A stretch of 64,000 nucleotides of DNA from Methylobacterium nodulans ORS 2060. GTDB lineage: Bacteria > Pseudomonadota > Alphaproteobacteria > Rhizobiales > Beijerinckiaceae. The stretch spans positions 124,001 to 188,000 of the forward strand of contig NC_011892.1 in assembly GCF_000022085.1 (NCBI RefSeq). Reading direction: 5' to 3'. This document shows, piece after piece, positions 1 to 64,000 of the stretch. The notes under the pieces were generated by a model. It ran no database searches, had not been told where the DNA came from, and saw only the letters and a list, made by a program, of their open reading frames with translations. The translations under genes were made by a program, and so were the position numbers. Each line of letters begins with the position of its first letter. Positions within the stretch are counted from its first letter, which is position 1.

Positions 1-640
1 GCGTTGTCGTAACAGTTCCCCTTGCCTGACATCGAGATCAGAATGCCGTTCTTTTTGAGTTCGGCCTGGTACTCGGTCGAGAAATATTGGCTGCTGCGAT
101 CTGAATGATGGATCAGGCCGCCTGATGGTCCGCGAACAGCAAAAGCTCGTCGCAGTGCCGTGAGCGCCAACTCTTTGTGGAGCCGGTCGCTGGCCGCCCA
201 ACCGACCACGCGCCGCGCGAACAGATCGATGACAACAGCGAGGTACAACCAGCCCTCCCTTGTCCAGAGGTAGGAGATGTCGGCCGCCCACTTCTCGTCC
301 GGACGCGCGGCCGTGAAGTCCAGCTCGAGCAGGTTGGGCGCGACCGGGAAGGCGTGCTGGCTGTCGGTGGTGTGCCGAAAGCGGCGCGGCTGGCGAGCAC
401 GCAACCCGTTTTCCCGCATCAGCCGCGCAGTGCGGCGGCGGCCGACGCTCAGCCCCTGGTCCTGAAGCTCGCGCGTCATCCGCGGGCTGCCGTAGGTCTC
501 ATTGGAAAGCGCGAAGGCCGAGCGGACGTGCGCCAGCAGCACGAGGTCCTCGCGCTGGCGCCGACAGGCAGGACGGCTCCTCCAGGCGAAGTAGCTGCTC
601 TGGCTGGCGTTCCTCGCAGGACACGCCACCCGCCGGCCTG
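1..640 (-). pseudogene. IS3-family OrfB (integrase-type transposase), partial
   Basis: Minus-strand translation gives a typical IS3 OrfB: an N-terminal stretch with SYFAW, the HTH_21-like segment around NETYGSPRM, then the rve integrase core with the first catalytic Asp in AADISYLW and the second in HHSDRSSQY. The region carrying the catalytic Glu lies beyond the left window edge. The start side is lost near position 640, where the sequence changes abruptly into a plus-strand IS1182-type fragment. No OrfA is present. It is either cut by the edge or a relic; the missing 5' part shows it is not functional here. Confidence 0.85.
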
Positions 641-644
641 TTCC

Positions 645-1440
645 TGAACTCGCCCCACGACCTTGAGGCGCACTACGCTCACACCGACACGATCTACTGG
701 GTCGGCTACAAGGCTCACCTGACCGAGACCTGCGACGACGACCGCCCGCATCTCATCACGCACGTCTAGACAAGCCCCGCGCCCGCCGCCGATCACCGGA
801 TGATCACGCCGGCTCACGAGGCCTTGGCCGATAAGGACCTGCTCCCGGCCCAGCACCTCGTCGACACTGGCTACACCGATGCCGGGCTGCTGATCGAAGC
901 CCGGCAGCGCTTCGGGGTCGACCTGATCGGCCCCGTCAGGCGCGACGTGCGCTGGCGGGCTCAGGCCGGAGGTCGCTTCGCCATCGCGGCGTTCCGGATC
1001 GATTGGACGGCCGAGCGGGTGACCTGCCCGCGGGGCGTCCAAAGCTCCAGCTGGTCACCAGCTCTCGACAGCCGCGGGACACCGGGCATCACGGTGAAGT
1101 TCTCTCGACGCGACTGCCAGCCCTGCCCGGATCGCGTCGATTGCGCCGGTCCGAGCGCGACGCGCCGGCTGATGTCGCTGCGCCCGCAGGCGCGTCACGA
1201 GGCGCTCGCCCAGGCGCGCCAGCGCCAGGACACGGCCGCGTTCGCCCACCTCTACGCCCAGCGTGCCGGCATCGAGGCCACGCTTTCGCTGGCGGTCCGC
1301 CGCTTAGGCCTGCGCCGGGCGCGCTATGCCGGCTTGGCCAAGGTTTGATTGCAGCATATCGCAACGGCCGCCGCGCTGAACCTCACCGCATCGTCCGCTG
1401 GATCCTGGGCGAACCGATCGCCCCGACCCGCCGCAGTCAT
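645..1440 (+). pseudogene. IS1182-type transposase, C-terminal fragment with two nonsense codons
   Basis: The reading frame matches the C-terminal half of the intact transposase at 28114-29775: HLTETCDDDRPHL against HLTETCDPDLPRL, LLPAQHLVDTGYTDA against LIPSEHLVDAAYISA, then the Cys-rich block and the QRAGIEATLSLAVRRLGLRR motif. A TAG at 767-769 and a TGA at 1346-1348 interrupt the same frame without a shift. The first ~300 residues are missing. This is an old, dead copy of a related but diverged element. Confidence 0.85.
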
Positions 1441-1764
1441 TTCGGCCGCCTGCTCGCGCCCGCTGCAGCCGGCTGACTTCGCCAGCGGTATCAAACTCGG
1501 CGATGAACCAGTTTCGCGGGTCAGGACCAGCCTCCGGCGCATGAACGCCGAGACGAGGCCACTTCGCGATGGCGCGTTCAAAGCTCGCTGCAATTGCGAA
1601 CGTCCCATTAATCAGTGTGTCGCACGCCAGGTTCAAAATGGAGTTGCGCCAGGACCGGCGATGCGTTCGGGCGTGGCGGCGGCGCGTCACCCGGCGGAGA
1701 GGCGCAAGCGTCGGCTGGCGAGCAACGGATCCGGATTTTCAATGCGTGTTCAACGGAGACGGGG
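1441..1764. other. Stretch without a confident gene
   Basis: The minus strand between about 1690 and 1480 translates into plausible peptide (CDTLINGTFAIAASFERAIA and onward), but it runs into IS debris and I recognise no family. It is probably a fragment of an interrupted gene. The last ~20 bases hold the ribosome-binding site of the patatin gene. Confidence 0.4.
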
Positions 1765-2964
1765 ATGGCAAAGGACCCTATCGGCGAGGCGAAGCCCAAT
1801 TGTGTGTTGGTGCTGCAGGGCGGGGGCGCGCTTGGCGCCTACCATATCGGCGCCTATCAGGCTCTTTCAGAAGGCGGCTTCGAGCCGGACTGGTTCTCTG
1901 GCATTTCGATCGGGGCGATCAATGCCGCGGTACTCGCCGGCAACCAGCCGGCCGACCGCCTTGCCAAGCTTGAGGCGCTCTGGCACGCGATCTCCTGGCC
2001 GGAGGTGCTCGTGCCGCTCAAGCAGCTGCCGCTCGAGATTTGGCACAACAATCTCAGCAACGCGGCCGCGCTGATGTTCGGCCAGCCTGCCTTCTTCACG
2101 CCGCGGCCGGTCAGTCCCTTTGTCGCCCCGCCTGGCAATCCCTCGACTGTGAGCTTCTACGACACTGCGCCATTGCGGGAAACGCTCAGAGACCTTGCGG
2201 ACTTCGACCTCATCAATTCAGCCAAGGTCCGGCTGACGCTCGGGGCAACCGATGTCGCGACCGGCGACATGGTCTTCTTCGACAACACCAAGGAGGGCCC
2301 GTTCGGCCCTGAGCATGTGATGGCTTCGGGCTCGCTGCCGCCAGGCTTTCCGGCGACCAAGGTGGGAGACCGCTACTATTGGGACGGAGGTTGTGTCTCC
2401 AACACCCCGCTTGAGGCCATCCTGGAAGACCAGCCCAAGGGCCACACGGTCGTGTTCATGATCGACCTCTGGGGTGCCGCCGGGCAGTTACCGGGGACGA
2501 TCAACGACGTGTTCTGGCGCGCGAAGCAAATCCAATATGCCAGCCGCACCTGGACCCAGGTCGACGCGGTCGCCTCCAAGGTCAATCTTCGCCACGCCGT
2601 TCGCCTTCTGCGGAAACAGAGTATCGCCGAGGTCGACAAGGCCGTGCCGGACGACCTCTACATCGACGAGACCCGTCGCCTTGACATCGTGCATATCACC
2701 TATCAACCAGGCAAGGACCAGATTCCTAACTCCGATGCAGAGTTCTCCCGCTCGTCGATCGCGGAACGCCGCGCTGCGGGCTACGCCGACATGCGTTCTG
2801 CCCTCGAAGCCCAGCCCTGGAAGCACGTCGAGAAACCCGCCCACCTTGCCGCAATCGTGCACCGCGTAAGGCACGGCAAGGTAATGACGGATACCGAACC
2901 GAACCTACATGGGGCCGAGATTGGTGCCCAGGTCACGCCGGCGAGGAAGGTGGCGAACGAGTAA
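1765..2964 (+). CDS. Patatin-like phospholipase family protein (DUF3734-type)
   Basis: A 399-residue protein predicted to hydrolyse acyl esters of lipids. The patatin oxyanion motif GGGALGAYHIG is at residues 19-29, the nucleophile elbow GISIG at 46-50 (Ser48), and the dyad Asp in WDGG at 206-209 (Asp207). The longer C-terminal part fits bacterial patatins carrying DUF3734. I chose the ATG at 1765 because GGAG precedes it by a few bases and the conserved fold begins about ten residues later; an upstream in-frame extension from 1615 looks like non-coding Arg/Gly-rich sequence. In related genomes such genes often sit near polyhydroxybutyrate metabolism, but no such neighbour survives here. All motifs are intact and codon use matches the native genes. 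Confidence 0.9.
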   Translation: MAKDPIGEAKPNCVLVLQGGGALGAYHIGAYQALSEGGFEPDWFSGISIGAINAAVLAGNQPADRLAKLEALWHAISWPEVLVPLKQLPLEIWHNNLSNAAALMFGQPAFFTPRPVSPFVAPPGNPSTVSFYDTAPLRETLRDLADFDLINSAKVRLTLGATDVATGDMVFFDNTKEGPFGPEHVMASGSLPPGFPATKVGDRYYWDGGCVSNTPLEAILEDQPKGHTVVFMIDLWGAAGQLPGTINDVFWRAKQIQYASRTWTQVDAVASKVNLRHAVRLLRKQSIAEVDKAVPDDLYIDETRRLDIVHITYQPGKDQIPNSDAEFSRSSIAERRAAGYADMRSALEAQPWKHVEKPAHLAAIVHRVRHGKVMTDTEPNLHGAEIGAQVTPARKVANE

Positions 2965-3037
2965 CCCCTGACCCGCGCCTGAAGGCCCTCGGTTCGTCGG
3001 GCGTCGTCGCCTCTAGCGGATCATGAATTTTGGTGCG

Positions 3038-3240
3038 GGGCCCTGTCGCAAACGCGGTGACGTTCACCAGCCGTTGGGCATACCCGCCCAGCTTGCCGGC
3101 TCCGCTCCGGAGCCGGCCCATGATCCTCGCCGCCCTCGCCCTCACGCTGAAGCGCCAAGCCCGCGGCGACTTCAAGGCTCGGCACTCGCATGTTGCGCAA
3201 GCCGCCCTGCGGGTCCGGGCGCGTCAACGAAACCTCTGAG
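3038..3240 (+). mobile_element. IS6-like element, left-end relic with internal deletion
   Basis: The segment repeats the left end of the element at 21195-22088, including the CTGTCGCAAACG terminal repeat, the start MILAALALTLKRQARGDF, and then, after an internal deletion, the KPPCGSGRVNET stretch. Similarity stops at about 3240 and a further ~17-base exact match to the same element (GTCCGCGGCCAGTGGCG) reappears at 3913-3929. The relic therefore seems split by the intervening 3241-3905 sequence. Confidence 0.75.
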
Positions 3241-3673
3241 GACCGCTGCGTCAAGCCTGTTCTATTGAGTGCTGGTCGTCATCGTCCCGGTCCCCCCTCG
3301 TGTTGGCATTCCGGGGTGCCGAGGTGGAGCTCCGCGCGGCGAGGGTGCCCTCGCCAACCTCGTATCCGGCGGGACGGTGTCCGCGCCACGATCCCTCATT
3401 CGGGTCGGAGGAGCTCCGAGGCGAGCGGCGCCACTCTCCAGCATCGGCGCTGTCAGGCAGCCCATGCTTCGTCCCGGCCGCCGCTCCCTCGGTCCCACCG
3501 AGCCAGTTCCGCCCGGCGGGTCTGGCCCGATCCGTCGATCCGCATTCGCCGGGGCTCCGCCGGCCCGTTTCCCTCCCACCGTGCCGCTCTGGGGATTCCC
3601 ACCGTCAGGCCGGCTTCAGCTCCATCCCCTCTGCGGCCCGGCGCCGTCCTGGAGGTATCGCCAGAGCGCGATC
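3241..3673. other. Stretch without a recognisable gene
   Basis: Several open frames exist on both strands, but all are Arg/Pro/Ser-rich GC shadows without family features. It lies between the two pieces of an IS6-like relic and next to an IS110 N-terminal relic, so it is probably part of the inserted DNA. Confidence 0.4.
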
Positions 3674-3842
3674 CCATGAGCGCGTCGGCCTGAGGGGCGA
3701 GCTGCTGCTGAGAGCTCTTCTGCCGGAGCCCCGGCACCTGGGCGGCGACGACCCAGCTGCGGGCGCTGACCTCAACAACGAGGATCAGCGTGCGGTCGTA
3801 GTCCAGGCTATGGCTGGCGGTGAGGTGGGTCTGGTGGGTCAT
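3674..3842 (-). pseudogene. IS110-family transposase, N-terminal relic
   Basis: The first ~56 codons (MTHQTHLTASHSLDYDRTLI and onward, then RSWVVAAQVPGL and LAPQADALMG) resemble the N-terminus of IS110 transposases whose DEDD domain opens with a 'DYDRTLILAVELS...SWVVAAQVPG' type segment. After about position 3674 the frame loses all similarity, so the rest of the catalytic domain and the transposase_20 domain are absent. Confidence 0.6.
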
Positions 3843-3925
3843 GGTAGCGCTCCCGGGATTGGCGGCGCGTAGCCTGCCGAGGCGGTAACCGGTCCCCGTA
3901 GGATCTATATTCGGGTCCGCGGCCA

Positions 3926-4745
3926 GTGGCGGTACCTCTGCCCGACTGCGCCATCTCCGCCGACACGGGCTGGGAGCCCCGCGCCGTCTACGATCATCTG
4001 GAATGGCTGATGCCCGGCAATGTGCTGCCGTTCCCGGTCCATATCGTTTCGGCCGGGAATATCCGCGACCAACTCATGCGGGCGGGCGAGGGCAATCGCT
4101 GCGCCTCGATCCCGGCCTTCGCCAAGTCCGTCACGCCGGCCGGCGCGGAGGTTCCGGTGCTCGATGAGGATGACGAAGGGCAGCTTGTCGAGGCCGCAAC
4201 CCGTCGCACCACGACCGAGACCGTCTCCATCGGCATGATCCAGAGACAATGCACCACCGACCTCAAGATCGTCCCGATCCGTCGGAAGGTGCGCGAACTC
4301 GCCGGTCTCACGCGAAAGCGCTCGCTGGCGTTTCCCGTCGTGGAAGCCTGGATTGGCATTTCGACCGACGAGATCATCTGCGCCAAGCCGAGCTTCGAGG
4401 CATGACAGGTCAAGCGGTTCCCACTTATCGAGAGACGGATGAGTCGGCGCGATTGCCTTCCCTGGCTGCGCCGGCACGGCTATCCCGACCCGCCGAAAAG
4501 CGCCTGCATCGGTTGCCCGTTTCACGACAATGCCCGCTGGCGGCATATGGGCGATCGCGACGCTGAGGCATGGACCGACGCCGTTGAGGTCACCGGGCGC
4601 TTCGCACCGGCCTGCGCAGCATACGCGGCGAGGTCTTCCTGCACCGCTCTTGCGTTCCGCTCGATCAGGCCGATCTCTCGACGGCCGCCGATCACAGCCA
4701 ACTCGACCTCTGGCCGAACGAATGCGAGGGGAGGGGCGGCCTCTG
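3926..4745 (+). pseudogene. PAPS-reductase-like (adenine nucleotide alpha-hydrolase) protein, broken
   Basis: The sequence follows a family of phage- and plasmid-borne PAPS-reductase-like proteins: PLPDCAISADTGWEP, IQRQCTTDLKIVPI, WIGISTDE, then IERRMSR, PPKSACIGCPFH and, in another frame, EVFLHRSCVPLDQADL. It is dead three times over: the N-terminus is missing (the frame opens in an IS6 scrap at 3913-3929), a TGA interrupts it at 4403-4405, and a frameshift occurs between about 4585 and 4620. The family's true substrate is not established, so I assign no pathway. Confidence 0.7.
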
Positions 4746-4798
4746 ACGGGCTGGCATTCGTCATTCAAATGCATTACATTGCGACAAGGGAGGTGACC

Positions 4799-5107
4799 AT
4801 GCCTGCAAACGCACTCGTTCAGACACGCATCGACGCTGACGTCCGGGATCGCGCATCGGCGGTGCTCGAGAACATGGGCCTTACGGTCTCGGATGCGGTG
4901 CGCATTCTGCTCACCCGGACCGCCAATGAGGGTGCGCTCCCCCTCGAGCTGGTCACGAACAGCGAGGCGCACGACGCCTGGTTCCGGGCCAAGGTCCTTG
5001 AGGCGCTGGACGACACCCGGCCCGACGTTCCTGACGATCAGGCTGAGGCGCATTTCGCGCAGCGGCGCGCTGCGGCCCGGCGCAGGGCCGGCGAACTGAA
5101 ATCGTGA
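4799..5107 (+). CDS. RelB/DinJ-family type II antitoxin
   Basis: A 102-residue protein with an N-terminal ribbon-helix-helix (LVQTRIDADVRDRASAVLEN, then LTVSDAVRILLTRTA) that should dimerise and bind its own promoter, and a charged C-terminal tail that would wrap the toxin. The ATG at 4799 is preceded by a strong GGGAGGTGA. The palindrome AATGCATT about 30 bases upstream is a candidate operator. Its stop overlaps the toxin start by the bases GTGA. Because the toxin is truncated, this is now probably an orphan antitoxin. Confidence 0.85.
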   Translation: MPANALVQTRIDADVRDRASAVLENMGLTVSDAVRILLTRTANEGALPLELVTNSEAHDAWFRAKVLEALDDTRPDVPDDQAEAHFAQRRAAARRRAGELKS

Positions 5108-5214
5108 AGCTCGTCTGGTCGGCCTTCGCGCTTTCGGATCGCGGCGGCATCTTCACGCATATCGAGGCCGACAACCAATCGACGGGGCACAAGCTGACGC
5201 AGCGGCACTCTTAG
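5104..5214 (+). pseudogene. RelE/ParE-family toxin, truncated after ~30 residues
   Basis: A GTG start overlaps the antitoxin stop. The product opens like a RelE/ParE toxin (KLVWSAFALSDRGGIFTHIE) but similarity ends near residue 25 and a TAG closes it at 5212-5214, after 36 codons. A full toxin needs about 90-100 residues, including the basic catalytic or gyrase-binding C-terminus, so the toxin cannot be active. The gene was probably cut by the rearrangement that brought in the unrelated sequence after about 5180. Confidence 0.8.
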
Positions 5215-5278
5215 CAACTCCTCCCGGTAGCTTCCCACCGTCCCTGTATGCTGGATGAGCAGGTCTACACGACGGCTC

Positions 5279-5824
5279 TTAGCCAGCAGTTCGTCCGCGA
5301 AGGTTGTGAGATAATCGATCCGAGAAGATCCCAGCCATATGCTCCGAGAGGCTGTATAGAATGACTCCAGCTTTGTTGATTTTCGCGGCAGTTGCGCCCG
5401 CAGTCACCATCATGCGCAGCGTGTTCTCGATGAGGTCGTGCGCTAAATCCGGTTTGGCTCTAAGTCTTTCCATCAATTCATCTAATGGAAGTGGCCGGAC
5501 GTCGGCGCCTCACAAAAGATTGAGTGCTGCGGTCCGGATGTCTAGATATGGAGCCGGATCGATCTTGGAACGGCGTAAGCTATAGTTGAGCAGAACATTT
5601 GTTGTGAGACGCCCAGGATACTCGGCAACGCGCACAGTATATGGATCGGCCTTAAGTTCCTCAGTGGTGACCACTGGGATCCAGAGCCACAGGTCTCCGT
5701 CCCGATCGCTGATAATGCCGCCTCGGATTTGATCCCAAGGGCGGTCTGGATCGAAAACGCACTCGCCAGGCGAGAACGCCGCTGAGGCTTGCGGCCCTTC
5801 GGACGTGGTTGATCCATCGGCCAT
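5279..5824 (-). pseudogene. Unknown protein interrupted by an in-frame TGA
   Basis: From an ATG at 5824 a frame runs 104 codons to a TGA at 5512-5510. The same frame then continues without shift for about 76 more codons (GADVRPLPLDELMERLRAKP and onward) to 5279. Both parts read as ordinary protein: an acidic Trp-rich first half (RDGDLWLWIPVVTTEEL) and a helical second half. The simplest reading is one ~180-residue gene with a nonsense mutation. I recognise no family. An IS110 copy begins about 40 bases upstream of the start, so the promoter may also be lost. Confidence 0.55.
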
Positions 5825-5866
5825 CAGGGTTCCCCCATTCCCTTCGATCCCTGCCGGATCGGTTAG

Positions 5867-6904
5867 CTCTGCCGTTTCGACCTTAGCGGTGATCTGGCCG
5901 GGCTGCTGGGGCGCTTTGCGGAGTTGCAATGCAAGGCCCAGGCCCGCACGGGCCAGCTCGCCCGGATCGTGGTGATCCAGGAGGCTGGCCTGGACGGGTT
6001 CTGGATCCACCGCGCCCTGGTCTCAGAAGGGATCGAGAGCTACGTCGTGGATTCCGCATCGATTGCCGTCTCACGTCGGCATCGACGCGCCAAGACCGAT
6101 CGGATTGACGGAGAGGCTCTGGTACGCACCTTGCTGGCTTATAAGCGGGGCGAGCCTCGGGTCTGCGCCATGGTCCGCGTCCCAACCCCGGAAGAAGAGG
6201 ATCAGCGGCGCCTCTGCCGTGAGCTGAAGACGCTCGTCGGCGAACGGATCCGGCATGTCAACAGGCTGAAGGGGGTGTTGTTCTCGCAAGGCATTACAGA
6301 CTACGAGCCGCGGCGTCCGGACAGGCGTGAAAGACTCGACGAGCTGCGCACCGGCGATGGGCGTCCCTTACCACACCATCTCAAAGCTCTGGTGCTGCGC
6401 GAACTCGAGATCGTCGAGCTGCTGGATCGGCAGATCGAGGTCGTGAAAGCAGAACGCGATGCTCTTCTCGCATCGGCGCAACCGGAGGAGGTCCCCTCAA
6501 AGGCGGTCCAGATGCTGCTCGGCCTCAAGGGGATCGGATCCGGTTTTGCTGGTGCGCTGTGGTCGGAAGGTCTCTTTCGGCACTTTGACAACCGGCGGCA
6601 GGTGGCGGCATATGCGGGCTTGGCGCCGACCCCATGGAAGAGCGGCAAGATCGATCACGAGCAGGGAGTGTCGAAAGCCGGCAATCCCCGCCTGCGCGCC
6701 ATCGCGGTCGAGATGGCCTGGCTCTGGCTGAGGCATCAACCAGGATCGGCGCTTTCGCTTTGGTACCAGGATCGCGTGCGCTGCCTGGGCGGGCGGATGA
6801 AGAAGGTCATTACCGTCGCGCTGGCGAGGAAACTGCTTGTGGCCCTCTGGAAGTACGTGACCCACGGCGTGGTCATTGAGGGGGCAGCCCTGAAGGTTGC
6901 CTGA
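5867..6904 (+). pseudogene. IS110-family transposase, 5'-truncated
   Basis: An in-frame TAG at 5864 is followed by FDLSGDLAGLLGRFAELQCK and then a nearly complete IS110 protein: EAGLDGFWIHRAL, RRAKTDRIDGEALVRTLLAY (DEDD domain), and the C-terminal transposase_20 helix-hairpin-helix region (LLGLKGIGSGFAGALWSEG, YAGLAPTPWKSG). The first ~40-50 residues, including the initial catalytic Asp, are missing; the only start available is a TTG at 5924. The copy is probably inactive. The 3' tail to about 7215 is non-coding and has the look of the element's own right end. Confidence 0.8.
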
Positions 6905-7216
6905 TCCTGCCCATCAACCGAACTCTCACCACTTCCACCAAGGCCTGATCAGCTTTGGCGGATCCGGGTAGACGAACCGGCGTACGGTATGGCCTGACCA
7001 GCCGTAGTTAAGAATGGTCCCGTCCTCCCGAGCCCCACCCACAGAATGCGGGATGTTGGTGCAGCCGTTGCAGGCGGCGACCGGATGTGAGCTTGAGCGC
7101 GTGGTGCAAAAACGTGCTTGATGGCTGGGCTCGGACCTGTGATCCCGTAACTGTCAGGGAGAACTGGATGAACTGAAGCAATTCAGCCTTGATCCAATCC
7201 CCCTCATGTGAGCCGT
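6905..7216. other. Non-coding tail of the IS110 copy
   Basis: No credible gene is visible. The sequence follows directly on the transposase stop and ends where a fragment of a different IS110/IS1111 transposase starts, so it is probably the right end of the IS110 element plus junction sequence. Confidence 0.4.
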
Positions 7217-7300
7217 ACGTCAAGCGCGGCCAAACCGATGCCGCCGATGCCGAGGCCATCGCAGAAGCCGTGAGCCGCCCGACGATGCGCTTTGTCGGGC
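7217..7300 (+). pseudogene. IS1111-type transposase scrap
   Basis: Some 25 codons (VKRGQTDAADAEAIAEAV, then SRPTMRFVG) match the segment VKRQKNDAADAEAICEAA...RPTMRFVAV of the intact transposase at 61227-62252. This piece contains the conserved NDAADAEAI catalytic motif of that group. Nothing of the element remains on either side. Confidence 0.75.
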
Positions 7301-7365
7301 ATTGTCACGAGAAACGATGGCAGACGATCTCAGGTCAGGGTAGGGCAGGGGGCATGTAGCCGGTC

Positions 7366-7986
7366 ACGTACGCTCGCCACCAGGTCCCGCCTGAGATCAT
7401 CCGCCACGCCATCTGGCTCTATCTCCGCTTCACGCTGAGCTATCGCGATGTGGAGGAGCTCCTGGCCGAGGGCGGGATCGAGACCACCCACGAGAGCATC
7501 CGGCGCTGGGTCCTGAAATTTGGGCCCGTGTTCGCCCGAAACTTACGGCGGCTGCGGCCGAGGCCATCGAAGAAGTGGCACCTGGACGAAATGGTTATCA
7601 CCGTCCAGGGCCGGCGTATGTACCTGTGGCGGGCCGTTGATGCGGAAGGCGAGGTGCTGGATCTGCTCGTGCAGCCCAAGCGTGACAAGAAGGCGGCCCT
7701 GAGGTTCCTGCGCAAGCTGATCAAGAAACAGGGCTTCGCCCCAGAGGAGCTGGTGACAGACAAGCTGCGCTCCTACGCCGCCGCTCACCGAGACCTCGGC
7801 TTGAACGCCCGTCATGAGCAGGGTCTGCGCCAGAACACCCGGGCCGAGAACTCACATCAGGCGGTGCGACGACGAGAGCGCAAACAGCAGGGCTTCAAGT
7901 CGCCAGGCTTAGCCCAGCGACTTCTCGCAATGCCTTGGGCCGACCCGCGCAAGCTGCATTGCCCGCGAGGACCCATGGCGGGCTGA
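7366..7986 (+). pseudogene. IS6-family transposase, degenerate ends
   Basis: The DDE core is complete: WHLDEMVI (first Asp), LVTDKLRSY (second Asp), NTRAENSHQ (Glu). The N-terminal zinc-ribbon/HTH region reads TYARHQVPPEIIRHAIWLYL. No proper start codon remains, since a TAG lies in frame at 7357 and only a GTG at 7450 inside the conserved region is available. The C-terminus diverges after RLLAMP from what the family normally shows (compare SMPAATYNTFTVPRHL in the copy at 52215-52916). Both ends suggest a dead copy. Confidence 0.75.
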
Positions 7987-8400
7987 TCTCCGCTCAGCAG
8001 CACCGGGGCGGCGACCCAGCCTCTCTGCGGACGGGTTGATGGCTGGGCCGCCGCAGCCATTCGGCTCTCGCTGAGGCTTGCTATCATTATTGATGGTTGT
8101 GAGCAGGTGCAACTGCGCCGCGACACCTCGTGCGAAGCGGGCAGCAGAACGCCCGGCCGGGGTTCGGGACCCGCACCGGGCGTCAGGCTTTTGAAGCAGT
8201 GGGCCGGAAGGAAGATGCCGGGAAGACCCTCGGCCCCCTGGTGACTCCTCTGCCCGAGCGCTCAGGGCGGAGGGTTTGCGGTGCCACAGATTCGGCCTAG
8301 CTGCGGCCCGTGTCGGGCGCGATCCGTGCCGGCTGCGCACTTTGTTCGGCGGGCAGCAGCCTGCAGGTCCAGCGCGTGCTGGCCACCTGAACGTCGCGGC
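7987..8400. other. GC-rich non-coding stretch with a strong stem-loop
   Basis: Open frames here lack protein-like composition. A perfect 8-bp stem joins ACGCCCGG (8149-8156) to CCGGGCGT (8176-8183), with a smaller GGGT/ACCC stem inside its loop. More GC-rich complementary blocks follow to about 8290. It could be a structured RNA or simply the remains of an IS end. I could not match it to a known RNA class. Confidence 0.35.
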
Positions 8401-8613
8401 CTAGTGGATTGTGGGACGATCAGTGATCATCCAGCTGGCATTCTCAGCGTGGAGGAAGTCCATGACCTCCAGCACTGCCGCGAGCTGCGCGGCAGTCTCA
8501 AGCGACAGCCCTATCTGTGGATGTCCATTCAGCCGGACCGGTTTGCCCGTTTGCGAGGCATAGACACTCCAGCCCTTACGCCCTTTACGCACGTCATAAC
8601 TCCGGCTCGGCAT
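8401..8613 (-). CDS. Small conserved-looking protein of unknown function
   Basis: A 70-residue protein (MPSRSYDVRKGRKGWSVYAS and onward) starts at an ATG preceded by GGAGG with good spacing. Composition is protein-like with a basic N-terminus and an acidic helical C-terminal half (LETAAQLAAVLEVMDFLHAE). It has no signal peptide or membrane segment. The neighbouring LysR gene is divergent, with about 150 bases between the starts. I do not recognise a family. Confidence 0.55.
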   Translation of the reverse strand: MPSRSYDVRKGRKGWSVYASQTGKPVRLNGHPQIGLSLETAAQLAAVLEVMDFLHAENASWMITDRPTIH

Positions 8614-8770
8614 GGCGTTCCTCCGGCTGCATTTCTGAGCGCCATAAGCTTATCAACGTCAAACTGTGTGCCGGCCGGCTGTATGTGGTCGACATAATAC
8701 GAAACCGCCGATTTTGACAAACGAATTTCATTGGAGGATAGCATCGGCTTTTTCGATATGAAGCGCTCTG

Positions 8771-9625
8771 ATGGACACCGAGCTCGCCAGAACGTTCCTT
8801 GCGGTTGTGTCGGCCGGCAATTTTGTCGGAGCCGCTGACCGACTGAATGTCAGCCAATCGACGGTCAGCACCCGGATTCAGGCTCTCGAATATGCTTTGG
8901 GTTGCACCCTATTCGTGCGCAACAAATCAGGAGCAACGCTGACAGCAGCAGGCCGGCGGTTTCAACGGCACGCGGCCACGCTTGTGCGGGCAGTCGAGCA
9001 AGCGCGGCAGGAGGTCGGTATACCTGAAGGCTTCAGCGGAACCATTGTCGTTGGGGGTCGCATCGGCTTATGGGAACAGTTTCTGTTGCATTGGCTGCCG
9101 TTTATGCAGAGAAGTCAGCAGCATCTTTCTATTCGAGCCGAGAGCGGCCTCGAGCCGGAGATCATGCAGGGCCTGGTAGAAGGGCGCATTGATATCGGTG
9201 TCATGTATACACCTGAGATTCGACCCGGATTGACGATTCACGCGTTATTCGAAGATCGCTTGGTGTACGTATCAACCGACGCGGAACAAAATGTCCTCGA
9301 TCCATCAACCTACATTTATGTTGATTGGGGACCAGAGTTCTATGCCCGCCATAGTGCAGTACTTGCGGGTCTTCGTAGTCCGGCGCTCACGGTTAACATT
9401 GGGTGGTTGGGCCTCCAGCACATGATCAGGAACGGAGGCTCTGCGTATCTTCCACACCGAATAGTAAAGCAATATATTGACTCAAATATTTTGTTCGAAA
9501 ATGCAGATATGCCTGAATTTACGTTGCCGGTTTATGCGGTTACTGCGAGTGGATTGAACAAAAGCGCGATCGAGGCTGCATTAAAATTGATGGTGGAAGT
9601 CAGTAGTAACCTTTCACAGCTTTAG
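8771..9625 (+). CDS. LysR-family transcriptional regulator
   Basis: A 284-residue protein with the LysR winged HTH at residues 1-60 (TFLAVVSAGNFVGAADRLNV, then SQSTVSTRIQALEYALG) and a substrate-binding domain from about residue 85 (GTIVVGGRIGLWEQFLL, RIDIGVMYTPEIRPGL). Length is near the family norm of ~300. The second half is richer in A and T than its neighbours, which suggests horizontal origin. LysR proteins usually control a divergent neighbour; here that is the small gene at 8401-8613, but the target cannot be told from sequence. It is probably not the regulator of the downstream bet genes, which have their own. Confidence 0.88.
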   Translation: MDTELARTFLAVVSAGNFVGAADRLNVSQSTVSTRIQALEYALGCTLFVRNKSGATLTAAGRRFQRHAATLVRAVEQARQEVGIPEGFSGTIVVGGRIGLWEQFLLHWLPFMQRSQQHLSIRAESGLEPEIMQGLVEGRIDIGVMYTPEIRPGLTIHALFEDRLVYVSTDAEQNVLDPSTYIYVDWGPEFYARHSAVLAGLRSPALTVNIGWLGLQHMIRNGGSAYLPHRIVKQYIDSNILFENADMPEFTLPVYAVTASGLNKSAIEAALKLMVEVSSNLSQL

Positions 9626-9661
9626 GAATAACGTGGAGCCGACTGAACCACTCCTAAGCTA

Positions 9662-9696
9662 CGCCGTCGAGACACTTACTCGGACGGGCTTTTAGC
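9662..9696 (-). mobile_element. Solo terminal-repeat relic of an IS1182-type element
   Basis: The bases CGCCGTCGAG followed by CTTACTCGGACGGGCT reproduce, in reverse orientation, the left end of the IS1182 element at 50548-52013 with only a few changes. No transposase remains. It lies between the LysR gene and the 3' end of betA. Confidence 0.65.
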
Positions 9697-9751
9697 CTGC
9701 GCCTATGGAGGGCCGCCCTGAACTCGGGCGAAACCGCTCGCCCTCTTGAAA

Positions 9752-11476
9752 TCAGGATGGCGGCCTTCGTCCGGACGCGCCCCCGCCGCGGACCGGGTGG
9801 CACCGGGTCGGCGTGTCGCCGGCCACGAAATACGGCGCCTCGCTGCGCGGCAGCGGTGCCCGACCGCGGATGCGATCGGCGATCTTCTCGGCGATCATGA
9901 TCGTCGGCGCATTGAGGTTGCCCGTCACGATCAAGGGCATGATCGAGGCGTCGACCACCCGCAGCCCTTCCAGGCCGTGCACCCGTCCCTGACCATCGAC
10001 CACGGCCATCGCATCCTCTCCCATCTTGCAGGAGCAGGAGGGATGATAGGCGGTCTCGGCATGCGCACGCACGAAGGCATCGAGTTCGGCGTCGCTGCGC
10101 AGGTCCGCGCCGGGACTGATCTCGCGACCGCGATAAGGGTCGAGCGCCGGCTGCGCGATGATCTCGCGGGTGATGTGAATCGCATCGCGAAACTCGCGCC
10201 AGTCCTGCTCGCGCGACATGTAGTTGAACAGGAGGCTCGGGTGGTCGTTGGGATCGCGCGAGGTGAGCCGGATGCGGCCCCGGCTCGGCGAACGCATCGA
10301 GCCGACATGGGCCTGGAAGCCGTGCGACTTGATCGGATTGGTGCCGTTGTAATTGATCGCCAGCGGCAGGAAGTGGTACTGGAGGTTCGGCCAGGCGAAA
10401 TCCGGGCTCGACCGGATGAAGCCGCCGGCCTCGAACTGGTTGCTCGCACCGATTCCCGTGCCGGTGAAGAGCCACTGCGCGCCGATCAGCGGCTGATTGT
10501 GGAGCTTGAGGGCGGGGGCCAGCGAGACCGGTTCGCGGCACTCGAACTGCACGTAGATCTCGAGATGGTCCTGCAGGTTCTCGCCGACGCCCGGAAGATC
10601 GTGGACGACCGGGATGTCGAGGCCGCGCAGGAGATCCGCCGGGCCGACGCCGGAGCGCTGCAGGATCTGCGGCGAAGCGATCGCCCCGGAGCAAAGCAGC
10701 ACCTCCCGGCACGCCCGCGCCACGACCGGCCCGCGCCCGCCGCGCAGATAGGCGACCCCGCTCGCCCGCCGGCCCTCGAACAGGATGCGGTCGGTCAGCG
10801 CATGCGTGACGATGGTCAGGTTCGGGCGCGCCCGCGCCTGATCGAGGTAGCCCCGCGCGGTGCTCGACCGGCGCCCGTGCCGGGTTACGCTCCGGTCCAT
10901 CGGCCCGAAGCCCTCCTGCTGGTGGCCGTTGAGGTCGGGGGTGCGCGGGTAGCCGGCCTGCACGCCCGCCTCGACCATCGCCTCGAACAGGACGTTGCTG
11001 CCGGGCTTGGCCGTGGTCACGCTCAGGGGGCCGTCGCCGCCATGATAGGCGTCCGGCCCCACGTCACGGCTCTCGGCCTTGCGGAAATAGGGCAGGCAAT
11101 CGTGGTACGACCAGTCGGCGAGGCCCGGGCGCTGCGCCCAGCCGTCGTAATCGAGGGCGTTGCCCCGGATGTAGCACATGCCGTTGATGAGCGAGGAGCC
11201 GCCGAGCCCCTTGCCACGGCCACACTCCATCCGGCGGTTGTTCATGTGCGGCTCGGGATCGGTGCGGTAGGCCCAGTTGTAGCGCCGCCCCTGGAGCGGA
11301 TAGGCGAGCGCCGCCGGCATCTGGGTGCGGAAGTCGAGGCGGTAGTCGGGGCCGCCCGCCTCCAGCAACAGCACCGTCGTGTCCGGGTCCTCGGTGAGCC
11401 GGGTCGCCAGCACGTTGCCGGCCGAGCCGGCGCCGACGATGATGAAGTCGTACTCGCGGGCGTCCGTCTGGGGCAT
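9752..11476 (-). CDS. betA: Choline dehydrogenase
   Basis: A 574-residue GMC-family flavoprotein that oxidises choline to betaine aldehyde at the membrane and can carry on to betaine. The FAD-binding Rossmann motif is near the N-terminus ([18 protein letters not shown]), the GMC signatures follow ([20 protein letters not shown] and [17 protein letters not shown]), and the C-terminal catalytic region carries [11 protein letters not shown] and the [13 protein letters not shown] motif. The ATG at 11476 gives the expected N-terminus. It is the last gene of the minus-strand choX-choW-choV-betB-betA series, ~130 bases after betB. The C-terminal ~30 residues are Arg/Gly-rich and may extend past the usual end. 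Confidence 0.93.
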
Positions 11477-11607
11477 CGTCTCAGCTCCGATTGGGGCGCG
11501 GGATCCGATATCGCGGGACATCCGGTCGATCCGTCGAGAGCGAAGTTCGGCCTCGCTCAGGGGCCGCGCGGGGTTGCAGCGAGGTTTCCCGATGCCGGGA
11601 AACCCGA

Positions 11608-13077
11608 TCAGAACAGGGGGGCGAAGTCGGACAGCTCGACCTGGATCGACTTCGTGCGCGTGTAGCGCTCGAGGGTCTCGATCCCGTTCTCCCGGCCGAT
11701 CCCCGATTGCTTGGTTCCGCCGACCGGCATCTCGGGCGGAGATTCGCCCCAGGTGTTGATCCAGCAGATGCCGGCCTGAAGGCCGTGCGTGATCCGATGG
11801 GCGCGGGCGAGATCGCGGGTCACGACGCCGGCCGCGAGACCGTAGAGGGTGGCGTTGGCCCGGGCGAGCGCCTCGGCCTCGCTCTCGTAGGGGAGCAGGC
11901 TCATCACCGGCCCGAAGATCTCCTCGCGAACGATCTCCATGTCGTCGCGGCAATCCGTGAAGACGGTCGGCGCGACGTAGGCGCCGGCCGCGAAGCGGCC
12001 CTCCAGGGCGTGGCCGCCGATCAGGAGGCGGGCGCCCTGCTCCACCCCCGAACGGATGAAGGCGAGGACCTTGTCCCGGTGAGCATGGCTCGCAAGCGGG
12101 CCGAAATTCGTGGCCTCGTCGAGCGGGTCGCCGATGCGGATGCGGGCCACGCGCTTCAGCACCCGCGCCTCGAAAGCCGCCTTGAGGGGAGCGGGCACGA
12201 ACACCCGGGTCCCGTTGGTGCAGATCTGGCCCGAGCTGAAGAAATTCGCCGCGACCGCGATGTCGGCGGCCCGGTCGAGATCGGCGTCGTCGAGCACGAT
12301 GAGCGGCGACTTGCCGCCGAGCTCCATCGTAACCTCCTTGAGCGTCGAGCGGGCGGCGCCGGCCATCACCTTGGCGCCCGTGAGCGTGCCGCCGGTGAAC
12401 GATACCTTGGCGATTGCCGGGTGCTCGGTGAGCCACGCGCCGATCTCGCCGCCGAGGCCGGGCAGGACGCTGAACACGCCGTCGGGCAGGCCCGCCTCGG
12501 CGTAGATCCCGGCCAGCGCGAAGGCGGTGAGCGGCGTCACCTCGCTCGGCTTGAAGATCATGGCGTTCCCGGCCGCGAGGGCGGGCGCCGACTTCCAGAG
12601 GGCGATCTGGATCGGGTAGTTCCAGGCGCCGATGCCGGCGACGATCCCGAGGGGCTCGCGCCGGGTGTAGACGAAGGAGGTCTCCCGCAGGGGGATCTGC
12701 CGGCCCTCGATCGCCGCAGCGAGGCCCGCATAGTATTCCAGCACGTCGGCGCCGGTGGCGACGTCCACCACCCGGGTCTCGGCGATCGGCTTGCCGGTGT
12801 CGAGGCTCTCCAGCCGGGCGAGTTCGTCGTTGCGCGCCCGCAGAAGCGCCACGGCCCGCATCAGCACCCGGCCGCGCTCGCGCGCGGGCGTGGCGGCCCA
12901 GACGGCCTGCCCGCGTGCGGCCGCCGCGACGGCGGCCTCGAGATCCTCGCGCGTGGCGTGCTCGACCTCGGCCAGGATCTCGCCGGTCGCCGGATTGACC
13001 GACCGGAAGGTGCAACGCCCGGCCTCTTCGGCGAGGCGGCCCCCGATGAATGGGCGTTGGATGTCGGTGAGGAGCAT
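11608..13077 (-). CDS. betB: Betaine-aldehyde dehydrogenase
   Basis: A 489-residue NAD(P)-dependent aldehyde dehydrogenase converting betaine aldehyde to glycine betaine. The active-site residues are all present: Asn153 in [13 protein letters not shown], Glu252 in MELGGKSP, Cys286 in [14 protein letters not shown], plus the NAD-binding SFTGG motif and EEIFGPV. The start at 13077 matches family length. The gene lies between choV (50 bases upstream) and betA. It provides the sequence against which the degenerate ALDH domain of the BetI fusion (16504-18537) can be compared. Confidence 0.94.
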
Positions 13078-13127
13078 GGCGGACGTCTGTGTCGAGAGGG
13101 GGAGGCGGGCGCGGCGCGCCCGGCGGG

Positions 13128-14351
13128 TCAGGTGTTCTGGAGAAGGCCGCGGTAGATCTCGCTGTGGTCGCACAGGCCCGCGAGGCGACCAAGCTGGTCG
13201 ACGAAGACGATCGGGTAGGGCGAGCGCAGGCGCAGATCGATCGCGGCCCGCAGCGGCAGCATCACGGGGGCGACGACGACCCGCCCGGGATCGCCGCAGG
13301 CGCCGGTCGCGTCGGCCCGCTCCAGCGCCTCCGCGCGTCCGCCGATATGCGCCATGACCGGGCGTTCCGCACAATCGAGGCTGATGCGCACCTCGCCGCT
13401 CCCGTCGAGGAGCACTGCGTCGCCTTCCCGCCGCAGGGCCGAGACGGGCGTCATCACGGCGCCGCTGTCGAGCACCTCCAGCGGGTTCATGTGCTTCACG
13501 AACTCGGTCACGTATGAGTTGGCCGGCCGGAGCACGATGTCCGAGGGGGTGCCGAACTGGACGACGTGGCCGCCCTCCATGATGGCGATGCGGTTGCCGA
13601 GCTTGAGCGCCTCGCTCAGGTCGTGGCTCACGAACACGATGGTCTTGTGGAGCTTGCGCTGCAGCTCCAGCAGGTCGTCCTGCAGCTTGTCGCGGATCAG
13701 CGGGTCGAGGGCCGAGAAGGGCTCGTCCATCAGCAGGATGTCGGCGTCCGTGGCGAAGGCGCGGGCGAGGCCGACGCGCTGCTGCATGCCTCCGGACAGC
13801 TCCTGGACCATCTTGTCGGCCCAGCTCGCGAGGCCGACCATCTCCAGCTTCTCGTCGACAATCCGCTGCCGCTCGGCGGCCGGCACCCCGCGCAGCTCCA
13901 GCCCGAAGCCGACATTGTCGCGGACGCTGCGCCAGGGCAGCAGGCCGAACTGCTGGAACACCATCGAGACGGTGTTGAGCCGCACCTCGCGCAGGGTGGA
14001 GGCCCGGCAGCGCGTCATGTCGACGGCCTCGCCGCGGTGGCGGACCAGCACGCTCCCGCGGGCCACCGGGTTCAGCCCGTTGATCGCCCGCAGCACGGTC
14101 GACTTGCCCGAGCCCGAGAGACCCATCAGGACGCAGATCTCGCCGGGCTTGACGTCGAGGTTGACCTTGAACGTCCCCATCAGGGCGTTGACCCGTTCGC
14201 GGATCAGCTCGCGGGTGGCGCCCTGGTCGGCCAGCGCCAGCGCGGCCTTGACGTCGCGGCCGAAGACGATGGCGACGTCGCGCAGTTCGATCGCGTTCTC
14301 CGGGGACGTCCGGCTGACAGGAGAGAGGGCTTTCATGTCGATGACGCTCAT
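13128..14351 (-). CDS. choV: Choline ABC transporter, ATP-binding subunit
   Basis: A 407-residue ATPase of the ProV/ChoV type that powers choline uptake. The Walker A motif is GLSGSGKST, the Q-loop is [14 protein letters not shown], the signature [14 protein letters not shown], and Walker [15 protein letters not shown]-terminal domain of ~130 residues follows and includes CBS-like sequence ([16 protein letters not shown]). The ATG overlaps the choW stop by four bases (ATGA), indicating translational coupling. Confidence 0.93.
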
Positions 14352-15205
14352 TGGGCGGCCTTTCGACTGCGCGGCGCGGGCCGCTTGCACACGCGGTCGA
14401 GGATGATCGCCAGCACCACGATGGCGAGGCCCGCCTCGAAGCCCATCGCGATGTTGACGGTGTTGAGGGCGCGCACGACTGGCTTGCCGAGGCCGTCGGC
14501 GCCCACGAGGGCGGCGATCACCACCATCGAGAGGCTGAGCATGATGCACTGGGTGACACCCGCCAGGATGGTCGGCATGGCGCTCGGCAGTTCGACCTTG
14601 AACAGCATCTGCGTGCGGGTCGCGCCGTAGGCAAGGGCCGCCTCGCGCAGGCTCTCGGGCACCGACGAGATGCCGAGCTGCGTCAGGCGGATCGGGGCCG
14701 GCAACGCGAAGATGACCGTCGAGATGATGCCCGGCACCATGCCGAGGCCGAACAGGACCAGGGTCGGGATCAGGTAGACGAAGGTCGGGATCGTCTGCAT
14801 CAAGTCGAGCAGAGGCCGGATGGCCGCGTAGAACATCGGCCGGTGCGCCGCCAGGATCCCGACGGGCACGCCTACGACCACGCATGCGGCCGTTGACCAT
14901 ATCACGAGGGACAGGGTCTCGATCGTGGCCTGCCAGTAGCCGAGATTCGCGACCAGCAGCAGCGAGGTCACGATGAACAGCGCAAGCCCGAGGGAGCGGT
15001 GGAGCAGGTAGGCGCCCGCCGCAAACAGCCCGATCATGGCGAGCGGGGGCACGGCCAGGAGCGTGTCGGTGAGCCCCTGCACCATCGCGCCGAGCACCGT
15101 CGAGATCAGGTCGAAGACGGCCTGGGCATGCCGGCTCAGGAAGTCGACGCCAGCCTTGAGCCAGATGCCGAGCGAGATCTTGTGATCGACGATCCAGTTA
15201 TACAT
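14348..15205 (-). CDS. choW: Choline ABC transporter, permease subunit
   Basis: A 285-residue inner-membrane permease of the ProW/OpuAB class with about six or more hydrophobic segments and the EAA-type loop ([20 protein letters not shown]) that contacts the ATPase. I chose the ATG at 15205; an in-frame GTG two codons upstream is possible. It overlaps choV by four bases and is separated from choX by a short spacer containing a strong stem-loop. Confidence 0.92.
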
Positions 15206-15237
15206 GGACACACCCGCTTGCAGGACATGACGGGAGA

Positions 15238-15262
15238 GCCGTCGGCGCCGACCGCCGACGGC
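15238..15262 (-). terminator. Stem-loop between choX and choW
   Basis: A perfect 10-bp GC-rich stem (GCCGTCGGCG with CGCCGACGGC, 5-base loop) sits in the choX-choW spacer. Without a U-tract it is more likely an attenuator or mRNA-stabilising hairpin than a full terminator. Such hairpins downstream of binding-protein genes commonly keep the periplasmic component in molar excess. Confidence 0.55.
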
Positions 15263-15278
15263 GCAGGGTCTGCGGCGC

Positions 15279-16217
15279 TCAGTTCAGGCCGAGGCTCGCC
15301 CGCGCGGCGGGCAGGCCCGGCTTGCCGTCGAAGGTCTCGACACCGTCGAGCCAGCGCTGCCATGCGCCGGGGTTCGCCTTGAGCCACTTGTCGGCGGCCT
15401 TCTCCGGATCGAGGCCGTCGAACAGGATCGAGCCCATGACGACGTTCTCGGTGGGAAGGTCGAAGGTGAGATTCTTGAAGAGCCGTCCGAGGTTCGGGCA
15501 CTGGGCGACGTAGCCAGCCCGCAGGTTGGTGAAGATCTCGGCGCCGCCGTAGTTCGGCCCGAAGGTGTCGTCGCCTCCCGACAGGTAGCGGATCGGGAAC
15601 TTCGTGTTCATCGGGTGGGGCTCCCAGCCGAGGAACAGGATCGGCTCCTTGCGCTGGATCGCGCGCTCGACCTGAGCCAACATGCCCTGCTCGCTCGATT
15701 CGACGAGATCGAAATTGCCAAGGTTGTAAGTATTGTTCTTGATGATTCCCAGGATCATCCGGTTACCGTCATTGCCTGGCTCAATGCCGTAGATCTTGCC
15801 CTTGAGTTGGCGATGAGACTTGGAGATGTCCGAGAATGACTTCAGACCCGCTTCGTACAGGTAGGCGGGCACCGCAAAGGTGTACTTCGCGCCGGTCAGA
15901 TTCGGCCCCAGGACCTCGATCTCGTTCTTGTCGAGATAGGGCTTCCGGTCCGCCTCCATGGTCGGCATCCAGTTGCCGAGGAAGACGTCGATGTTCTTCG
16001 AGCCGAGAGAGGCATAGGTCACCGGCACCGACAGGATCTGGGTCTTCGGGGTGTAGCCGAGGCCCGTCAGGATCCGGGAGGCGAGCGCGGTCGTGGCCGT
16101 GATGTCCGTCCAGCCGACATCGGCGAAGCGCACGGTCTTGCAGGCCGCCGGGTCTGCCGCGGCTGGCGTGGCGAACAGGGAGACGCCGAACAGGACACGG
16201 ACCAGGAAAACACGCAT
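15279..16217 (-). CDS. choX: Choline ABC transporter, periplasmic choline-binding protein
   Basis: A 312-residue secreted binding protein with a signal peptide (MRVFLVRVLFGVSLFATPAAA) and the OpuAC fold. Aromatic residues typical of the choline cage are visible around VGWTDITATTALA, FLGNWMPTMEAD and FGPNYGGAEIFTN. It is the first gene of the minus-strand operon, immediately behind the promoter region that carries the palindrome at 16266-16281, and so is presumably under repression by the BetI-type protein encoded divergently. Confidence 0.93.
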   Translation of the reverse strand: MRVFLVRVLFGVSLFATPAAADPAACKTVRFADVGWTDITATTALASRILTGLGYTPKTQILSVPVTYASLGSKNIDVFLGNWMPTMEADRKPYLDKNEIEVLGPNLTGAKYTFAVPAYLYEAGLKSFSDISKSHRQLKGKIYGIEPGNDGNRMILGIIKNNTYNLGNFDLVESSEQGMLAQVERAIQRKEPILFLGWEPHPMNTKFPIRYLSGGDDTFGPNYGGAEIFTNLRAGYVAQCPNLGRLFKNLTFDLPTENVVMGSILFDGLDPEKAADKWLKANPGAWQRWLDGVETFDGKPGLPAARASLGLN

Positions 16218-16265
16218 GATGAACCCCCTTCAGCGGATACCGGGCATTCGAGTTCGAAAACTTCA

Positions 16266-16281
16266 TTGAATGGCCATTCAA
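16266..16281. promoter_or_regulatory. Palindromic operator, probable BetI site, choX side
   Basis: The perfect 16-bp palindrome TTGAATGGCCATTCAA lies 49 bases upstream of the choX start. It shares TTGAAT-4-ATTCAA with the second palindrome at 16441-16456. BetI operators in other bacteria are TTGAA/TTCAA-type inverted repeats, which supports the assignment. Confidence 0.75.
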
Positions 16282-16440
16282 TAGTATGTTGACGCAGATG
16301 TCACGATAAATTTTTAAGCAATAGATGCTGCGGTGCGTGCATTATCGTTGAGAAATTGTGCGTCGCAGCAGATGGCGCTGGCTCACGGAGCGCCCGAGAG
16401 ATGGCTTCGTGATGGCACCGGGGTTGCACGAGAAGATGGG

Positions 16441-16456
16441 TTGAATGATCATTCAA
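16441..16456. promoter_or_regulatory. Palindromic operator, probable BetI site, regulator side
   Basis: The perfect 16-bp palindrome TTGAATGATCATTCAA lies 47 bases upstream of the fusion-gene ATG. Its centre is 175 bp from the first palindrome. Two sites placed symmetrically in a divergent region suggest joint control of the choline operon and autoregulation. Confidence 0.75.
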
Positions 16457-16503
16457 TCACTTGCCCGGGTCCTTGGCGACTCGGACATCCGCCGGGAGCC
16501 GCA

Positions 16504-18537
16504 ATGAAACATCTGGAGGCACTGCAAAGCTTCGAGGCCGCACGGCGGCGCCATCTCATTGAGGCGACGATGGAGACGCTGGCCGAAGTCGGCTTCAAGG
16601 CCGCCACCCTGAGCGAGATCGCCCGCCGGGCGAACGTGTCGGCCGGCCTGTTCGCCCACTACTTCCGCGGCAAGGACGGGCTGCTGGAAGCCACGCTGCG
16701 CTTTGTGGCCGCGCGCCTCGCCCGAGTGACGGCGGCCAAGCTCGCGGCGGCATCGACGCGGCGGGAGCGGCTGTTCGCCGTATGCGATGCCGCCCTGGCA
16801 GACGAGCAGTTCGACCGGCGCACCAGCGCCGTCTGGCTCGCGTTCTGGGGCCAGCTCACGCATTCAAAGCGCTACCAGCGCGTTCAGTACATCTACCAGC
16901 GCCGCATGATCACAAACCTGCGCCACTCCCTGCGGGGCTTGGTGCCAGCGGACTGCGTCGCGTTGCACGCCAGGATGATCGCCGCGATGATCGACGGGCT
17001 CTGGCTGCGCTCCCATGTTGCGAACGGCACGGCGAGTGGTGCGGAAGCCGGAGGGGCCGCGGCGCGAACGATCGTCCGCGCACTCATCGACGGCCTTCTG
17101 GCCGGGATGCCGGAGACGGCGGAACCTGGCGCGTCCGCCCGGCCGATCGCCGCGGCGCTTCCCGTCGCCGAGGCTCCGCCGATCCGGCACCGGAGCCCGA
17201 CGACCGGCGAGGAGATCGCCCGTTTCGCTCCCGCCCGTGCGACGGAGATCCGACGGGCCGTCCAGGATGCACAGCGGGGCCTCGCGGCCTGGAAGGCGAT
17301 CGGCGCAGCCGACCGCGCGCAGATCCTGCGCCGCTGCGCCGGTCTCCTGCGTGCCGAAGGGCCCGATCTCGCACGCCTGGAGAGCCTGGAGACGGGCCGC
17401 CCGCTGCTCCATACCGCCGGCCTCGACCTGCGGGATGCGGGCCGCGCGCTGGACCACGCCGCCGGGATCGCCGAACGGGCGGCGGCAAGCTGGACCGATC
17501 TAGGCAGCGGCCGGTTCGGCCATGTGCGGCGAGGCCCCGTCGGCATCATCGCCGCAACGGGACATTGGAGCGCAGCCATCCTCGACCTGTGCAGGCAGGC
17601 CGCCGGGCTCGCCCACGGCAATGCCGTCGTCCTCGCCGCCGATGCGTACGCCACGGAGACGAGCACGCGCCTCGCCGATCTCTTCGTGCGGGCGGGTCTC
17701 CCAGAGGGGACGCTGACGGTGCTGCGCGGCGATGCGGAGAGCGCGCGCCTCCTGCGAACATATCCCGGGCTCGCCACCGAAGCCGCCTCGGCGGGCGGGG
17801 ACGACGAGGTCGATCTCGGCGCAGGGCTCGGACGCAGCAAAGCCTGCACGATCGTCCTGCCGGGAGCCGATCCCGCCCGGGTCGCCGCCGCGATCTTTCA
17901 GGGCGGCCGGCGCTGGACGGGATCGTCCTTCGCCGGCCAGTCGCGGATCTACGTCCATGCCGATATGCGTCCGGACCTGCTGGACGCCCTACGCGCTCTG
18001 GCGAGCCGGTTGCGGCTCGGTAGCCCACTGGACCCGGCGACGCAGGTCGGTCCGTTGCTCTCGCCGACCCATGCCGCAGGCCTTGAGGACGCCTTGCGCT
18101 CAGATCTTGCCGCAATGGCCGCTCTGGTGGTCGGCGGACAGGTCTCGCGCGGGGGGACGACGCGCGCCGCTTGGCTCACGCCGACGGTTCTCGATCGGTG
18201 TACCGAATTGATGAGCCTCGTGCGGGGGCACAACTTCGCTCCCGTCGTGACCCTGATCCCGTTCGAGGACGACCAAGAACTGATCCGCCGGCTCGTGGGG
18301 CGCCGCGCGACGGCCGGTTTCGGTCTCTTCGCGGGCGACCCTTCGCGCGCCTGTCGCATAGCGAATGCGCTCGACGCAGCGTTCTGCGCCATCAACGACG
18401 ACGAGGCGGTTTCGGCGGCCGAGGATCTCGAGGCTGCACCCGCGCATCCGTTCGGATGGTCGCTGTCCGAGCATTCGAGCCAGGACCTGTCGCGAACGAC
18501 GCGCATCATCGGAGGCAAGGGCTGCGGCCCGATTTAG
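16504..18537 (+). CDS. BetI-type TetR repressor fused to a degenerate aldehyde dehydrogenase domain
   Basis: A 677-residue fusion. Residues 1-205 are a full BetI: the HTH is at about 33-65 (ATLSEIARRANVSAGLFAHY) and the ligand domain contains WLAFWGQLTH and AAMIDGLWLRS. After a short linker, residues ~228-670 align along the whole length of BetB (SPTTGEEIARFAPARATEI; RLESLETGRP; FVRAGLPEGTLTVLRGD; PFGWS). The active site is gone: Asn153 of BetB corresponds to Ser356 in GHWSAAI, Cys286 to Phe476 in WTGSSFAGQSRIYV, and Glu252 falls at Gly in AGLGRSK. The SFTGG NAD segment is deleted and EEIFGPV has become GHNFAPV. The frame is open throughout, so this is one gene. I infer a pseudo-enzyme sensor that binds betaine aldehyde or another intermediate and modulates repression. 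The ATG at 16504 fits the known BetI N-terminus; the longer upstream frame runs through the operator. Confidence 0.88.
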   Translation: MKHLEALQSFEAARRRHLIEATMETLAEVGFKAATLSEIARRANVSAGLFAHYFRGKDGLLEATLRFVAARLARVTAAKLAAASTRRERLFAVCDAALADEQFDRRTSAVWLAFWGQLTHSKRYQRVQYIYQRRMITNLRHSLRGLVPADCVALHARMIAAMIDGLWLRSHVANGTASGAEAGGAAARTIVRALIDGLLAGMPETAEPGASARPIAAALPVAEAPPIRHRSPTTGEEIARFAPARATEIRRAVQDAQRGLAAWKAIGAADRAQILRRCAGLLRAEGPDLARLESLETGRPLLHTAGLDLRDAGRALDHAAGIAERAAASWTDLGSGRFGHVRRGPVGIIAATGHWSAAILDLCRQAAGLAHGNAVVLAADAYATETSTRLADLFVRAGLPEGTLTVLRGDAESARLLRTYPGLATEAASAGGDDEVDLGAGLGRSKACTIVLPGADPARVAAAIFQGGRRWTGSSFAGQSRIYVHADMRPDLLDALRALASRLRLGSPLDPATQVGPLLSPTHAAGLEDALRSDLAAMAALVVGGQVSRGGTTRAAWLTPTVLDRCTELMSLVRGHNFAPVVTLIPFEDDQELIRRLVGRRATAGFGLFAGDPSRACRIANALDAAFCAINDDEAVSAAEDLEAAPAHPFGWSLSEHSSQDLSRTTRIIGGKGCGPI

Positions 18538-18624
18538 GGAAGGATCCGCTCACGCCAAAACGGATCCTGTTCCAGGGCTCCCATGCGCGACCCTGACCTT
18601 GCGACCGGGATGGGGAAGATCACG

Positions 18625-18648
18625 GGCGGTCATGCTGGCATGACCGCC
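18625..18648. terminator. Bidirectional hairpin between the fusion gene and the glyA relic
   Basis: GGCGGTCATGC and GCATGACCGCC form a perfect 11-bp inverted repeat around two central bases. It lies between the ends of two convergent reading frames. No clear U-tract follows on either strand. Confidence 0.5.
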
Positions 18649-18662
18649 GTGACACCGGATCC

Positions 18663-19343
<681 letters not shown>

Positions 19344-19344
19344 G

Positions 19345-19560
19345 GTCGGCGGCCTCGTCCAGATCCCCTGTATCGAGCGCAACGCGTTCGGGGCCAACAA
19401 GGCCGTCGCCGTCGCCTCGCTCACCCTGCGCGGCGGCGGAGTCCACTTCGTGACCCTCGACGAAGTCATCGAAACGATGCGCCAGACCGGGCACGCCATG
19501 CAGGCGAAGTACAAGGAGACCTCCCTGGGCGGGCTCGCGGTCAACGTCGCCGCCTGCTGA
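19345..19560 (+). pseudogene. sdaA: L-serine dehydratase, C-terminal end only
   Basis: Seventy-one codons encode [40 protein letters not shown] and the terminal [10 protein letters not shown]. These are the hallmark C-terminal motifs of iron-sulfur L-serine ammonia-lyases, including cluster-ligand cysteines. Everything upstream has been lost at the junction with glyA. No start codon is expected for this piece. Confidence 0.88.
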
Positions 19561-19678
19561 CGCGCCGCCCGATCGATCCGGCTTCCGAAGCGCGCAAAGT
19601 CCCTCGCCTACCCTGGGCTGCGGCATTCACGTATCGCCGTCTTACCTGACCTCCGGTGCGGATCTGCATGCCGCATGC

Positions 19679-19716
19679 GGCACAGGGCGCAATCCGCGGG
19701 GATTGCGCCCTGTGCC
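19679..19716. terminator. Strong hairpin terminator downstream of the porin gene
   Basis: A perfect 17-bp stem (GGCACAGGGCGCAATCC at 19679-19695 with its complement at 19700-19716) surrounds a 4-base loop. It follows the minus-strand outer-membrane protein gene and would also stop plus-strand transcription from the sdaA side. Confidence 0.75.
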
Positions 19717-19750
19717 GGTCGTGGGGCGATGCAGGACCGCCGAAGGGCGC

Positions 19751-20710
19751 TTACCGGACCGCCGGCCCTTCCGCGTCGCTCGTCCGGCCGGGAACCGAGG
19801 AGGCGATCGGCTCCTGTCCGGCGAAGATGCCGGGATCCTTCGAGGTGACGTCGACCGACAGCGTGGCGATCACCGCCGCGCCACACCAGTTGGAGCGGAA
19901 CGTGCCGTTGGCAATGCTGCGGGGATCGGCGGTGATCAGCCCGCACTCGCTCTTCGTCATGGTGGTGTCGTGGAAGCGCAGGTCGATGGTGAAGTTCTTC
20001 GCCGTGTAGGCGACACCGACGTTGCCGTAGGTGTAGTCCGGCAGGTTGAACCGGCCGAACGAGGCACGGGTCGTGCCGAGGAAGTAGTGTCCCACCTCCG
20101 CCGAGAGCATGAAGCCGCTCGGCATCACGCCGAACGTTCCCTCGGGGATGGCGTACTTCGCAATGCCCGAGATGTAAGTTCCCGGAGCGTGGGTTCCGAA
20201 GTAGCTCGGCGAGTAGTAGACGTTCACGCCCAGTATCAGGGCATCGTTCACGGCGTAGGTCGCCTTGCCGACGATCTCGTAATAGTCGGCGTTGTTGGCA
20301 GTGTAGATCGTGCTGTCCAGGCCCTGCAGCCTGCGCTCGCCGGGATAGTTGTAGAACAGGTAGCCGAGATCGAAGCTCCAGGCGCCGTAGGTCGGCCGGA
20401 TGCCGGCCGAGAAATCCATCTCCATCGAGGGGCGGTTCGGTAGGTCGACCTGCTCGCCCGCGATACCGGCGTAAAGCAGACCGTCGAGCATCTGGAACTC
20501 CAGGTAGCCCTGCACGCCCGGATTGCGGTTGGTCTGCGGTATGCCGCGCGAATTGTAGTCGCTGACAAAGCGCAAGCCGAAGGCGGCCGAGACCATCTGC
20601 GGATCGACCGGCGGCAGGGTTGGGACCGGCGCCGGCGCGTCGGCGGCATGACCCGAACCCGCCAAAGTCGGGACGAGGAACGCGGCAAGGAAGATGGGGC
20701 GAACGGACAT
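19751..20710 (-). CDS. TorF-like outer-membrane protein (Gcw_chp/TIGR02001 type)
   Basis: A 319-residue protein with a signal peptide (MSVRPIFLAAFLVPTLAGSG, then HAADA) and alternating aromatic/polar strands typical of a small beta barrel (RFVSDYNSRGIPQTNRNP; FDLGYLFYNYPGE; VNVYYSPSYFGTH). The opening 'FVSDYNSRGIPQT' stretch is the usual hallmark of this family. The ATG at 20710 was chosen because the signal peptide begins there. The transported solute is unknown. A strong hairpin terminator follows. Upstream lies ~480 bp of AT-rich DNA, presumably the promoter region. Confidence 0.75.
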   Translation of the reverse strand: MSVRPIFLAAFLVPTLAGSGHAADAPAPVPTLPPVDPQMVSAAFGLRFVSDYNSRGIPQTNRNPGVQGYLEFQMLDGLLYAGIAGEQVDLPNRPSMEMDFSAGIRPTYGAWSFDLGYLFYNYPGERRLQGLDSTIYTANNADYYEIVGKATYAVNDALILGVNVYYSPSYFGTHAPGTYISGIAKYAIPEGTFGVMPSGFMLSAEVGHYFLGTTRASFGRFNLPDYTYGNVGVAYTAKNFTIDLRFHDTTMTKSECGLITADPRSIANGTFRSNWCGAAVIATLSVDVTSKDPGIFAGQEPIASSVPGRTSDAEGPAVR

Positions 20711-21194
20711 CGGGTCTCTCGAAGGCTGGAGCGCAACATGCGCGCGCGAATCCAAATGTCTTGCGGGTATGCGCAATCACGAGATGCCAACTCGATGACG
20801 AGCGCGCCAATCAAAACACTGCTTTGTTTTGATGCGTTCTTACTTTCAGCAAGGTCATCTGTCACACATTCAACGCACGCGCATTGTCTCTTCATGCCGG
20901 TGATGCAGTTATGCACCACTCTCGTGTTGCATCACAACCATCGCACACTGGCCCAGTAACACTTCTAATAAACAGACGTCACAAACAGCGATATTCTGTT
21001 AAATTTCTTTCATTTGTTGCCACAAGTCGTGTCACTCCCTCGTGCCTGGTTTAAATGATTGCAAATTCTTTAGGCCGCGGCGCTGTCCGGAAAGACAATG
21101 GATGTGGGCTCGTGTCCCCCCGCGCGCAGGGCGTTCAGGAGATCGCCCGGAGTGAGCGTGAGGGTTCGCGTGTTCACGAGCGGGTGGACGTAGA
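20711..21194. other. AT-rich intergenic region upstream of the porin gene
   Basis: No gene is supported. The stretch 20820-21060 is distinctly AT-richer than its surroundings, which suits the promoter of the minus-strand porin gene. The right end abuts the IS6-like element at 21195. Confidence 0.4.
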
Positions 21195-22088
21195 GGGCGT
21201 GTCGCAAACGCGGATGGGCCCATGTTCACGGGTTGTTAGCCATAGCCGCCCAGCTTGCCGCTCCGCCCTCGGAGCCGGCCCATGATCCTGAATGCCCTCG
21301 CCCTCACGCTGAAGCGCCAGGCCCGCGGCGACTTCCGGGGCCGGCATGTCGAGGCCACGCTGATCGTGCAGGCCGTCTCCTGGTCCCTGCGCGACGCGCT
21401 CAGCGACCGCGACATCGAGGAGATGCTCCTGGAGAGGGGCCTGCAGGTGGACCACTCCACCCTCAACCGGTGGGTCCTCGCCTATGCACCCGCCCTCGAG
21501 CGTCGGCTGCGCCGGTTCCGCAAGCCGCCCTGCGGATCCGGGCGCGTCGACGAGACCTCTATCCGCGTCCGCGGCCAGTGGCGCTCCCTCGACCGGGCCA
21601 TCGACAAGCCCGGCGAAGCGGTCGACGTCCTGCTCACGGCCAACCGCGATCTCGATGCCGCCCAGCGCGTCTTCCGCACGATGCTGCAGGATCAGCCGTT
21701 GCTCGCTCCAGACCGGATCGGCACCGATGGGGCCGGCCCGCACCCGCCAGCCATCGCCAAGAGCCGCAAGGAGGGCCTGCTGCCTCGCACGCCCACCCAC
21801 CACGTCACCAAGCCCCTGCAGCAAGGGATCGCGAGCGACCACGTCCGGGTGAAGCGGCCGATGCCGCGGGGGGGCGGGTTCCGCTCCTTCACCACGGCCC
21901 GGCGGACGATCCAGGGCGTCAAAGCCATGCTGTGGCGGCGCAAGGGCTTCGGGTTTGCGGGGGCCTGGACCGTGCGGGAGCAGAACCAGCTGCTCGCGCA
22001 CTGCTTCGGACTTCCCGTCGCGAACAAAGCATGAAAGCGGGGACGGACAGCCCCTTCTGCGGCTCGCACCCGAGTTTGCGACAAGCCC
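21195..22088 (+). mobile_element. IS6-like insertion sequence, full length
   Basis: The inverted ends GGGCGTGTCGCAAAC (21195-21209) and GTTTGCGACAAGCCC (22074-22088) match at all but one base. The ~894-bp unit contains one transposase gene. Eight-base flanks do not match, so no target duplication is preserved. Partial copies of the same element occur at 3038-3240 and 36432-37024. Confidence 0.8.
21282..22034 (+). CDS. IS6-like transposase lacking the usual catalytic Glu
   Basis: A 250-residue protein starting at MILNALALTLKRQARGDFRG. The DDE domain shows the first Asp in RVDETSIRVRGQW and the second in RIGTDGAG. Where IS6 proteins have IEQDHRR, this one reads IASDHVRVK, so the third acidic residue is missing. 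The partial copy at 36432 has the same IASD. The copy is otherwise open and the right length. Whether it moves on its own is doubtful. Confidence 0.75.
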   Translation: MILNALALTLKRQARGDFRGRHVEATLIVQAVSWSLRDALSDRDIEEMLLERGLQVDHSTLNRWVLAYAPALERRLRRFRKPPCGSGRVDETSIRVRGQWRSLDRAIDKPGEAVDVLLTANRDLDAAQRVFRTMLQDQPLLAPDRIGTDGAGPHPPAIAKSRKEGLLPRTPTHHVTKPLQQGIASDHVRVKRPMPRGGGFRSFTTARRTIQGVKAMLWRRKGFGFAGAWTVREQNQLLAHCFGLPVANKA

Positions 22089-22103
22089 CTTCCGGTTGCC
22101 TTT

Positions 22104-22132
22104 TTGTCCAGCGGACTTACACTTGTTACAGA
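22104..22132 (+). promoter_or_regulatory. Possible sigma70 promoter of the PIN toxin-antitoxin pair
   Basis: TTGTCC and TACAGA are separated by 17 bases and lie about 20 bases before the antitoxin start, just outside the IS6 right end. The match to consensus is only moderate. Confidence 0.3.
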
Positions 22133-22151
22133 TACACCGATGGAGCCGGTC

Positions 22152-22619
22152 ATGTCCGAAGCCGCGGCGATCATCCCCTCTCCTGAAGCCGAGCGCGAAC
22201 CGAACGCACGCCTCGCTGATGCGCTGCGACGCCTTCGAGGTGAGAGAGGACAAAAGACCATGGCCCTGACCCTGCACGGTCCTTCCGGAGAAGCAGTCGG
22301 TTCGCTGACCGCCTCAGCCGTCGAGGCTCTCGAGGCTGCTTTGGCCCGCCTCGCCGAGTCCGACACGATCATGCTCGGATCGCAGGATGCGGAGTTGTCA
22401 CCGGAGGCCGCCGCAAAGATCCTCGGGGTTTCCAGGCCGGTGGTCTACCACCGCATGGACAGTGGGCGCTTGCCGTTCCGCCAAGTCGGCTCGCACCGGC
22501 GCGTCCTCTACAAGGACGTCCTGGCGCTGAAGGCGTTCGAGGAGGAGAGGCGGGGGTTCTCCAAGGCCATGAGCGAGGACACCGACGAGCAGGAGGAGCC
22601 GATCCCTCGTGGCTTCTAA
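22152..22619 (+). CDS. Excisionase-type HTH antitoxin
   Basis: A 155-residue protein. The C-terminal half is an excisionase/MerR-like winged helix (LSPEAAAKILGVSRPVVYHR, then GRLPFRQVGSHRRVLYKDVL) that should bind DNA; the tail is very acidic (EDTDEQEEP), as expected for a toxin-binding segment. The N-terminal half is helical. The ATG at 22152 has GGAG six bases upstream, better than the alternatives at 22140 and 22104. It overlaps the PIN gene by 11 bases, a typical antitoxin-first arrangement. Confidence 0.75.
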   Translation: MSEAAAIIPSPEAEREPNARLADALRRLRGERGQKTMALTLHGPSGEAVGSLTASAVEALEAALARLAESDTIMLGSQDAELSPEAAAKILGVSRPVVYHRMDSGRLPFRQVGSHRRVLYKDVLALKAFEEERRGFSKAMSEDTDEQEEPIPRGF

Positions 22620-23043
22620 GGTCTTCGTCGACGCAAACGTCCTCTGGTCCCCTCAGCAGCGCAACCTGCTCCTTCAACTCGCCTATCAGGACCTCTTCGC
22701 GATCCATTGGACCGACACCGTCATCGGCGAGTGGCTCCGCAACCTCGACCTGGGGCAGAGGACCAAGTGCGAGACGAGGACGCTGCCCCTGATGCGGCGG
22801 CACTTCCCGAGGGCTTGGCTGCCGACGATGCCGGCAACGCCGTTCGGGACGACCGATCCGAAAGATCGCCATGTCGCCGCCGGTGCGGTCCACATCACGC
22901 CCTCCATCCTGCTCACCTGGAATGTGGGGGACTTCGACGATGCGGCGCTGCGTTCCCTTGGCGTCGAGGTTCAGACGCCGGACCGGTTCCTGCGAAGGCT
23001 CCTCGATGGCAGCCCGGCCGCCGTGCTGGAGTTCACGCGGTAG
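22609..23043 (+). CDS. PIN-domain toxin, probably C-terminally shortened by a TAG
   Basis: A 144-residue PIN-fold protein, predicted to be an RNase. Acidic active-site positions are visible in KVFVDANVLWS, IGEWLRN, TTDPKDRHVAAGAV and WNVGDFDD. It starts with a GTG inside the antitoxin gene. After the TAG at 23041-23043 the same frame continues for 37 codons (AQANLSKTAPNWEAYKAVLL and onward) to 23157, which reads like the genuine C-terminus; CAG to TAG is a one-base change. The core acidic residues are upstream of the stop, so partial activity is possible. Confidence 0.75.
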   Translation: MASKVFVDANVLWSPQQRNLLLQLAYQDLFAIHWTDTVIGEWLRNLDLGQRTKCETRTLPLMRRHFPRAWLPTMPATPFGTTDPKDRHVAAGAVHITPSILLTWNVGDFDDAALRSLGVEVQTPDRFLRRLLDGSPAAVLEFTR

Positions 23044-23162
23044 GCGCAGGCGAACCTGAGCAAGACCGCACCGAACTGGGAGGCGTACAAGGCCGTCCTG
23101 CTCAAGATCGGCCTTGCGGATTTCGTAGCCGGCTTGGAGGGGCTTAGCCCTGGGTAGAGCTC

Positions 23163-23860
23163 AGCCGGCCATGTCGGCGTGGAGGGCGGCTACTGACGCT
23201 CGCGGAGAACACGGCAGGCCGAGCGAACGGCTTCCAATTCGGTTCCTGAGTGACGTCCAGGGCCAACCCCGCCTCCGTGATCTTGAGCCGAGTGGGTGAA
23301 TCGCCGGCGAACAGCACGGTCGCCATGCGCCAGTTCCCCCGGGAGGGCGGGCTTGATGCTGCTGGCCGTAGGCGATGAGCCGCAGGGCCGAGAGGGAGAG
23401 GGGTTTGGCGATGCGATCGCGCGGTTTGATCAGGGGCTCACCCAGGATGAGCTGGGCGACCTTCCGGCCGTCGGTCGTCAGCCGTACCATCAGCGACATG
23501 ATCGGCCTGCGGCTGCGCCGATCGACCAGCCCGGGGTGGGCGTAGCTGGTTCGGAGGAGGCCTCGCTCCTCGAGCGCCGCCGGCCATGAAGCGCCGGTGC
23601 CCTGGCTCACCACGCCGGCCGCCTCGAGCGTGGAGCGCAGGAGGCGTGAGCCAGGGCTGTTCAGCCAATCGCGCCCCGACGGACCCGTACTCGATCCAGC
23701 GCCAACGGCGGGCGGGCTGCCGGGCCCGCGGTGGGTCGCCTCGCGGGCCCGGTCCTCGTCGTAGGCGGCGAGCCGGTAGGCCCGCTGGCGCTCGTTGAGC
23801 TCCGTCGCAATGGCCTGGAGCTTCGCTGCGGTCGCCGTCGAATGGTCCTAGTGGTCAAAA
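23163..23860 (-). pseudogene. Unknown protein, truncated and frameshifted
   Basis: Reading leftward, a frame gives TATAAKLQAIATELNERQRA, YRLAAYDEDRAREATHRGPG, then LLRSTLEAAGVVSQGTG, RRPIMSLMVRLTTDGRKVAQ and LILGEPLIKPRD. A frameshift follows near 23340, and MATVLFAGDSPTRLKITEAG continues in another frame. The N-terminus is cut by the IS1182 element near 23870. The first ~60 codons occur again at 38510-38705, joined to a second copy of the same IS. I do not recognise the family. Confidence 0.55.
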
Positions 23861-23900
23861 CCTGACGCTTGGTACCCACTCGCGAGGTCCGCTACGGGTG

Positions 23901-25417
23901 GATTCTGTTGAAAACTCGGCTGTTGCGCCGGCAGTTTTGGGGTGATTCACTCCCGTTGAGAGACGGGGATTGAAGCAGATGATGGGACCGCGGCAAGTCG
24001 AGCAAGGTGCCCTGTTCTACGAGTTCTCGCTCGATACCCACGTCCCAGCCGACCATCTGCTGCGCGCCATCGACCGCTTCGTCGACCTGACCGGACTGCG
24101 CCAGGACCTCTCTCCCTTCTACGCCTCGACGGGCCGCGCTTCTGTCGACCCCGAGTTGATGATCCGCATGCTGATCATCGGCTACGGCCGTGGCATCCGC
24201 TCCGAGCGCCGGCTCGGCGACGAGGTCCACCTCAACCTCGCCTAGCGTTGGTTCTGCCGGCTCGGCCTGGACGGGCGCGTGCCCGACCATTCCACCTTCT
24301 CCAAGAACCGCCACGGCCGCTTCCGCGACAGCGACCTCCTGCGCCGCCTGTTCGCGCGCGTGTTGGCCCGCTGCATCGCGGAAGGACTCGTGGGCGGGGA
24401 AGGCTTTGCGGTGGATGGCCGCCTGATCCAGGCCGACGCCAGTCGGCAGAAGGGCGTCGAGGGATCCGCCGGCCTGCCGCCCGAGGCCGTGAGCCGGGCC
24501 GCTCAGGAGTACCTGGCCGTGCTCGACGCGGCGGCCTTCGGGGCTGCCACACCAGTGCCGCCCAAGTTCCTCTCACCCGCTGATCCGGCCGCCCGCTGGA
24601 CCGGTGCCCATGGCGGGCTGGCCTTCTTCGCCGACACGGCCAATGACCTGATCGACCGCGACCCTGCGATCATCGTTGATGTCGAGGCAACCACCGCCAT
24701 CCGGCAGGCCGAGGTCACGGCCGCCAAGCGCATGCTCGAGCGGTCGCGCGCGAGCTTCGGCCTCTATCCGGCCCGGCTTGCCGGCGACAGCGGCTCTGGC
24801 TCGGCCGAGATGCTGGGCTGGCTCGTCTCCGAGCAGGGCATCGCGCCGCACATCAGCGTGTTCGACAAGTCGGAGCGCACGGATGGCACCTTCTCGCGCG
24901 CCGACTTCAGCTACGACCAGCCCGGCGATGTCTACCGCTGCCCGGCGGGTACGATGCTGACCACGCCGGGCAGCCGGGTCAACGGCGGGGCGACGCTCTT
25001 GGATCGGGCGAGCAAGTTCGACTGCATGGCGTGCCCGTTGAAGGCGCGATGCTGCCCAAACGGTCCGGTGCGCAAGATCCCACGCTCGATCTCCGAGGGG
25101 GCGCGGGACATGGCGCGCGACATCGCGCGATCTGACGAGGGCAAGACGTCGCGGCGTGAGCGCAAGAAGGTCGAGATGTTGTTTGCCCACCTCAAGCGCC
25201 TCTTGAAGCTGGATCGGCTCCGGCTGCGGGGTCCGAACGGAGCCCGCGACGAGTTCCACCTCGCCGCAGCTGCTCAGAACCTGAGGAAGCTCGCCAAGCT
25301 CGTCCCGGTCCCGCAGCCGAGCCCGGCTTGATCGGCGGGAGGCACTCCGTGCCCCACGAGGGTCGCTCCTCGCAGCCACCGCTGATCCAGCCTGCCCGCG
25401 AGTTTTGCAACGAAATC
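23901..25417 (+). mobile_element. IS1182-family element, copy A
   Basis: The ends GATTCTGTTGAAAACTCG (23901-23918) and CGAGTTTTGCAACGAAATC (25399-25417) are inverted repeats with a few mismatches. The ~1.5-kb unit carries one transposase frame with an internal TAG. Copy B is at 38753-40264. Confidence 0.8.
23970..25331 (+). pseudogene. IS1182-family transposase with amber codon, copy A
   Basis: The frame encodes a ~453-residue IS1182 transposase: the N-terminal DUF772 region (FYEFSLDTHVPADHLLRAID), AVDGRLIQADASRQ, the Cys-rich DDE_Tnp_1_6 domain (DCMACPLKARCCPNG) and KVEMLFAHLKRLLKLDRLRL. A TAG at 24243-24245 replaces the Tyr expected in LNLAYRWFCRLGL. The remainder is open. The same TAG is present in copy B. 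Translation from an internal start at 24279 would lack the N-terminal domain. Confidence 0.85.
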
Positions 25418-25622
25418 GGTGGGATGCGGTCCTTGCGCCGGCGTCCAAACAACGGCTGGTCTGCGGCCATCGCGCCATCGGGATCCCTGACCCGAAAAGC
25501 GGCCATTCCTGCTGCGCGCTTCAAATTCGGGCAATGTTTGCAGAACGATGTCGATTTCCGACAAGCTCGTTCGTCGTTCTGATGAGACGCCAGAGGGGCT
25601 GGCTCAGGCAAGGAGACAGACG

Positions 25623-26057
25623 ATGCGGGTTATGGTGTTCGTGAAAGCCACTGAGGACAGCGAAAAGGGCGTGTCCCCCACGCCGGAGGCGCTGGAGGCG
25701 TTCGAGGCGATGGACCGGTTCACCGAAGAGCTGGTCAAGGCCGGCGTCTTTGTGGCCGCCGCGGGCCTCAAGCCCAGCGCCCAGGCCAAGCGCATCGCCT
25801 TCGACGGTCCGAACCGCACGGTCATCGATGGGCCGTTCGCCGAGACCCGCGAGCTGGTCGCCGGCTTCTCGATCTGGGAGGTCAAGGACATGGACGAGGC
25901 CATGGCCTGGGCGCAGCGCTGCCCCAATCCCATGCCGGGCCCGAGCGAGATCGAGATCCGGCCGTTCTTCGACGCGGCGGATCTGGCCGAGTTTCTGATG
26001 CCCGAGGAGCGCTCGACGCCTCGTGAAGGGGAGCGCGGGAAGCTCGGCGTCGCCTGA
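25623..26057 (+). CDS. YciI-like / DGPF-domain protein
   Basis: A 144-residue protein with the YCII-related fold: RVMVFVKATEDSEKG at the start, the hallmark IDGPFAETRELVAGFSIWEV in the middle, and GPSEIEIRPFFDAADLAEF near the end. Such proteins are often encoded beside ECF sigma factors and have no firmly known reaction. The ATG at 25623 has AGGAGA upstream. Its last ~20 codons and the 200 bases behind them are repeated at 37025-37285. Confidence 0.85.
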   Translation: MRVMVFVKATEDSEKGVSPTPEALEAFEAMDRFTEELVKAGVFVAAAGLKPSAQAKRIAFDGPNRTVIDGPFAETRELVAGFSIWEVKDMDEAMAWAQRCPNPMPGPSEIEIRPFFDAADLAEFLMPEERSTPREGERGKLGVA

Positions 26058-26312
26058 TAACGTCGGTTGGAGCCGGCTTATCTCCCCTGCGGACTTGGCT
26101 GAAAAGGCGCGGTGACCGCAGGCGAGACGCACCAGGCGATCGAAGCGGCCTTTTCTGAGGCGCCGCTCGGCACATCAGAAGCCGCCGGTCCGCTCCCGAC
26201 CAACTCCGATCCGTCGGTGAGCGTCTGCCGAAGGTCTGAGACGGGTGGCATGGGGCAGGTCAGACCGCGAAGAGTTGCACGAGGTCGGGCGAGGAGCGCA
26301 GCCGACGCATCG
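26058..26312. repeat. Intergenic segment duplicated at 37025-37285
   Basis: From about 25994 to 26252 the sequence is almost identical to 37025-37285, with a handful of substitutions and a one-base gap. Here it is the native downstream region of the YciI-like gene; there it is flanked by an IS6-like relic and an ISAs1 copy. Confidence 0.8.
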
Positions 26313-26789
26313 TCATCCGCGCCGGGCCGCCTCGATCGCCGCGACGTCGATCTTGCGCATGGTCATCATGGCCGTGAAGGCGCGTTTCGCCGCCTCGCCG
26401 CCGGCCGCCATCGCGGCGGTGAGCACGCGCGGCGTGATCTGCCACGAGATGCCCCAGCGATCCTTGCACCAGCCGCAGGCGCTTTCCTGTCCGCCGTTGC
26501 CGATGATCGCGTTCCACAGACGATCCGTCTCCGCTTGGTCGTCCGTGGCGATCTGGAACGAGAAGGCCTCGTTGTGCTGGAAGACGGGCCCGCCGTTCAG
26601 GCCGATGCACGGGATGCCAGCCACCGTGAACTCGACCGTCAGCACGTCGCCTGCCTTTCCCGACGGGTAGTCGGCCGGCGCCCGGTGGACGGCCCCCATC
26701 GCGCTCTCTGGGAAAGTCTCGACGTAGAAGCGGGCGGCAGCCTCGGCGTCTTTGTCGTACCAGAGGCAGATCGTGTTCTTGGCGACCAT
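26313..26789 (-). CDS. VOC-family (PhnB-like, glyoxalase fold) protein
   Basis: A 158-residue protein of the '3-demethylubiquinone-9 3-methyltransferase-like' VOC group: ICLWYDKDAEAAARFYVETF, FTVAGIPCIGLNGG, FSFQIATDDQAETDRLW, then CGWCKDRWGISWQITPRVL. The ATG at 26789 has GGGAGGAG upstream. These small proteins often accompany DGPF-domain proteins and ECF sigma factors, matching the convergent neighbour at 25623-26057. No enzymatic role can be assigned with confidence. Confidence 0.85.
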   Translation of the reverse strand: MVAKNTICLWYDKDAEAAARFYVETFPESAMGAVHRAPADYPSGKAGDVLTVEFTVAGIPCIGLNGGPVFQHNEAFSFQIATDDQAETDRLWNAIIGNGGQESACGWCKDRWGISWQITPRVLTAAMAAGGEAAKRAFTAMMTMRKIDVAAIEAARRG

Positions 26790-26924
26790 GGTGGCTCCTC
26801 CCTCGCGCTGCCGGCGACCGGGCATCGCCTTCGACCCGCATGGATGCTGTAACAGCATGAGATGAACGATAGACGAAGATGGCCCCGCCGCCGGCTTCTG
26901 CCGGGCGGACGAGGCCATCTCCAC

Positions 26925-27145
26925 GTCGGCCTCTGTTGATCCGGGTCGTTGCCCGGCCGCCTCGGGTTCTGCCTCCCAGCCCCGAAGTCATGAAGGCAGC
27001 ATGCAGGGCAATCTTGAACCGTCAGCTAAGAAGCGCGGTGAACGTCCAGGCCAGGAACCTTGACGAAGCCTTGCCGACCTCTCGGCCCTACTCTGAGGCC
27101 GCAGCCTTGCGCGGCCGGCCGCGGCCCTTCTTCAGCCCCGCAGGC
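26925..27145. other. Stretch without a gene
   Basis: Nothing is supported on the plus strand. On the minus strand the last bases give GLKKGRGRPRKAAASE and a stop, which could be the tail of a recombinase or DNA-binding protein whose body is gone. Confidence 0.3.
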
Positions 27146-27488
27146 CCACGTGCTGAACCTCGTCCATGATCTCGACCAGAAGGGCGCCTCGCTGCGCATC
27201 CTCGATCCGGAGCTGACGACGGGCGGCGAGGTCGGCCGGATCGTGGTGACCGTGCTGGGCATGGCGGCGGAGATGGAGCGCAAGTTCATCCTGGAGCGGC
27301 AGCGGGCTGGGATCGAGGCGGCGAAGGCGGCTGGCGTCTATGCGGGGAAGGGGAGGGCGAAGACCGTGCCCGACGCGGAGATCCGCCGGCGCCATGCGGC
27401 CGGGACGGGCCCGACGGCCATTGCTCGCCAGCTCGGGATCTCGCGCACGAGCGTCTACCGTGCGCTCCGAGCCAGGGTTCCCGCATGA
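27146..27488 (+). pseudogene. Serine recombinase (Pin/Hin type), C-terminal fragment
   Basis: The fragment starts in the middle of the catalytic domain (HVLNLVHDLDQKGASLRILD), contains the long E-helix (MAAEMERKFILERQRAGIEA) and ends with a C-terminal HTH (PTAIARQLGISRTSVYRALR) and its natural stop. The N-terminal part with the nucleophilic serine is missing. Confidence 0.85.
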
Positions 27489-27557
27489 ACTCGGGTTGGG
27501 CTGTGATTGAGGCCCGCGCTGGCTGTTTCCCGTTCGGTGCAACGGGGGACGGGCGGC

Positions 27558-27695
27558 ATGATCGAAGGTTAGGCGGTCTGCTTCACGGCGCTTGAGGATC
27601 CACGCGAGACCAGCCGGTGCGACCACCTGCTCATCGACATCCTTGTGATCGCAGTGTGCGCAGTGATCGCCTGCGCCGAGAGCTGGGAGGACAAT
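27558..27695 (+). pseudogene. ISAs1 transposase, N-terminal scrap
   Basis: MIEG, a stop, then AVCFTALEDPRETSRCDHLL and DILVIAVCAVIACAESWED follow the N-terminus of the ISAs1 transposase at 37369. The TAG after codon four and the missing remainder make it a relic. Confidence 0.75.
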
Positions 27696-27914
27696 CTCCA
27701 CCAGCGAGCGCCCGAGCCGATCGAGTTTCCAGACCGTGAGCACGTCGTCGGGACGCAGGAAGGCCAGGGCCGCATCGAACTTCGGGCGCTTGGCGCCCGT
27801 CTTGCCGGACTTCTTTTCTTCAAAGATGCGTTCGCAGCCGGCCTTGGTCAGCGCGTCCCGCTGGAGGTCGAGGTTCCGGTCCTGGGTGGAGACGCGGGCG
27901 TAGCCGACGAGCAT
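27693..27914 (-). pseudogene. Serine resolvase (TnpR-like), N-terminal fragment
   Basis: The minus strand opens with MLVGYARVSTQDRNLDLQRD, containing the catalytic Ser, and continues through KAGCERIFEEKKSGKTG to VWKLDRLGRSLVEIV, about 74 codons. It then ends at the ISAs1 scrap. It belongs to the Tn3-type resolvase group and not to the same subtype as the C-terminal fragment at 27146-27488, so the two are probably different genes. Confidence 0.85.
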
Positions 27915-28031
27915 GTCAGGATAGTGCCAGGTTCGCGTATTCCTGACAGTTGTTTTCCCTACAGGGTTTCCTGACATCCGCCGGCGCGTGGCGCTCTCGC
28001 GTCAAGCGCGTCAGCGAAGGCGGCTCCAATA

Positions 28032-29816
28032 CTGTCAGGAAAACGGTCGGACACTGTTGGCGAATTCCGGGGGGTGCTGGGTGTAGGCTGACCGTCCCGC
28101 TCGGAGGTCGCTCATGTCGCTCCGGCCGCACCACCCACTCCCACCGGTCCCTGAGGACACCGCCCGGGTGGCCCAAACCGCGTTCCGGCGCGGCAACCCC
28201 TACCTGCTCCTGCGCACGCGGCTCGGCACAATCTTCGCTGATGCCGCGTTCGCCGACCTCTATCCCGCACGCGGCCAGCCCGCCTACGCGCCCTGGCGCT
28301 TGGCCCTGGTCACGCTCTTGCAGTTTCGGGAGAGCATGAGCGATCGCCAAGCCGCCGAGGCGGTCCGGGCGCGGATTGACTGGAAGTACCTGCTGGGACT
28401 TGATCTGGCCGATCCCGGCTTCGACTACAGCGTCCTGTGCGAGTTCCGCGGTCGGCTGCTGCAGCACGAGGCCACCGGGCGGCTGCTGGCCCGCATCCTC
28501 GATGCCGCGCGCGACCAGGGCGTGCTCAAGGCGCGCGGGCGCCAGCGCACCGACAGCACCCACGTGCTCGCCGCGGTGCGCGACCTCAACCGGGTCGAGC
28601 TGTTGGCCGAGACGCTGCGGGCGGCTCTCAACGCGGTCGCGGCCCTCGCCCCCGACTGGCTGCGCCGTGTCGCCCCGCCCGACTGGCACGAGCGCTACGA
28701 TCGCCGCATCGAGGATGCGCGACTGCCGGAGACCGGCCCCAAGCGCGAGGCCTACGTGCTGCAGGTCGGGGCGGACGGCTACCGCCTGCTCGACGCGCTG
28801 GATGGCGCGAGCGCGCCGCCACTCGCTGTCGCCTTGCCTGCCGTGGCCGTGCTGCGCCGGGTATGGGCGCGGCACTTCGAGCGCGCAGGGGACGGAAGTC
28901 CACCCGCCGGCACCAGCGTCCGGCTGCGCCCGGTGCAGGGACGCGGGCCCGGCGACCGGGTCGAGTCGCCCTACGACGTCGAGGCGCGGTTCCGGGCCAA
29001 GTCTGGAACGGAGTGGACCGGCTACATGGTCCACCTGACCGAGACCTGCGACCCCGACCTGCCTCGGTTGGTCGTTCACGCCGACACCACTCCGGCCAAT
29101 GTGCATGAGGCGATGCGCACCGGCGTGATCCATGCCGCCCTGGCGGGCCTGGATCTGATCCCCTCCGAGCACCTGGTCGACGCGGCCTATATCAGCGCCG
29201 AGCATCTGGTCGCGGCGCACGAGCGGCACGGCATCGCCCTGATCGGCCCCGCGCGGTCGAACCAGAGTTGGCAGACGCGTGAGGAGGGGGCGTTCCACGT
29301 CACGGACTTCGCGGTCGACTGGGAGCGCTGTCGCGTGTGCTGCCCCGAGGGCCGCGAGAGTACGAGTTGGGGCACGTACAGGGACAAGGTGAGCGGACGC
29401 GCGTTCATACGCGCAGGCTTCAGCCCCGCCGTCTGCCGCGTGTGTCCAGCCAAGCCGCGGTGCACCCGGGCGGGGAGCCGCCGGCTCAGCCTGCATCCGC
29501 GTGCGGAGCACGAGGCGCTGGCGGCCGCGCGGATGCGGCAGGAGAGCGAGGAGGGCCGGCAGCTCTACGGGCAGCGACAAGGCATTGAGGCGACGATCGC
29601 GCAGGGCGTGCGGAGCTTCGGCTTGCGCCGAGCGCGCTATCGCGGACTGGCGAAGATGACCCTGCAGAGCGTGGCGACGGCGGCCGCTCTCAATCTTGAT
29701 CGTCTCGCCGCTTGGTTCTCGCACCGCCCGCTGGCCCCCACGCGCACCTCACGCTTCGAGGCTCTCGCTGCATAGCGGCCGAATTCGCCAACAGTATCCG
29801 GTCGTTTTCCTCACAG
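28032..29816 (+). mobile_element. IS1182-type element, intact
   Basis: Terminal inverted repeats of 36 bp occupy 28032-28067 and 29781-29816. They read CTGTCAGGAAAACG inward from the left and CTGTGAGGAAAACG from the right, ending at GAATTC on the inner side; most bases match. The unit is 1785 bp with one transposase gene. I see no target duplication. A diverged, broken relative lies at 645-1440. Confidence 0.88.
28114..29775 (+). CDS. IS1182-type transposase
   Basis: A 553-residue protein with the N-terminal DUF772 region (AFADLYPARGQPAYAPWRLA; RARIDWKYLLGLDLADPGFD), the catalytic GRQRTDSTHVLAAVRDLN, GYMVHLTETCDPDLPRLVVH, the cysteine cluster VCPAKPRCT and the final QGIEATIAQGVRSFGLRRAR. All domains are present in one open frame and both inverted repeats survive, so it may be active. 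Confidence 0.92.
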   Translation: MSLRPHHPLPPVPEDTARVAQTAFRRGNPYLLLRTRLGTIFADAAFADLYPARGQPAYAPWRLALVTLLQFRESMSDRQAAEAVRARIDWKYLLGLDLADPGFDYSVLCEFRGRLLQHEATGRLLARILDAARDQGVLKARGRQRTDSTHVLAAVRDLNRVELLAETLRAALNAVAALAPDWLRRVAPPDWHERYDRRIEDARLPETGPKREAYVLQVGADGYRLLDALDGASAPPLAVALPAVAVLRRVWARHFERAGDGSPPAGTSVRLRPVQGRGPGDRVESPYDVEARFRAKSGTEWTGYMVHLTETCDPDLPRLVVHADTTPANVHEAMRTGVIHAALAGLDLIPSEHLVDAAYISAEHLVAAHERHGIALIGPARSNQSWQTREEGAFHVTDFAVDWERCRVCCPEGRESTSWGTYRDKVSGRAFIRAGFSPAVCRVCPAKPRCTRAGSRRLSLHPRAEHEALAAARMRQESEEGRQLYGQRQGIEATIAQGVRSFGLRRARYRGLAKMTLQSVATAAALNLDRLAAWFSHRPLAPTRTSRFEALAA

Positions 29817-29935
29817 CATCAAAGACATGAGACTGCCTCATCGATGGCACCGGCCAAGGGTGCTCTCACAGGCCGCTTCCCAAACCACGGATTTCATGTA
29901 AGGTCAGCGAAAATCCATGACATCCGAGTCGCGCC

Positions 29936-31408
29936 ATGAACGAACTTGGCCTTACACCACAAGATGTACGAGCCGCCCGAGCGCTGATCCAGTGGTCGCA
30001 AGCCGAACTCGCGAAGGTTGCCGACGTTAGCGTGTCGACCATCGCCGATTTCGAGAAAGGATTGCGTACGCCGATCCCCAATAATCTCATCGCTATCCGC
30101 CGCGCTTTCGAGAGTGCTGGCGTGCAGTTCACCCCCGCTGGGCCGACGATCTTCAGCGAGCTCTCGCTGCATATCATGACGCAGGCCGGTGTGACGGAAA
30201 TGCGGTTTCGATATGCGTTGGATGGAGCTGCAGCCGTCCAGCAGATTATAGCGACGTTCGGTTCTGCCGAAGGTGATGGCGTTGAGTTGGAGCCGGTGCA
30301 AACCGCTAGCCCCACACTCAAAGCAGCTATCGACGCACTAATCCAGCAGCACGGCTCCGCTGTACCTCCTTTGAATAAACTGAAGAAGATCATCAGCTCG
30401 CTGGGAGATAACGAGTACTTTCTTCTTCTCCCCGAATACCCAGCTACAACCGTAGAAAAACTTCGTCTTGAACGCTATTTGCATAGCCTCAACCATCCCG
30501 AAGATCAATCCGCGGATGAACGGATCGATGATCTCTTCGGACTATTGCTTGAGCGGTATAATATATCATCACCACGCACCGATCAGCGCACGCTCATCGG
30601 TGCGGAGCGTGATCCCCGGACGTGCCGCTTTTGTGGCCGCACGGCTGCGGGCGGTGCGACCTTCAAGAAGGCGGCGCATGTCATCCCGACAGCGTTAGGA
30701 AATGATCACCTCAAGTCGGCCGAGGAGTGCGATGAGTGTAATGGTTACTTTGGATGCGAAACAGAGCCCTCACTTATTGCAATGCTCGACCTGCAACGCG
30801 TTTTCCTAGGCACGCAAGGCAGAGGCAAAAACGATGGAAGGCCGAAGCTCCGTTTTGGCGAAGACATCCTCCTCCACGACGGCGAGAGGGTGAATATACA
30901 ATCAAAATCTGTCATCAAGGACGCATCTGACACATTCGTGGTAAACCTCGGTAGGGGGGCTCCACTCACCCCCTCATCAGTCTATCGTGCGCTCGTAAAG
31001 ATGGTCGTCTCGGTGGTCGACGAAGAAGAGCTGCCCCACTTGAAAGAGACGATCGAGTGGGTGCGTCACGGCACGCATTCCGAGCGCCCGTTACCGAAGG
31101 TGGCTTCCTCCGTTATCCCTCTACCGCTCAATCCATCAGCGCAGATCACAATCTACACCCGGAGGCATTCGCACCCGCATCTCCCGCACATCGTCGGCGA
31201 GTTTAGGCTCGGATGTTACATCTATGTCTTTGCCGTCCCGTTCTCGGATCAAGATCAGTGGGATCTTGTCGGATTTTTCGATGAGGCAAGTTTCCAAGAG
31301 ACCTTCAAGCATTATTTCCAAGCGGCAAAGTGGATGCAACAGGACCTGAGCCGACAGGATAAAGTGGTCATGTCGCCGCGGCTGAAGTTCGTGCGAAGGT
31401 CGTCCTGA
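29936..31408 (+). CDS. XRE-type HTH fused to an HNH (HNH_5-like) nuclease domain
   Basis: A 490-residue protein. An XRE helix-turn-helix is at residues ~18-47 (WSQAELAKVADVSVSTIADF). A helical region follows. An HNH_5-like zinc site comprises Cys230, Cys233, His248, Cys265 and Cys268 (CRFCGRTAAGG, KKAAHVIPTALGN, CDECNGYFG). The remaining ~200 residues are unassigned. DNA recognition plus a nuclease motif suggests a self-regulated nuclease, possibly in phage or plasmid defence. Codon use is AT-richer than the neighbours and the gene is bracketed by IS1182 and MITE DNA, which points to transfer. No strong Shine-Dalgarno precedes the ATG. Function is inferred only. Confidence 0.75.
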   Translation: MNELGLTPQDVRAARALIQWSQAELAKVADVSVSTIADFEKGLRTPIPNNLIAIRRAFESAGVQFTPAGPTIFSELSLHIMTQAGVTEMRFRYALDGAAAVQQIIATFGSAEGDGVELEPVQTASPTLKAAIDALIQQHGSAVPPLNKLKKIISSLGDNEYFLLLPEYPATTVEKLRLERYLHSLNHPEDQSADERIDDLFGLLLERYNISSPRTDQRTLIGAERDPRTCRFCGRTAAGGATFKKAAHVIPTALGNDHLKSAEECDECNGYFGCETEPSLIAMLDLQRVFLGTQGRGKNDGRPKLRFGEDILLHDGERVNIQSKSVIKDASDTFVVNLGRGAPLTPSSVYRALVKMVVSVVDEEELPHLKETIEWVRHGTHSERPLPKVASSVIPLPLNPSAQITIYTRRHSHPHLPHIVGEFRLGCYIYVFAVPFSDQDQWDLVGFFDEASFQETFKHYFQAAKWMQQDLSRQDKVVMSPRLKFVRRSS

Positions 31409-31974
31409 ATACTTGAGCCCCTTCTCCGGAATGGCTTACCACGAGGACGCCCGCGTAATCGGTGATGCCTGTCACGTACCTACGAGCGCCCATCAAAACT
31501 CACGAATTGCGAGAAGGCGGGAGTTAGGCGGGCTCCATGGGCCGCCCTTATGCGAGCGACGCAGGTGTGACAGGCGTGCGGGAGACCGCTGGCGCCCGAT
31601 TATGATTTCCTGACACGCAATCATTACAGGTTTAAGTGGCTGGAAAACCGTCGTTTTCTTTACATACCGACCTGCGAACGGAGCGCAGGTCGCGTGTCTC
31701 GCTTGGGTCTAGATGAGGGCCGGTGGGCTGCTGAGGGGCCGGCCCGTGTTCGGCGCCGGGCCACATTCGGTGTCTCACGCCACCGTCTCGCCCGGGGCAT
31801 ACCCAAACAGACATGCGTGTCGCGTTGAGGCTGTGTCCTGACTGCCGATGTGATGCGCGAGCTTCGGAGTGGCGCTCGGGGCTTTCGGGCGCGGCGGCGG
31901 TGGGCGAGAGGCACGCCTATCGCAGGTGGAATTAAGTTGGGATGGGTACGGTATGGCGTTTACTACAGACCGCT
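31409..31974. other. Intergenic stretch with a hairpin
   Basis: No convincing gene. CGACCTGCG (31668-31676) and CGCAGGTCG (31684-31692) form a perfect 9-bp stem with a 7-base loop and could terminate transcription from the XRE-HNH gene, although it lies ~260 bases downstream. Confidence 0.4.
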
Positions 31975-31983
31975 GGTTCGTGC

Positions 31984-32171
31984 CAGGGCAAACGCATGAA
32001 CTCTGACGGGCGCCCGGCGCTGGCGGTGATGGCGTAAGATGGCGTGCTTCCGGCAGGAGGCGCGCCATGATCGCGGGCTTGGTCGAGCAGTTCGCGACGC
32101 CGGAGGATCCATGCTGCCCCAAGGGCAATCTTGGCTGCTCAGGGGGTAACTCGTCTCATGCGTTTGCCCTG
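31984..32171. mobile_element. 188-bp MITE derived from ISAs1, with 9-bp target duplication
   Basis: Perfect 16-bp ends CAGGGCAAACGCATGA (31984-31999) and TCATGCGTTTGCCCTG (32156-32171) match the ends of the ISAs1 element at 37286-38501. Between them are only the first ~110 bases and the last ~15 bases of that element. The direct repeats GGTTCGTGC at 31975-31983 and 32172-32180 are a perfect 9-bp target duplication, within the normal ISAs1 range. Confidence 0.92.
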
Positions 32172-32260
32172 GGTTCGTGCGGCCGGTTGCCCTGGTCCAG
32201 GAATGGCTCGACGCCGCCGGCATCACGTCGGGCCCCGTGTTCCGGCTCGTGTCGTGCTCG
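32172..32260 (+). pseudogene. Tyrosine-recombinase-like fragment interrupted by the MITE
   Basis: If the MITE and one target repeat are removed, a frame reads RPVALVQEWLDAAGITSGPV and then FRLV, which resembles the segment before the catalytic Arg/His motifs in XerC-like integrases ('...LKAWLDAAGITSGPLFR'). No catalytic residues remain. Confidence 0.4.
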
Positions 32261-32307
32261 GGCAACGTCGGACGCTCCTCGCGACCCGCTATGATTGGAC
32301 GTTCCGC

Positions 32308-32991
32308 ATGAACCGTTACGTGTCCTATCTCCGCGTCTCCACGGGCCGCCAGGGACGGAGCGGCCTCGGTCTCGAAGCCCAGCGCGCGGCCGTCGCCGCG
32401 CACGCGGCAGGCGGCCGGATCGTCGCCGAGCTCGTCGAGGTGGAAAGCGGTCGTCGAGCCGATCGGCCGGAGCTCGGCCGCGCACACCGCGCGACGCTCG
32501 TCGTCGCGAAGCTCGACCGCCTGGCTCGGGACGCGCACTTCCTGCTCGGCCTCCACAAGGCCGGCGTCGACTTCGTGGCGTGCGACATGCCGTCCGCGAA
32601 CCGGCTGACCGTCGGCATCATGGCGCTGGTTGCGGAGGAGGAGGCAACGCTCATCTCCGCCCGGACGAAGGCAGCCCTGGCGGCCGCCAAGGCGCGGGGG
32701 GTCAAGCTGGGGGGCTTCCGCGGCCGCGCCGGGACCGCGCGGGAGATCGCGATCGCGAACGCCGCCCGGAACGCGAAGGCGGACGCCTTCGCAGCGAACT
32801 TGGCTCCCGTCCTCGGCCGGCTGGATCCGGACGGCCGTCTCTTGCTTCGCGAGCTCGCGGCGGCCCTGGACGCGGAGGAGATCCCGACCGCGACCGGCCG
32901 CGGCCGCTGGACGGCCGCCGGCGTCCGGCGGGTGCGCGCACGCCTGGCGGCGCTCGAGGCGCCGATCGAGCCGGTCCGGCTGGCGGCTTGA
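32308..32991 (+). CDS. Serine recombinase (resolvase/invertase family)
   Basis: A 227-residue recombinase. The catalytic Ser lies in RYVSYLRVSTGRQGRSGLGL; LVVAKLDRLARDAHFLLGL and FVACDMPSANRLTVGI are the conserved core, followed by the E-helix (EEEATLISARTKAALAAAKA). The C-terminus ends in a small helical DNA-binding region (TGRGRWTAAGVRRVRARLA). About seven residues usual between the RPELGRA and RATLVVAK segments seem to be missing, so activity is uncertain. It heads a phage- or plasmid-like group of genes to 36.3 kb. Confidence 0.82.
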   Translation: MNRYVSYLRVSTGRQGRSGLGLEAQRAAVAAHAAGGRIVAELVEVESGRRADRPELGRAHRATLVVAKLDRLARDAHFLLGLHKAGVDFVACDMPSANRLTVGIMALVAEEEATLISARTKAALAAAKARGVKLGGFRGRAGTAREIAIANAARNAKADAFAANLAPVLGRLDPDGRLLLRELAAALDAEEIPTATGRGRWTAAGVRRVRARLAALEAPIEPVRLAA

Positions 32992-32993
32992 CC

Positions 32994-33392
32994 ATGAAGG
33001 GCGCCATCATCGGCCTGGCGGCCGCGCTCGTCGTCGCCTCCCCGGCCGCGGCCGGGAAGCTGTACCGCTGCACCGGCCGGGACGTCGTCGCGGCTGAGGA
33101 GGACGGCACGGTTGGTCGAACCAACCGTGACTTCTGGCTCGGCTATTATCGAAGCTTCTTCGTCGACACGGACACAGGCTCCATCCGGTGGAGCAGTGGC
33201 AAGCTCGAGGAGTGGCTCGTCACTCAGAAGGGTGGCTCCTCGAACGACTTCGTCGCGACGCCTCGATCGTCGCTTAGTGGAGCGTCGACCGACTTCATCC
33301 GTGTTACCGGATGGGAGCGCCGGCCAAGCGTCACCTTCCTCGTGTTCCGCCTGTCGATGATGATCACCGGGACCTGCGAGGTCGCCCAATAG
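32994..33392 (+). CDS. Secreted protein of unknown function
   Basis: A 132-residue protein with a clear signal peptide (MKGAIIGLAAALVVASPAAA). The mature part is polar and has two cysteines (YRCTGRD near the N-terminus and GTCEVAQ at the end) that could pair. Its ATG is three bases past the recombinase stop, so the two genes are probably co-transcribed. I do not recognise the family. Confidence 0.65.
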   Translation: MKGAIIGLAAALVVASPAAAGKLYRCTGRDVVAAEEDGTVGRTNRDFWLGYYRSFFVDTDTGSIRWSSGKLEEWLVTQKGGSSNDFVATPRSSLSGASTDFIRVTGWERRPSVTFLVFRLSMMITGTCEVAQ

Positions 33393-33545
33393 GGGCTCTC
33401 CAGGATCGAAAATTTCCGATCGCCCCCCTTGCCGACGGACGGTCGAACGGGCATGTAACCCCCATGCACTCCCACCGTGCTTGTCGCGGTGGACAGGCCG
33501 TAGCCCTCCGGGGTTGCGGCCTTTTCGCTTTTCAGGGCCTACGGA
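33393..33545. other. Short intergenic region with an imperfect palindrome
   Basis: GATCG and CGATC flank an AT-rich 8-base centre around 33406-33423 and could form a hairpin. No gene is seen. The end of this region supplies the leader of the NYN gene. Confidence 0.35.
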
Positions 33546-34160
33546 ATGCGCCGCGTCATCGCTTACGTCGACGGGTTCAACCTCTACCACGCGATTGACG
33601 ATCTCCAGAAACCGCACCTGAAGTGGCTCGACCTATGGCAGTTGGCGCAAAGCATCTGCGGCACCGGTGAGACCCTGATCGAGGTCAACTTCTTCACCGC
33701 CTACCCGACTTGGAAGCCGGGACCGATGAAGCGCCATCAGGTGTACGTGAAGGCGCTCCGTCACGCCGGGGTGAATTGCGTCATCGGGCACTTCAAGACG
33801 AAGCAGCGTGAGTGCAAGCGCTGCGGCGCCCAGGGGGACGTCCACGAGGAAAAGGAGACCGACGTCGCGATCGCCGTGCAGATCACAACCGACGCCTTCC
33901 TCGACGGGTACGATCGCGCGCTCATCATCAGCGCCGACTCGGACCTCGCTCCGGCTCTCCGGACCGTCCGACAGCACTTCCCACGGAAGGCGCTCAACGT
34001 GATCGCTCCGCCGGGCCGGAAGGGCCACGCGCGAGACCTTCAGCCGCTCTTCGAGATCACAGCCGGCCGTCTGGCGAAGTGCCTCCTGCCGGCGACCGCC
34101 ACGGCTGAGGACGGCACCGTGATTTTCACCCGGCCGCCGTCGTACGATCCGCCAGTCTAG
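33546..34160 (+). CDS. NYN-domain (PIN-like) ribonuclease
   Basis: A 204-residue protein of the LabA/DUF88 type. The acidic metal-binding residues are seen in VIAYVDGFNLYHAI, EEKETDVAIAVQITTDAF and ALIISADSDLAPALRTVR. A CxxC pair (ECKRCGAQGD) just before the second acidic motif may bind zinc. NYN proteins are predicted RNases; mobile-element members can act in RNA turnover or defence. The gene is followed by a strong hairpin. Confidence 0.85.
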   Translation: MRRVIAYVDGFNLYHAIDDLQKPHLKWLDLWQLAQSICGTGETLIEVNFFTAYPTWKPGPMKRHQVYVKALRHAGVNCVIGHFKTKQRECKRCGAQGDVHEEKETDVAIAVQITTDAFLDGYDRALIISADSDLAPALRTVRQHFPRKALNVIAPPGRKGHARDLQPLFEITAGRLAKCLLPATATAEDGTVIFTRPPSYDPPV

Positions 34161-34171
34161 GCTGAGACGAG

Positions 34172-34201
34172 CCGGGTCGGGCCTAAGAGGCCGACCCGGC
34201 G
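34172..34201 (+). terminator. Hairpin after the NYN gene
   Basis: GCCGGGTCGG and CCGACCCGGC (with GCC/GGC extension around a TAAGA loop) form a strong stem 11 bases after the stop codon. There is no U-tract. Confidence 0.6.
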
Positions 34202-34297
34202 GCATCACGGCGGAGCGGCCCCTCACTCGCCGACGGCACTCGACGCGACCGCGCGAGTCAGCCTTGCTGCGCGAGGACGGCTCGAGGGGGGAACGGC

Positions 34298-34606
34298 ATG
34301 GCAGAGACGGGCAATCTGAGCGGCGCCGAGGGCGTCCTGGTCCAGGTCCTCGGCGTCCTGACGCAGACCGCTGCCGCCGAGGATCCCGAGGTCGCAGACC
34401 GGCTCCGCCAGGTGCTCGCGAAGGCCGCCCAGGATTGCTTCGTCGGCGGAGACACAGGCGGCCTCGACGCGGTTGTCGAGCTCCGCCGCGCCCTGCCCTC
34501 CGTTGCTGATCCTGATGATCGAGCCGCCGTCCGGCGGGCGCCCGCGAAGCGGCTCTCGAAACGACGGAGCCCGCTCGACGGCCCATCGGCCGGAGCGGGC
34601 TCCTAG
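34298..34606 (+). CDS. Small protein of unknown function
   Basis: A 102-residue protein: helical N-terminus (LVQVLGVLTQTAAAEDPEVA), a middle with DRLRQVLAKAAQDCFVGGD, and a basic tail. GAGGGGGGAAC precedes the ATG. The last codons coincide with the hairpin that terminates the opposite-strand tRNA. I recognise no family. Confidence 0.5.
   Translation: MAETGNLSGAEGVLVQVLGVLTQTAAAEDPEVADRLRQVLAKAAQDCFVGGDTGGLDAVVELRRALPSVADPDDRAAVRRAPAKRLSKRRSPLDGPSAGAGS
34566..34603 (-). terminator. Hairpin just beyond the tRNA 3' end
   Basis: GGAGCCCGCTC (34566-34576) and GAGCGGGCTCC (34593-34603) form a perfect 11-bp stem. It begins four bases past the 3' end of the minus-strand tRNA and probably terminates it; it also overlaps the end of the plus-strand small gene. 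Confidence 0.6.
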
Positions 34607-34695
34607 AATAGGGAGCGGGATTCGAACCCGCGAAGCCTCTGACGAGGCCCACTCCGTTTTCAGCGGAGCGCAATCGACCGCTCTGCCATCCCTCC
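34607..34695 (-). tRNA. Class II (Ser-like) tRNA with GAA anticodon and damaged acceptor end
   Basis: The minus strand folds as a tRNA: acceptor GGAGGGA, a 3-bp D stem (GCA/TGC), anticodon stem CTCCG/CGGAG with loop CTGAAAA, a long variable arm with a 5-bp stem (GCCTC/GAGGC) and T arm GCGGG/CCCGC around TTCGAAT. The long variable arm is a serine or leucine trait, but the anticodon reads GAA (Phe). A Ser-type loop CTGGAAA with one base changed would give this. The 3' acceptor strand TCCCTAT leaves a G-A mismatch and a G-T pair at the end, so it may be a pseudo-tRNA or att-site relic. Confidence 0.7.
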
Positions 34696-34849
34696 GTAAG
34701 GATCTTCATCATAGCCGGATCCGACCAGCTTCGCAATTTTCCGATTGCGTTAGGACCTCGTTACCGAATCACCGGCGACCGTTCGCACAGCTGAGCGGTC
34801 GCCCGACCGCGCTCCCTTTCGCACGCCCGATCAACGGGAGGGGTGCACG

Positions 34850-35470
34850 GTGTCCGATCACCAGATGATGACCTATGCCGAGTTCGGCGAGGCGATCGGC
34901 CGCTCTGCGGCCGCTGCGCGGGCGATCTGCGTCCGCAAGCGGTGGAAGCGGATCGTCGGCAATGACGGGAAGGCGAAGATCGCCATCCCGCTCGAGGTTC
35001 TCGAGAAGCCGCGTAAGCCCCGACCGAACGCCCGACCGGTCGACCCACCGGTCGATGATGCGGACGGGCAGCCGGTCGAGCGTGCGGATGCCCGATCGGT
35101 CGACAGTGCGGTCGAGAGTGCGGACACCCTGACCGTCGTCGCCATCCTCCGCGAACAGGTTGCGCGCCTCGAGGAGGACCTCGAGCGGACCAGGACAGAC
35201 CTCGACGAGGCCCGGGCGGCGCTCGAGGCGGAGCGGGTCCGCGCGGCACAGGTCGAGGTCCTGACCGTCCTCCTCGAGATCGAGAGGAAGCGCGCCGAGG
35301 AGGCGCAGGAGGCCGGAGCTCGCCGTGTCGAAGAGGTCCAGGAGGCCAGCAACCGCCGTATCGAGGACCTGAAGGCGGAGCGGGACCGCTGGGCCGCTCA
35401 GGCTGAGCGCCTGGCGACGCCGGCGCCGCCGGAGCGGCGCGGCTTCTTCGGCTGGCTCAGGCGGGCCTGA
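34850..35470 (+). CDS. Putative DNA-binding protein with coiled coil
   Basis: A 206-residue protein. Residues 1-45 form an HTH-like segment (MTYAEFGEAIGRSAAAARAI, then CVRKRWKRIVG). A Pro/Asp/Val-rich linker with repeated P-V-D/E units spans ~60-90. A long coiled coil covers ~98-190 (LREQVARLEEDLERTRTDLD and on). It ends GFFGWLRRA. This architecture is common in plasmid- and phage-borne accessory proteins of Methylobacterium relatives. The start is a GTG with GGGAGGGG upstream. Confidence 0.65.
   Translation: MSDHQMMTYAEFGEAIGRSAAAARAICVRKRWKRIVGNDGKAKIAIPLEVLEKPRKPRPNARPVDPPVDDADGQPVERADARSVDSAVESADTLTVVAILREQVARLEEDLERTRTDLDEARAALEAERVRAAQVEVLTVLLEIERKRAEEAQEAGARRVEEVQEASNRRIEDLKAERDRWAAQAERLATPAPPERRGFFGWLRRA
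35037..35117 (+). repeat. Irregular CGGTCGA heptamer cluster inside the coiled-coil gene
   Basis: CGGTCGA occurs five times within ~80 bases at spacings of roughly 12-25 bases. In frame it encodes the repeated PVD/PVE/SVD/AVE units of the linker. It may just reflect the peptide repeat. Confidence 0.5.
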
Positions 35471-35473
35471 AAG

Positions 35474-36222
35474 CTACTCGTCCGCTTCTTCGGCTTCGAT
35501 GGGCTGTATACCAACATAGTCGAGGAGCATCCGGCCAAGCTCTGTGATGTCCAACGATCCTTCCGCCGGATCTCGAGTGTCGTTCATCGGTCTATCTAAC
35601 ATAGATTCACTACTCTTCAAAAGTCCGAGTGTCATTAGTTCCTTTCTGAGAAGTGTAAACATGGCGTATTTGCGCCAATCAACGCCGTTTTTTGTCATAT
35701 AAGCATATTCTGGATACAATATATTTACGTGCAGCGCTCTAAAATCATTGAACTCGTCATCTGAAAATCTTTTTCCAAGGCTAGCTTTTTTCCAAGGCTA
35801 GCTAAAATAATTAGATGGTCATCCTCTACTGAGCTGAGAAGACGAAGTATACGTTTTGCTTCTGTCCGGCCACGCTCGTCGCTAGTCAAGCCTCGCGCGA
35901 CGATCCGAGCGATCCGCTCCCGACGCTCATCCGAGAGCGCACGGGCCGACTGGAAGGCACCATCCTCGAAGAGGTCGACGTTCTCCGGGTTCTCGAATGT
36001 CTTACGGAGTGCATCGGGCTCGAGCGCCTGAAGGCGCTCGCCGAGATGCCGAGCGTAGGTTTCGAGCCTCTCTGCCCGCTGGTTCGGGATCGTCATCGTG
36101 ACGAGCTCGCCGATCACGGAGCCGACCACGGGGATCAAGCCGAGCGCACCACGCGCGAGGGCGACGTCTCGGTCTCGTGCAGTCTCGCCCAGCGGGAACG
36201 CCTCTTCCGGTTCCTTCGACAT
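35474..36222 (-). pseudogene. Unknown helical protein, frame broken by a 17-bp tandem duplication
   Basis: From an ATG at 36222 (GAGGAG upstream) the frame gives LARGALGLIPVVGSVIGELV, TIPNQRAERLETYARHLGER and so on, to ILASLGKK, then runs out of frame at the duplicated 17 bases (35770-35803). Removing one copy restores a continuous ~245-residue protein: ASLGKRFSDDEFNDFRALHV, NILYPEYAYMTKNGVDWRKY and onward to the stop at 35474. The Gly-rich hydrophobic N-terminal stretch could touch a membrane. I do not know the family; the context is mobile DNA. Confidence 0.75.
35770..35803. repeat. Perfect 17-bp tandem duplication
   Basis: TTTTTCCAAGGCTAGCT occurs at 35770-35786 and again at 35787-35803. 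It lies inside the minus-strand gene 35474-36222 and shifts its frame. Confidence 0.95.
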
Positions 36223-36254
36223 GGCTTCGCTCCTCATCGCGCCAGGTATGTAGA

Positions 36255-36383
36255 TCACCAAGCCGGGAAGCGCTCCTCGAGCAGGTCGCGGATTACATCG
36301 GCCATTCGCTGATCGTTCTCCGCGCAGTAGATCCGGATTCGCCGGTGCAAGGCTTCTGGGATGTCGAAGGTCAGTCGCCGCAT
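36255..36383 (-). CDS. Short ribbon-helix-helix (ParG/CopG-like) protein
   Basis: A 42-residue protein, MRRLTFDIPEALHRRIRIYC then AENDQRMADVIRDLLEERFP. The beta-strand followed by two helices is the classic RHH fold of plasmid partition or repressor proteins. GGAGGTG directly precedes the ATG. It starts ~45 bases from an IS6-like insertion, so its original promoter may be lost. It could autoregulate the neighbouring gene at 35474-36222. Confidence 0.7.
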   Translation of the reverse strand: MRRLTFDIPEALHRRIRIYCAENDQRMADVIRDLLEERFPAW

Positions 36384-36431
36384 CACCTCCACCGCCGGCG
36401 CGTGGCCGCTCGCGGCGGCCGTCGGCAGGCC

Positions 36432-37024
36432 ATCGAGCGTCGTCTGCGCCGGTTCCGCAAGCCGCACTGCGGCTCGGTGCGCGTCGACGAAACGGACATC
36501 CGCATCCGGGGGCAGTGGCGCTCCCTGGACCGGGCCATCGACAAGCCCGGTGAGGCGGTCGACTTCCTGCTCACGGCCAACCGCGACCGCGATGCCGCCA
36601 AGCGCTTCTTCCGCACGATGCTGCAGAAGGAGCCGCTGCGCGCCCCCGACCGGATCGGCACGGATGGCGCTGGTCCTTACCCGCCGGCGATCGCCGAGAG
36701 CCGCAAGGCGGGCCTGCTGCCGCGCACGCCCATCCACCACGTCAGCAAGCCCCTGCAGCAAGGGATCGCGAGCGACCCCTTCCGGGTGAAGCGGCCGATG
36801 CCGCGGGGGGCGGGTTCCGCTCCGTCCGCACGGCCCGGCGCACGATCCAGGGCGTCAAAGCCATGCGGTGGCTGCGCAAGGGCTTCGGGTTTGCGGGGGC
36901 CTGGACCGTGCGGGAGCAGAACCAGCTGCTCGCCCACTGCTTCGGACTTCCCGTCGCGAACAAAGCGTGAAAGCGGGGTAGCCGAGCCCCTTCTGCGGCC
37001 CGAGCCCGAGTTTGCGACAAGCCC
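36432..37024 (+). pseudogene. IS6-like transposase, 3' part with frameshift
   Basis: The sequence matches the element at 21195-22088 from RRLRRFRKPHCGSVRVDETD to the right inverted repeat (GTTTGCGACAAGCCC at 37010-37024). One G is missing in the G-run near 36808, so the frame changes after KRPMPRGA. The 5' third, including the left repeat, is absent. The IASD substitution of the catalytic Glu is shared with the full copy. Confidence 0.85.
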
Positions 37025-37285
37025 GTTTCTGAGGCCTGAGGAGCGCTCGACGCCTCGTGAAGGGGAGCGCGGGAAGCTCGGCGTCGCCTGATAACGTCGG
37101 TTGGAGCCGGCTTGTCTCCCCTGCGGACTTGGCTGAAAGGCGCGGTGACCGCAGGCGAGACGCACCAGGCGATCGAAGCGGCCTTTTCTGAGGCGCCGCT
37201 CGGCAAATCAGAAGCCGCCGGTCCGCTCCCGACCAACTCCGATCCATCGGTGAGCGTCTGCCGAAGGTCTGAGACGGGTGGCATG
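37025..37285 (+). repeat. Duplicate of the YciI 3' end and downstream region
   Basis: Near-identical to 25994-26252, including the final codons PEERSTPREGERGKLGVA of the YciI-like gene. It ends exactly at the ISAs1 left repeat. Confidence 0.85.
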
Positions 37286-38501
37286 CAGGGCAACCGCATG
37301 AACTCTGACGGGCGCCCGGCGCTGGCGGTGATGGCGTCAGATGGCGCGCTTCCGGCAGGAGGCGCGCCATGATCGAGGGCTTGGTCGAGCCGTTCGCGAC
37401 GCGGGAGGATCCACGCCGCCCCGGCAAGATCGAGCACCGGCTGGGGGACATCCTGGTGATCGCGGTCTGCGCTCGGGGCCGAGGCCGAGCCGTTCGAGGA
37501 CAGCGCTCTCTCCGGCCGCTGCACGGAGGCGTGGCTGCGCGGCGTCCTGGAGCTGCCCGGCGGCATCCCCTCGCACGACACGGTTCGCCGCGTGGTCATG
37601 CTGATCGACCCGGACGGGTTCGAGCGCGGCTGCCTGGCCTGGGGGCGAGGAGCGTTCCGGTCCGATGCGGACAGTGCAGCCGCCGGACCTGAACAGGTCG
37701 CCGTGGATGGCAAGGTGATCCGTCGGTCCTTCGACCGCGGCCGCTCGCCCTTGCACCTGGTCAGCGCCGACGCGACCGGACGCGGGCTGGTGCTGGCCCA
37801 GCGCGCCGTGGACCAGAAAGGCGGTGAGCCCGCGGCCGTGCTGGAGGGGCTGCAGCTTGACGGCTGCCGGGCCTGGACGCGCGCTCGTGTCGGCGCGAGG
37901 TGGCCAGCCAGATTCTGGCACGCGGGGCCGCCTACCTGCTGACGCTCAAGGCCAATCAGGGCAAGGTCCACGAACGAGGTCCGGGCCTGGTGTGCCGCGC
38001 ACGCCTTCGCCCGCGGGGCCGTCCGGCGGCCCTGTTCCGACGCGTGCGACGACACCCCTGGTCGTCTGGTACGCCGGCGCGTCTTCGCCTGTCGGGACGT
38101 GAGCTGCTTGGCCACGCTGCGCACCTGGCCGGGGCTGACGACGGTGCTCGCGACCGAGACCCTCCGCGGCGGGAATGGCACCGACAGCGTGCCGGCGCAG
38201 GTCCGCCACTCCCTCGGCAGCTCGACCGCGCCGTCCGAGGTGCTGGCCCAGGCGATCCGGCGCCACGGGGCCCTCGCGACCGGCGAGCCCTGGGTCTTGG
38301 AGGTGAGCTTCGGCGAGGAGCGCAGCCGCGTGCGCGAGCGCTGTGCGGCGCGCCACCTCGCGCTCCTGCGCCGCGTCGCCCTTGATCGGCGGCGCGCCGA
38401 CGCCTCGCTCACGGCCAGCCGGCCGGCGCAAGACCGCGGCCTGGGACGACGCCGGCATGGCCCAGCTGCTCAGGGCTAACTCGTCTCATGCGTTTGCCCT
38501 G
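37286..38501 (+). mobile_element. ISAs1-family element, full length but degenerate
   Basis: Ends CAGGGCAACCGCATGA (37286-37301) and TCATGCGTTTGCCCTG (38486-38501) are inverted with one mismatch; the unit is 1216 bp. Flanks show no matching target duplication, so the surroundings have been rearranged since insertion. Confidence 0.85.
37369..38479 (+). pseudogene. ISAs1-family transposase, multiply frameshifted
   Basis: Pieces of the protein appear in three frames: MIEGLVEPFATREDPRRPGK; EQVAVDGKVIRRSFDRGRSP; QILARGAAYLLTLKANQGKV; and LRTWPGLTTVLATETLRGGN. At least three frameshifts separate them. The catalytic DGK motif is present but no continuous frame exists. Confidence 0.85.
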
Positions 38502-38509
38502 AGGGCTGT

Positions 38510-38705
38510 CCTGCCACCGCGCTCCGACTGGCCCGTACTCGATCCAGCGCCAATGGCTGGCGGGCGGGCTGCCGGGCCCGCGGTGGGTCGCCTCGCGGGC
38601 TTGGTCCTCTTCGTAGGCGGCGAGCCGGTAGGCCCGCTGGCGCTCATTGAGCTCCGTCGCAATGGCCTGGAGCTTCGCTGCGGTCGCCGTCGGACGGTTC
38701 TAGTG
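38510..38705 (-). pseudogene. Second copy of the unknown-gene fragment at 23.7-23.86 kb
   Basis: Minus-strand translation gives TATAAKLQAIATELNERQRA, YRLAAYEEDQAREATHRGPG and then SHWRWIEYGPVGARWQ. It is joined to the IS1182 copy B at the same point as in the first locus. It is cut on its other side by the ISAs1 end. Confidence 0.7.
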
Positions 38706-38752
38706 GTCAAAACCTGACGCTTGGTACCCACTCGCGAGGTCCGCTACGGGTG

Positions 38753-40264
38753 GATTCTGTTGAAAACTCGGCTGTTGCGCCGGCAGTTTTGGGGTGATTC
38801 ACTCCCGTTGAGAGACGGGGATTGAAGCAGATGATGGGACCGCGGCAAGTCGAGCAAGGTGCCCTGTTCTACGAGTTCTCGCTCGATACCCACGTCCCAG
38901 CCGACCATCTGCTGCGCGCCATCGACCGCTTCGTCGACCTGACCGGACTGCGCCAGGACCTCTCTCCCTTCTACGCCTCGACGGGCCGCGCTTCTGTCGA
39001 CCCCGAGTTGATGATCCGCATGCTGATCATCGGCTACGGCCGTGGCATCCGCTCCGAGCGCCGGCTCGGCGACGAGGTCCACCTCAACCTCGCCTAGCGT
39101 TGGTTCTGCCGGCTCGGCCTGGACGGGCGCGTGCCCGACCATTCCACCTTCTCCAAGAACCGCCACGGCCGCTTCCGCGACAGCGACCTCCTGCGCCGCC
39201 TGTTCGCGCGCGTGTTGGCCCGCTGCATCGCGGAAGGGCTCGTGGGCGGGGAAGGCTTTGCGGTGGATGGCCGCCTGATCCAGGCCGACGCCAGTCGGCA
39301 GAAGGGCGTCGAGGGATCCGCCGGCCTGCCGCCCGAGGCCGTGAGCCGGGCCGCTCAGGAGTACCTGGCCGTGCTCGACGCGGCGGCCTTCGGGGCTGCC
39401 ACACCAGTGCCGCCCAAGTTCCTCTCACCCGCTGATCCGGCCGCCCGCTGGACCGGTGCCCATGGCGGGCTGGCCTTCCTACACGGCCAATGACCTGGTC
39501 GATCTCGACCACGCGATCATCGTTGATGTCGAGGCGACCACTGCCATCCGGCAGGCCGAGGTCACGGCCGCCAAGCGCATGATCGAGCGTTCGCGCGCGA
39601 GCTTCGACCTCTATCCGGCCCGGCTTGCCGGCGACAGCGGCTCTGGCTCGGCCGAGATGCTGGGCTGGCTCGTCTCCGAGCAGGGCATCGCGCCGCACAT
39701 CAGCGTGTTCGACAAGTCGGAGCGCACGGATGGCACCTTCTCGCGCGCCGACTTCAGCTACGACCAGCCCGGCGATGTCTACCGCTGCCCGGCGGGCAAG
39801 ATGCTGACCACGCCGGGCAGCCGGGTCAACGGCGGGGCGACGCTCTTGGATCGGGCGAGCACGTTCGACTGCATGGCGTGCCCGTTGAAGGCGCGATGCT
39901 GCCCGAACGGGCCGGTGCGCAAGATCCCACGCTCGATCTCCGAGGGGGCGCGAGACATGGCGCGCGACATTGCGCGATCTGACGAGGGCAAGACGTCGCG
40001 GCGTGAGCGCAAGAAGGTCGAGATGCTGTTTGCCCACCTCAAACGCATCCTGAAGCTGGATCGGCTCCGGCTGCGCGGCCCAAACGGAGCCCGCGACGAA
40101 TTCCATCTGGCCGCAACGGCTCAGAACCTCAGGAAGCTCGCCAAGCTCATCCCGGTTCCGCAGCCGAGCCCGGCTTGAGCGCCAGGGGGTACCCGGTTCC
40201 TCACGGGGGTTGCTCCTTGCGGCTCCCGCCGATCGAGTTCGACCGCGAGTTTTTCAACGAAATC
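38753..40264 (+). mobile_element. IS1182-family element, copy B
   Basis: Nearly identical to copy A (23901-25417) in the first ~400 bases and more diverged toward the 3' end. The terminal repeats are GATTCTGTTGAAAACTCG and CGAGTTTTTCAACGAAATC. Confidence 0.85.
38822..40178 (+). pseudogene. IS1182-family transposase, copy B, amber codon plus frameshift
   Basis: The same TAG as in copy A is present at 39095-39097. In addition, five bases are missing near 39480 (copy A reads GLAFFADTAND, copy B GLAFLHGQ), shifting the frame; it recovers as NDLVDLDHAIIVDVEATTAI and continues to the normal C-terminus. The copy is certainly non-functional. Confidence 0.9.
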
Positions 40265-40351
40265 GGGTGATGAGCAGCCATTCCGATGGCACTCATCGAA
40301 GGTCGCTTCGTGGCGCGTAGCCGAACAAGTCAGCTTTGACCATACGGCTTA

Positions 40352-41517
40352 TACCAAGCCTCGTTGATCGAGACTCACGCAGGCTGGCGGTGGGGTCCTC
40401 AACTATGATTCTGTCCTCGGGTTTGAAGCGCGAGGAGGCTGGATTGGCCGCTCCCGTTCCGCTGCGGTCGGACTTTGACGCCGCGGCTCTGCGTCGTTTG
40501 GCCAGAGCGTCGCGCGATCCGGCTCAAACCCGCCGTCTGCTGGCGCTGTCGGCGATCGACGCGGGCGGGTCACGCACGCAGGCCGCCGCGCTCGGCGGGG
40601 TCGGGCTGCAGACGGGGCGCGACTGGGTGCTGGCCTTCAACGCAGACGGCCCGGACGGGCTGATCGACGCCAAGGCCCCCGGTGCGCGCCCGCGCCTGAA
40701 CGCCCGGCAGCGGGAGGCGCTGCGCGCCTTGGTCGAGCAGGAGCCCATGCCCGCCATCCATGGTGTCGTGCGCTGGCGGCTGGTCGATCTGGTCCAGATC
40801 CTGTTCGAGGACCACGGCGTCTCGGTCTCCCAACAGACGCTGAGCCGGGTTCAGCGCGGCATGGGCTATCGGAAGCTCTCGGCCCGTCCCCGCCATCACG
40901 CCCAGGATCCGCAGGCCACCGCCGCGTTTAAAAAGCCTTCCCCGCCCGCTGGGCGCAGATCGCGCAGGCCACAGGCGGCAAGCCGATAGAGATCTGGTTT
41001 GCCGACGAGGCCCGCGTCGGCCAGACGAACACCATCCCGCGGCGCTGGGCGCGCCGCGGCACACGCCCCTCGGCTCCGAAGGACCAGCGCACGGCCTCCG
41101 CCTCCCTGTTCGGGGCGATCTGCCCGGCCCGTGGCACGGGAGCCGGGCTCGTCATGCCCCGCTGCACCACCGAAGCGATGAACCTGCACCTGGCTGAGAT
41201 CGCCAAGGCCGTCGCGCCGGGCGCGCACGCCGTCCGGCTGCTCGATCAGGCCGGCTGGCACACGACCAGACAACTCGTGGTCCCTGCCAACATCACCCTG
41301 CTGCCGCTGCCAGCGCGCTCGCCTGAACTCAACCCAGTGGAGAACATCTGGCAGTTTATACGCGAGAACTGGCTCGGCAACCGGATCTTCGCCTCCTCCG
41401 ACGCCATCCTCGATCACTGCTGCCATGCCTGGAACAGGCTCATCGACCAGCCCTGGCGCATCATCTCCATCGGCTTGCGCGCCTGGGCCCATGGGTTCTG
41501 ATCAATGAGAGTTGGTA
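40352..41517 (+). mobile_element. IS630-family element
   Basis: Imperfect inverted ends TACCAAGCCTCGTTGATC and GATCAATGAGAGTTGGTA bound ~1166 bp, each preceded or followed by TA-containing sequence, as expected for TA-targeting IS630 elements. It lies between an IS1182 copy and the damaged 3' end of an AhpD-like gene. Confidence 0.8.
40405..41501 (+). CDS. IS630-family transposase, two frames joined at a poly-A site
   Basis: The first frame starts at an ATG at 40405 and carries the HTH region (LALSAIDAGGSRTQAAALGG, ARPRLNARQREALRALVEQE). It must pass into the -1 frame at TTTAAAAAG (40927-40935) to continue as AFPARWAQIAQATGGKPIEI, WFADEARVGQTNTIPRRWAR, LLDQAGWHTTRQLVV and LPARSPELNPVENIWQFIRE, the DDE core. 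A shift at this F-K-K position is seen in other IS630 copies, so it may be programmed and not a mutation. If no shifting occurs the copy is dead. Confidence 0.75.
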
Positions 41518-42097
41518 TTAGCCTCATCCCAGTCATTCGATCGCGGAACGACGCTCTTGAAACGCCAGATACAAAGCGGCCACTGCAGTCCTTCTCGGGA
41601 TCGAACACGTTATTGAAAAAGTTCGTCAGGGAGTACATGGCCACCAGCGCGACGATCTCCATGACGTTCGCATCCGTGTAGCCGGCATCGCAGACGGCTT
41701 TCACATCGGCGTCCCTGACCTGGCCGCGAGTCTCGATCACTTTGCGCGCAAACTGGACGGCGGCGTCCCGCTTCGGGTCGCTGGCACGGCCCTTTCGAGC
41801 GAGAATGATTTCATCGGCAGGCATCTTGACCAGCTCGGCCCCATGGCTGTGAACCCCAAGGCAGTAGTTGCAGCCATTCACTTCAGAAACGGCGAGACTG
41901 ATGCTCTCGCGCGTCTTTAAGTCTAACGACTTGCTCAAGGAGCCACGCAGGGTGGCCCATGCGTTGAACGCGATCGGGCTCTGCGCGAAGGTCGCCAACA
42001 TATTTGGGGTGAACCCGATGTTATTGGTAAACATATCGAGGGCCCGCTTCGAATCGGCCGACACTTGTTCCGGGTTTGGCACTGCTGTTCTTGGCAT
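41414..42097 (-). pseudogene. AhpD-like (carboxymuconolactone decarboxylase fold) protein with lost C-terminus
   Basis: Residues 1-170 are a good AhpD-like protein, very similar to the paralogue at 45415-45960, with the redox motif NGCNYCLGVHSHG and NFFNNVFDPEKD. After residue 170 (about 41588) the expected ending FPAVTPAGSI is replaced by unrelated sequence that runs into the IS630 element at 41517. Only ~10 native residues are lost, so the peroxidase-type core may still fold. It is the last gene of the minus-strand stress cluster. Confidence 0.8.
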
Positions 42098-42131
42098 AGA
42101 AGTCTCTTTAAGTGTGGGATTTCCCTAATAA

Positions 42132-42632
42132 TTACTCACGACTTCGAACGTTGAGCCATGGGCCTTGTACAGACGCCAAGAGAAGGGAAAGTGACGCAGC
42201 CAGCAGAACAAGGTCTTTAAGAAGAAACTGGCCTGGCGCCGCTGAGATCGCTGGAAAACCGCCTGCCGTCCCTTCTGCTACGCCAGGGGTGCTCAAGAAG
42301 AAGGTGAGCGTAATAAGATAGGTCGCAGCGGACATCGCTGCTCCCAATGCGGAAAAAATGGGCTGAACGGCCCCGAGGATAAGAGCAGCGGCGGTCGACA
42401 GTTCGATTACGCCGATGACGTAGCTTGCCCCTTGAGCTCCGAACAGGGCGTGCAACCAGCTCATGATCGGACTGTGTTCAATGAACGGCGCGATACCGGC
42501 TGCTTCGTATGCGGTGAACTTCATTCCGCCGAACCAAAGAAAGATAACGACCAAAGCCCATCTAAGCAGCGCCAGGAAGTTGAGAGAGCCAGCGCCTCTT
42601 TCAGCGATTAGAAGACGAATCGGGTTGGTCAT
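42132..42632 (-). CDS. DUF417 / YkgB family membrane protein (RclC-like)
   Basis: A 166-residue inner-membrane protein with four hydrophobic segments (FLALLRWALVVIFLWFGGMK at the start; YVIGVIELSTAAALILGAV; AATYLITLTFFLSTPG; LLKDLVLLAASLSLLLASV). FGGMKFTAYEAAGIAPFI is the family signature. In E. coli the relative RclC belongs to the reactive-chlorine resistance operon. I chose the ATG at 42632; the longer upstream frame is Arg-rich and unlikely. Confidence 0.85.
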   Translation of the reverse strand: MTNPIRLLIAERGAGSLNFLALLRWALVVIFLWFGGMKFTAYEAAGIAPFIEHSPIMSWLHALFGAQGASYVIGVIELSTAAALILGAVQPIFSALGAAMSAATYLITLTFFLSTPGVAEGTAGGFPAISAAPGQFLLKDLVLLAASLSLLLASVQGPWLNVRSRE

Positions 42633-42763
42633 TTGCAATCTCTTTTTGAGTTGAGTGTGCCTTCGGCGGAAATGCAGTCTCACCGCCCTTCCCTCGTAGC
42701 GGCTCGCGGATCTTGCACGGTGCAAGCCTTCGACCCTTGGCGGGGTCGATTGCGTCTAGGGGA

Positions 42764-43183
42764 TTATTTAATGGGCGTGGTCAGTGCTTTGTCATTGGCG
42801 TCGAGGACAAAGACAGCGAGTAGCTTTGCCGGCTCGGTCTTGCTCGCGTTGCGGCTGATCGAGTGGGTCGCGCCCGGCGGTTCCGACCAGCTCTCACCTG
42901 CCCGATAGATGCGCGTCTCGCCGTCATTCACCTTCGACTCGATCGAGCCCGAGATCACATAGGCGTAGATGAAAGCCGACTTCGCGTGGGTATGGGGCGC
43001 AGAGGCTGCGCCGGGCGCGTAATCGACTTCCACGGCGATTGGCGACCTGCCGGGGATATTGGGAATGGCCGCCTCGAAGTTCTTCGTGACGGTTTGCCCT
43101 TCGCCATCACGGGCCAAGGCGGCGCCGGCAATCGAGATGGCGAGGGCGGTGCACGCGGCGGCAATGATGGTTCGGAACTTCAT
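42764..43183 (-). CDS. Secreted cupin-domain protein
   Basis: A 139-residue protein with signal peptide (MKFRTIIAAACTALAISIAG, then AALA) and a single cupin barrel: PHTHAKSAFIYAYVISGSIE supplies His ligands, and ESWSEPPGATHSISRN the second cupin motif. It may bind a metal in the periplasm. AAGGAG precedes the ATG at 43183. Confidence 0.85.
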   Translation of the reverse strand: MKFRTIIAAACTALAISIAGAALARDGEGQTVTKNFEAAIPNIPGRSPIAVEVDYAPGAASAPHTHAKSAFIYAYVISGSIESKVNDGETRIYRAGESWSEPPGATHSISRNASKTEPAKLLAVFVLDANDKALTTPIK

Positions 43184-43322
43184 GAGTTTTCTCCTTCTGC
43201 TCACGGGTCGGTTTTCAGGCTTCGTGCCGCCGTCACTTGCAGCTCGCGCTGCACCGCTGGACGCCCGAAGTCACGGTTGAGGTCGGCGCATTTCGGCAGG
43301 GCCGGCCTCGCGGGCCCAGCAC

Positions 43323-43793
43323 CTATGACCCGATGGGTTTCACACCATACTTTTGATGGTAGGTGTCCCTGATCTCGTCCTGACTCCGAGGAGGGCGGGC
43401 AAAGATTTGGGCCGGCGACAGCAGCGGGATGATCGAAGTGGTTTCGATTTTGACTATGTGATCAACAGGGTACTCGGGGCCGTTCGTCGCCCGAACCCGG
43501 TTGGCGATCATCAGATACTCGTCATCGCCTGGCGGTAGTACCAACGCACGGCCCTTGAATCGATAACCGCGTCTCTGAAAGATATCGACCACGTTAATTT
43601 CGATGGCGGGATTGCGCCCCAGGTTCAGTATCGTCTGGGGCGATGCGATATCGGCGAAGTAGAGAATACCGTTCGTGACCGTCAAAGACGCCTTCGGCGA
43701 AAGATTGGGCGTTCCGTCCTCGTTGACTGTCGCAACGAACGACAGTATCGCCTGCTTGATGATCGCATGCATGTCGGCAGTGATTTCAATCAT
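43323..43793 (-). CDS. Pyridoxamine 5'-phosphate oxidase-fold flavin protein
   Basis: A 156-residue split-barrel protein: ILSFVATVNEDGTPNLSPKA and LYFADIASPQTILNLGRNPA are the typical FMN-binding beginning, and RGYRFKGRALVLPPGDDEY follows. Such proteins reduce or bind flavin, F420 or heme; the substrate here is unknown. Placement in the detoxification cluster suggests a redox role. Confidence 0.85.
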   Translation of the reverse strand: MIEITADMHAIIKQAILSFVATVNEDGTPNLSPKASLTVTNGILYFADIASPQTILNLGRNPAIEINVVDIFQRRGYRFKGRALVLPPGDDEYLMIANRVRATNGPEYPVDHIVKIETTSIIPLLSPAQIFARPPRSQDEIRDTYHQKYGVKPIGS

Positions 43794-43824
43794 AGATACC
43801 CTCGCTTCGTTCTTTGCAGACCCT

Positions 43825-44520
43825 CTAGCTCGCTGTCACTTCCAGCCCGCGCTGCACTGCCGGACGCGCTACGCCACGGTCGAGCCACGCCTGCACATGA
43901 AGAAAACGGCCGAAGCCGACGAGCTCGCGGGCTTCGTAAAAGCCGATCAGGTTGCGCACCCAGCCGAGCAGGGAAATATCAGCGATGCTATAGTCGGCGC
44001 CCATCACCCATTCGCGTCCCGCGAGCCGTTCGTCGAGGACACCGAGCAGCCGCGCAGATTCCGTTGCGTAGCGGTCGCGCGGGCGCTTGTCCTCATACGC
44101 CTTGCCGGCGAATTTGTTGAAGAAACCGACCTGACCGAACATCGGCCCGACACCGCCCATCTGCCACATCACCCACTGGATCGTTTCGTAGCGGGTGTTC
44201 GGATCGGCCGAGATAAACTGTCCCGTCTTGTCGGCGAGATAGAGGAGGATCGCGCCCGATTCGAACAGCGCGAGCGGCTTGCCGCTCGGCCCATCGGGAT
44301 CGTAGATGGCGGGAATCTTGCCGTTGGGGTTGAGCGCGAGAAAGGCCGGGTCGTGGTTTTCGGCCGCCATGATGTCGATCCGATGCGGCTCATAGGCGAG
44401 GCCCGTTTCCTCCAGCATGATGCCGACCTTTACGCCGTTAGGCGTCGGCAGAGAAAAGAGCTGGAGCCGATCAGGGTACTGCGCCGGCCAACGCTCGAAA
44501 ATTGGATGATTGAGCGTCAC
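43825..44520 (-). CDS. Glutathione S-transferase family protein
   Basis: A 231-residue protein with an N-terminal thioredoxin-like domain (LQLFSLPTPNGVKVGIMLEE, then NPNGKIPAIYDPDG, ALFESGAILLYLADKTG) and a C-terminal helical domain (WVMGADYSIADISLLGWV). 'TPNGxKV' near the active site is typical of the YghU/YfcG (nu-class) group, which act as disulfide reductases or peroxidases. No usual Ser or Cys nucleophile is evident. Confidence 0.9.
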   Translation of the reverse strand: MTLNHPIFERWPAQYPDRLQLFSLPTPNGVKVGIMLEETGLAYEPHRIDIMAAENHDPAFLALNPNGKIPAIYDPDGPSGKPLALFESGAILLYLADKTGQFISADPNTRYETIQWVMWQMGGVGPMFGQVGFFNKFAGKAYEDKRPRDRYATESARLLGVLDERLAGREWVMGADYSIADISLLGWVRNLIGFYEARELVGFGRFLHVQAWLDRGVARPAVQRGLEVTAS

Positions 44521-44547
44521 TTTCTCCCTCCTAAGTGATGGCGCATC

Positions 44548-45258
44548 TCAGCGGCCGGCGCTTTGCCCACCGTCGACGTGCAGAATCTCTCCGGTGATGA
44601 ACGGTGCAGAGTCGAGAAACAGGATGGCGTTGGCGATATCGCTTGTTTCACCCATGCGTCCGATAGGCTGGAAGGCGCTGAGCGCTTCGTGATTTTCAGG
44701 CGCGTGCATCGGCGTCTTTATGTTCCCCGGAGCAACGGCGTTCACGCGAATGCCCTTCTTCGCGTACTCGATCGCCTGTGACTTCGTGGCAGCGTTGAGG
44801 CCGCCCTTGGTCATAGCCGCCAAGACCGAGTAGATCCCGCTGATTGCAACTTGGTCTATGCTGGTCGTGACGCTCACCACGTGGCCGCTCGAATGCTTTT
44901 CCATCTCGGCGATCGCGAGTTGCGTGATGTAATAGAAGCCCGCCATGTTCACATTCATCACGGCGGCGTAGTCTTCGGCGGTGTGTTCGGTGAAAGGCTT
45001 TCCGATGTAGATGCCGGCGTTGTTCACCAGCGTATCGATCCGGCCAAATCGCGAGACGCCTTCGGAAATTACACGTTGGGCCGTTGTGGGATCGCCGATG
45101 TCACCGACGATACTGAGGATGTTCTCGTCGTCAGACTGCTTGATCGAACGTGAGGTGACGACAATGCGGTAATCGAGCTTTCGGAATGCCTTTACGACTT
45201 CCGCGCCGATGCCTTGTGACGCACCGGTAACGACAACGACCTTCTGTGACTTGTTCAT
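44548..45258 (-). CDS. Short-chain dehydrogenase/reductase with atypical active site
   Basis: A 236-residue SDR. The cofactor motif TGASQGIGAEV and the NNAGIYIG motif are intact. In the catalytic region the sequence is ISGIYSVLAAMTKGGLNAAT: the Lys is present but the Tyr four residues before it is replaced by Ala, as in an SDR subgroup with 'SVLASLTKGGL'. The reaction is therefore uncertain. The ending GEILHVDGGQSAGR is standard. The start is the ATG at 45258. Confidence 0.88.
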   Translation of the reverse strand: MNKSQKVVVVTGASQGIGAEVVKAFRKLDYRIVVTSRSIKQSDDENILSIVGDIGDPTTAQRVISEGVSRFGRIDTLVNNAGIYIGKPFTEHTAEDYAAVMNVNMAGFYYITQLAIAEMEKHSSGHVVSVTTSIDQVAISGIYSVLAAMTKGGLNAATKSQAIEYAKKGIRVNAVAPGNIKTPMHAPENHEALSAFQPIGRMGETSDIANAILFLDSAPFITGEILHVDGGQSAGR

Positions 45259-45414
45259 GCTCACGCCTTGGGAAATACAGTGTCCTGACCTTGCCGGCAC
45301 GTACGAAAGCCCAGACGCGTTCCCAAGAATCCGGGCGCACCTGGGCTTTCGCGTTACACTCGCATCACATGAAACCTCTCACCTTCGGAGACCGTCTATG
45401 CGACCGGTTAGAGT

Positions 45415-45960
45415 TCAGATCGAGCCAGCCGGCGTAACGGCGGGAAAGTCCTGCTCGGGATCGAACACGTTATTGAAAAAGTTCGTCAGGGAGTACATGG
45501 CCACCAGCGCGACGATCTCCATGACGTTCGCATCTGTGTAGCCGACATCGCGGACGGCTTTCACATCGGCGTCACTGACCTTGCCACGGGTCTCGATGAC
45601 TTTGCGCGCAAATTGGAGGGCGGCATCGCGCTTCGGATCACTGGCATGACCCTTCCGAGCAAGAATGATTTCATTGGCCGGCAGCTTGGCCATATGCTCG
45701 GCCGTGAAGCTGTGAACCGTCAGGCAGTAGTTGCACCCATTCACTTCGGAAACAGCAAGGCCGATGCTGTCACGCGTCTTCACGTCGAGCGCCTTGCTCA
45801 AAGAGCCGAGCAAGGTGGCCCACGCGTTGAACGCGATCGGGCTCTGCGCGAAGGTCGCCATCATATTTGGGGTGAACCCGATGTTCTTGGTGAACGCATC
45901 GAGAGTCGGCCTCGAATCGGCCGGCACCTGTTCCGGATTCAGAGCTGTGGTTCTGGCCAT
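45415..45960 (-). CDS. AhpD-like peroxidase-related protein
   Basis: A 181-residue protein of the carboxymuconolactone decarboxylase fold: IGFTPNMMATFAQSPIAFNA, NGCNYCLTVHSFTAEHM with the CxxC redox pair, and FFNNVFDPEQDFPAVTPAGS at the end. It is the intact paralogue of 41414-42097. Probable role is thiol-dependent peroxide or radical removal. An upstream GTG at 45963 is possible. Confidence 0.9.
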   Translation of the reverse strand: MARTTALNPEQVPADSRPTLDAFTKNIGFTPNMMATFAQSPIAFNAWATLLGSLSKALDVKTRDSIGLAVSEVNGCNYCLTVHSFTAEHMAKLPANEIILARKGHASDPKRDAALQFARKVIETRGKVSDADVKAVRDVGYTDANVMEIVALVAMYSLTNFFNNVFDPEQDFPAVTPAGSI

Positions 45961-45996
45961 CACGTAATCTCCCTAAGTAACTGGTTTAGCGATCAA

Positions 45997-46614
45997 TTAG
46001 ACAAGCTGCAGTACATCGGCCACCGGACGGCGGGGCTTCTGCGGCCAGTTGCCCGGACACTCCGCGCCCACGGACAACAGCATCACGGGAACTTCGTCCT
46101 CGGCCAGTCCGAACTCGCGGTGCACCGCTTTGTCATCGAAACCGATCATCGGCGTCGAACCCAGGCCCCATGAGCGGGCCACATAGATCATCGCCGCCGC
46201 GCCGAAGGTGGCGGTGCGTACTGCTTCATCGCGCTGGCGCTGCGGGAAATCCTGATACAGACCGCGTGCGGGAATTTCCCAATCCGGCACCAAGTTTGCC
46301 GGCATGATGCCCGCTTCCACCACTGGGGCTGGGCGCTCTGGTATTACGTTGGAATCGGCTAACTGGCCGCAGATGATGAAGGTAACGGCTGCTTCGGTGA
46401 TCGCGGGCTGATTCCAGGCGATCGGACGTAGCCGAGCCTTGGCTTCAGGCGTGCGTACGGCGATGAAGCGCCAGTTCTGCAAGTGGAAGGATGTCGGCGC
46501 TGTGGTGCCGATTCGCACCAACTCGCGGATTTGGTCGTCGCTCAAGGTGGTGGCAGGGTCGTAATACTTGGTGCTGCTGCGGCTCAGGATACATTCGATG
46601 ACAGCGTTGGTCAT
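45997..46614 (-). CDS. Nitroreductase-family flavoprotein
   Basis: A 205-residue FMN enzyme: SRSSTKYYDPATTLSDDQIR, TTAPTSFHLQNWRFIAVR (FMN-binding), VRTATFGAAAMIYVARSWGL and GFDDKAVHREFGLAEDEVPV. It probably reduces nitroaromatics or quinones with NAD(P)H. The ATG at 46614 is preferred; the longer frame upstream has no family features. Confidence 0.9.
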   Translation of the reverse strand: MTNAVIECILSRSSTKYYDPATTLSDDQIRELVRIGTTAPTSFHLQNWRFIAVRTPEAKARLRPIAWNQPAITEAAVTFIICGQLADSNVIPERPAPVVEAGIMPANLVPDWEIPARGLYQDFPQRQRDEAVRTATFGAAAMIYVARSWGLGSTPMIGFDDKAVHREFGLAEDEVPVMLLSVGAECPGNWPQKPRRPVADVLQLV

Positions 46615-46823
46615 GGTTAGTCCTATGCGTGAAGGAATAAGGTTGAGGTACGAGAGTGCTTTCGCTCTCTTTGCTGGAGATGCTGCAGGGATGGAGCCCG
46701 TTCGACATCTCATGCCAGGGGCCATGGGTAGTTTCCCAGGTTGCCCCCGACGGATCTGATAGGACGCAGCCGGCCGATCTGGACAGCGCCGGCCGGCCGC
46801 GTGCATCGAAAGGTGCGTGTCGC

Positions 46824-47741
46824 TCACTGACGAACGCGGATGATTGTCTTCCCCCTGCGTCGCTCGGTCGGGTTTAAGGCGGCGAGGGCATCGTCGAGGG
46901 TTGAGACGTTGCCGATGTTCGTCCGCAGTCGTCCGTCCCGCACCCGCTGGACGATCTCACTCAGTTGGGCGCGATCGGACTCGACAACGAAGTCGACCGT
47001 CAGGCCGTCGGCGGGCCGCGCCTCGGGCGGCCCGACGATAGACACCAGTGTTCCTCCAGCTCGAATCAGGCGTGCGGACCGCTTGCCGATGTCGCCGCCG
47101 ATGACATCGAACACCAGATCGACGCCGCCGACGTCTTCCAGCGCGTCGTTGTCGAGGTCGACGAACTCCTGTGCGCCGAAGTCGAGCGCCTTCTGACGGT
47201 CGGCCGCGCGTCCGGTGCCGATGACATATGCACCGGCCTCGCGCGCGAATTGCGTCACCATCGTCCCGACTGCGCCTGCCGCGCCGTGCGCGAGGACGCT
47301 CTGCCCCGCCTGAAGGCGGCCGTGCTGGAACAGTCCCTGCCACGCGGTGAGGCCCGAGATTGGCAGGCTCGCGCCCACCGTGAAATCGACGTCGCCCGGG
47401 AGCGGCGCGAGGTTGCGTGCCTCTATGGCTACATACTCCGCCAGGGTACCGTCGCGATACCAGTCGGCGAGGCCGAACACTCGCTGTCCTACCGACAGGC
47501 CCGTCGTGCCGTAGCCGAGAGCAGTGACAACTCCGGCCAGCTCGTGGCCGGGGATCGACGGTGTTCGATCACGGTTACGGCGATCGGTCCAGGTCGAGGG
47601 CCACTCCATCTCGGTCGGGACGAATCCCGATGCATGAATCTGAACGATGACGTCGTTTATCGCTGCCGGCGGCTCGGGCCGCTCGGTCAGCTTCATCCCG
47701 GCCAATCCCGCGGCCTGGTCCGTTACCATGATTGCCTTCAT
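46824..47741 (-). CDS. Zinc-independent quinone oxidoreductase (MDR family)
   Basis: A 305-residue medium-chain dehydrogenase/reductase: IPGHELAGVVTALGYGTTGL, GASLPISGLTAWQGLFQHGR, and the Rossmann motif VLAHGAAGAVGTMVTQFARE. It lacks the structural-zinc cysteines, as in quinone reductases. Probably NADPH-dependent. First gene of the detoxification series in the direction of transcription, though ~200 bases separate it from the nitroreductase gene. Confidence 0.9.
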   Translation of the reverse strand: MKAIMVTDQAAGLAGMKLTERPEPPAAINDVIVQIHASGFVPTEMEWPSTWTDRRNRDRTPSIPGHELAGVVTALGYGTTGLSVGQRVFGLADWYRDGTLAEYVAIEARNLAPLPGDVDFTVGASLPISGLTAWQGLFQHGRLQAGQSVLAHGAAGAVGTMVTQFAREAGAYVIGTGRAADRQKALDFGAQEFVDLDNDALEDVGGVDLVFDVIGGDIGKRSARLIRAGGTLVSIVGPPEARPADGLTVDFVVESDRAQLSEIVQRVRDGRLRTNIGNVSTLDDALAALNPTERRRGKTIIRVRQ

Positions 47742-47794
47742 CGTCCACCTGCTTGTGTGTGGTAGCTCGTCATCTTCCGAATTCCTTTGCAGAC

Positions 47795-47885
47795 GGGCCA
47801 AAATAGGAAGCACGCGTGAAGTTCAGCGTGCTTGTAACCGCTCGAAAGTACCGAACCTGGTGGAGATCTATTGGATGTTCACCGT
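47795..47885 (-). pseudogene. LysR regulator, N-terminal scrap
   Basis: The minus strand reads IDLHQVRYFRAVTSTLNFTR and ASYF, the first ~25 residues of a LysR HTH, then breaks off. The usual ATG appears as ATA. It suggests a lost divergent regulator of the quinone oxidoreductase gene. Confidence 0.65.
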
Positions 47886-48316
47886 CAACTATTCCTGCCA
47901 CTACTGAGCACGTGTGATGGCGATGCCGCATCACGCGGCGCGCAGAAGCGCTACATCTGAAAACCACGTTGCCACCGGTGCCGGCGCGATGAAACCCGCG
48001 TCAGGCGTCCCTGGACGAGCGGACACGCATTGTGGACTCCAGAGCTGGCCAGCGCAGGATCAGTGCGCCAACCGTGCACGAAGCTGGCTGAGGACCGGCA
48101 AGAGCTCGGTTGGGTCGCAGCGTCGGGCGTGCACGAGCTCACGCGGCTTGCTTTCGGCCTTTGCTGTTTCCAGTTTTTTCTTCCGCCAGGCAGAGAGCTC
48201 AGCCAACGCTGAAATCATGACGTACAGTTTCAACAGATGAGCGGATGTCGCCAGCGGCATGCCCTTTTAAAATCGCATGCCTGACGGGAGAGATGCCCCG
48301 GAGCGCGGTGTTTGGT
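47886..48316. other. Stretch without a confident gene
   Basis: A minus-strand frame at 48060-48260 (MPLATSAHLLKLYVMISALA and onward, 66 residues) has protein-like composition but no recognisable family and no clear ribosome-binding site. I leave it unassigned. Confidence 0.35.
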
Positions 48317-49336
48317 TCAAGCGCCCTTATCACCCTCACCATTCTTCACGCGCTGCCGGTACTCGCTAGGATCAACGTTGTAGGCTTTGCGGAATGCTCG
48401 CACGAAGCTTGACCGGCTTTCGTAGCCGGCGTTGTAGGCCACAACGTCGACTGGGGCTGACGTCGTCGTGAGATCAAGCGCGGCCTGCCGCATCCTGAGG
48501 TCGCGAAGGATGCCCATCGGCGAACGGCCGAAGATCTCCGAGAACCGCGCCATGAATGCCGACCGGCTCAGACCCGCGCTGTGCGCCAGGCTCCGAACCG
48601 TATGGGCGGCCCCCGGACGCGCCACCATGTCGGCGAATGCGCGCGTGATCTGCCGGTCCGCGAGAATCGAAAACCGATCAGTCCAGCTGCGGGAGGACTT
48701 CATCGACCGCCTCACCAGGGCGACGATGACCTGCTTTAGCAGGGAAGCCGTCATGGCGCCCATGCCAATTTCCTGCGCGCAAAGCTCCTCGATCGCTTCG
48801 CGAAGCTTCAGGTCGATCTTGTCCGTCGGCTCGAATTTCTCGACCACGGGCTCATGCAATTCGCGAAACAATCCGACGGATTGTCCGAAGGATGCGTTGA
48901 AGAAGCCGCAGATCTGGATGACCTCGGGCTGCTCGGTCGGCATTCCGATGCGCAACACGCCGTCATGCCGCTTCCAGCAATCGCGGGAGATGAGCCTCTT
49001 CGGGCCGCTGGCTCCGTCGACTTCGATCGCGAACGGGGTATTCGGAGGCTTGATGATGAGCAGATGGGGCTCGAGCGACATCGAAGGCCCATTGCCGATC
49101 GAGATTCGTCCCCTGCCACTGATTGTGTAATGGATCGCGGGCGCGTCGATCGTCCCCATCTCGGCACGATAGCCTGATGGAATCAGCATCTCGGTGAGCG
49201 CGATGACATCGATCTCAAGTGCCTGCATCAGGTTGTTGAGGTCGGCGGTGGCGAGCTTCGTGGCAGAGACGGCGATCATCGAATCGGTCCCCTCCCCCTG
49301 TCCGCTTCCGGCCGGCGATTTGGTCGTGTTTTGCAT
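48317..49336 (-). CDS. AraC-family regulator with cupin-type sensor domain
   Basis: A 339-residue protein. The N-terminal AraC_binding/cupin_6-like domain spans ~25-210 (PAIHYTISGRGRISIGNGPS, LLIIKPPNTPFAIEVDG). The C-terminal double HTH covers ~235-330 (VRSLAHSAGLSRSAFMARFS; VDVVAYNAGYESRSSFVRAF). AraC proteins with this sensor include RclR, which detects reactive chlorine by cysteine oxidation; this protein has a few cysteines, such as SRDCWKRHDG and QICGFFN. It is the likely regulator of the minus-strand detoxification cluster downstream. Confidence 0.88.
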   Translation of the reverse strand: MQNTTKSPAGSGQGEGTDSMIAVSATKLATADLNNLMQALEIDVIALTEMLIPSGYRAEMGTIDAPAIHYTISGRGRISIGNGPSMSLEPHLLIIKPPNTPFAIEVDGASGPKRLISRDCWKRHDGVLRIGMPTEQPEVIQICGFFNASFGQSVGLFRELHEPVVEKFEPTDKIDLKLREAIEELCAQEIGMGAMTASLLKQVIVALVRRSMKSSRSWTDRFSILADRQITRAFADMVARPGAAHTVRSLAHSAGLSRSAFMARFSEIFGRSPMGILRDLRMRQAALDLTTTSAPVDVVAYNAGYESRSSFVRAFRKAYNVDPSEYRQRVKNGEGDKGA

Positions 49337-49486
49337 AGCAACCTGCTTACAAGATCAAACCGTGAATCTGGTAGTCGAATCATGTCTTCATTGCTTGAAC
49401 TGGATCTTAGGGCACGCCGAAAGGACTCTCTGCTGCGGCCGGTCGGTTAGATATGCAGGTCGATCTGAGGGCGGGAGGGTGCGCTA

Positions 49487-50544
49487 GAGCGGGGTCCGAG
49501 CGGGTTGAAACCGTGGTGATGGCAACGCGTTGGCCGGTCCCCGGGGGGGCGGCTCAACGGAGGTGGCCCATGCCCTCAGCTTTGTCTGTCGACCTGCGCC
49601 AGCGCGTCGTCTCGGCCGTTGCAGAAGGCGCCTCCTGCCATCAGGCCGCCGCGCGCTTCGGGGTCAGCGTGGCCAGCGTCAGCCGCTGGTCCAGGCAGCA
49701 GGAGGGCCAGGGAGATGTCACGCCCAAGCCCATGGGCGGCGACCAGCGCTCGCAGCGCATCGAGGCTCATGCCGAGCTCATCCTGCAGACCTACCAAGCC
49801 CACCCGCAGAGCTTCCTGCATGAGCTCTGCGAGACGCTCCAGGAGCAAGGCGTTCCGGTCAGCCGCAGTAGCCTGTCGCGCTTCTTCGCCCGGCACCGCA
49901 TCACGCGGAAAAAAGGGCGACGTACGCAGCTGAGCAGGAGCGGGAGGATGTAAAGGCGGCTCGTGAGGCGTGGTTTGCCGGCCAGCTTGAGCTGGATCCG
50001 GAGCGACTGGTGTTCCTGGATGAGACCGCCGCCACCACCAGCATGGTCCGCCGCTACGGCTGGGCCCCGCGCGGCGAGCGTTGCCGCCTCGCGGCACCCG
50101 CAGGGCACTGGAAAACCACCACTGTGATTGCCGGGCTGCGCACGAGCGGGCCTGACGCGATCGCTCTGCTGGACGGCCCTGTGACGGGCGAACGCTTCCG
50201 CGCCTACGTGACCGACACCCTGGTCCCCACCCTGAGACCCGGCGACACCGTGATCCTGGACAATCTGGGCGCTCACAAGGTGGCCGGCGTGCGCGAGGCG
50301 ATCGCGGCAACCGGGGCCCGGCTGCTTTATCTTCCTCCGTACTCACCTGAGTTCAACCCGATTGAGCAGGCCTTCGCCAAGCTGAAAGCGCTGTTGCGCA
50401 GGGCGGCGGCCCGCAGTGTCAGTGAACTCTGGGCGGCGATCCACCAAGCCTTCAAATGCTTCTCGCCGGCTGAGTGCCGCAACTACTTCACAGCTGCTGG
50501 ATACGAGGATGATGCTTACGCTTCAACCTGATCGGGAGCGGCTC
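49487..50544 (+). mobile_element. IS630-family element flanked by TA
   Basis: Inverted ends GAGCGGGGTCC... and ...GGGAGCGGCTC bound 1058 bp, with TA directly outside on both sides (49485-49486 and 50545-50546), the expected IS630 target duplication. The right TA is part of the CTAG into which the next IS has inserted. Confidence 0.85.
49570..50531 (+). CDS. IS630-family transposase, two frames joined at a poly-A site
   Basis: Frame one begins MPSALSVDLRQRVVSAVAEG with the HTH (CHQAAARFGVSVASVSRW) and runs to HRITRKK. At CGGAAAAAAGGG (49908-49919) the protein must move to the -1 frame to continue ATYAAEQEREDVKAAREAWF, LVFLDETAATTSMVRRYGWA, GDTVILDNLGAHKVAGVREA and LPPYSPEFNPIEQAFAKLKA, the DDE triad. 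Otherwise frame one stops at 49953. The join point is equivalent to that in the copy at 40405. Confidence 0.8.
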
Positions 50545-50547
50545 TAG

Positions 50548-52013
50548 GAGCCCGTCCGAGTAAGTACCTCGACGGCGGCGCTTTGGGATGATTCACTCGG
50601 CTCATGGCCAAGGTGTTTCGCTCCTGGGACGTCGATCAGGGCTGGCTGCTGCCACCCTCGCTGCATGAGTTCGTGCCGCCCGGGCACATGGCGCACTTCG
50701 TGCGCGATACGGTGCGCGAGGCGCTCGACCTCTCAGCCATTCTCGACACCTACACCGAGGAGCGCGGCTACCCGCCCTACCATCCCGGCATGATGGTGGC
50801 CCTGCTCCTCTACGGCTACAGCCGCGGTCTGTACTCGTCGCGTCAGCTCGCCCGCGCCTGCGAGGAGCGGGTTGACTTCATGGCCGTGACCGGCCTGAAC
50901 CGGCCCGACTTCCGCACCATCGCTGACTTCCGCAAGCGGCATCTGACGGCGCTCTCGGACCTGTTCGTGCAGGTGCTGCGGCTGTGCCGGGCGGCCGGGC
51001 TGGTCGGCTTTGCCCACGTGGCGGTGGACGGCACCAAGCTGAAGGCCAACGCCTCGCGCCACAAGGCGATGAGCTACGGCCGGATGAAGGCGGCCGAGTC
51101 GACGCTGGCCGCCGAGGTCGAGGCTTGGCTGGATCAAGCGCGCGAGGCCGACGCGGCGGAGGATCGGGCTCATGGGACCGACCATCGTGGCGACGAGACA
51201 CCGGCCTGGATGGCCGACAAGCAGCGGCGGCTGGAGACGATCCGCGCCGCCAAGGCCGCGTTGGAGGCAGAGGCTGCCGATCCGCCCGATCCGGAGGACG
51301 AGGACGGGCCGGGGGCCTCGTCGGGCATGCGCTGGCAAGGTCGGCCCTTGCGGGGCGAGGACGGCGGTCCGCCCGACCGGGCGCAGCGCAACTTCACCGA
51401 CCCGGACAGCCGCATCCTGCCCACGCGCGACGGGTTCGTGCAGGGCTACAACGGCCAGATTGCGGTTGATGCGGCCCATCAGGTGATCGTCGCGCATCGG
51501 CTCGTGACGAACCCCGCCGACTCGCGCGCTCTCGTGCCGCTCGTCGACGGCGTCTGCACCCATCTCGGGCGCAAGCCGCGGGAGGTCTCCGGAGATGCCG
51601 GCTTTGCCACCGAGGCGAACCTGGCCGCGCTGCAGGAGCGACGGATCACAGCCTATCTCGCTCCGGGCCGTGCCCGTCACGGCGAGGCGGATGCAGCAGG
51701 TCGCCGGAGGCTGACGAAGATGCCCCTGATGAGCGCGATGGCCGTCCGCCTGAAGCGGGCTGGGCGCCGGAGCCGTTACCGTCTCAGGAAGCAGGTCGTC
51801 GAGCCGGTGTTCGGGCAGATCAAGCAGGCCAGAGGCTTCCGACAGTTCCTGCTACGTGGGCTCGATCAGGTCCGCGGCGAGTGGGCGATGATCTGCACCG
51901 CCCATAACCTCCTGAAGCTGGCGCAGGCCGCGCGCTGAGCCTGTGGCGCAGGAGCCATCCGCCCAGATCTCAACCTTAGTCCCAACGCATCAAACCGTTA
52001 CTCGGACGGGCTC
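50548..52013 (+). mobile_element. IS1182-family element in a CTAG target
   Basis: Perfect inverted ends GAGCCCGTCCGAGTAA and TTACTCGGACGGGCTC close to each border, with CTAG immediately outside on both sides (50544-50547 and 52014-52017). IS1182 elements often duplicate a 4-bp CTAG. The left CTAG comes from the end of the adjoining IS630. Confidence 0.9.
50604..51938 (+). CDS. IS1182-family transposase
   Basis: A 444-residue transposase: DUF772 N-terminus (FVPPGHMAHFVRDTVREALD; YGYSRGLYSSRQLARACEER), the catalytic VAVDGTKLKANASRHKAMSY, NGQIAVDAAHQVIVAHRLVT, EVSGDAGFATEANLAALQER and YRLRKQVVEPVFGQIKQARG, which closes the DDE site. The frame and both ends are intact, so it is likely to be active. 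Confidence 0.93.
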   Translation: MAKVFRSWDVDQGWLLPPSLHEFVPPGHMAHFVRDTVREALDLSAILDTYTEERGYPPYHPGMMVALLLYGYSRGLYSSRQLARACEERVDFMAVTGLNRPDFRTIADFRKRHLTALSDLFVQVLRLCRAAGLVGFAHVAVDGTKLKANASRHKAMSYGRMKAAESTLAAEVEAWLDQAREADAAEDRAHGTDHRGDETPAWMADKQRRLETIRAAKAALEAEAADPPDPEDEDGPGASSGMRWQGRPLRGEDGGPPDRAQRNFTDPDSRILPTRDGFVQGYNGQIAVDAAHQVIVAHRLVTNPADSRALVPLVDGVCTHLGRKPREVSGDAGFATEANLAALQERRITAYLAPGRARHGEADAAGRRRLTKMPLMSAMAVRLKRAGRRSRYRLRKQVVEPVFGQIKQARGFRQFLLRGLDQVRGEWAMICTAHNLLKLAQAAR

Positions 52014-52017
52014 CTAG

Positions 52018-52163
52018 TGTGGGTAATTGCGGTTTGGTTGCTCATGAGGGGCTCCTGTCCGAGACGGGGTGGCCCCACGATCTTCAGACAGGCCCCACTG
52101 GGCCGACCATCTCATCGGCATTGCTGGCCACCCCTACTGCGGAAGCGGTTTAGCTCAGTGGCC
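52018..52163. other. Short stretch between two IS elements
   Basis: No gene is present. GGGGCTCCTGTCCGAGACGG resembles an IS end, but I cannot pair it with a partner. Confidence 0.3.
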
Positions 52164-52979
52164 GGGCTTGTCACGTTGTCGGAATAGCCGCGAGAAAACC
52201 GACGTTGGCCCCTTTCAGGCCGGCGCGCCCGCCGCACCGCGCCACATCGCGAACGCCTCGGCTCGGAAGAGCCGGTGCGTGCGAGCCGAGACGAGGTGAC
52301 GAGGAACGGTGAAGGTGTTGTAGGTGGCCGCGGGCATCGACAAGACCCGCTGGGCTGAGCCAGGCGACTCGAAGCCCTGCAACTTCGCCTCTCGTCGTCG
52401 CACCGGCACATGCGAGCTCTCCGCCCGGTTGTTCGCCCGCTTGCGCTGGACGTGATCCACTCGGCTCAGCTTCATCTCACGAAGCGCGGCTCCGTAGGCC
52501 GGGCACTTGTCCGTGACCCAGGTCTCCGGTGCCATGCCCTGCTTCTTCAGAAGCTTGCGCATCAGCTTCTGAGCCGCGCGCCTGTCCCGCTTGGTCTGGA
52601 GCAGCACGTCCAGCACCTCGCCTTCGGCGTCCACGGCCCGCCACAGGTCCATCTGCGTGCCGCTGATGCGCACGAACACCTCGTCGAGGTGCCATCGCGC
52701 GTGCGGCTTGGGGCGGCGGGCTCGCAGCCCGCGTGCGATCGTCGGACCGAAGGTGAGAACCCAGCGTCGGATGCTCTCGTACGTCACTGTGATCCCCCGC
52801 TCGGCCAGGAGTTCTTCGACGTCGCGAAAGCGGAGGGTGAACCGGAGATACAACCACACAGCGCGTTGGATGATGTCACGCGGGAAGCGGTAGCCGGAGT
52901 ACGAGAGCACGGTCATGCGACCCGGCTACGCTGCGCGCCAGCCCTCCGCAAGCCAGCGCCCAACCAACGTGACAAGCCC
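52164..52979 (-). mobile_element. IS6-family element, intact
   Basis: Perfect 15-bp ends GGGCTTGTCACGTTG (52164-52178) and CAACGTGACAAGCCC (52965-52979) enclose one transposase gene. The eight flanking bases differ on the two sides, so there has been deletion or co-integrate resolution next to it. Confidence 0.9.
52215..52916 (-). CDS. IS6-family transposase
   Basis: A 233-residue IS6 transposase with intact DDE residues (WHLDEVFVRISG, WVTDKCPAYGAAL, NNRAESSHVPVRRRE), the N-terminal GYRFPRDIIQRAVWLYLRFT and the usual end TYNTFTVPRHL...FRAEAFAMWR. With both inverted repeats present it is probably active and could have driven the co-integrate-type rearrangements seen nearby. Confidence 0.93.
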   Translation of the reverse strand: MTVLSYSGYRFPRDIIQRAVWLYLRFTLRFRDVEELLAERGITVTYESIRRWVLTFGPTIARGLRARRPKPHARWHLDEVFVRISGTQMDLWRAVDAEGEVLDVLLQTKRDRRAAQKLMRKLLKKQGMAPETWVTDKCPAYGAALREMKLSRVDHVQRKRANNRAESSHVPVRRREAKLQGFESPGSAQRVLSMPAATYNTFTVPRHLVSARTHRLFRAEAFAMWRGAAGAPA

Positions 52980-52981
52980 CC

Positions 52982-53744
52982 GGCGTCGACTACGATTGGG
53001 CGACACACGATCTGTTTCCGACCTTCAAGCTCGATTTCCGCCCCGCCGCGGGCTACCTCGATCGCGTCGCCGCCCGAAGGCCGCCAGCCGCGCGGGATGA
53101 GCTGCGAGCCGCCCAGATCCGCCCGAACCTTCGATGCGCTCCTCACGCTGCCGTTGCGCGCCCTATCGGTCCTCGCCGAGACCTTCCCGTTCCAGGTGAG
53201 CCTGCGGGAGGAGTCGCACACCATCGGCAACCTCGATCCGCCGCGCCCGGCGGCTGGTGTGCTCGCAGACGCGCAGCCCTCCGCCGCCCCCTTCGGAACG
53301 ACCCACGAACTGCTGGGATTGCACGATGCGGGCGTGGAGCGCCACCACCCCTACGCGACCCTCGCGGACGCCGCGATCGACTGCCCGCGCGCGGATCGCT
53401 GGCTGAGCCGGGCGCGGGCGCGCCAGCAGGGCCGGTACGGAGCGTTTTGGGACAGCGAGGATCTCGCCTCGGTCGATGCCGCCGATCCGGGCCTTGGGAG
53501 GCCGGCGGCGCGCTTCCTGCACGGGCTCAACCTGACCGGCATCGCGCCGATCACCCTGGCCAACGATCCCTTCTGGAACGTGCGCGCGTTCGACAACGCG
53601 CTGTCGCGCCACGACGGGTACCGCCTGTCCTCCTTCATCTGCGCCATGAACCAGCTCGTGCTGGACGACATTACGGAGTCCGCGCCGCGCATGATCGACA
53701 CGATGGGCGTTCCGGACCGACAAGACTTCGATGCAAGGCCCTGA
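52982..53744 (+). pseudogene. Unrecognised gene, 5'-truncated and frameshifted
   Basis: Two plus-strand frames have native codon use. The first (GVDYDWATHDLFPTFKLDFR, then PAAGYLDRVAARRP) runs from the IS6 border to about 53080. A second frame carries on from about 53110: LTLPLRALSVLAETFPFQVS, GRYGAFWDSEDLASVDAADP, LTGIAPITLANDPFWNVRAF and LSSFICAMNQLVLDDITESA, to the stop at 53744. The start is lost to the IS6 element. I do not recognise the family and give no function. Confidence 0.45.
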
Positions 53745-54076
53745 TCTCTCACCAGCAGAAGCTTGCGGCAAACTCAGACGCGCCGCTCAAATCTAGCAAG
53801 AGTGGTCCACTTCCTTGACGTCTTGCGTGATGTGGGGCGACGACAGCAGTGAAACTCAGAGATCAGGTGGAATTCCGCTCGCGTTAACTTGTTCGCCTAT
53901 GCGCCACGAACCGACCTTCGATCCATGCCGTCGGAATGGCTGCTCGACACCCAACAGCGGACCTCTCGAAAACTCAAAGATTCAGCTCTGGCCCTCATCC
54001 CGTCCGCACAAGGACGTGTACTGAGGTTGAGTTGTGCACATGTCGAGATAGTCGGTCCGCCATCACCGGAAAGCCG
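53745..54076. other. Stretch without a gene
   Basis: Base composition is lower in GC than the flanks. No frame has family features. The right end is the target site of the MITE at 54085. Confidence 0.4.
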
Positions 54077-54084
54077 TCCCAGCT

Positions 54085-54277
54085 GGCTCTTCGCCAACTT
54101 TCGTGGAGCGGCTTAAGCCATTCGGGACATGGAGCTTCTACACACGCCCGGTGGGACCCTCTCTGCGTCTACGAGGACCGGCTCTGCGTCTACGGAGGGC
54201 AGGCCTTTGCGGCGCGACCGGCGGGATCTGGGCATCGACCTTCTGCCCACCATTTCCACGAAAGTTGGCGAAGAGCC
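54085..54277. mobile_element. 193-bp MITE, ISL3-like, with 8-bp target duplication
   Basis: Perfect 23-bp terminal inverted repeats occupy 54085-54107 and 54255-54277, beginning GGCTCTTCGCC. The direct repeats TCCCAGCT at 54077-54084 and 54278-54285 are a perfect 8-bp target duplication. GGCTCTTC-type ends with 8-bp duplications are characteristic of ISL3 elements. No transposase is present inside or elsewhere in the window. Confidence 0.88.
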
Positions 54278-54283
54278 TCCCAG

Positions 54284-54560
54284 CTAGCCCACCCGGGACA
54301 CGGTGACGGGCACGCGATGGACCTCATTGCGCAAGCCACCCATCGGCTGCGTCCGGAACGCGGCATCTGTCGCGCGGCACATCAGCGTCACCGGGCCGTC
54401 GGAGGCGAAGGCCAAGGCGCAGCTTCGCTCCCGCCAGCCGTGCCCGTTCCGAGGTGCCAGGGCGGCGCCCGTCCAGGTGCGCCCGCCGTCACCGCTCACC
54501 TACACCTCGGTCACCGGCGTATTCCCCCAGGCCCGGCCGCGGACTTCGAGATATCGAGGT
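54284..54560 (-). pseudogene. Sulfite-oxidase-like molybdoenzyme, C-terminal relic
   Basis: The minus strand reads EVRGRAWGNTPVTEV, a TAG at 54502-54500, then VSGDGGRTWTGAALAPRNGH, VTLMCRATDAAFRTQPMGGL and RNEVHRVPVTVSRVG. This is the dimerisation domain at the C-terminus of sulfite-oxidase-family proteins. The molybdopterin domain is missing. The natural stop codon overlaps the MITE target site. Confidence 0.8.
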
Positions 54561-54564
54561 TGCC

Positions 54565-55161
54565 CTATGGCGTGCGGCCAGGCGGCAGGATCATTGCCGT
54601 GTCTGGGTCCGTAACATCGCCCTCCTGCTGCTGCTCGATCCTGAGCTTCGCCGCGATCTCGGGCGTCTTGCCGTTCGCCAGGTCGCGCTCGGCCGCCACC
54701 TGGGCGTCGCGGGCCTGCTCGGCATTCATCTCACCCCGCACGACCGCCCGCGCGAGGTTGAGGGACAGGATGTTCTCGGCTTCGCTGGCGCCGAAAGCGG
54801 TGAGCGTGCCCCGGGTCCGGTCGGGAATGACACTGCCGTTGAAGGTCGCCACCGCGCTATAGAGGTTCAGCGGCACCTTGTAGGGCAGGCTCTGCTCTAG
54901 CACGTCCTGGTGCTTGACCGGGAAGTCGTGCTCCGCGCCGAGCTTGTGCACGACGGTGCGGATCCACGGCCCGTTCCGATACCAGATCAGCAGGGTCGCG
55001 GTCTGCTCCTGGGGCGGACCGTACTTCGCCACGATCGCGTCCGCGGCTGCCCGTGAGGCCGCGGGCCAGTCCTGTGCCGGTCGCTCCTCGGCGCTGGCCC
55101 TCCCGACCGCGACGGCGAGGACCAGCGCGGCGGTTAGATGGACGCTCTTCGGAGACGGCAT
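54565..55161 (-). CDS. Secreted protein of unknown function next to the molybdenum oxidoreductase
   Basis: A 198-residue protein with signal peptide (MPSPKSVHLTAALVLAVAVG, then RASA). The mature part contains ADAIVAKYGPPQEQTATLLI, WYRNGPWIRTVVHKLGAEHD, FPVKHQDVLEQSLPYKVPLN and a polar C-terminus. GGGAGG precedes the ATG. It is divergent from the (2Fe-2S) subunit gene, with ~130 bases between the starts. I know of no defined role. Confidence 0.65.
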   Translation of the reverse strand: MPSPKSVHLTAALVLAVAVGRASAEERPAQDWPAASRAAADAIVAKYGPPQEQTATLLIWYRNGPWIRTVVHKLGAEHDFPVKHQDVLEQSLPYKVPLNLYSAVATFNGSVIPDRTRGTLTAFGASEAENILSLNLARAVVRGEMNAEQARDAQVAAERDLANGKTPEIAAKLRIEQQQEGDVTDPDTAMILPPGRTP

Positions 55162-55293
55162 TGACGCTCCCTCCCGCGAGGGCCGAACCGGGGGCGCGGC
55201 CCTGACGGACGATGCCCGCCACCCGATCGCATTGCCTCGAAACTGCACCAGATACAGGCGGGCGAGACCACAATGGTTCCCGGGAGACGCCCC

Positions 55294-55764
55294 ATGGCCC
55301 ACCAGCTGTCTCTCAATGTGAACGGGCGCGCCGCGCCCGTGAGTGTCGATGATCCGGACACGCCGTTGCTTTACGTGCTGCGCGACGACCTCGGCCTGCG
55401 CGGGCCGCGGTTCGGCTGCGGGCTCGGCCAGTGTGGCGCCTGCACGGTCCATGTCGACGGGCAGGCGGTGCTTTCTTGCATCACGCCGATGTCGAGCCTC
55501 AAGCCCGAGGCCAAGATTGTCACCCTCGAAGGGCTCGGCTCGCCGGAGAAACTGCATCCGGTGCAGGCGGCGTTCATCGCCGAGCAGGCAGCGCAGTGCG
55601 GCTACTGCATCAACGGCATGATCATGCAGTCGGCGGCCTTGCTGAATCAGAACCGCAAGCCCGACGAGGCCGCGATCCGGCAGGCACTGGCGGGCAATCT
55701 CTGCCGCTGCGGCACCCACCTGCGGATCGTGCGCGCGGTGCAGCGCGCCGCCCAGTCGCTCTGA
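55294..55764 (+). CDS. (2Fe-2S)-binding subunit of aldehyde oxidoreductase (xanthine dehydrogenase family)
   Basis: A 156-residue electron-transfer subunit. The plant-type cluster motif GCGLGQCGACTVHVDG, with its fourth Cys in AVLSCITPM, precedes the C-terminal cluster motif QCGYCINGMIM and LCRCGTHLRI. The ATG at 55294 has GGGAG upstream and gives the family N-terminus. The large subunit gene starts 11 bases after its stop, so the two are co-transcribed. No FAD subunit is present, as in IorAB- or PaoABC-like two-subunit types that pass electrons to a cytochrome. Confidence 0.93.
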   Translation: MAHQLSLNVNGRAAPVSVDDPDTPLLYVLRDDLGLRGPRFGCGLGQCGACTVHVDGQAVLSCITPMSSLKPEAKIVTLEGLGSPEKLHPVQAAFIAEQAAQCGYCINGMIMQSAALLNQNRKPDEAAIRQALAGNLCRCGTHLRIVRAVQRAAQSL

Positions 55765-55775
55765 GGGAGGCCGTC

Positions 55776-57998
55776 ATGAACGCACCCGTGTTCTCGCGCC
55801 GTGCCCTGTTGCAGGGCGGCGCGCTCGTCGTCGGCTTCTCGCTCGCGGGCCGCTCCGCGCTGGCGCAGACCGCCGCCTCGGTCGCTACGAATGGCTTCTC
55901 GAAAGCTATCGCGCCGGACCAGGTCGACAGCTTCCTGGCGCTCGGGGCCGACGGCCGGGCCACGATCTTCTCCGGAAAGGTCGATCTCGGCACCGGGGTC
56001 GAGACAGCGATGGCTCAGATCGCCGCCGAGGAACTCGACCTGCCGCTCGACCACGTCACGGTCGTGCAGGGCGACACCGCGCTCACTCCCGACCAGGGTC
56101 CGACCTACGGCAGCCTCTCGATCCAGAAGGGCGGCGTCGAGATCCGGCAGGCCGCGGCCACCGCCCGCGCTCGCCTCGTACAGCTCGCGAGCGAGCGGCT
56201 TGGCGCACCGATTGATGCGCTCGTGACCGAGAACGGCAGCGTGCGGCCGAAGGCGGGAGGAACCGGCGTCTCCTACGCGGACCTCCTGAAGGACGGGCGC
56301 TTCGAGACCAAGGTCGACTCGGCCGTCACCACGAAGGACCCGGCGCAATTCGCGCTCGTCGGTAAGTCGGTGCCGCGGCTCGACATCCCCGAGAAGATGA
56401 CCGGTCACTTCACCTACATGCAGGATTTCCGCGTGCCCGGCATGGTGCACGCCCGCGTGGTGCGCCCGCCGGCCATCAGCGCGACGCTCAAGAGTGTCGA
56501 TGAGGGCTCTGTGGCGAGCATCCCAGGGCTGATCAAGGTCGTGCGCCAGGGCAACTTCCTGGCCGTCGTCACGGAGCGCGAGTGGGCGGCCATTAAAGCA
56601 GCAAGTCAGCTCAAGGCCACATGGTCTGCCTGGGCGGGCCTGCCCGCGCAGGATCAGCTCTGGGAGCACGTGCGTGCCACGAAGGTGACGAAGGACGATG
56701 TCACCAGCAGCACAGGCGACGCGGAGGGCGCGCTCGCCCAGGCGTCCAAGGTCCTGCAGGCGACCTACGACTTTGCCATCCACACTCACGGCTCGATCGG
56801 CCCCTCCTGCGCCGTGGCCGAGTTCAAGGACGGACTCCTGACCTGCTGGACCGCGTCGCAGATGACCCACGCGCTACGCATGCAACTCGCAGCGATGACC
56901 GGGCTGGCGCCGGAGGCGGTGCGCTGCATCTACATCGAGGGTTCGGGTTGCTACGGGCGAAACGGGCACGAGGACGCGGCGGGGGACGCGGCGCTGCTTG
57001 CGCGGGCCGTCGGCCGGCCGGTGCGGGTGCAGTGGTCGCGGGCGGACGAGCACGGCTGGGATCCCAAGGGTCCACCGACGCTGATTGACCTCAAAGCCGG
57101 GCTTGACGCTGCGGGCAACGTTGCTGCGTGGTCCTCACAGTTCCACGTCCCGGAAGGAGCTGCCGGCAACGTGCCGCTCGTTGCCGCGACCCTCGCCGGC
57201 CTGCCGCACGAGACCACGATGGCGCCGGGCAACGTCATCCAGAACTCGGCGCTGCCCTACGGCTTCCCGAACGTGCGCACGGTCTGCCACCGGCTCGCCG
57301 ACACGCCGTTCCGCCCCTCCTGGATCCGCACGCCGGGGCGGATGCAGAACACCTTCGCCAACGAAGCCTTCTTGGACGAGTGCGCGGCGACGGCCGGCGC
57401 CGACCCGCTGGAGTACCGGTTGCGCGTCCTGAAGGACCCGCGCGGCATCACGGTGCTCAAGCGCGTGGCCGAGATCGCGGGCTGGCAGGCGCGGCCCTCA
57501 CCCCTAAAAGAGGACGCCAGGGCCGACGTGTTGCGCGGCCGCGGGCTCTCCTACGTGCGCTACGAGTTGAACCGCACCTACGTGGCGGGCGTGGCCGAGG
57601 TCGAGGTCGACCGCAAGACGGGTCAGGTCCGGGTGCCGCGCTTCTTCGTCGCCCAGGATTGCGGGCAGATCATCAACCCGGACGGCGTGCGCAATCAGCT
57701 CGACGGCAACGTCATCCAGACGGTGAGCCGGGTACTGATGGAGGAGGTCACCTTCGACCGGAGCGCCGTCACCAGCCTGGACTGGGCGAGCTACCCGATC
57801 ATCACGTTCCCGGACGTGCCGCAGGTGGTGACTGACCTAATCGACCGGCCGACCGAGAAGCCCTGGGGAGCGGGCGAGCCGTCCGCGGCGATCGTGCCGG
57901 CGGCGATCTCGAACGCGATCTTCGACGCCACGGGCGCTCGGTTGCGTTCGGTGCCGTTCTCGCCGGCAAAGGTGAAAGCTGCTCTGCAGGGAACCTGA
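55776..57998 (+). CDS. Molybdopterin-binding large subunit of aldehyde oxidoreductase (IorB-like)
   Basis: A 740-residue protein with a Tat-type leader (SRRALLQGGALVVGFSLAGR) indicating export as a folded enzyme. The molybdopterin cytosine dinucleotide-binding segments include LGTGVETAMAQIAAEELDLP, GSGCYGRNGHEDAAGDAALL and RTPGRMQNTFANEAFLDE. The catalytic Glu is in PWGAGEPSAAIVPAAISNA. It probably oxidises an aldehyde or N-heterocycle in the periplasm. The frame and length are normal. Confidence 0.92.
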   Translation: MNAPVFSRRALLQGGALVVGFSLAGRSALAQTAASVATNGFSKAIAPDQVDSFLALGADGRATIFSGKVDLGTGVETAMAQIAAEELDLPLDHVTVVQGDTALTPDQGPTYGSLSIQKGGVEIRQAAATARARLVQLASERLGAPIDALVTENGSVRPKAGGTGVSYADLLKDGRFETKVDSAVTTKDPAQFALVGKSVPRLDIPEKMTGHFTYMQDFRVPGMVHARVVRPPAISATLKSVDEGSVASIPGLIKVVRQGNFLAVVTEREWAAIKAASQLKATWSAWAGLPAQDQLWEHVRATKVTKDDVTSSTGDAEGALAQASKVLQATYDFAIHTHGSIGPSCAVAEFKDGLLTCWTASQMTHALRMQLAAMTGLAPEAVRCIYIEGSGCYGRNGHEDAAGDAALLARAVGRPVRVQWSRADEHGWDPKGPPTLIDLKAGLDAAGNVAAWSSQFHVPEGAAGNVPLVAATLAGLPHETTMAPGNVIQNSALPYGFPNVRTVCHRLADTPFRPSWIRTPGRMQNTFANEAFLDECAATAGADPLEYRLRVLKDPRGITVLKRVAEIAGWQARPSPLKEDARADVLRGRGLSYVRYELNRTYVAGVAEVEVDRKTGQVRVPRFFVAQDCGQIINPDGVRNQLDGNVIQTVSRVLMEEVTFDRSAVTSLDWASYPIITFPDVPQVVTDLIDRPTEKPWGAGEPSAAIVPAAISNAIFDATGARLRSVPFSPAKVKAALQGT

Positions 57999-58165
57999 CG
58001 CTAGGGGATCCGTGTCACGAAATCAAACGTCCGGAAAACCCCATTGGACTAAGCCGCTCTCGCGGCAGGGGCGGCGCGTGTCGGTCGCGTTGCGAGTCAT
58101 GATGGAGGGGCGGTCGCCCTGTCTGAGGATCGTGAGGTTCACCTCACCCCAGATGGGAGCCTCCC

Positions 58166-59026
58166 ATGACCCACGACGCCGTCTCTCCGCTGCGCCGGCG
58201 GATGATCGAGGACATGACCATCCGCCGGTTCGGCGAGCACACAAAGCGCGACTACATCCGACAGATCCGCGAGTTCACGATCTTCCTCGGCCGCGCGCCG
58301 GACCTGGCCGAGCCGGAGGACCTCCGGCGCTACCAGCTCCACATGGCCTCGCTCGGCGCGAGCTATGCCCGCATGAACTTGGCCATCACAGCGCTGCGGT
58401 TCTTCTTCCACGTCACGCTCGGCCGATCGGGCTTTGCCGACCGCTTGGCCCGCATCCCCACGCCCGAGCGGCTGCCCGTCGTGCTCAGCCCCGAGGAGGT
58501 GGCACTCCTGCTCGCGCACGCGCCGAGCCTGAAGTACCGCGCGGCGTTGAGCGTCGCCTACGGCTGCGGCCTGCGCGTCTCCGAGATCGCCAACCTGAAG
58601 GTCACAGACATCGATAGCGCGCGCATGCTGATCCGGGTCGAGCAGGGCAAGGGCCGCAAGGACCGCTTCGTCATGCTCTCGCCCGACCTCCTCGACCTGC
58701 TGCGGCAGTGGTGGCGGGTGAAGCGCCCGCGCGGCTGGCTCTTCCCCGGCCAGCAGCCCGCCCAGCCGATCACCACGCGTCAGCTCAACCGCGCCTGCCA
58801 TGCCGCCGCCGAGGCCGCCCGGATCGACAAGCGCGTCTCGATGCACACGCTGCGGCACAGCTTCGCCACCCACCTCCTGGAGCGCAAGACCGACATCCGC
58901 GTCATTCAGGTGCTGCTCGGGCACCGCAAGCTCGACACCACCGCCGTCTATACCCGGGTCGCGCTCAAGGCGATCCGCGAGGTCACGAGCCCGCTCGCGC
59001 TGCTCGCATCCCCACCACCGCCGTAG
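58166..59026 (+). CDS. Tyrosine recombinase associated with IS91
   Basis: A 286-residue integrase. The N-terminal SAM-like domain spans ~10-95 (MTIRRFGEHTKRDYIRQIRE), and the catalytic domain has the Arg of CGLRVSEIANLK, HTLRHSFATHLL, LLGHRKLDTTAVYTRV with His and the nucleophilic Tyr. It ends 15 bases before the IS91 transposase start. Integrase-plus-transposase pairs of this kind are typical of the larger IS91 units. Confidence 0.92.
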   Translation: MTHDAVSPLRRRMIEDMTIRRFGEHTKRDYIRQIREFTIFLGRAPDLAEPEDLRRYQLHMASLGASYARMNLAITALRFFFHVTLGRSGFADRLARIPTPERLPVVLSPEEVALLLAHAPSLKYRAALSVAYGCGLRVSEIANLKVTDIDSARMLIRVEQGKGRKDRFVMLSPDLLDLLRQWWRVKRPRGWLFPGQQPAQPITTRQLNRACHAAAEAARIDKRVSMHTLRHSFATHLLERKTDIRVIQVLLGHRKLDTTAVYTRVALKAIREVTSPLALLASPPPP

Positions 59027-59041
59027 GCTGCCGCGCCCGTC

Positions 59042-60247
59042 GTGGCGCGGTCTTCTCTTGAGGTCGCGGATATCCTGAACCGGCATGGCGACGCCTTCCT
59101 CGCGCGTCACCGCCCGAGCCACGGCCAGATGAAGGTCATGGCCGCGATCCGAGCCTGCCGCACCGCGGCGCTCGGCGGTCATGTCGTGCGCTGCGAAGGC
59201 TGCGACCACGTCGCCATCGCCTCCAACTCGTGCCGCAACCGGCACTGCCCGAAGTGCCAGGGCCAAACGGCGCGGGCGTGGCTCGAGCGGCGTCAGGCCG
59301 ACCTGCTGCCCGTGCCCTACTACCACGTCGTCTTCACCCTGCCGGCGCCGGTCGCGGCCGTGGCCTTCCAGAACAAAGCCGCAGTATACGACCTGCTGTT
59401 CCGCACCGCCGCCGACACGCTCCTCACCATCGCCGCCGATCCGAAGCATCTGGGCGCAAAGATCGGGCTCACCGCCGTGCTCCACACCTGGGGCTCGGCC
59501 ATGACGCACCATCCGCACGTGCATATCGTCGTGCCGGGCGGCGGCCTCTCGTCTGACGGATCGCGCTGGATCGCCTGCCGGCCAGGCTTCTTCCTGCCCG
59601 TGCGGGTGCTCTCACGCCTGTTCCGCCGGCTCTTCCTCACCCGACTGGCCGAGGCTCATCGCGTCGGCAGGCTCGGCTTCCACGGCGAGTTGGCCCCGCT
59701 GGCCGAGGCGGGCGCCTTTGCAGCTCATCTCGCACCGCTGCGGCGCGCCGAGTGGATCGTCTACGCCAAGCGCCCTTTCGCTGGGCCGGAAGCCGTGCTC
59801 GCCTACCTGTCGCGCTACACCCACCGCGTCGCCATCGCCAACAGCCGGCTCATCGCTATGGACGAGCGCGGCGTCACGTTCCGCTGGAAGGACTACCGGG
59901 CTCGGGATGGCGCGAAGGGTCGCGAGTGGATCAAGACCATGACGCTGGCCCCGGACGAGTTCATCCGCCGCTTCCTGCTCCACGTGCTGCCTGACGGCTT
60001 CCACCGCATCCGCCACTACGGCCTGTTCGCCAGCGGCACGCGGGCTGCCAACATCACCCGGATCAGGAGCCTGCTGGCGCCGATGCAGGCTCCGTGCGCG
60101 GCCAAGCCCGAACCCGCCGCCATGACCGACCCACCCGCGGGACCGGCCTGCCCGTGCTGCGGCGGACGCCTCGTCGTCATCGAGCGCTTCCGCCGGGGCG
60201 AGGTCCCGAAGCTGCGCCCAAGCGCCGTTCGGATCAACACGTCATGA
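59042..60247 (+). CDS. IS91-family rolling-circle transposase
   Basis: A 401-residue HUH nuclease with an N-terminal zinc-binding domain (RCEGCDHVAIASNSCRNRHC, PKCQG). The HUH motif is HHPHVHIVVPGG and the catalytic Tyr lies in YLSRYTHRVAIANSR. It starts at a GTG. The C-terminus adds a CxxC segment (PACPCCGGRLVVIERF). All motifs are intact. IS91 elements move one-ended and can carry adjacent genes. Confidence 0.93.
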   Translation: MARSSLEVADILNRHGDAFLARHRPSHGQMKVMAAIRACRTAALGGHVVRCEGCDHVAIASNSCRNRHCPKCQGQTARAWLERRQADLLPVPYYHVVFTLPAPVAAVAFQNKAAVYDLLFRTAADTLLTIAADPKHLGAKIGLTAVLHTWGSAMTHHPHVHIVVPGGGLSSDGSRWIACRPGFFLPVRVLSRLFRRLFLTRLAEAHRVGRLGFHGELAPLAEAGAFAAHLAPLRRAEWIVYAKRPFAGPEAVLAYLSRYTHRVAIANSRLIAMDERGVTFRWKDYRARDGAKGREWIKTMTLAPDEFIRRFLLHVLPDGFHRIRHYGLFASGTRAANITRIRSLLAPMQAPCAAKPEPAAMTDPPAGPACPCCGGRLVVIERFRRGEVPKLRPSAVRINTS

Positions 60248-60729
60248 CCGCGGCCCCGAGCCTGATCACGACCGCCAGTCGACAGACCGCGGGATCATCG
60301 ACCCGCCTCGGGTTCGCTCGTGCCAGGATGCTTGTTCTCGATCAGGTTGCCCCGTCCAACACCGTCCGCAGCCCTCTTCGCGGACGCGATGCGCGGTCAC
60401 AAAAGCCAACCTGCACCCTGGAATCGCGCCCAGTCAGCGCCATGAACGAGCGCCAACGCAGCCGCCGCGCCCTCAAATCCCCATAGCGCGCGCACCACCT
60501 TCAGCGTCGCGGCGCCCCCGCGGCTTCCTCCCCTGGAGGTTTTCGAACGCCGGCCCCCAGCCCGCGCTCAGCCGTCGCGTCAGGGCCGCCATCCGAAAAC
60601 CTTCACACGAGCGGAGATTGGGTCGCTGCACGAAGACGGACCTCTGCGTGAACCAGCGCGCAGACCGCCACATCCCGTGTTGAGCTGCGGTGCCTGCAAG
60701 GCCCGCGATAGGTCGCGAGACGCCGCTTA
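60248..60729. other. Downstream region of IS91, no gene
   Basis: The region presumably includes the IS91 replication origin end. GCGGG and CCCGC around 60289-60306 can pair, but I could not fix the boundary. It ends in the TA that borders the IS630 element. Confidence 0.4.
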
Positions 60730-60742
60730 GAGCGGTATTCGC

Positions 60743-61165
60743 TCAGACTGAAACATACTCGGCATGGGCGAAAAAGCCGGCGCAATCGTCTGATGTGATT
60801 TTCTCCAGCAAGCGTCCGACGGCATCCCAGAGGCCCTCGACGGTGCGTTCGGCTGCTTTACGCAAGAGCGCCTTGAGTTTGGCAAAGGCGTTCTCGATCG
60901 GGTTGAGGTCGGGACTGTAGCGCGGCAGGTGGAGAAGCCGTGCCCCCGCTGCTTCAATCATCTGGCGCACGCGAGGTCCCTTGTGGCTGGGCAGGTTGTC
61001 CATGATGACCAGGTCGCCGGGTTTCAGATCCGGAACGAGGATTTGACCGACATAGGCCTCGAAGGTGGCGCGGTTGACCGCGCCATCGAGAACGTAGGGC
61101 GCAGTGAAACCCTGGAGGCGCAGGCCGGCAATCAGGGTCGTGGTCTTCCAGTGATGGGGTGGACG
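60743..61165 (-). pseudogene. IS630 transposase, C-terminal part
   Basis: From HHWKTTTLIAGLRLQGFTAP through GDLVIMDNLPSHKGPRVRQM and LPRYSPDLNPIENAFAKLKA to the natural stop. It directly continues the N-terminal part that ends near 62513; the insertion lies between IPHGH and WKTTT. Confidence 0.9.
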
Positions 61166-62513
61166 CCCCCCGACGGCATCGACGTGCCAAGGTGGTGGTG
61201 TTGAGCACCACCGGAGGGAGGCGTCCGTGGCGGAGGTTAGCACCATCGGCTTGGATCTGGCCAAGCACGTATTCCAGGCGCACGGCGCGAGCGCGGCTGG
61301 CGCCGTCCTGTTCCGCAAGAAGCTGCGACGCGAGCAGGTGCTGTCCTTCTTCGCCGGTCAGCCTCGCTGCCGCGTCGCCCTGGAGGCGTGCGCGAGCGCG
61401 CACCACTGGGCACGCGCAATCGGCGAGCTGGGGCACGAGGTGAAGCTTATCCCGCCGGCCTACGTGAAGCCCTTCGTCAAACGTCAGAAGAACGATGCGG
61501 CCGATGCAGAAGCGATCTGCGAAGCCGCGCAACGCCCGACCATGCGGTTCGTGGCCGTGAAGAGCGAGGCGAAGCAGGCTGCCGCCGTGATCTTCCGGGC
61601 GCGCGATCTCCTTGTCGGTCAGCGTACCCAGATCATCAACGCGTTGCGCGGCCATCTGGGCGAGTACGGGCTAATCGCGCCACAAGGTCCCTCGAACATC
61701 GAGCGCCTGATCGTGCAGGTCGAGGATCCGACATCCGGCATTCCCGCCGCAGCTCGCGCTTGCCTCGTGCGGCTCGTCGCGGTGCTCCGTCATCTGCAGG
61801 ACGAGATCGCCGAACTCGACAAGGCGGTTGCGGCACGGGCCAAGGCCGACGCCGCTGCGCGCCGGCTCATGACGGTGCCCGGGATCGGTCCGCTGATTGC
61901 CACCGCCATCGAGGCGCTCGCGCCACCTGCCGAGACGTTCCGCTCAGGCCGGGATTTTGCTGCTTGGGTCGGGTTGACGCCGATTCAGCGCTCGACCGGG
62001 GGCAAGGAGCGTCTCGGCCGCACCTCGCGTATGGGTGAGCGGACGCTGCAACGCCTCCTCATCTTCGCGGCCAGCGCCGTCGTGCGCTGGGCCAAGCGCA
62101 AGGGCGTGCCGGCCGGCTCGTGGCTCGGCCGGATGCTGGCGCGCAAGCCGCCGATGCTGGTCATCGTCGCACTCGCCAACAAAAACGCCCGCGTTGCCTG
62201 GGCGCTGCTTGCGAAGGGCGGGACCTATCGAGCTCCGGCCGTCGCCGCGTGAGCGGTCGGCGGATGTGAGGCTGTCGACGGGGTGAGGAGGTCGAAGGAC
62301 AGGTATGGCGCAACGTCGGTGAGGCGGGATCAGGAGAACCAGGCGCACGGGGAGCGCTTCGAGCGCGTTCCAGTGATGTGGACCTGATCCTCGAACTCCC
62401 ATACGGGCCCGCGGCCAATCTTCGTGCCGCACTAGAGGCCGGACACATGGCAGCACCCGATCACGCGCTCGCAGCTTATCCTGAGATTCTTCTTGCACCG
62501 GAGGGGGCGTCCA
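61161..62513 (+). mobile_element. IS110/IS1111-type element inserted in the IS630
   Basis: Near-terminal inverted sequences GTGGACGCCCCCCG (from ~61161) and GGAGGGGGCGTCCAC (to ~62513) bound the inserted DNA. Boundaries are approximate by a few bases since IS110-type ends do not create a clear duplication. Confidence 0.75.
61227..62252 (+). CDS. IS110-family (IS1111 group) transposase
   Basis: A 341-residue DEDD transposase: VSTIGLDLAKHVFQAHGA carries the first Asp, VALEACASAHHWARAIG the Glu, and QKNDAADAEAICEAAQ the last two acidic residues. The C-terminal transposase_20 domain follows (LMTVPGIGPLIATAIEALA; FAAWVGLTPIQRSTGGKERL), with the conserved Ser region near SRMGERTLQRLL. It starts with a GTG. 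The frame is intact. Confidence 0.92.
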   Translation: MAEVSTIGLDLAKHVFQAHGASAAGAVLFRKKLRREQVLSFFAGQPRCRVALEACASAHHWARAIGELGHEVKLIPPAYVKPFVKRQKNDAADAEAICEAAQRPTMRFVAVKSEAKQAAAVIFRARDLLVGQRTQIINALRGHLGEYGLIAPQGPSNIERLIVQVEDPTSGIPAAARACLVRLVAVLRHLQDEIAELDKAVAARAKADAAARRLMTVPGIGPLIATAIEALAPPAETFRSGRDFAAWVGLTPIQRSTGGKERLGRTSRMGERTLQRLLIFAASAVVRWAKRKGVPAGSWLGRMLARKPPMLVIVALANKNARVAWALLAKGGTYRAPAVAA

Positions 62514-63054
62514 CACATGCCCGTGCGGGATACTGGCGCGCAGGCGTTGACCCCGTGGGGCTCTGCCGTGGGTGCGGGCCATGGTGGTCGTGACCCAAGT
62601 TTCGTCGATGAACACGAGAGTGGCTGGATCGAGCTGACGTTGCCCCTCGCGCCAAGTCTGACGCTCCTTGACAATGTCAGGACGCTCTTGCTCGCTGGCG
62701 TGCGCGGTTTTTTTTGAATGCGATCTGGTGTCGGTCGAGGAAACGCCAGAGCCCGCCATAGCCGATCGGCAGACCCTTCTCAGCCAAGCGACTGCGCAGT
62801 TCCTTCAGCGTCTGATCCGGCGTCTCGCGCACCAGGGCGAGGATGATCTCGCCATGCTGTTCGATCTGATGCGAGCGCCGATCGCCGCCCAGGGCACCGG
62901 GCGCGCATGAGCCCGTCTCCCGCACACGCGCCCGCCAGGGGCTGACGCTGGCCGGGCTGACGGCGAACCGCACGGCCGCCTGCCGGCCCGACATCCCGGC
63001 CTCAATCGCCGCAAGCACACGCTCGCGCAGATCCCCTGACAGCGCAAATGACAT
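62514..63054 (-). pseudogene. IS630 transposase, N-terminal part, poly-A frame change
   Basis: Starts MSFALSGDLRERVLAAIEAG with the HTH (GRQAAVRFAVSPASVSPWRA), reaches HQIAFKK at a run of eight A residues (minus strand, ~62708-62715), then continues in another frame as TAHASEQERPDIVKERQTWR, LVFIDETWVTTTMARTHGRA to the IS110 insertion. Like the other two IS630 copies in the window, its frame changes at the F-K-K poly-A site. Confidence 0.85.
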
Positions 63055-63147
63055 GCCTCAACCCGCTTCCACCGTTCACAGCTGGGGTGAAGCACTCCCA
63101 CGCCATCGGCGGAACTCCCTGCTGATTCACATGGCTCGGATACCGCT

Positions 63148-64000
63148 CTAGGACGCTGTCTTAGGCGGCTGCGTGGCCTCGTCAGAGATGCCGACTTTGG
63201 CCCAGACGTAGAACGCGAGCAGCGCCACCGGCAGGCCGATCAGGGACGTCCAGACGAAAAACCAGGGAAAGCCCGTCCACTCGACGACGAAGCCCGATAA
63301 GCCCGCCAGCAAGCTGCCCGGGAAAGCACAGAGGGACGTCAGAAGCCCGAACTGGCTCGCCGCATGCTCCTCAGAGGCAAGGGTCGACATATAGGTGATG
63401 AGCACGACCGAGGCGAAGGCATAGGCGAAGCCATCAATGCTGACGGTGACCGCGAAGGTCCAGAAGGCCGTCCCGCCGTCGCCTCCGTGCGCGGCGAGGT
63501 AAGCGAGGCTCAAGTGAGAGGCCGAGCCCGCCACGGTGCCGATCAGGAGGCTCGGCAGCATGCCGATCCGCGGGACGAGAGCGCCGGCCAGAAACGTGCC
63601 GCCGAGCCCAATCCAGAAGCCGAAGAGCTTGGTGACGGTGGCGATGTCGGTGTTGGAGAAGCCTTGGTGCTTGAACAGCGGGACCGCCATCGCACTCGCG
63701 ACGTAGCCCGGCATGCGAAAGCCCGCGACGAGCAGCAGGATCGCTGGCGCCATCGGGCCGAGCCGGGTCAGGAGCTCTCGGATGGGGGCCCAGACCGTGT
63801 CGGCGAAGCCGGCTCGGGCTTGGTGGGGAAGCTGGTCCGACGGCGGCTCGGGTGCGAGCACGGCTGCGAGCATTCCGACGCCCATCAGCGCGCCCATACT
63901 GAGATAGGCGCCGCGCCACCCGATCCTGTCGGCCAGGAACAGCGCGCCGGCGCCAGCCGCGAGGTTGCCGACCCGCCAGCCGATCTCCGTCCAGGACGAC
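63148..64000 (-). CDS. AmpG-like MFS transporter, partial at window edge
   Basis: The visible ~284 C-terminal residues show at least eight membrane segments (AILLLVAGFRMPGYVASAMA; WIGLGGTFLAGALVPRIGML; SIDGFAYAFASVVLITYMST; SLLAGLSGFVVEWTGFPWFF). The FAYAFASVVLITYMSTLAS segment is typical of AmpG-type muropeptide permeases. The N-terminus lies past the right edge. The TAG stop is formed from the TA target plus the first base of the IS630 end, so the native C-terminus may have been replaced. Confidence 0.8.
   Translation of the reverse strand, partial: SSWTEIGWRVGNLAAGAGALFLADRIGWRGAYLSMGALMGVGMLAAVLAPEPPSDQLPHQARAGFADTVWAPIRELLTRLGPMAPAILLLVAGFRMPGYVASAMAVPLFKHQGFSNTDIATVTKLFGFWIGLGGTFLAGALVPRIGMLPSLLIGTVAGSASHLSLAYLAAHGGDGGTAFWTFAVTVSIDGFAYAFASVVLITYMSTLASEEHAASQFGLLTSLCAFPGSLLAGLSGFVVEWTGFPWFFVWTSLIGLPVALLAFYVWAKVGISDEATQPPKTAS

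Follow-up and report, generated by a model that had tools for sequence, protein, structure and literature searches.

The window analysed here, a 64,000-nucleotide stretch of the Methylobacterium nodulans ORS 2060 genome, carries on its forward strand (16504-18537) a single open frame of 677 residues in which BetI is joined to an aldehyde dehydrogenase (ALDH) domain. A divergent operon lies on the reverse strand. Its first gene codes for a choX-type choline/betaine-binding protein (15279..16217; OpuAC, PF04069, 190 bits) and is followed by a choW-type permease gene (14348..15211; BPD_transp_1), which adjoins in the relatives as well, and by the reading frame of a 407-residue ATPase (13128..14351), a conserved neighbour which we take to be choV by homology. 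Next comes a separate and intact betB of 489 residues (11608..13077), the product of which has Cys286, Glu252, Asn153, Tyr154, Trp161 and Lys176 and scored 816 bits with PRK13252 (cut-off 593) in a scan that included a 65-residue upstream extension. The frame at 9752..11476 (574 residues) is presumably betA, coding for choline dehydrogenase, a name given by homology and in line with the copies found in relatives. On the other side of the fused gene, a partial glyA (18663-19544, reverse strand), covering only positions 198-399 of the SHMT profile, abuts at about 19345 a partial L-serine dehydratase gene (19081-19560, forward strand; SDH_alpha 195-260 only). The 5' part of both is missing there, and this junction is probably a rearrangement scar. 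Further on, an IS240-type transposase frame (DDE_Tnp_IS240; 21255-22034, forward strand) has at its 3' side an HTH_17 protein (22104-22619) that overlaps a frame without Pfam match (22609-23043), in a toxin-antitoxin-like arrangement.

The BetI half of the fused protein (residues 1-200; 16504..17103, +) consists of a TetR-type DNA-binding domain and a BetI-type C-terminal domain, as recognised by Pfam (TetR_N at 18-63, 53.1 bits with a cut-off of 24; TetR_C_6 at 87-199, 86.5 bits with a cut-off of 27) and by the NCBIfam BetI model PRK00767 (166.4 bits, cut-off 118). The score with the equivalog model TIGR03384 was below the cut-off (177.3 vs 201.3 bits), so that by this profile the protein would be at most a divergent BetI. 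A little conserved linker (residues 201-227; 17104..17184, +), marked by its pN/pS and by a low pLDDT at 201-220, leads to the ALDH domain (residues 228-634; 17185..18405, +), which lacks the catalytic residues. Its place in the ALDH fold was established both by the Aldedh profile (PF00171; residues 227-638, 218 bits, E 1.9e-64, far over chance) and by a fold match; no other fold stood among the structure matches listed, an absence without evidential weight. The two betaine-aldehyde dehydrogenase models scored far below their cut-offs (209.9 bits for a cut-off of 593, 195.7 for one of 668.6), and the identity with the neighbouring BetB is 32% over 464 aligned columns (BLASTP). AlphaFold2 folded the domain with confidence, even when only Cys-less sequences were supplied. 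In the tail (residues 635-677; 18406..18534, +), which replaces the C-terminal end of BetB, pLDDT falls below 50 at 635-664 and both this measure and pN/pS point to a degenerate, mostly unstructured segment. The open frame and the preserved fold proposed in the initial annotation were thus borne out, whereas the end-to-end alignment with BetB that it described does not extend to the last ~40 residues, which are degenerate, the Aldedh profile match stopping at position 430 of 461. Chance or a sequencing error behind the fusion is out, the identical build recurring in eight more Methylobacterium genomes and in other genera.

The alignment with the neighbouring BetB places Ser356, preceded by Trp355 (17566..17571, +), at the oxyanion residue Asn153, Leu442 (17827..17829, +) at the general base Glu252 and Phe476 at the nucleophile Cys286; the segment from Trp471 (BetB Ser281) to Phe476 spans 17914..17931 (+). 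With Phe, Leu and Ser at Cys286, Glu252 and Asn153, Lys176 lost and the SFTGG segment lost and shortened, the domain does not qualify as a BetB. The losses of Cys, Asn and SFTGG noticed earlier from the sequence are therefore real and the general-base Glu, which had been read as Gly, aligns with Leu442 instead. These losses are common to relatives. A first protein search gave 600 relatives, the best 120 of which were listed; a second, run with a profile of 26 dead forms, gave 520 at E <= 1e-100, and again the best 120 of 520 were listed. The two listings together hold at least 154 different proteins, 118 with a Cys in the aligned catalytic column and 36 without (one of these, P0121, is a 509-residue piece devoid of BetI domains). 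In the 36 Cys-less proteins listed, the Cys is replaced by Phe (22), Tyr (3), Asp (3), Ala (3), Ser (2), Pro (1) or a gap (2); Trp355 is kept in 32, Ser356 in 33 and Trp471 in 30, and Tyr154, Trp161 and Lys176 of BetB are kept in 0, 0 and 1, respectively. Among the best 120 of 600 relatives, the pocket pair Tyr154 and Trp161 was found in 90/90 live fusions and in 0/30 dead ones. Trp355, Ser356 and Trp471 are invariant (26/26) in alignment A3, made of the 30 dead forms of the first listing without P0026, P0028 and the Kaistia forms. Two fusions of the dead clade, P0124 and P0132, keep Asn153 and have lost Glu252, a hint that Asn153 may have outlasted Glu252 in the order of losses. P0124 was discarded as an intermediate with both Cys and Asn, its Cys being possibly misaligned by one residue, and only the kept Asn was used.

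Nearly all the Cys-bearing proteins listed (116 of 118) have all nine scored residues and are live BetI-BetB fusions, encountered among the matches listed in Azorhizobium, Ancylobacter, Bosea, Aureimonas and some Kaistia. Judged from these alignments, the dead form is a derivative or a sister of the live fusions. The initial annotation knew of no described BetI of this build; it does not stand alone, since live BetI-BetB fusions occur across the order, and the existence of a live ancestor type makes the fusion less mysterious than at first. When 111 genomes of the genus were searched with stop codons read through, nine gave a match at E <= 1e-45, and all nine hold the fusion without internal stop; the dead domain occurs in Methylobacteriaceae, in Methylopilaceae, in Chelatococcus and in others. 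In a sample of 297 genomes of the order, 11 uninterrupted full-length matches to the Azorhizobium fusion were obtained, one of which is that of K. defluvii, also counted below as locus L059. In four others of the 297 (G158, G202, G236 and G312; loci L121, L124, L126 and L128), the match runs across one stop codon that separates betI from betB; the two genes lie in-frame, one stop apart, which suggests a route by which neighbouring genes could fuse. The BetI of these four loci sits on a distant branch of the BetI-half tree. No relative was found in the viral contigs searched.

In a tree of the BetI half (54 rows, one repeat left out), 13 dead forms and three BetIs without the domain make up a clade of Methylobacterium/Methylopila type, hereafter clade 1, with a support of 100/100, and three dead and two live Kaistia forms fall in one clade (97/97). 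A second BetI tree of 57 rows recovered clade 1 (100/100) and Kaistia (100/99), with the dead Kaistia forms nested among the live ones; in this tree, the Hansschlegelia protein P0123 retains the dead domain. Forcing all dead forms together on the BetI half cost 23 log units (p-AU 0.005, for a constrained group picked after the tree was seen). A single death for all dead forms is rejected on this basis, a rejection which the ALDH-half tree opposes: there, all dead forms are united with a support of 99 (seven rows were left out, namely six repeats of included genes and, needlessly, the separate BetB of G061). The BetI half was preferred because the ALDH-half tree carries warnings of long branches and of odd composition. 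On the BetI sequences, the enzyme half would thus probably have died at least two times. By the same sequences, Kaistia would be a second instance of enzyme death in a fusion; the fused BetB is dead in K. granuli and K. adipata (L050, L062) and intact in K. terrae and K. defluvii (L051, L059). The three domain-less BetIs, from two Hansschlegelia species and one Roseiarcus MAG, are nested in the dead clade, so the dead domain was itself probably lost at least two times. The initial annotation had named as counter-evidence close relatives with separate betI and active ALDH genes; domain-less BetIs turned up only further out, in these three genomes. The signal of a possible ALDH remnant in the BetI tail is weak in H. 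plantiphila (1-6 of 300 shuffles scored as high) and none was seen in H. quercus (102-229 of 300).

Ten of the 12 named clade-1 dead loci have an intact betB and a betA in the divergent cho operon, the betA copies beside betB in relatives being 79-90% identical. At an eleventh, L047, the locus is cut by the contig end and betB and betA are both on another contig; the twelfth, L063, comes from a Rhizobiales MAG, possibly incomplete, in which betA is present and the matches at E <= 1e-80 include no BetB above 41%. At L048, no choV turned up next to the other cho-bet genes. The separate BetBs (40 rows, reduced to 34 different ones as the window BetB and five other genes were each met twice) all keep Trp152, Asn153, Tyr154, Trp161, Lys176, Glu252, Cys286 and Glu386. 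Unlike clade 1, the live loci with a name, nine in all and from Kaistia and Aureimonas, have the fusion as their only close BetB, no second BetB of 50% or more being found in the stretch examined, and betA directly follows the fusion in 8/9. At the two dead Kaistia loci, the cho genes are present and both betA and betB are missing from the stretch examined; for K. granuli, BetB matches other than the fusion reach at best 39% (at E <= 1e-80) and BetA matches 44% (at E <= 1e-90). As far as can be judged from such matches, enzyme death accompanies a separate BetB in clade 1, and K. granuli has no recognisable BetA or BetB. Copies of betA at 82-84% identity are present in L063 and in the Roseiarcus MAG (L070), and the latter genome likewise gave no BetB above 41% at E <= 1e-80.

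The dead domain is under relaxed but real purifying selection. In the five closest clade-1 pairs, the pooled pN/pS of the dead ALDH is 0.35 (0.31-0.39) and that of their own BetI half 0.08; in four live pairs, the values are 0.14 for ALDH and 0.12 for BetI. These pools of closest relatives were taken from 17 pairs first computed and the pairs of the window gene lie outside them: its two pairs are looser, with 0.51 and 0.54 for ALDH against 0.30 and 0.28 for their own BetI. Single dead pairs range from 0.23 to 0.70 (nine pairs), the dead Kaistia pair, at 0.70, being nearest to neutral. Simulations of neutral evolution were fitted to the individual pairs under two base compositions; their means were 1.03-1.36, and the observed pN/pS was under all 200 simulations in 11/11 pairs (9 dead, 2 live). 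A simple pseudogene is rejected by this result, and so is, for 9/9 dead pairs, the neutral decay that had been named in advance as the outcome contrary to a retained domain. Along the protein, the segments 351-490 round the old active site are among the most constrained in the live fusions (0.06-0.08) and nothing special in the dead ones (0.24-0.46), where pN/pS is fairly even over the domain (0.24-0.46, minimum at 291-410). The linker (residues 201-226) evolves alike in both (0.65 dead, 0.64 live), whereas the tail stands at 0.49 in the dead forms vs 0.04 in the live ones. In close pairs, as many as 54 of 100 neutral simulations of GC-rich composition contained no stop, so that the absence of stops means little there and more in distant pairs. 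Beyond codon 240, each of the 13 gaps seen in eight dead pairs is a multiple of three. Four gaps at codons 197-232 break this rule (10 + 2 bases, and 25 vs 1) and offset one another to 12 and 24. These indels weigh little, since there is overlap between the pairs and the collection was one of open frames.

Two perfect palindromes lie in the intergenic region (16218-16503) between the fusion gene and choX. TTGAATGGCCATTCAA, upstream of choX (16266..16281), and TTGAATGATCATTCAA, upstream of the fusion gene (16441..16456), are probable BetI operators, the latter for autoregulation. In the 8.84-Mb genome, TTGAAYGNNCRTTCAA matches only these two palindromes, and the reversed pattern used as control matched 0 times. 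Sites with at most two mismatches precede the gene in 25 of the 28 loci compared; none was found upstream in L055, L057 and L059. Palindromic candidate operators at bet/cho promoters, as expected of a BetI, are thus present as far as the sequence goes. The genome yielded no second BetI, the next match to the BetI half being no better than E 5e-7. Published BetI boxes are ATTGACG*CGTCAAT and a shared AAACTTGAAC (PMC12442346), and choline is given as the effector of published BetIs in PMC7876524 and PMC12442346. For two BetIs of Ruegeria, the latter source reports choline as the effector rather than any later product, with induction persisting without BetA. The operators, the lack of a second BetI in the genome and the published BetIs argue that the BetI half is probably a choline-released repressor, which would most likely keep choXWV-betBA and its own gene switched off until choline arrives.

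On balance, the explanation that we favour is that the protein is a choline-responsive repressor of choXWV-betBA bearing a non-catalytic, folded ALDH domain kept for structural or allosteric reasons. The fusion gene, the only betI found in the genome, would act through its BetI half, which should bind the two palindromes by its homology to BetI and the published BetIs, so that the fusion would repress itself and the divergent choXWV-betB-betA operon as long as choline is absent. The ALDH half would derive from a BetI-BetB protein with both functions, a type that survives, catalytic residues included, in Azorhizobium, Ancylobacter, Bosea, Aureimonas and some Kaistia. A separate BetB would then have taken over betaine-aldehyde oxidation and the fused copy would have lost its NAD, substrate and catalytic residues. 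Most likely, the repressor became dependent on the dead domain for its solubility, folding, oligomeric state or operator geometry, and we infer in such a dependence the reason why the domain was retained. The structural need is not universal, as the domain-less BetIs nested in the dead clade indicate. The looser pairs of the window gene, the value of 0.70 in Kaistia and the support of 99 for a single dead group in the ALDH-half tree, set against two deaths, count against this explanation, and the invariance of Trp355, Ser356 and Trp471 at the old active site is unexpected under plain scaffolding.

These three residues speak for a metabolite sensor, in which the dead ALDH would bind betaine aldehyde, as in the initial annotation, or another quaternary ammonium compound or a nucleotide, and signal to the BetI half. 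Their position at the former catalytic site, by alignment, makes a reshaped aromatic pocket possible; the fold is kept, and MocR/GabR offer a precedent for a regulator whose large domain has an enzyme fold. We nevertheless consider a sensor unlikely. The Tyr and Trp of the betaine-aldehyde pocket supposed to be kept are gone from every dead form scored, the former active-site segments are now no better constrained than the rest, choline itself is the effector in Ruegeria, and K. granuli keeps the dead domain without any BetA above the 44% match. From these sequence data, the lost pocket, the lost segment constraint and the domain losses together weaken the proposed betaine-aldehyde sensor; what stands of the earlier interpretation is a BetI fused to a dead, non-neutral ALDH, and what finds no support is its uniqueness and its pocket. 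The domain could also be a functionless vestige in decay, in which in-frame substitutions are tolerated and truncation has yet to be fixed. The two- to four-fold relaxation relative to the BetI half and to live ALDH, the degenerate tail, the domain losses in Hansschlegelia and Roseiarcus, the values of the Kaistia and window pairs and the frequency of stop-free frames in close neutral simulations would all fit. This reading is improbable in view of a pN/pS under every neutral simulation in 9/9 dead pairs, of a constraint that spans the whole domain, of nine fusions free of internal stops in the nine genomes of the genus that hold one and of the holding of the domain in Methylobacteriaceae, Methylopilaceae, Chelatococcus and others.

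ALDHs of the BetB family are oligomers, and the pseudo-ALDH might assemble with BetB and tether the repressor, so that the level or the occupancy of BetB feeds back. An intact BetB, encoded in the same cluster at 10/12 named clade-1 loci and for an eleventh on a different contig, would suit such docking. The C-terminal strand region, which serves ALDH dimer formation, is however the most degenerate part of the dead domain, and K. granuli and the possibly incomplete MAG L063 keep that domain without a separate BetB above 41% among matches at E <= 1e-80; we regard a hetero-oligomer as very unlikely. New catalysis independent of Cys, Asn, Glu and NAD(P) is hardly credible: the fold is kept and some residues are invariant, but the nucleophile position varies among Phe, Tyr, Asp, Ala, Ser, Pro and a gap in the 36 proteins listed, and no shared set of polar replacements was seen. 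A bolder proposal, conceivable though we lean against it, is that a repressor-enzyme fusion twice became a repressor with a pseudoenzyme regulatory domain and that, once catalysis had been lost, Trp471, Ser356 and Phe476 came to fill the old active site of the Methylobacterium clade, giving a new pocket or switch surface that tunes the response to choline metabolism, which would make the protein a TetR regulator with a second, ALDH-derived input.

The fused build also accounts for the names in databases, where relatives are called 'BetI', 'betaine-aldehyde dehydrogenase' or, for P0035 of Azorhizobium caulinodans, 'Multifunctional fusion', and the second label, also given to some dead forms such as P0009 and P0018, wrongly credits them with enzyme activity. 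No paper on a BetI-BetB or BetI-dead-ALDH fusion was found in the open literature searched, mostly at the level of title and abstract, and the parts available of PMC7876524, PMC4744692 and PMC12442346 make no mention of a fusion of BetI with ALDH. The real and selectively kept fusion is a BetI variant with a pseudoenzyme domain. With separate genes, live fusion, dead fusion and secondary loss at comparable loci, one bacterial order offers an ordered series which permits a direct test of what the fused enzyme contributes to the repressor and of whether a pseudoenzyme can be retained for regulation.

With BetI, the TetR-family repressor of betIBA (TIGR03384/PRK00767), the fusion shares the DNA-binding and BetI-type C-terminal domains, the bet/cho context and palindromic sites with TTGAA half-sites; it differs from an ordinary BetI by a C-terminal ALDH extension of ~450 residues and by its score under the TIGR03384 cut-off. 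The live BetI-BetB fusions, such as P0035, have the same domain order and length class and are presumed to represent the ancestral state, but they keep the catalytic and pocket residues. In the trifunctional PutA (proline utilization A), too, an autogenous repressor is joined to an enzyme of its pathway, one with an ALDH module (PMC5293562). Its ribbon-helix-helix and proline dehydrogenase domains and its active ALDH are its own, and the fusion does not belong to it, since Pfam found only TetR_N, TetR_C_6 and Aldedh. The title of a 2016 paper by Luo reportedly refers to an ALDH-superfamily domain of unknown function in PutA, a possible non-catalytic parallel. MocR/GabR regulators also combine a helix-turn-helix with a whole enzyme fold; their winged helix and aminotransferase fold, both absent from the Pfam scan of the fusion, mark families unrelated to it. 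PutA is the closest working parallel, and MocR/GabR the closest one for an enzyme fold within a regulator.
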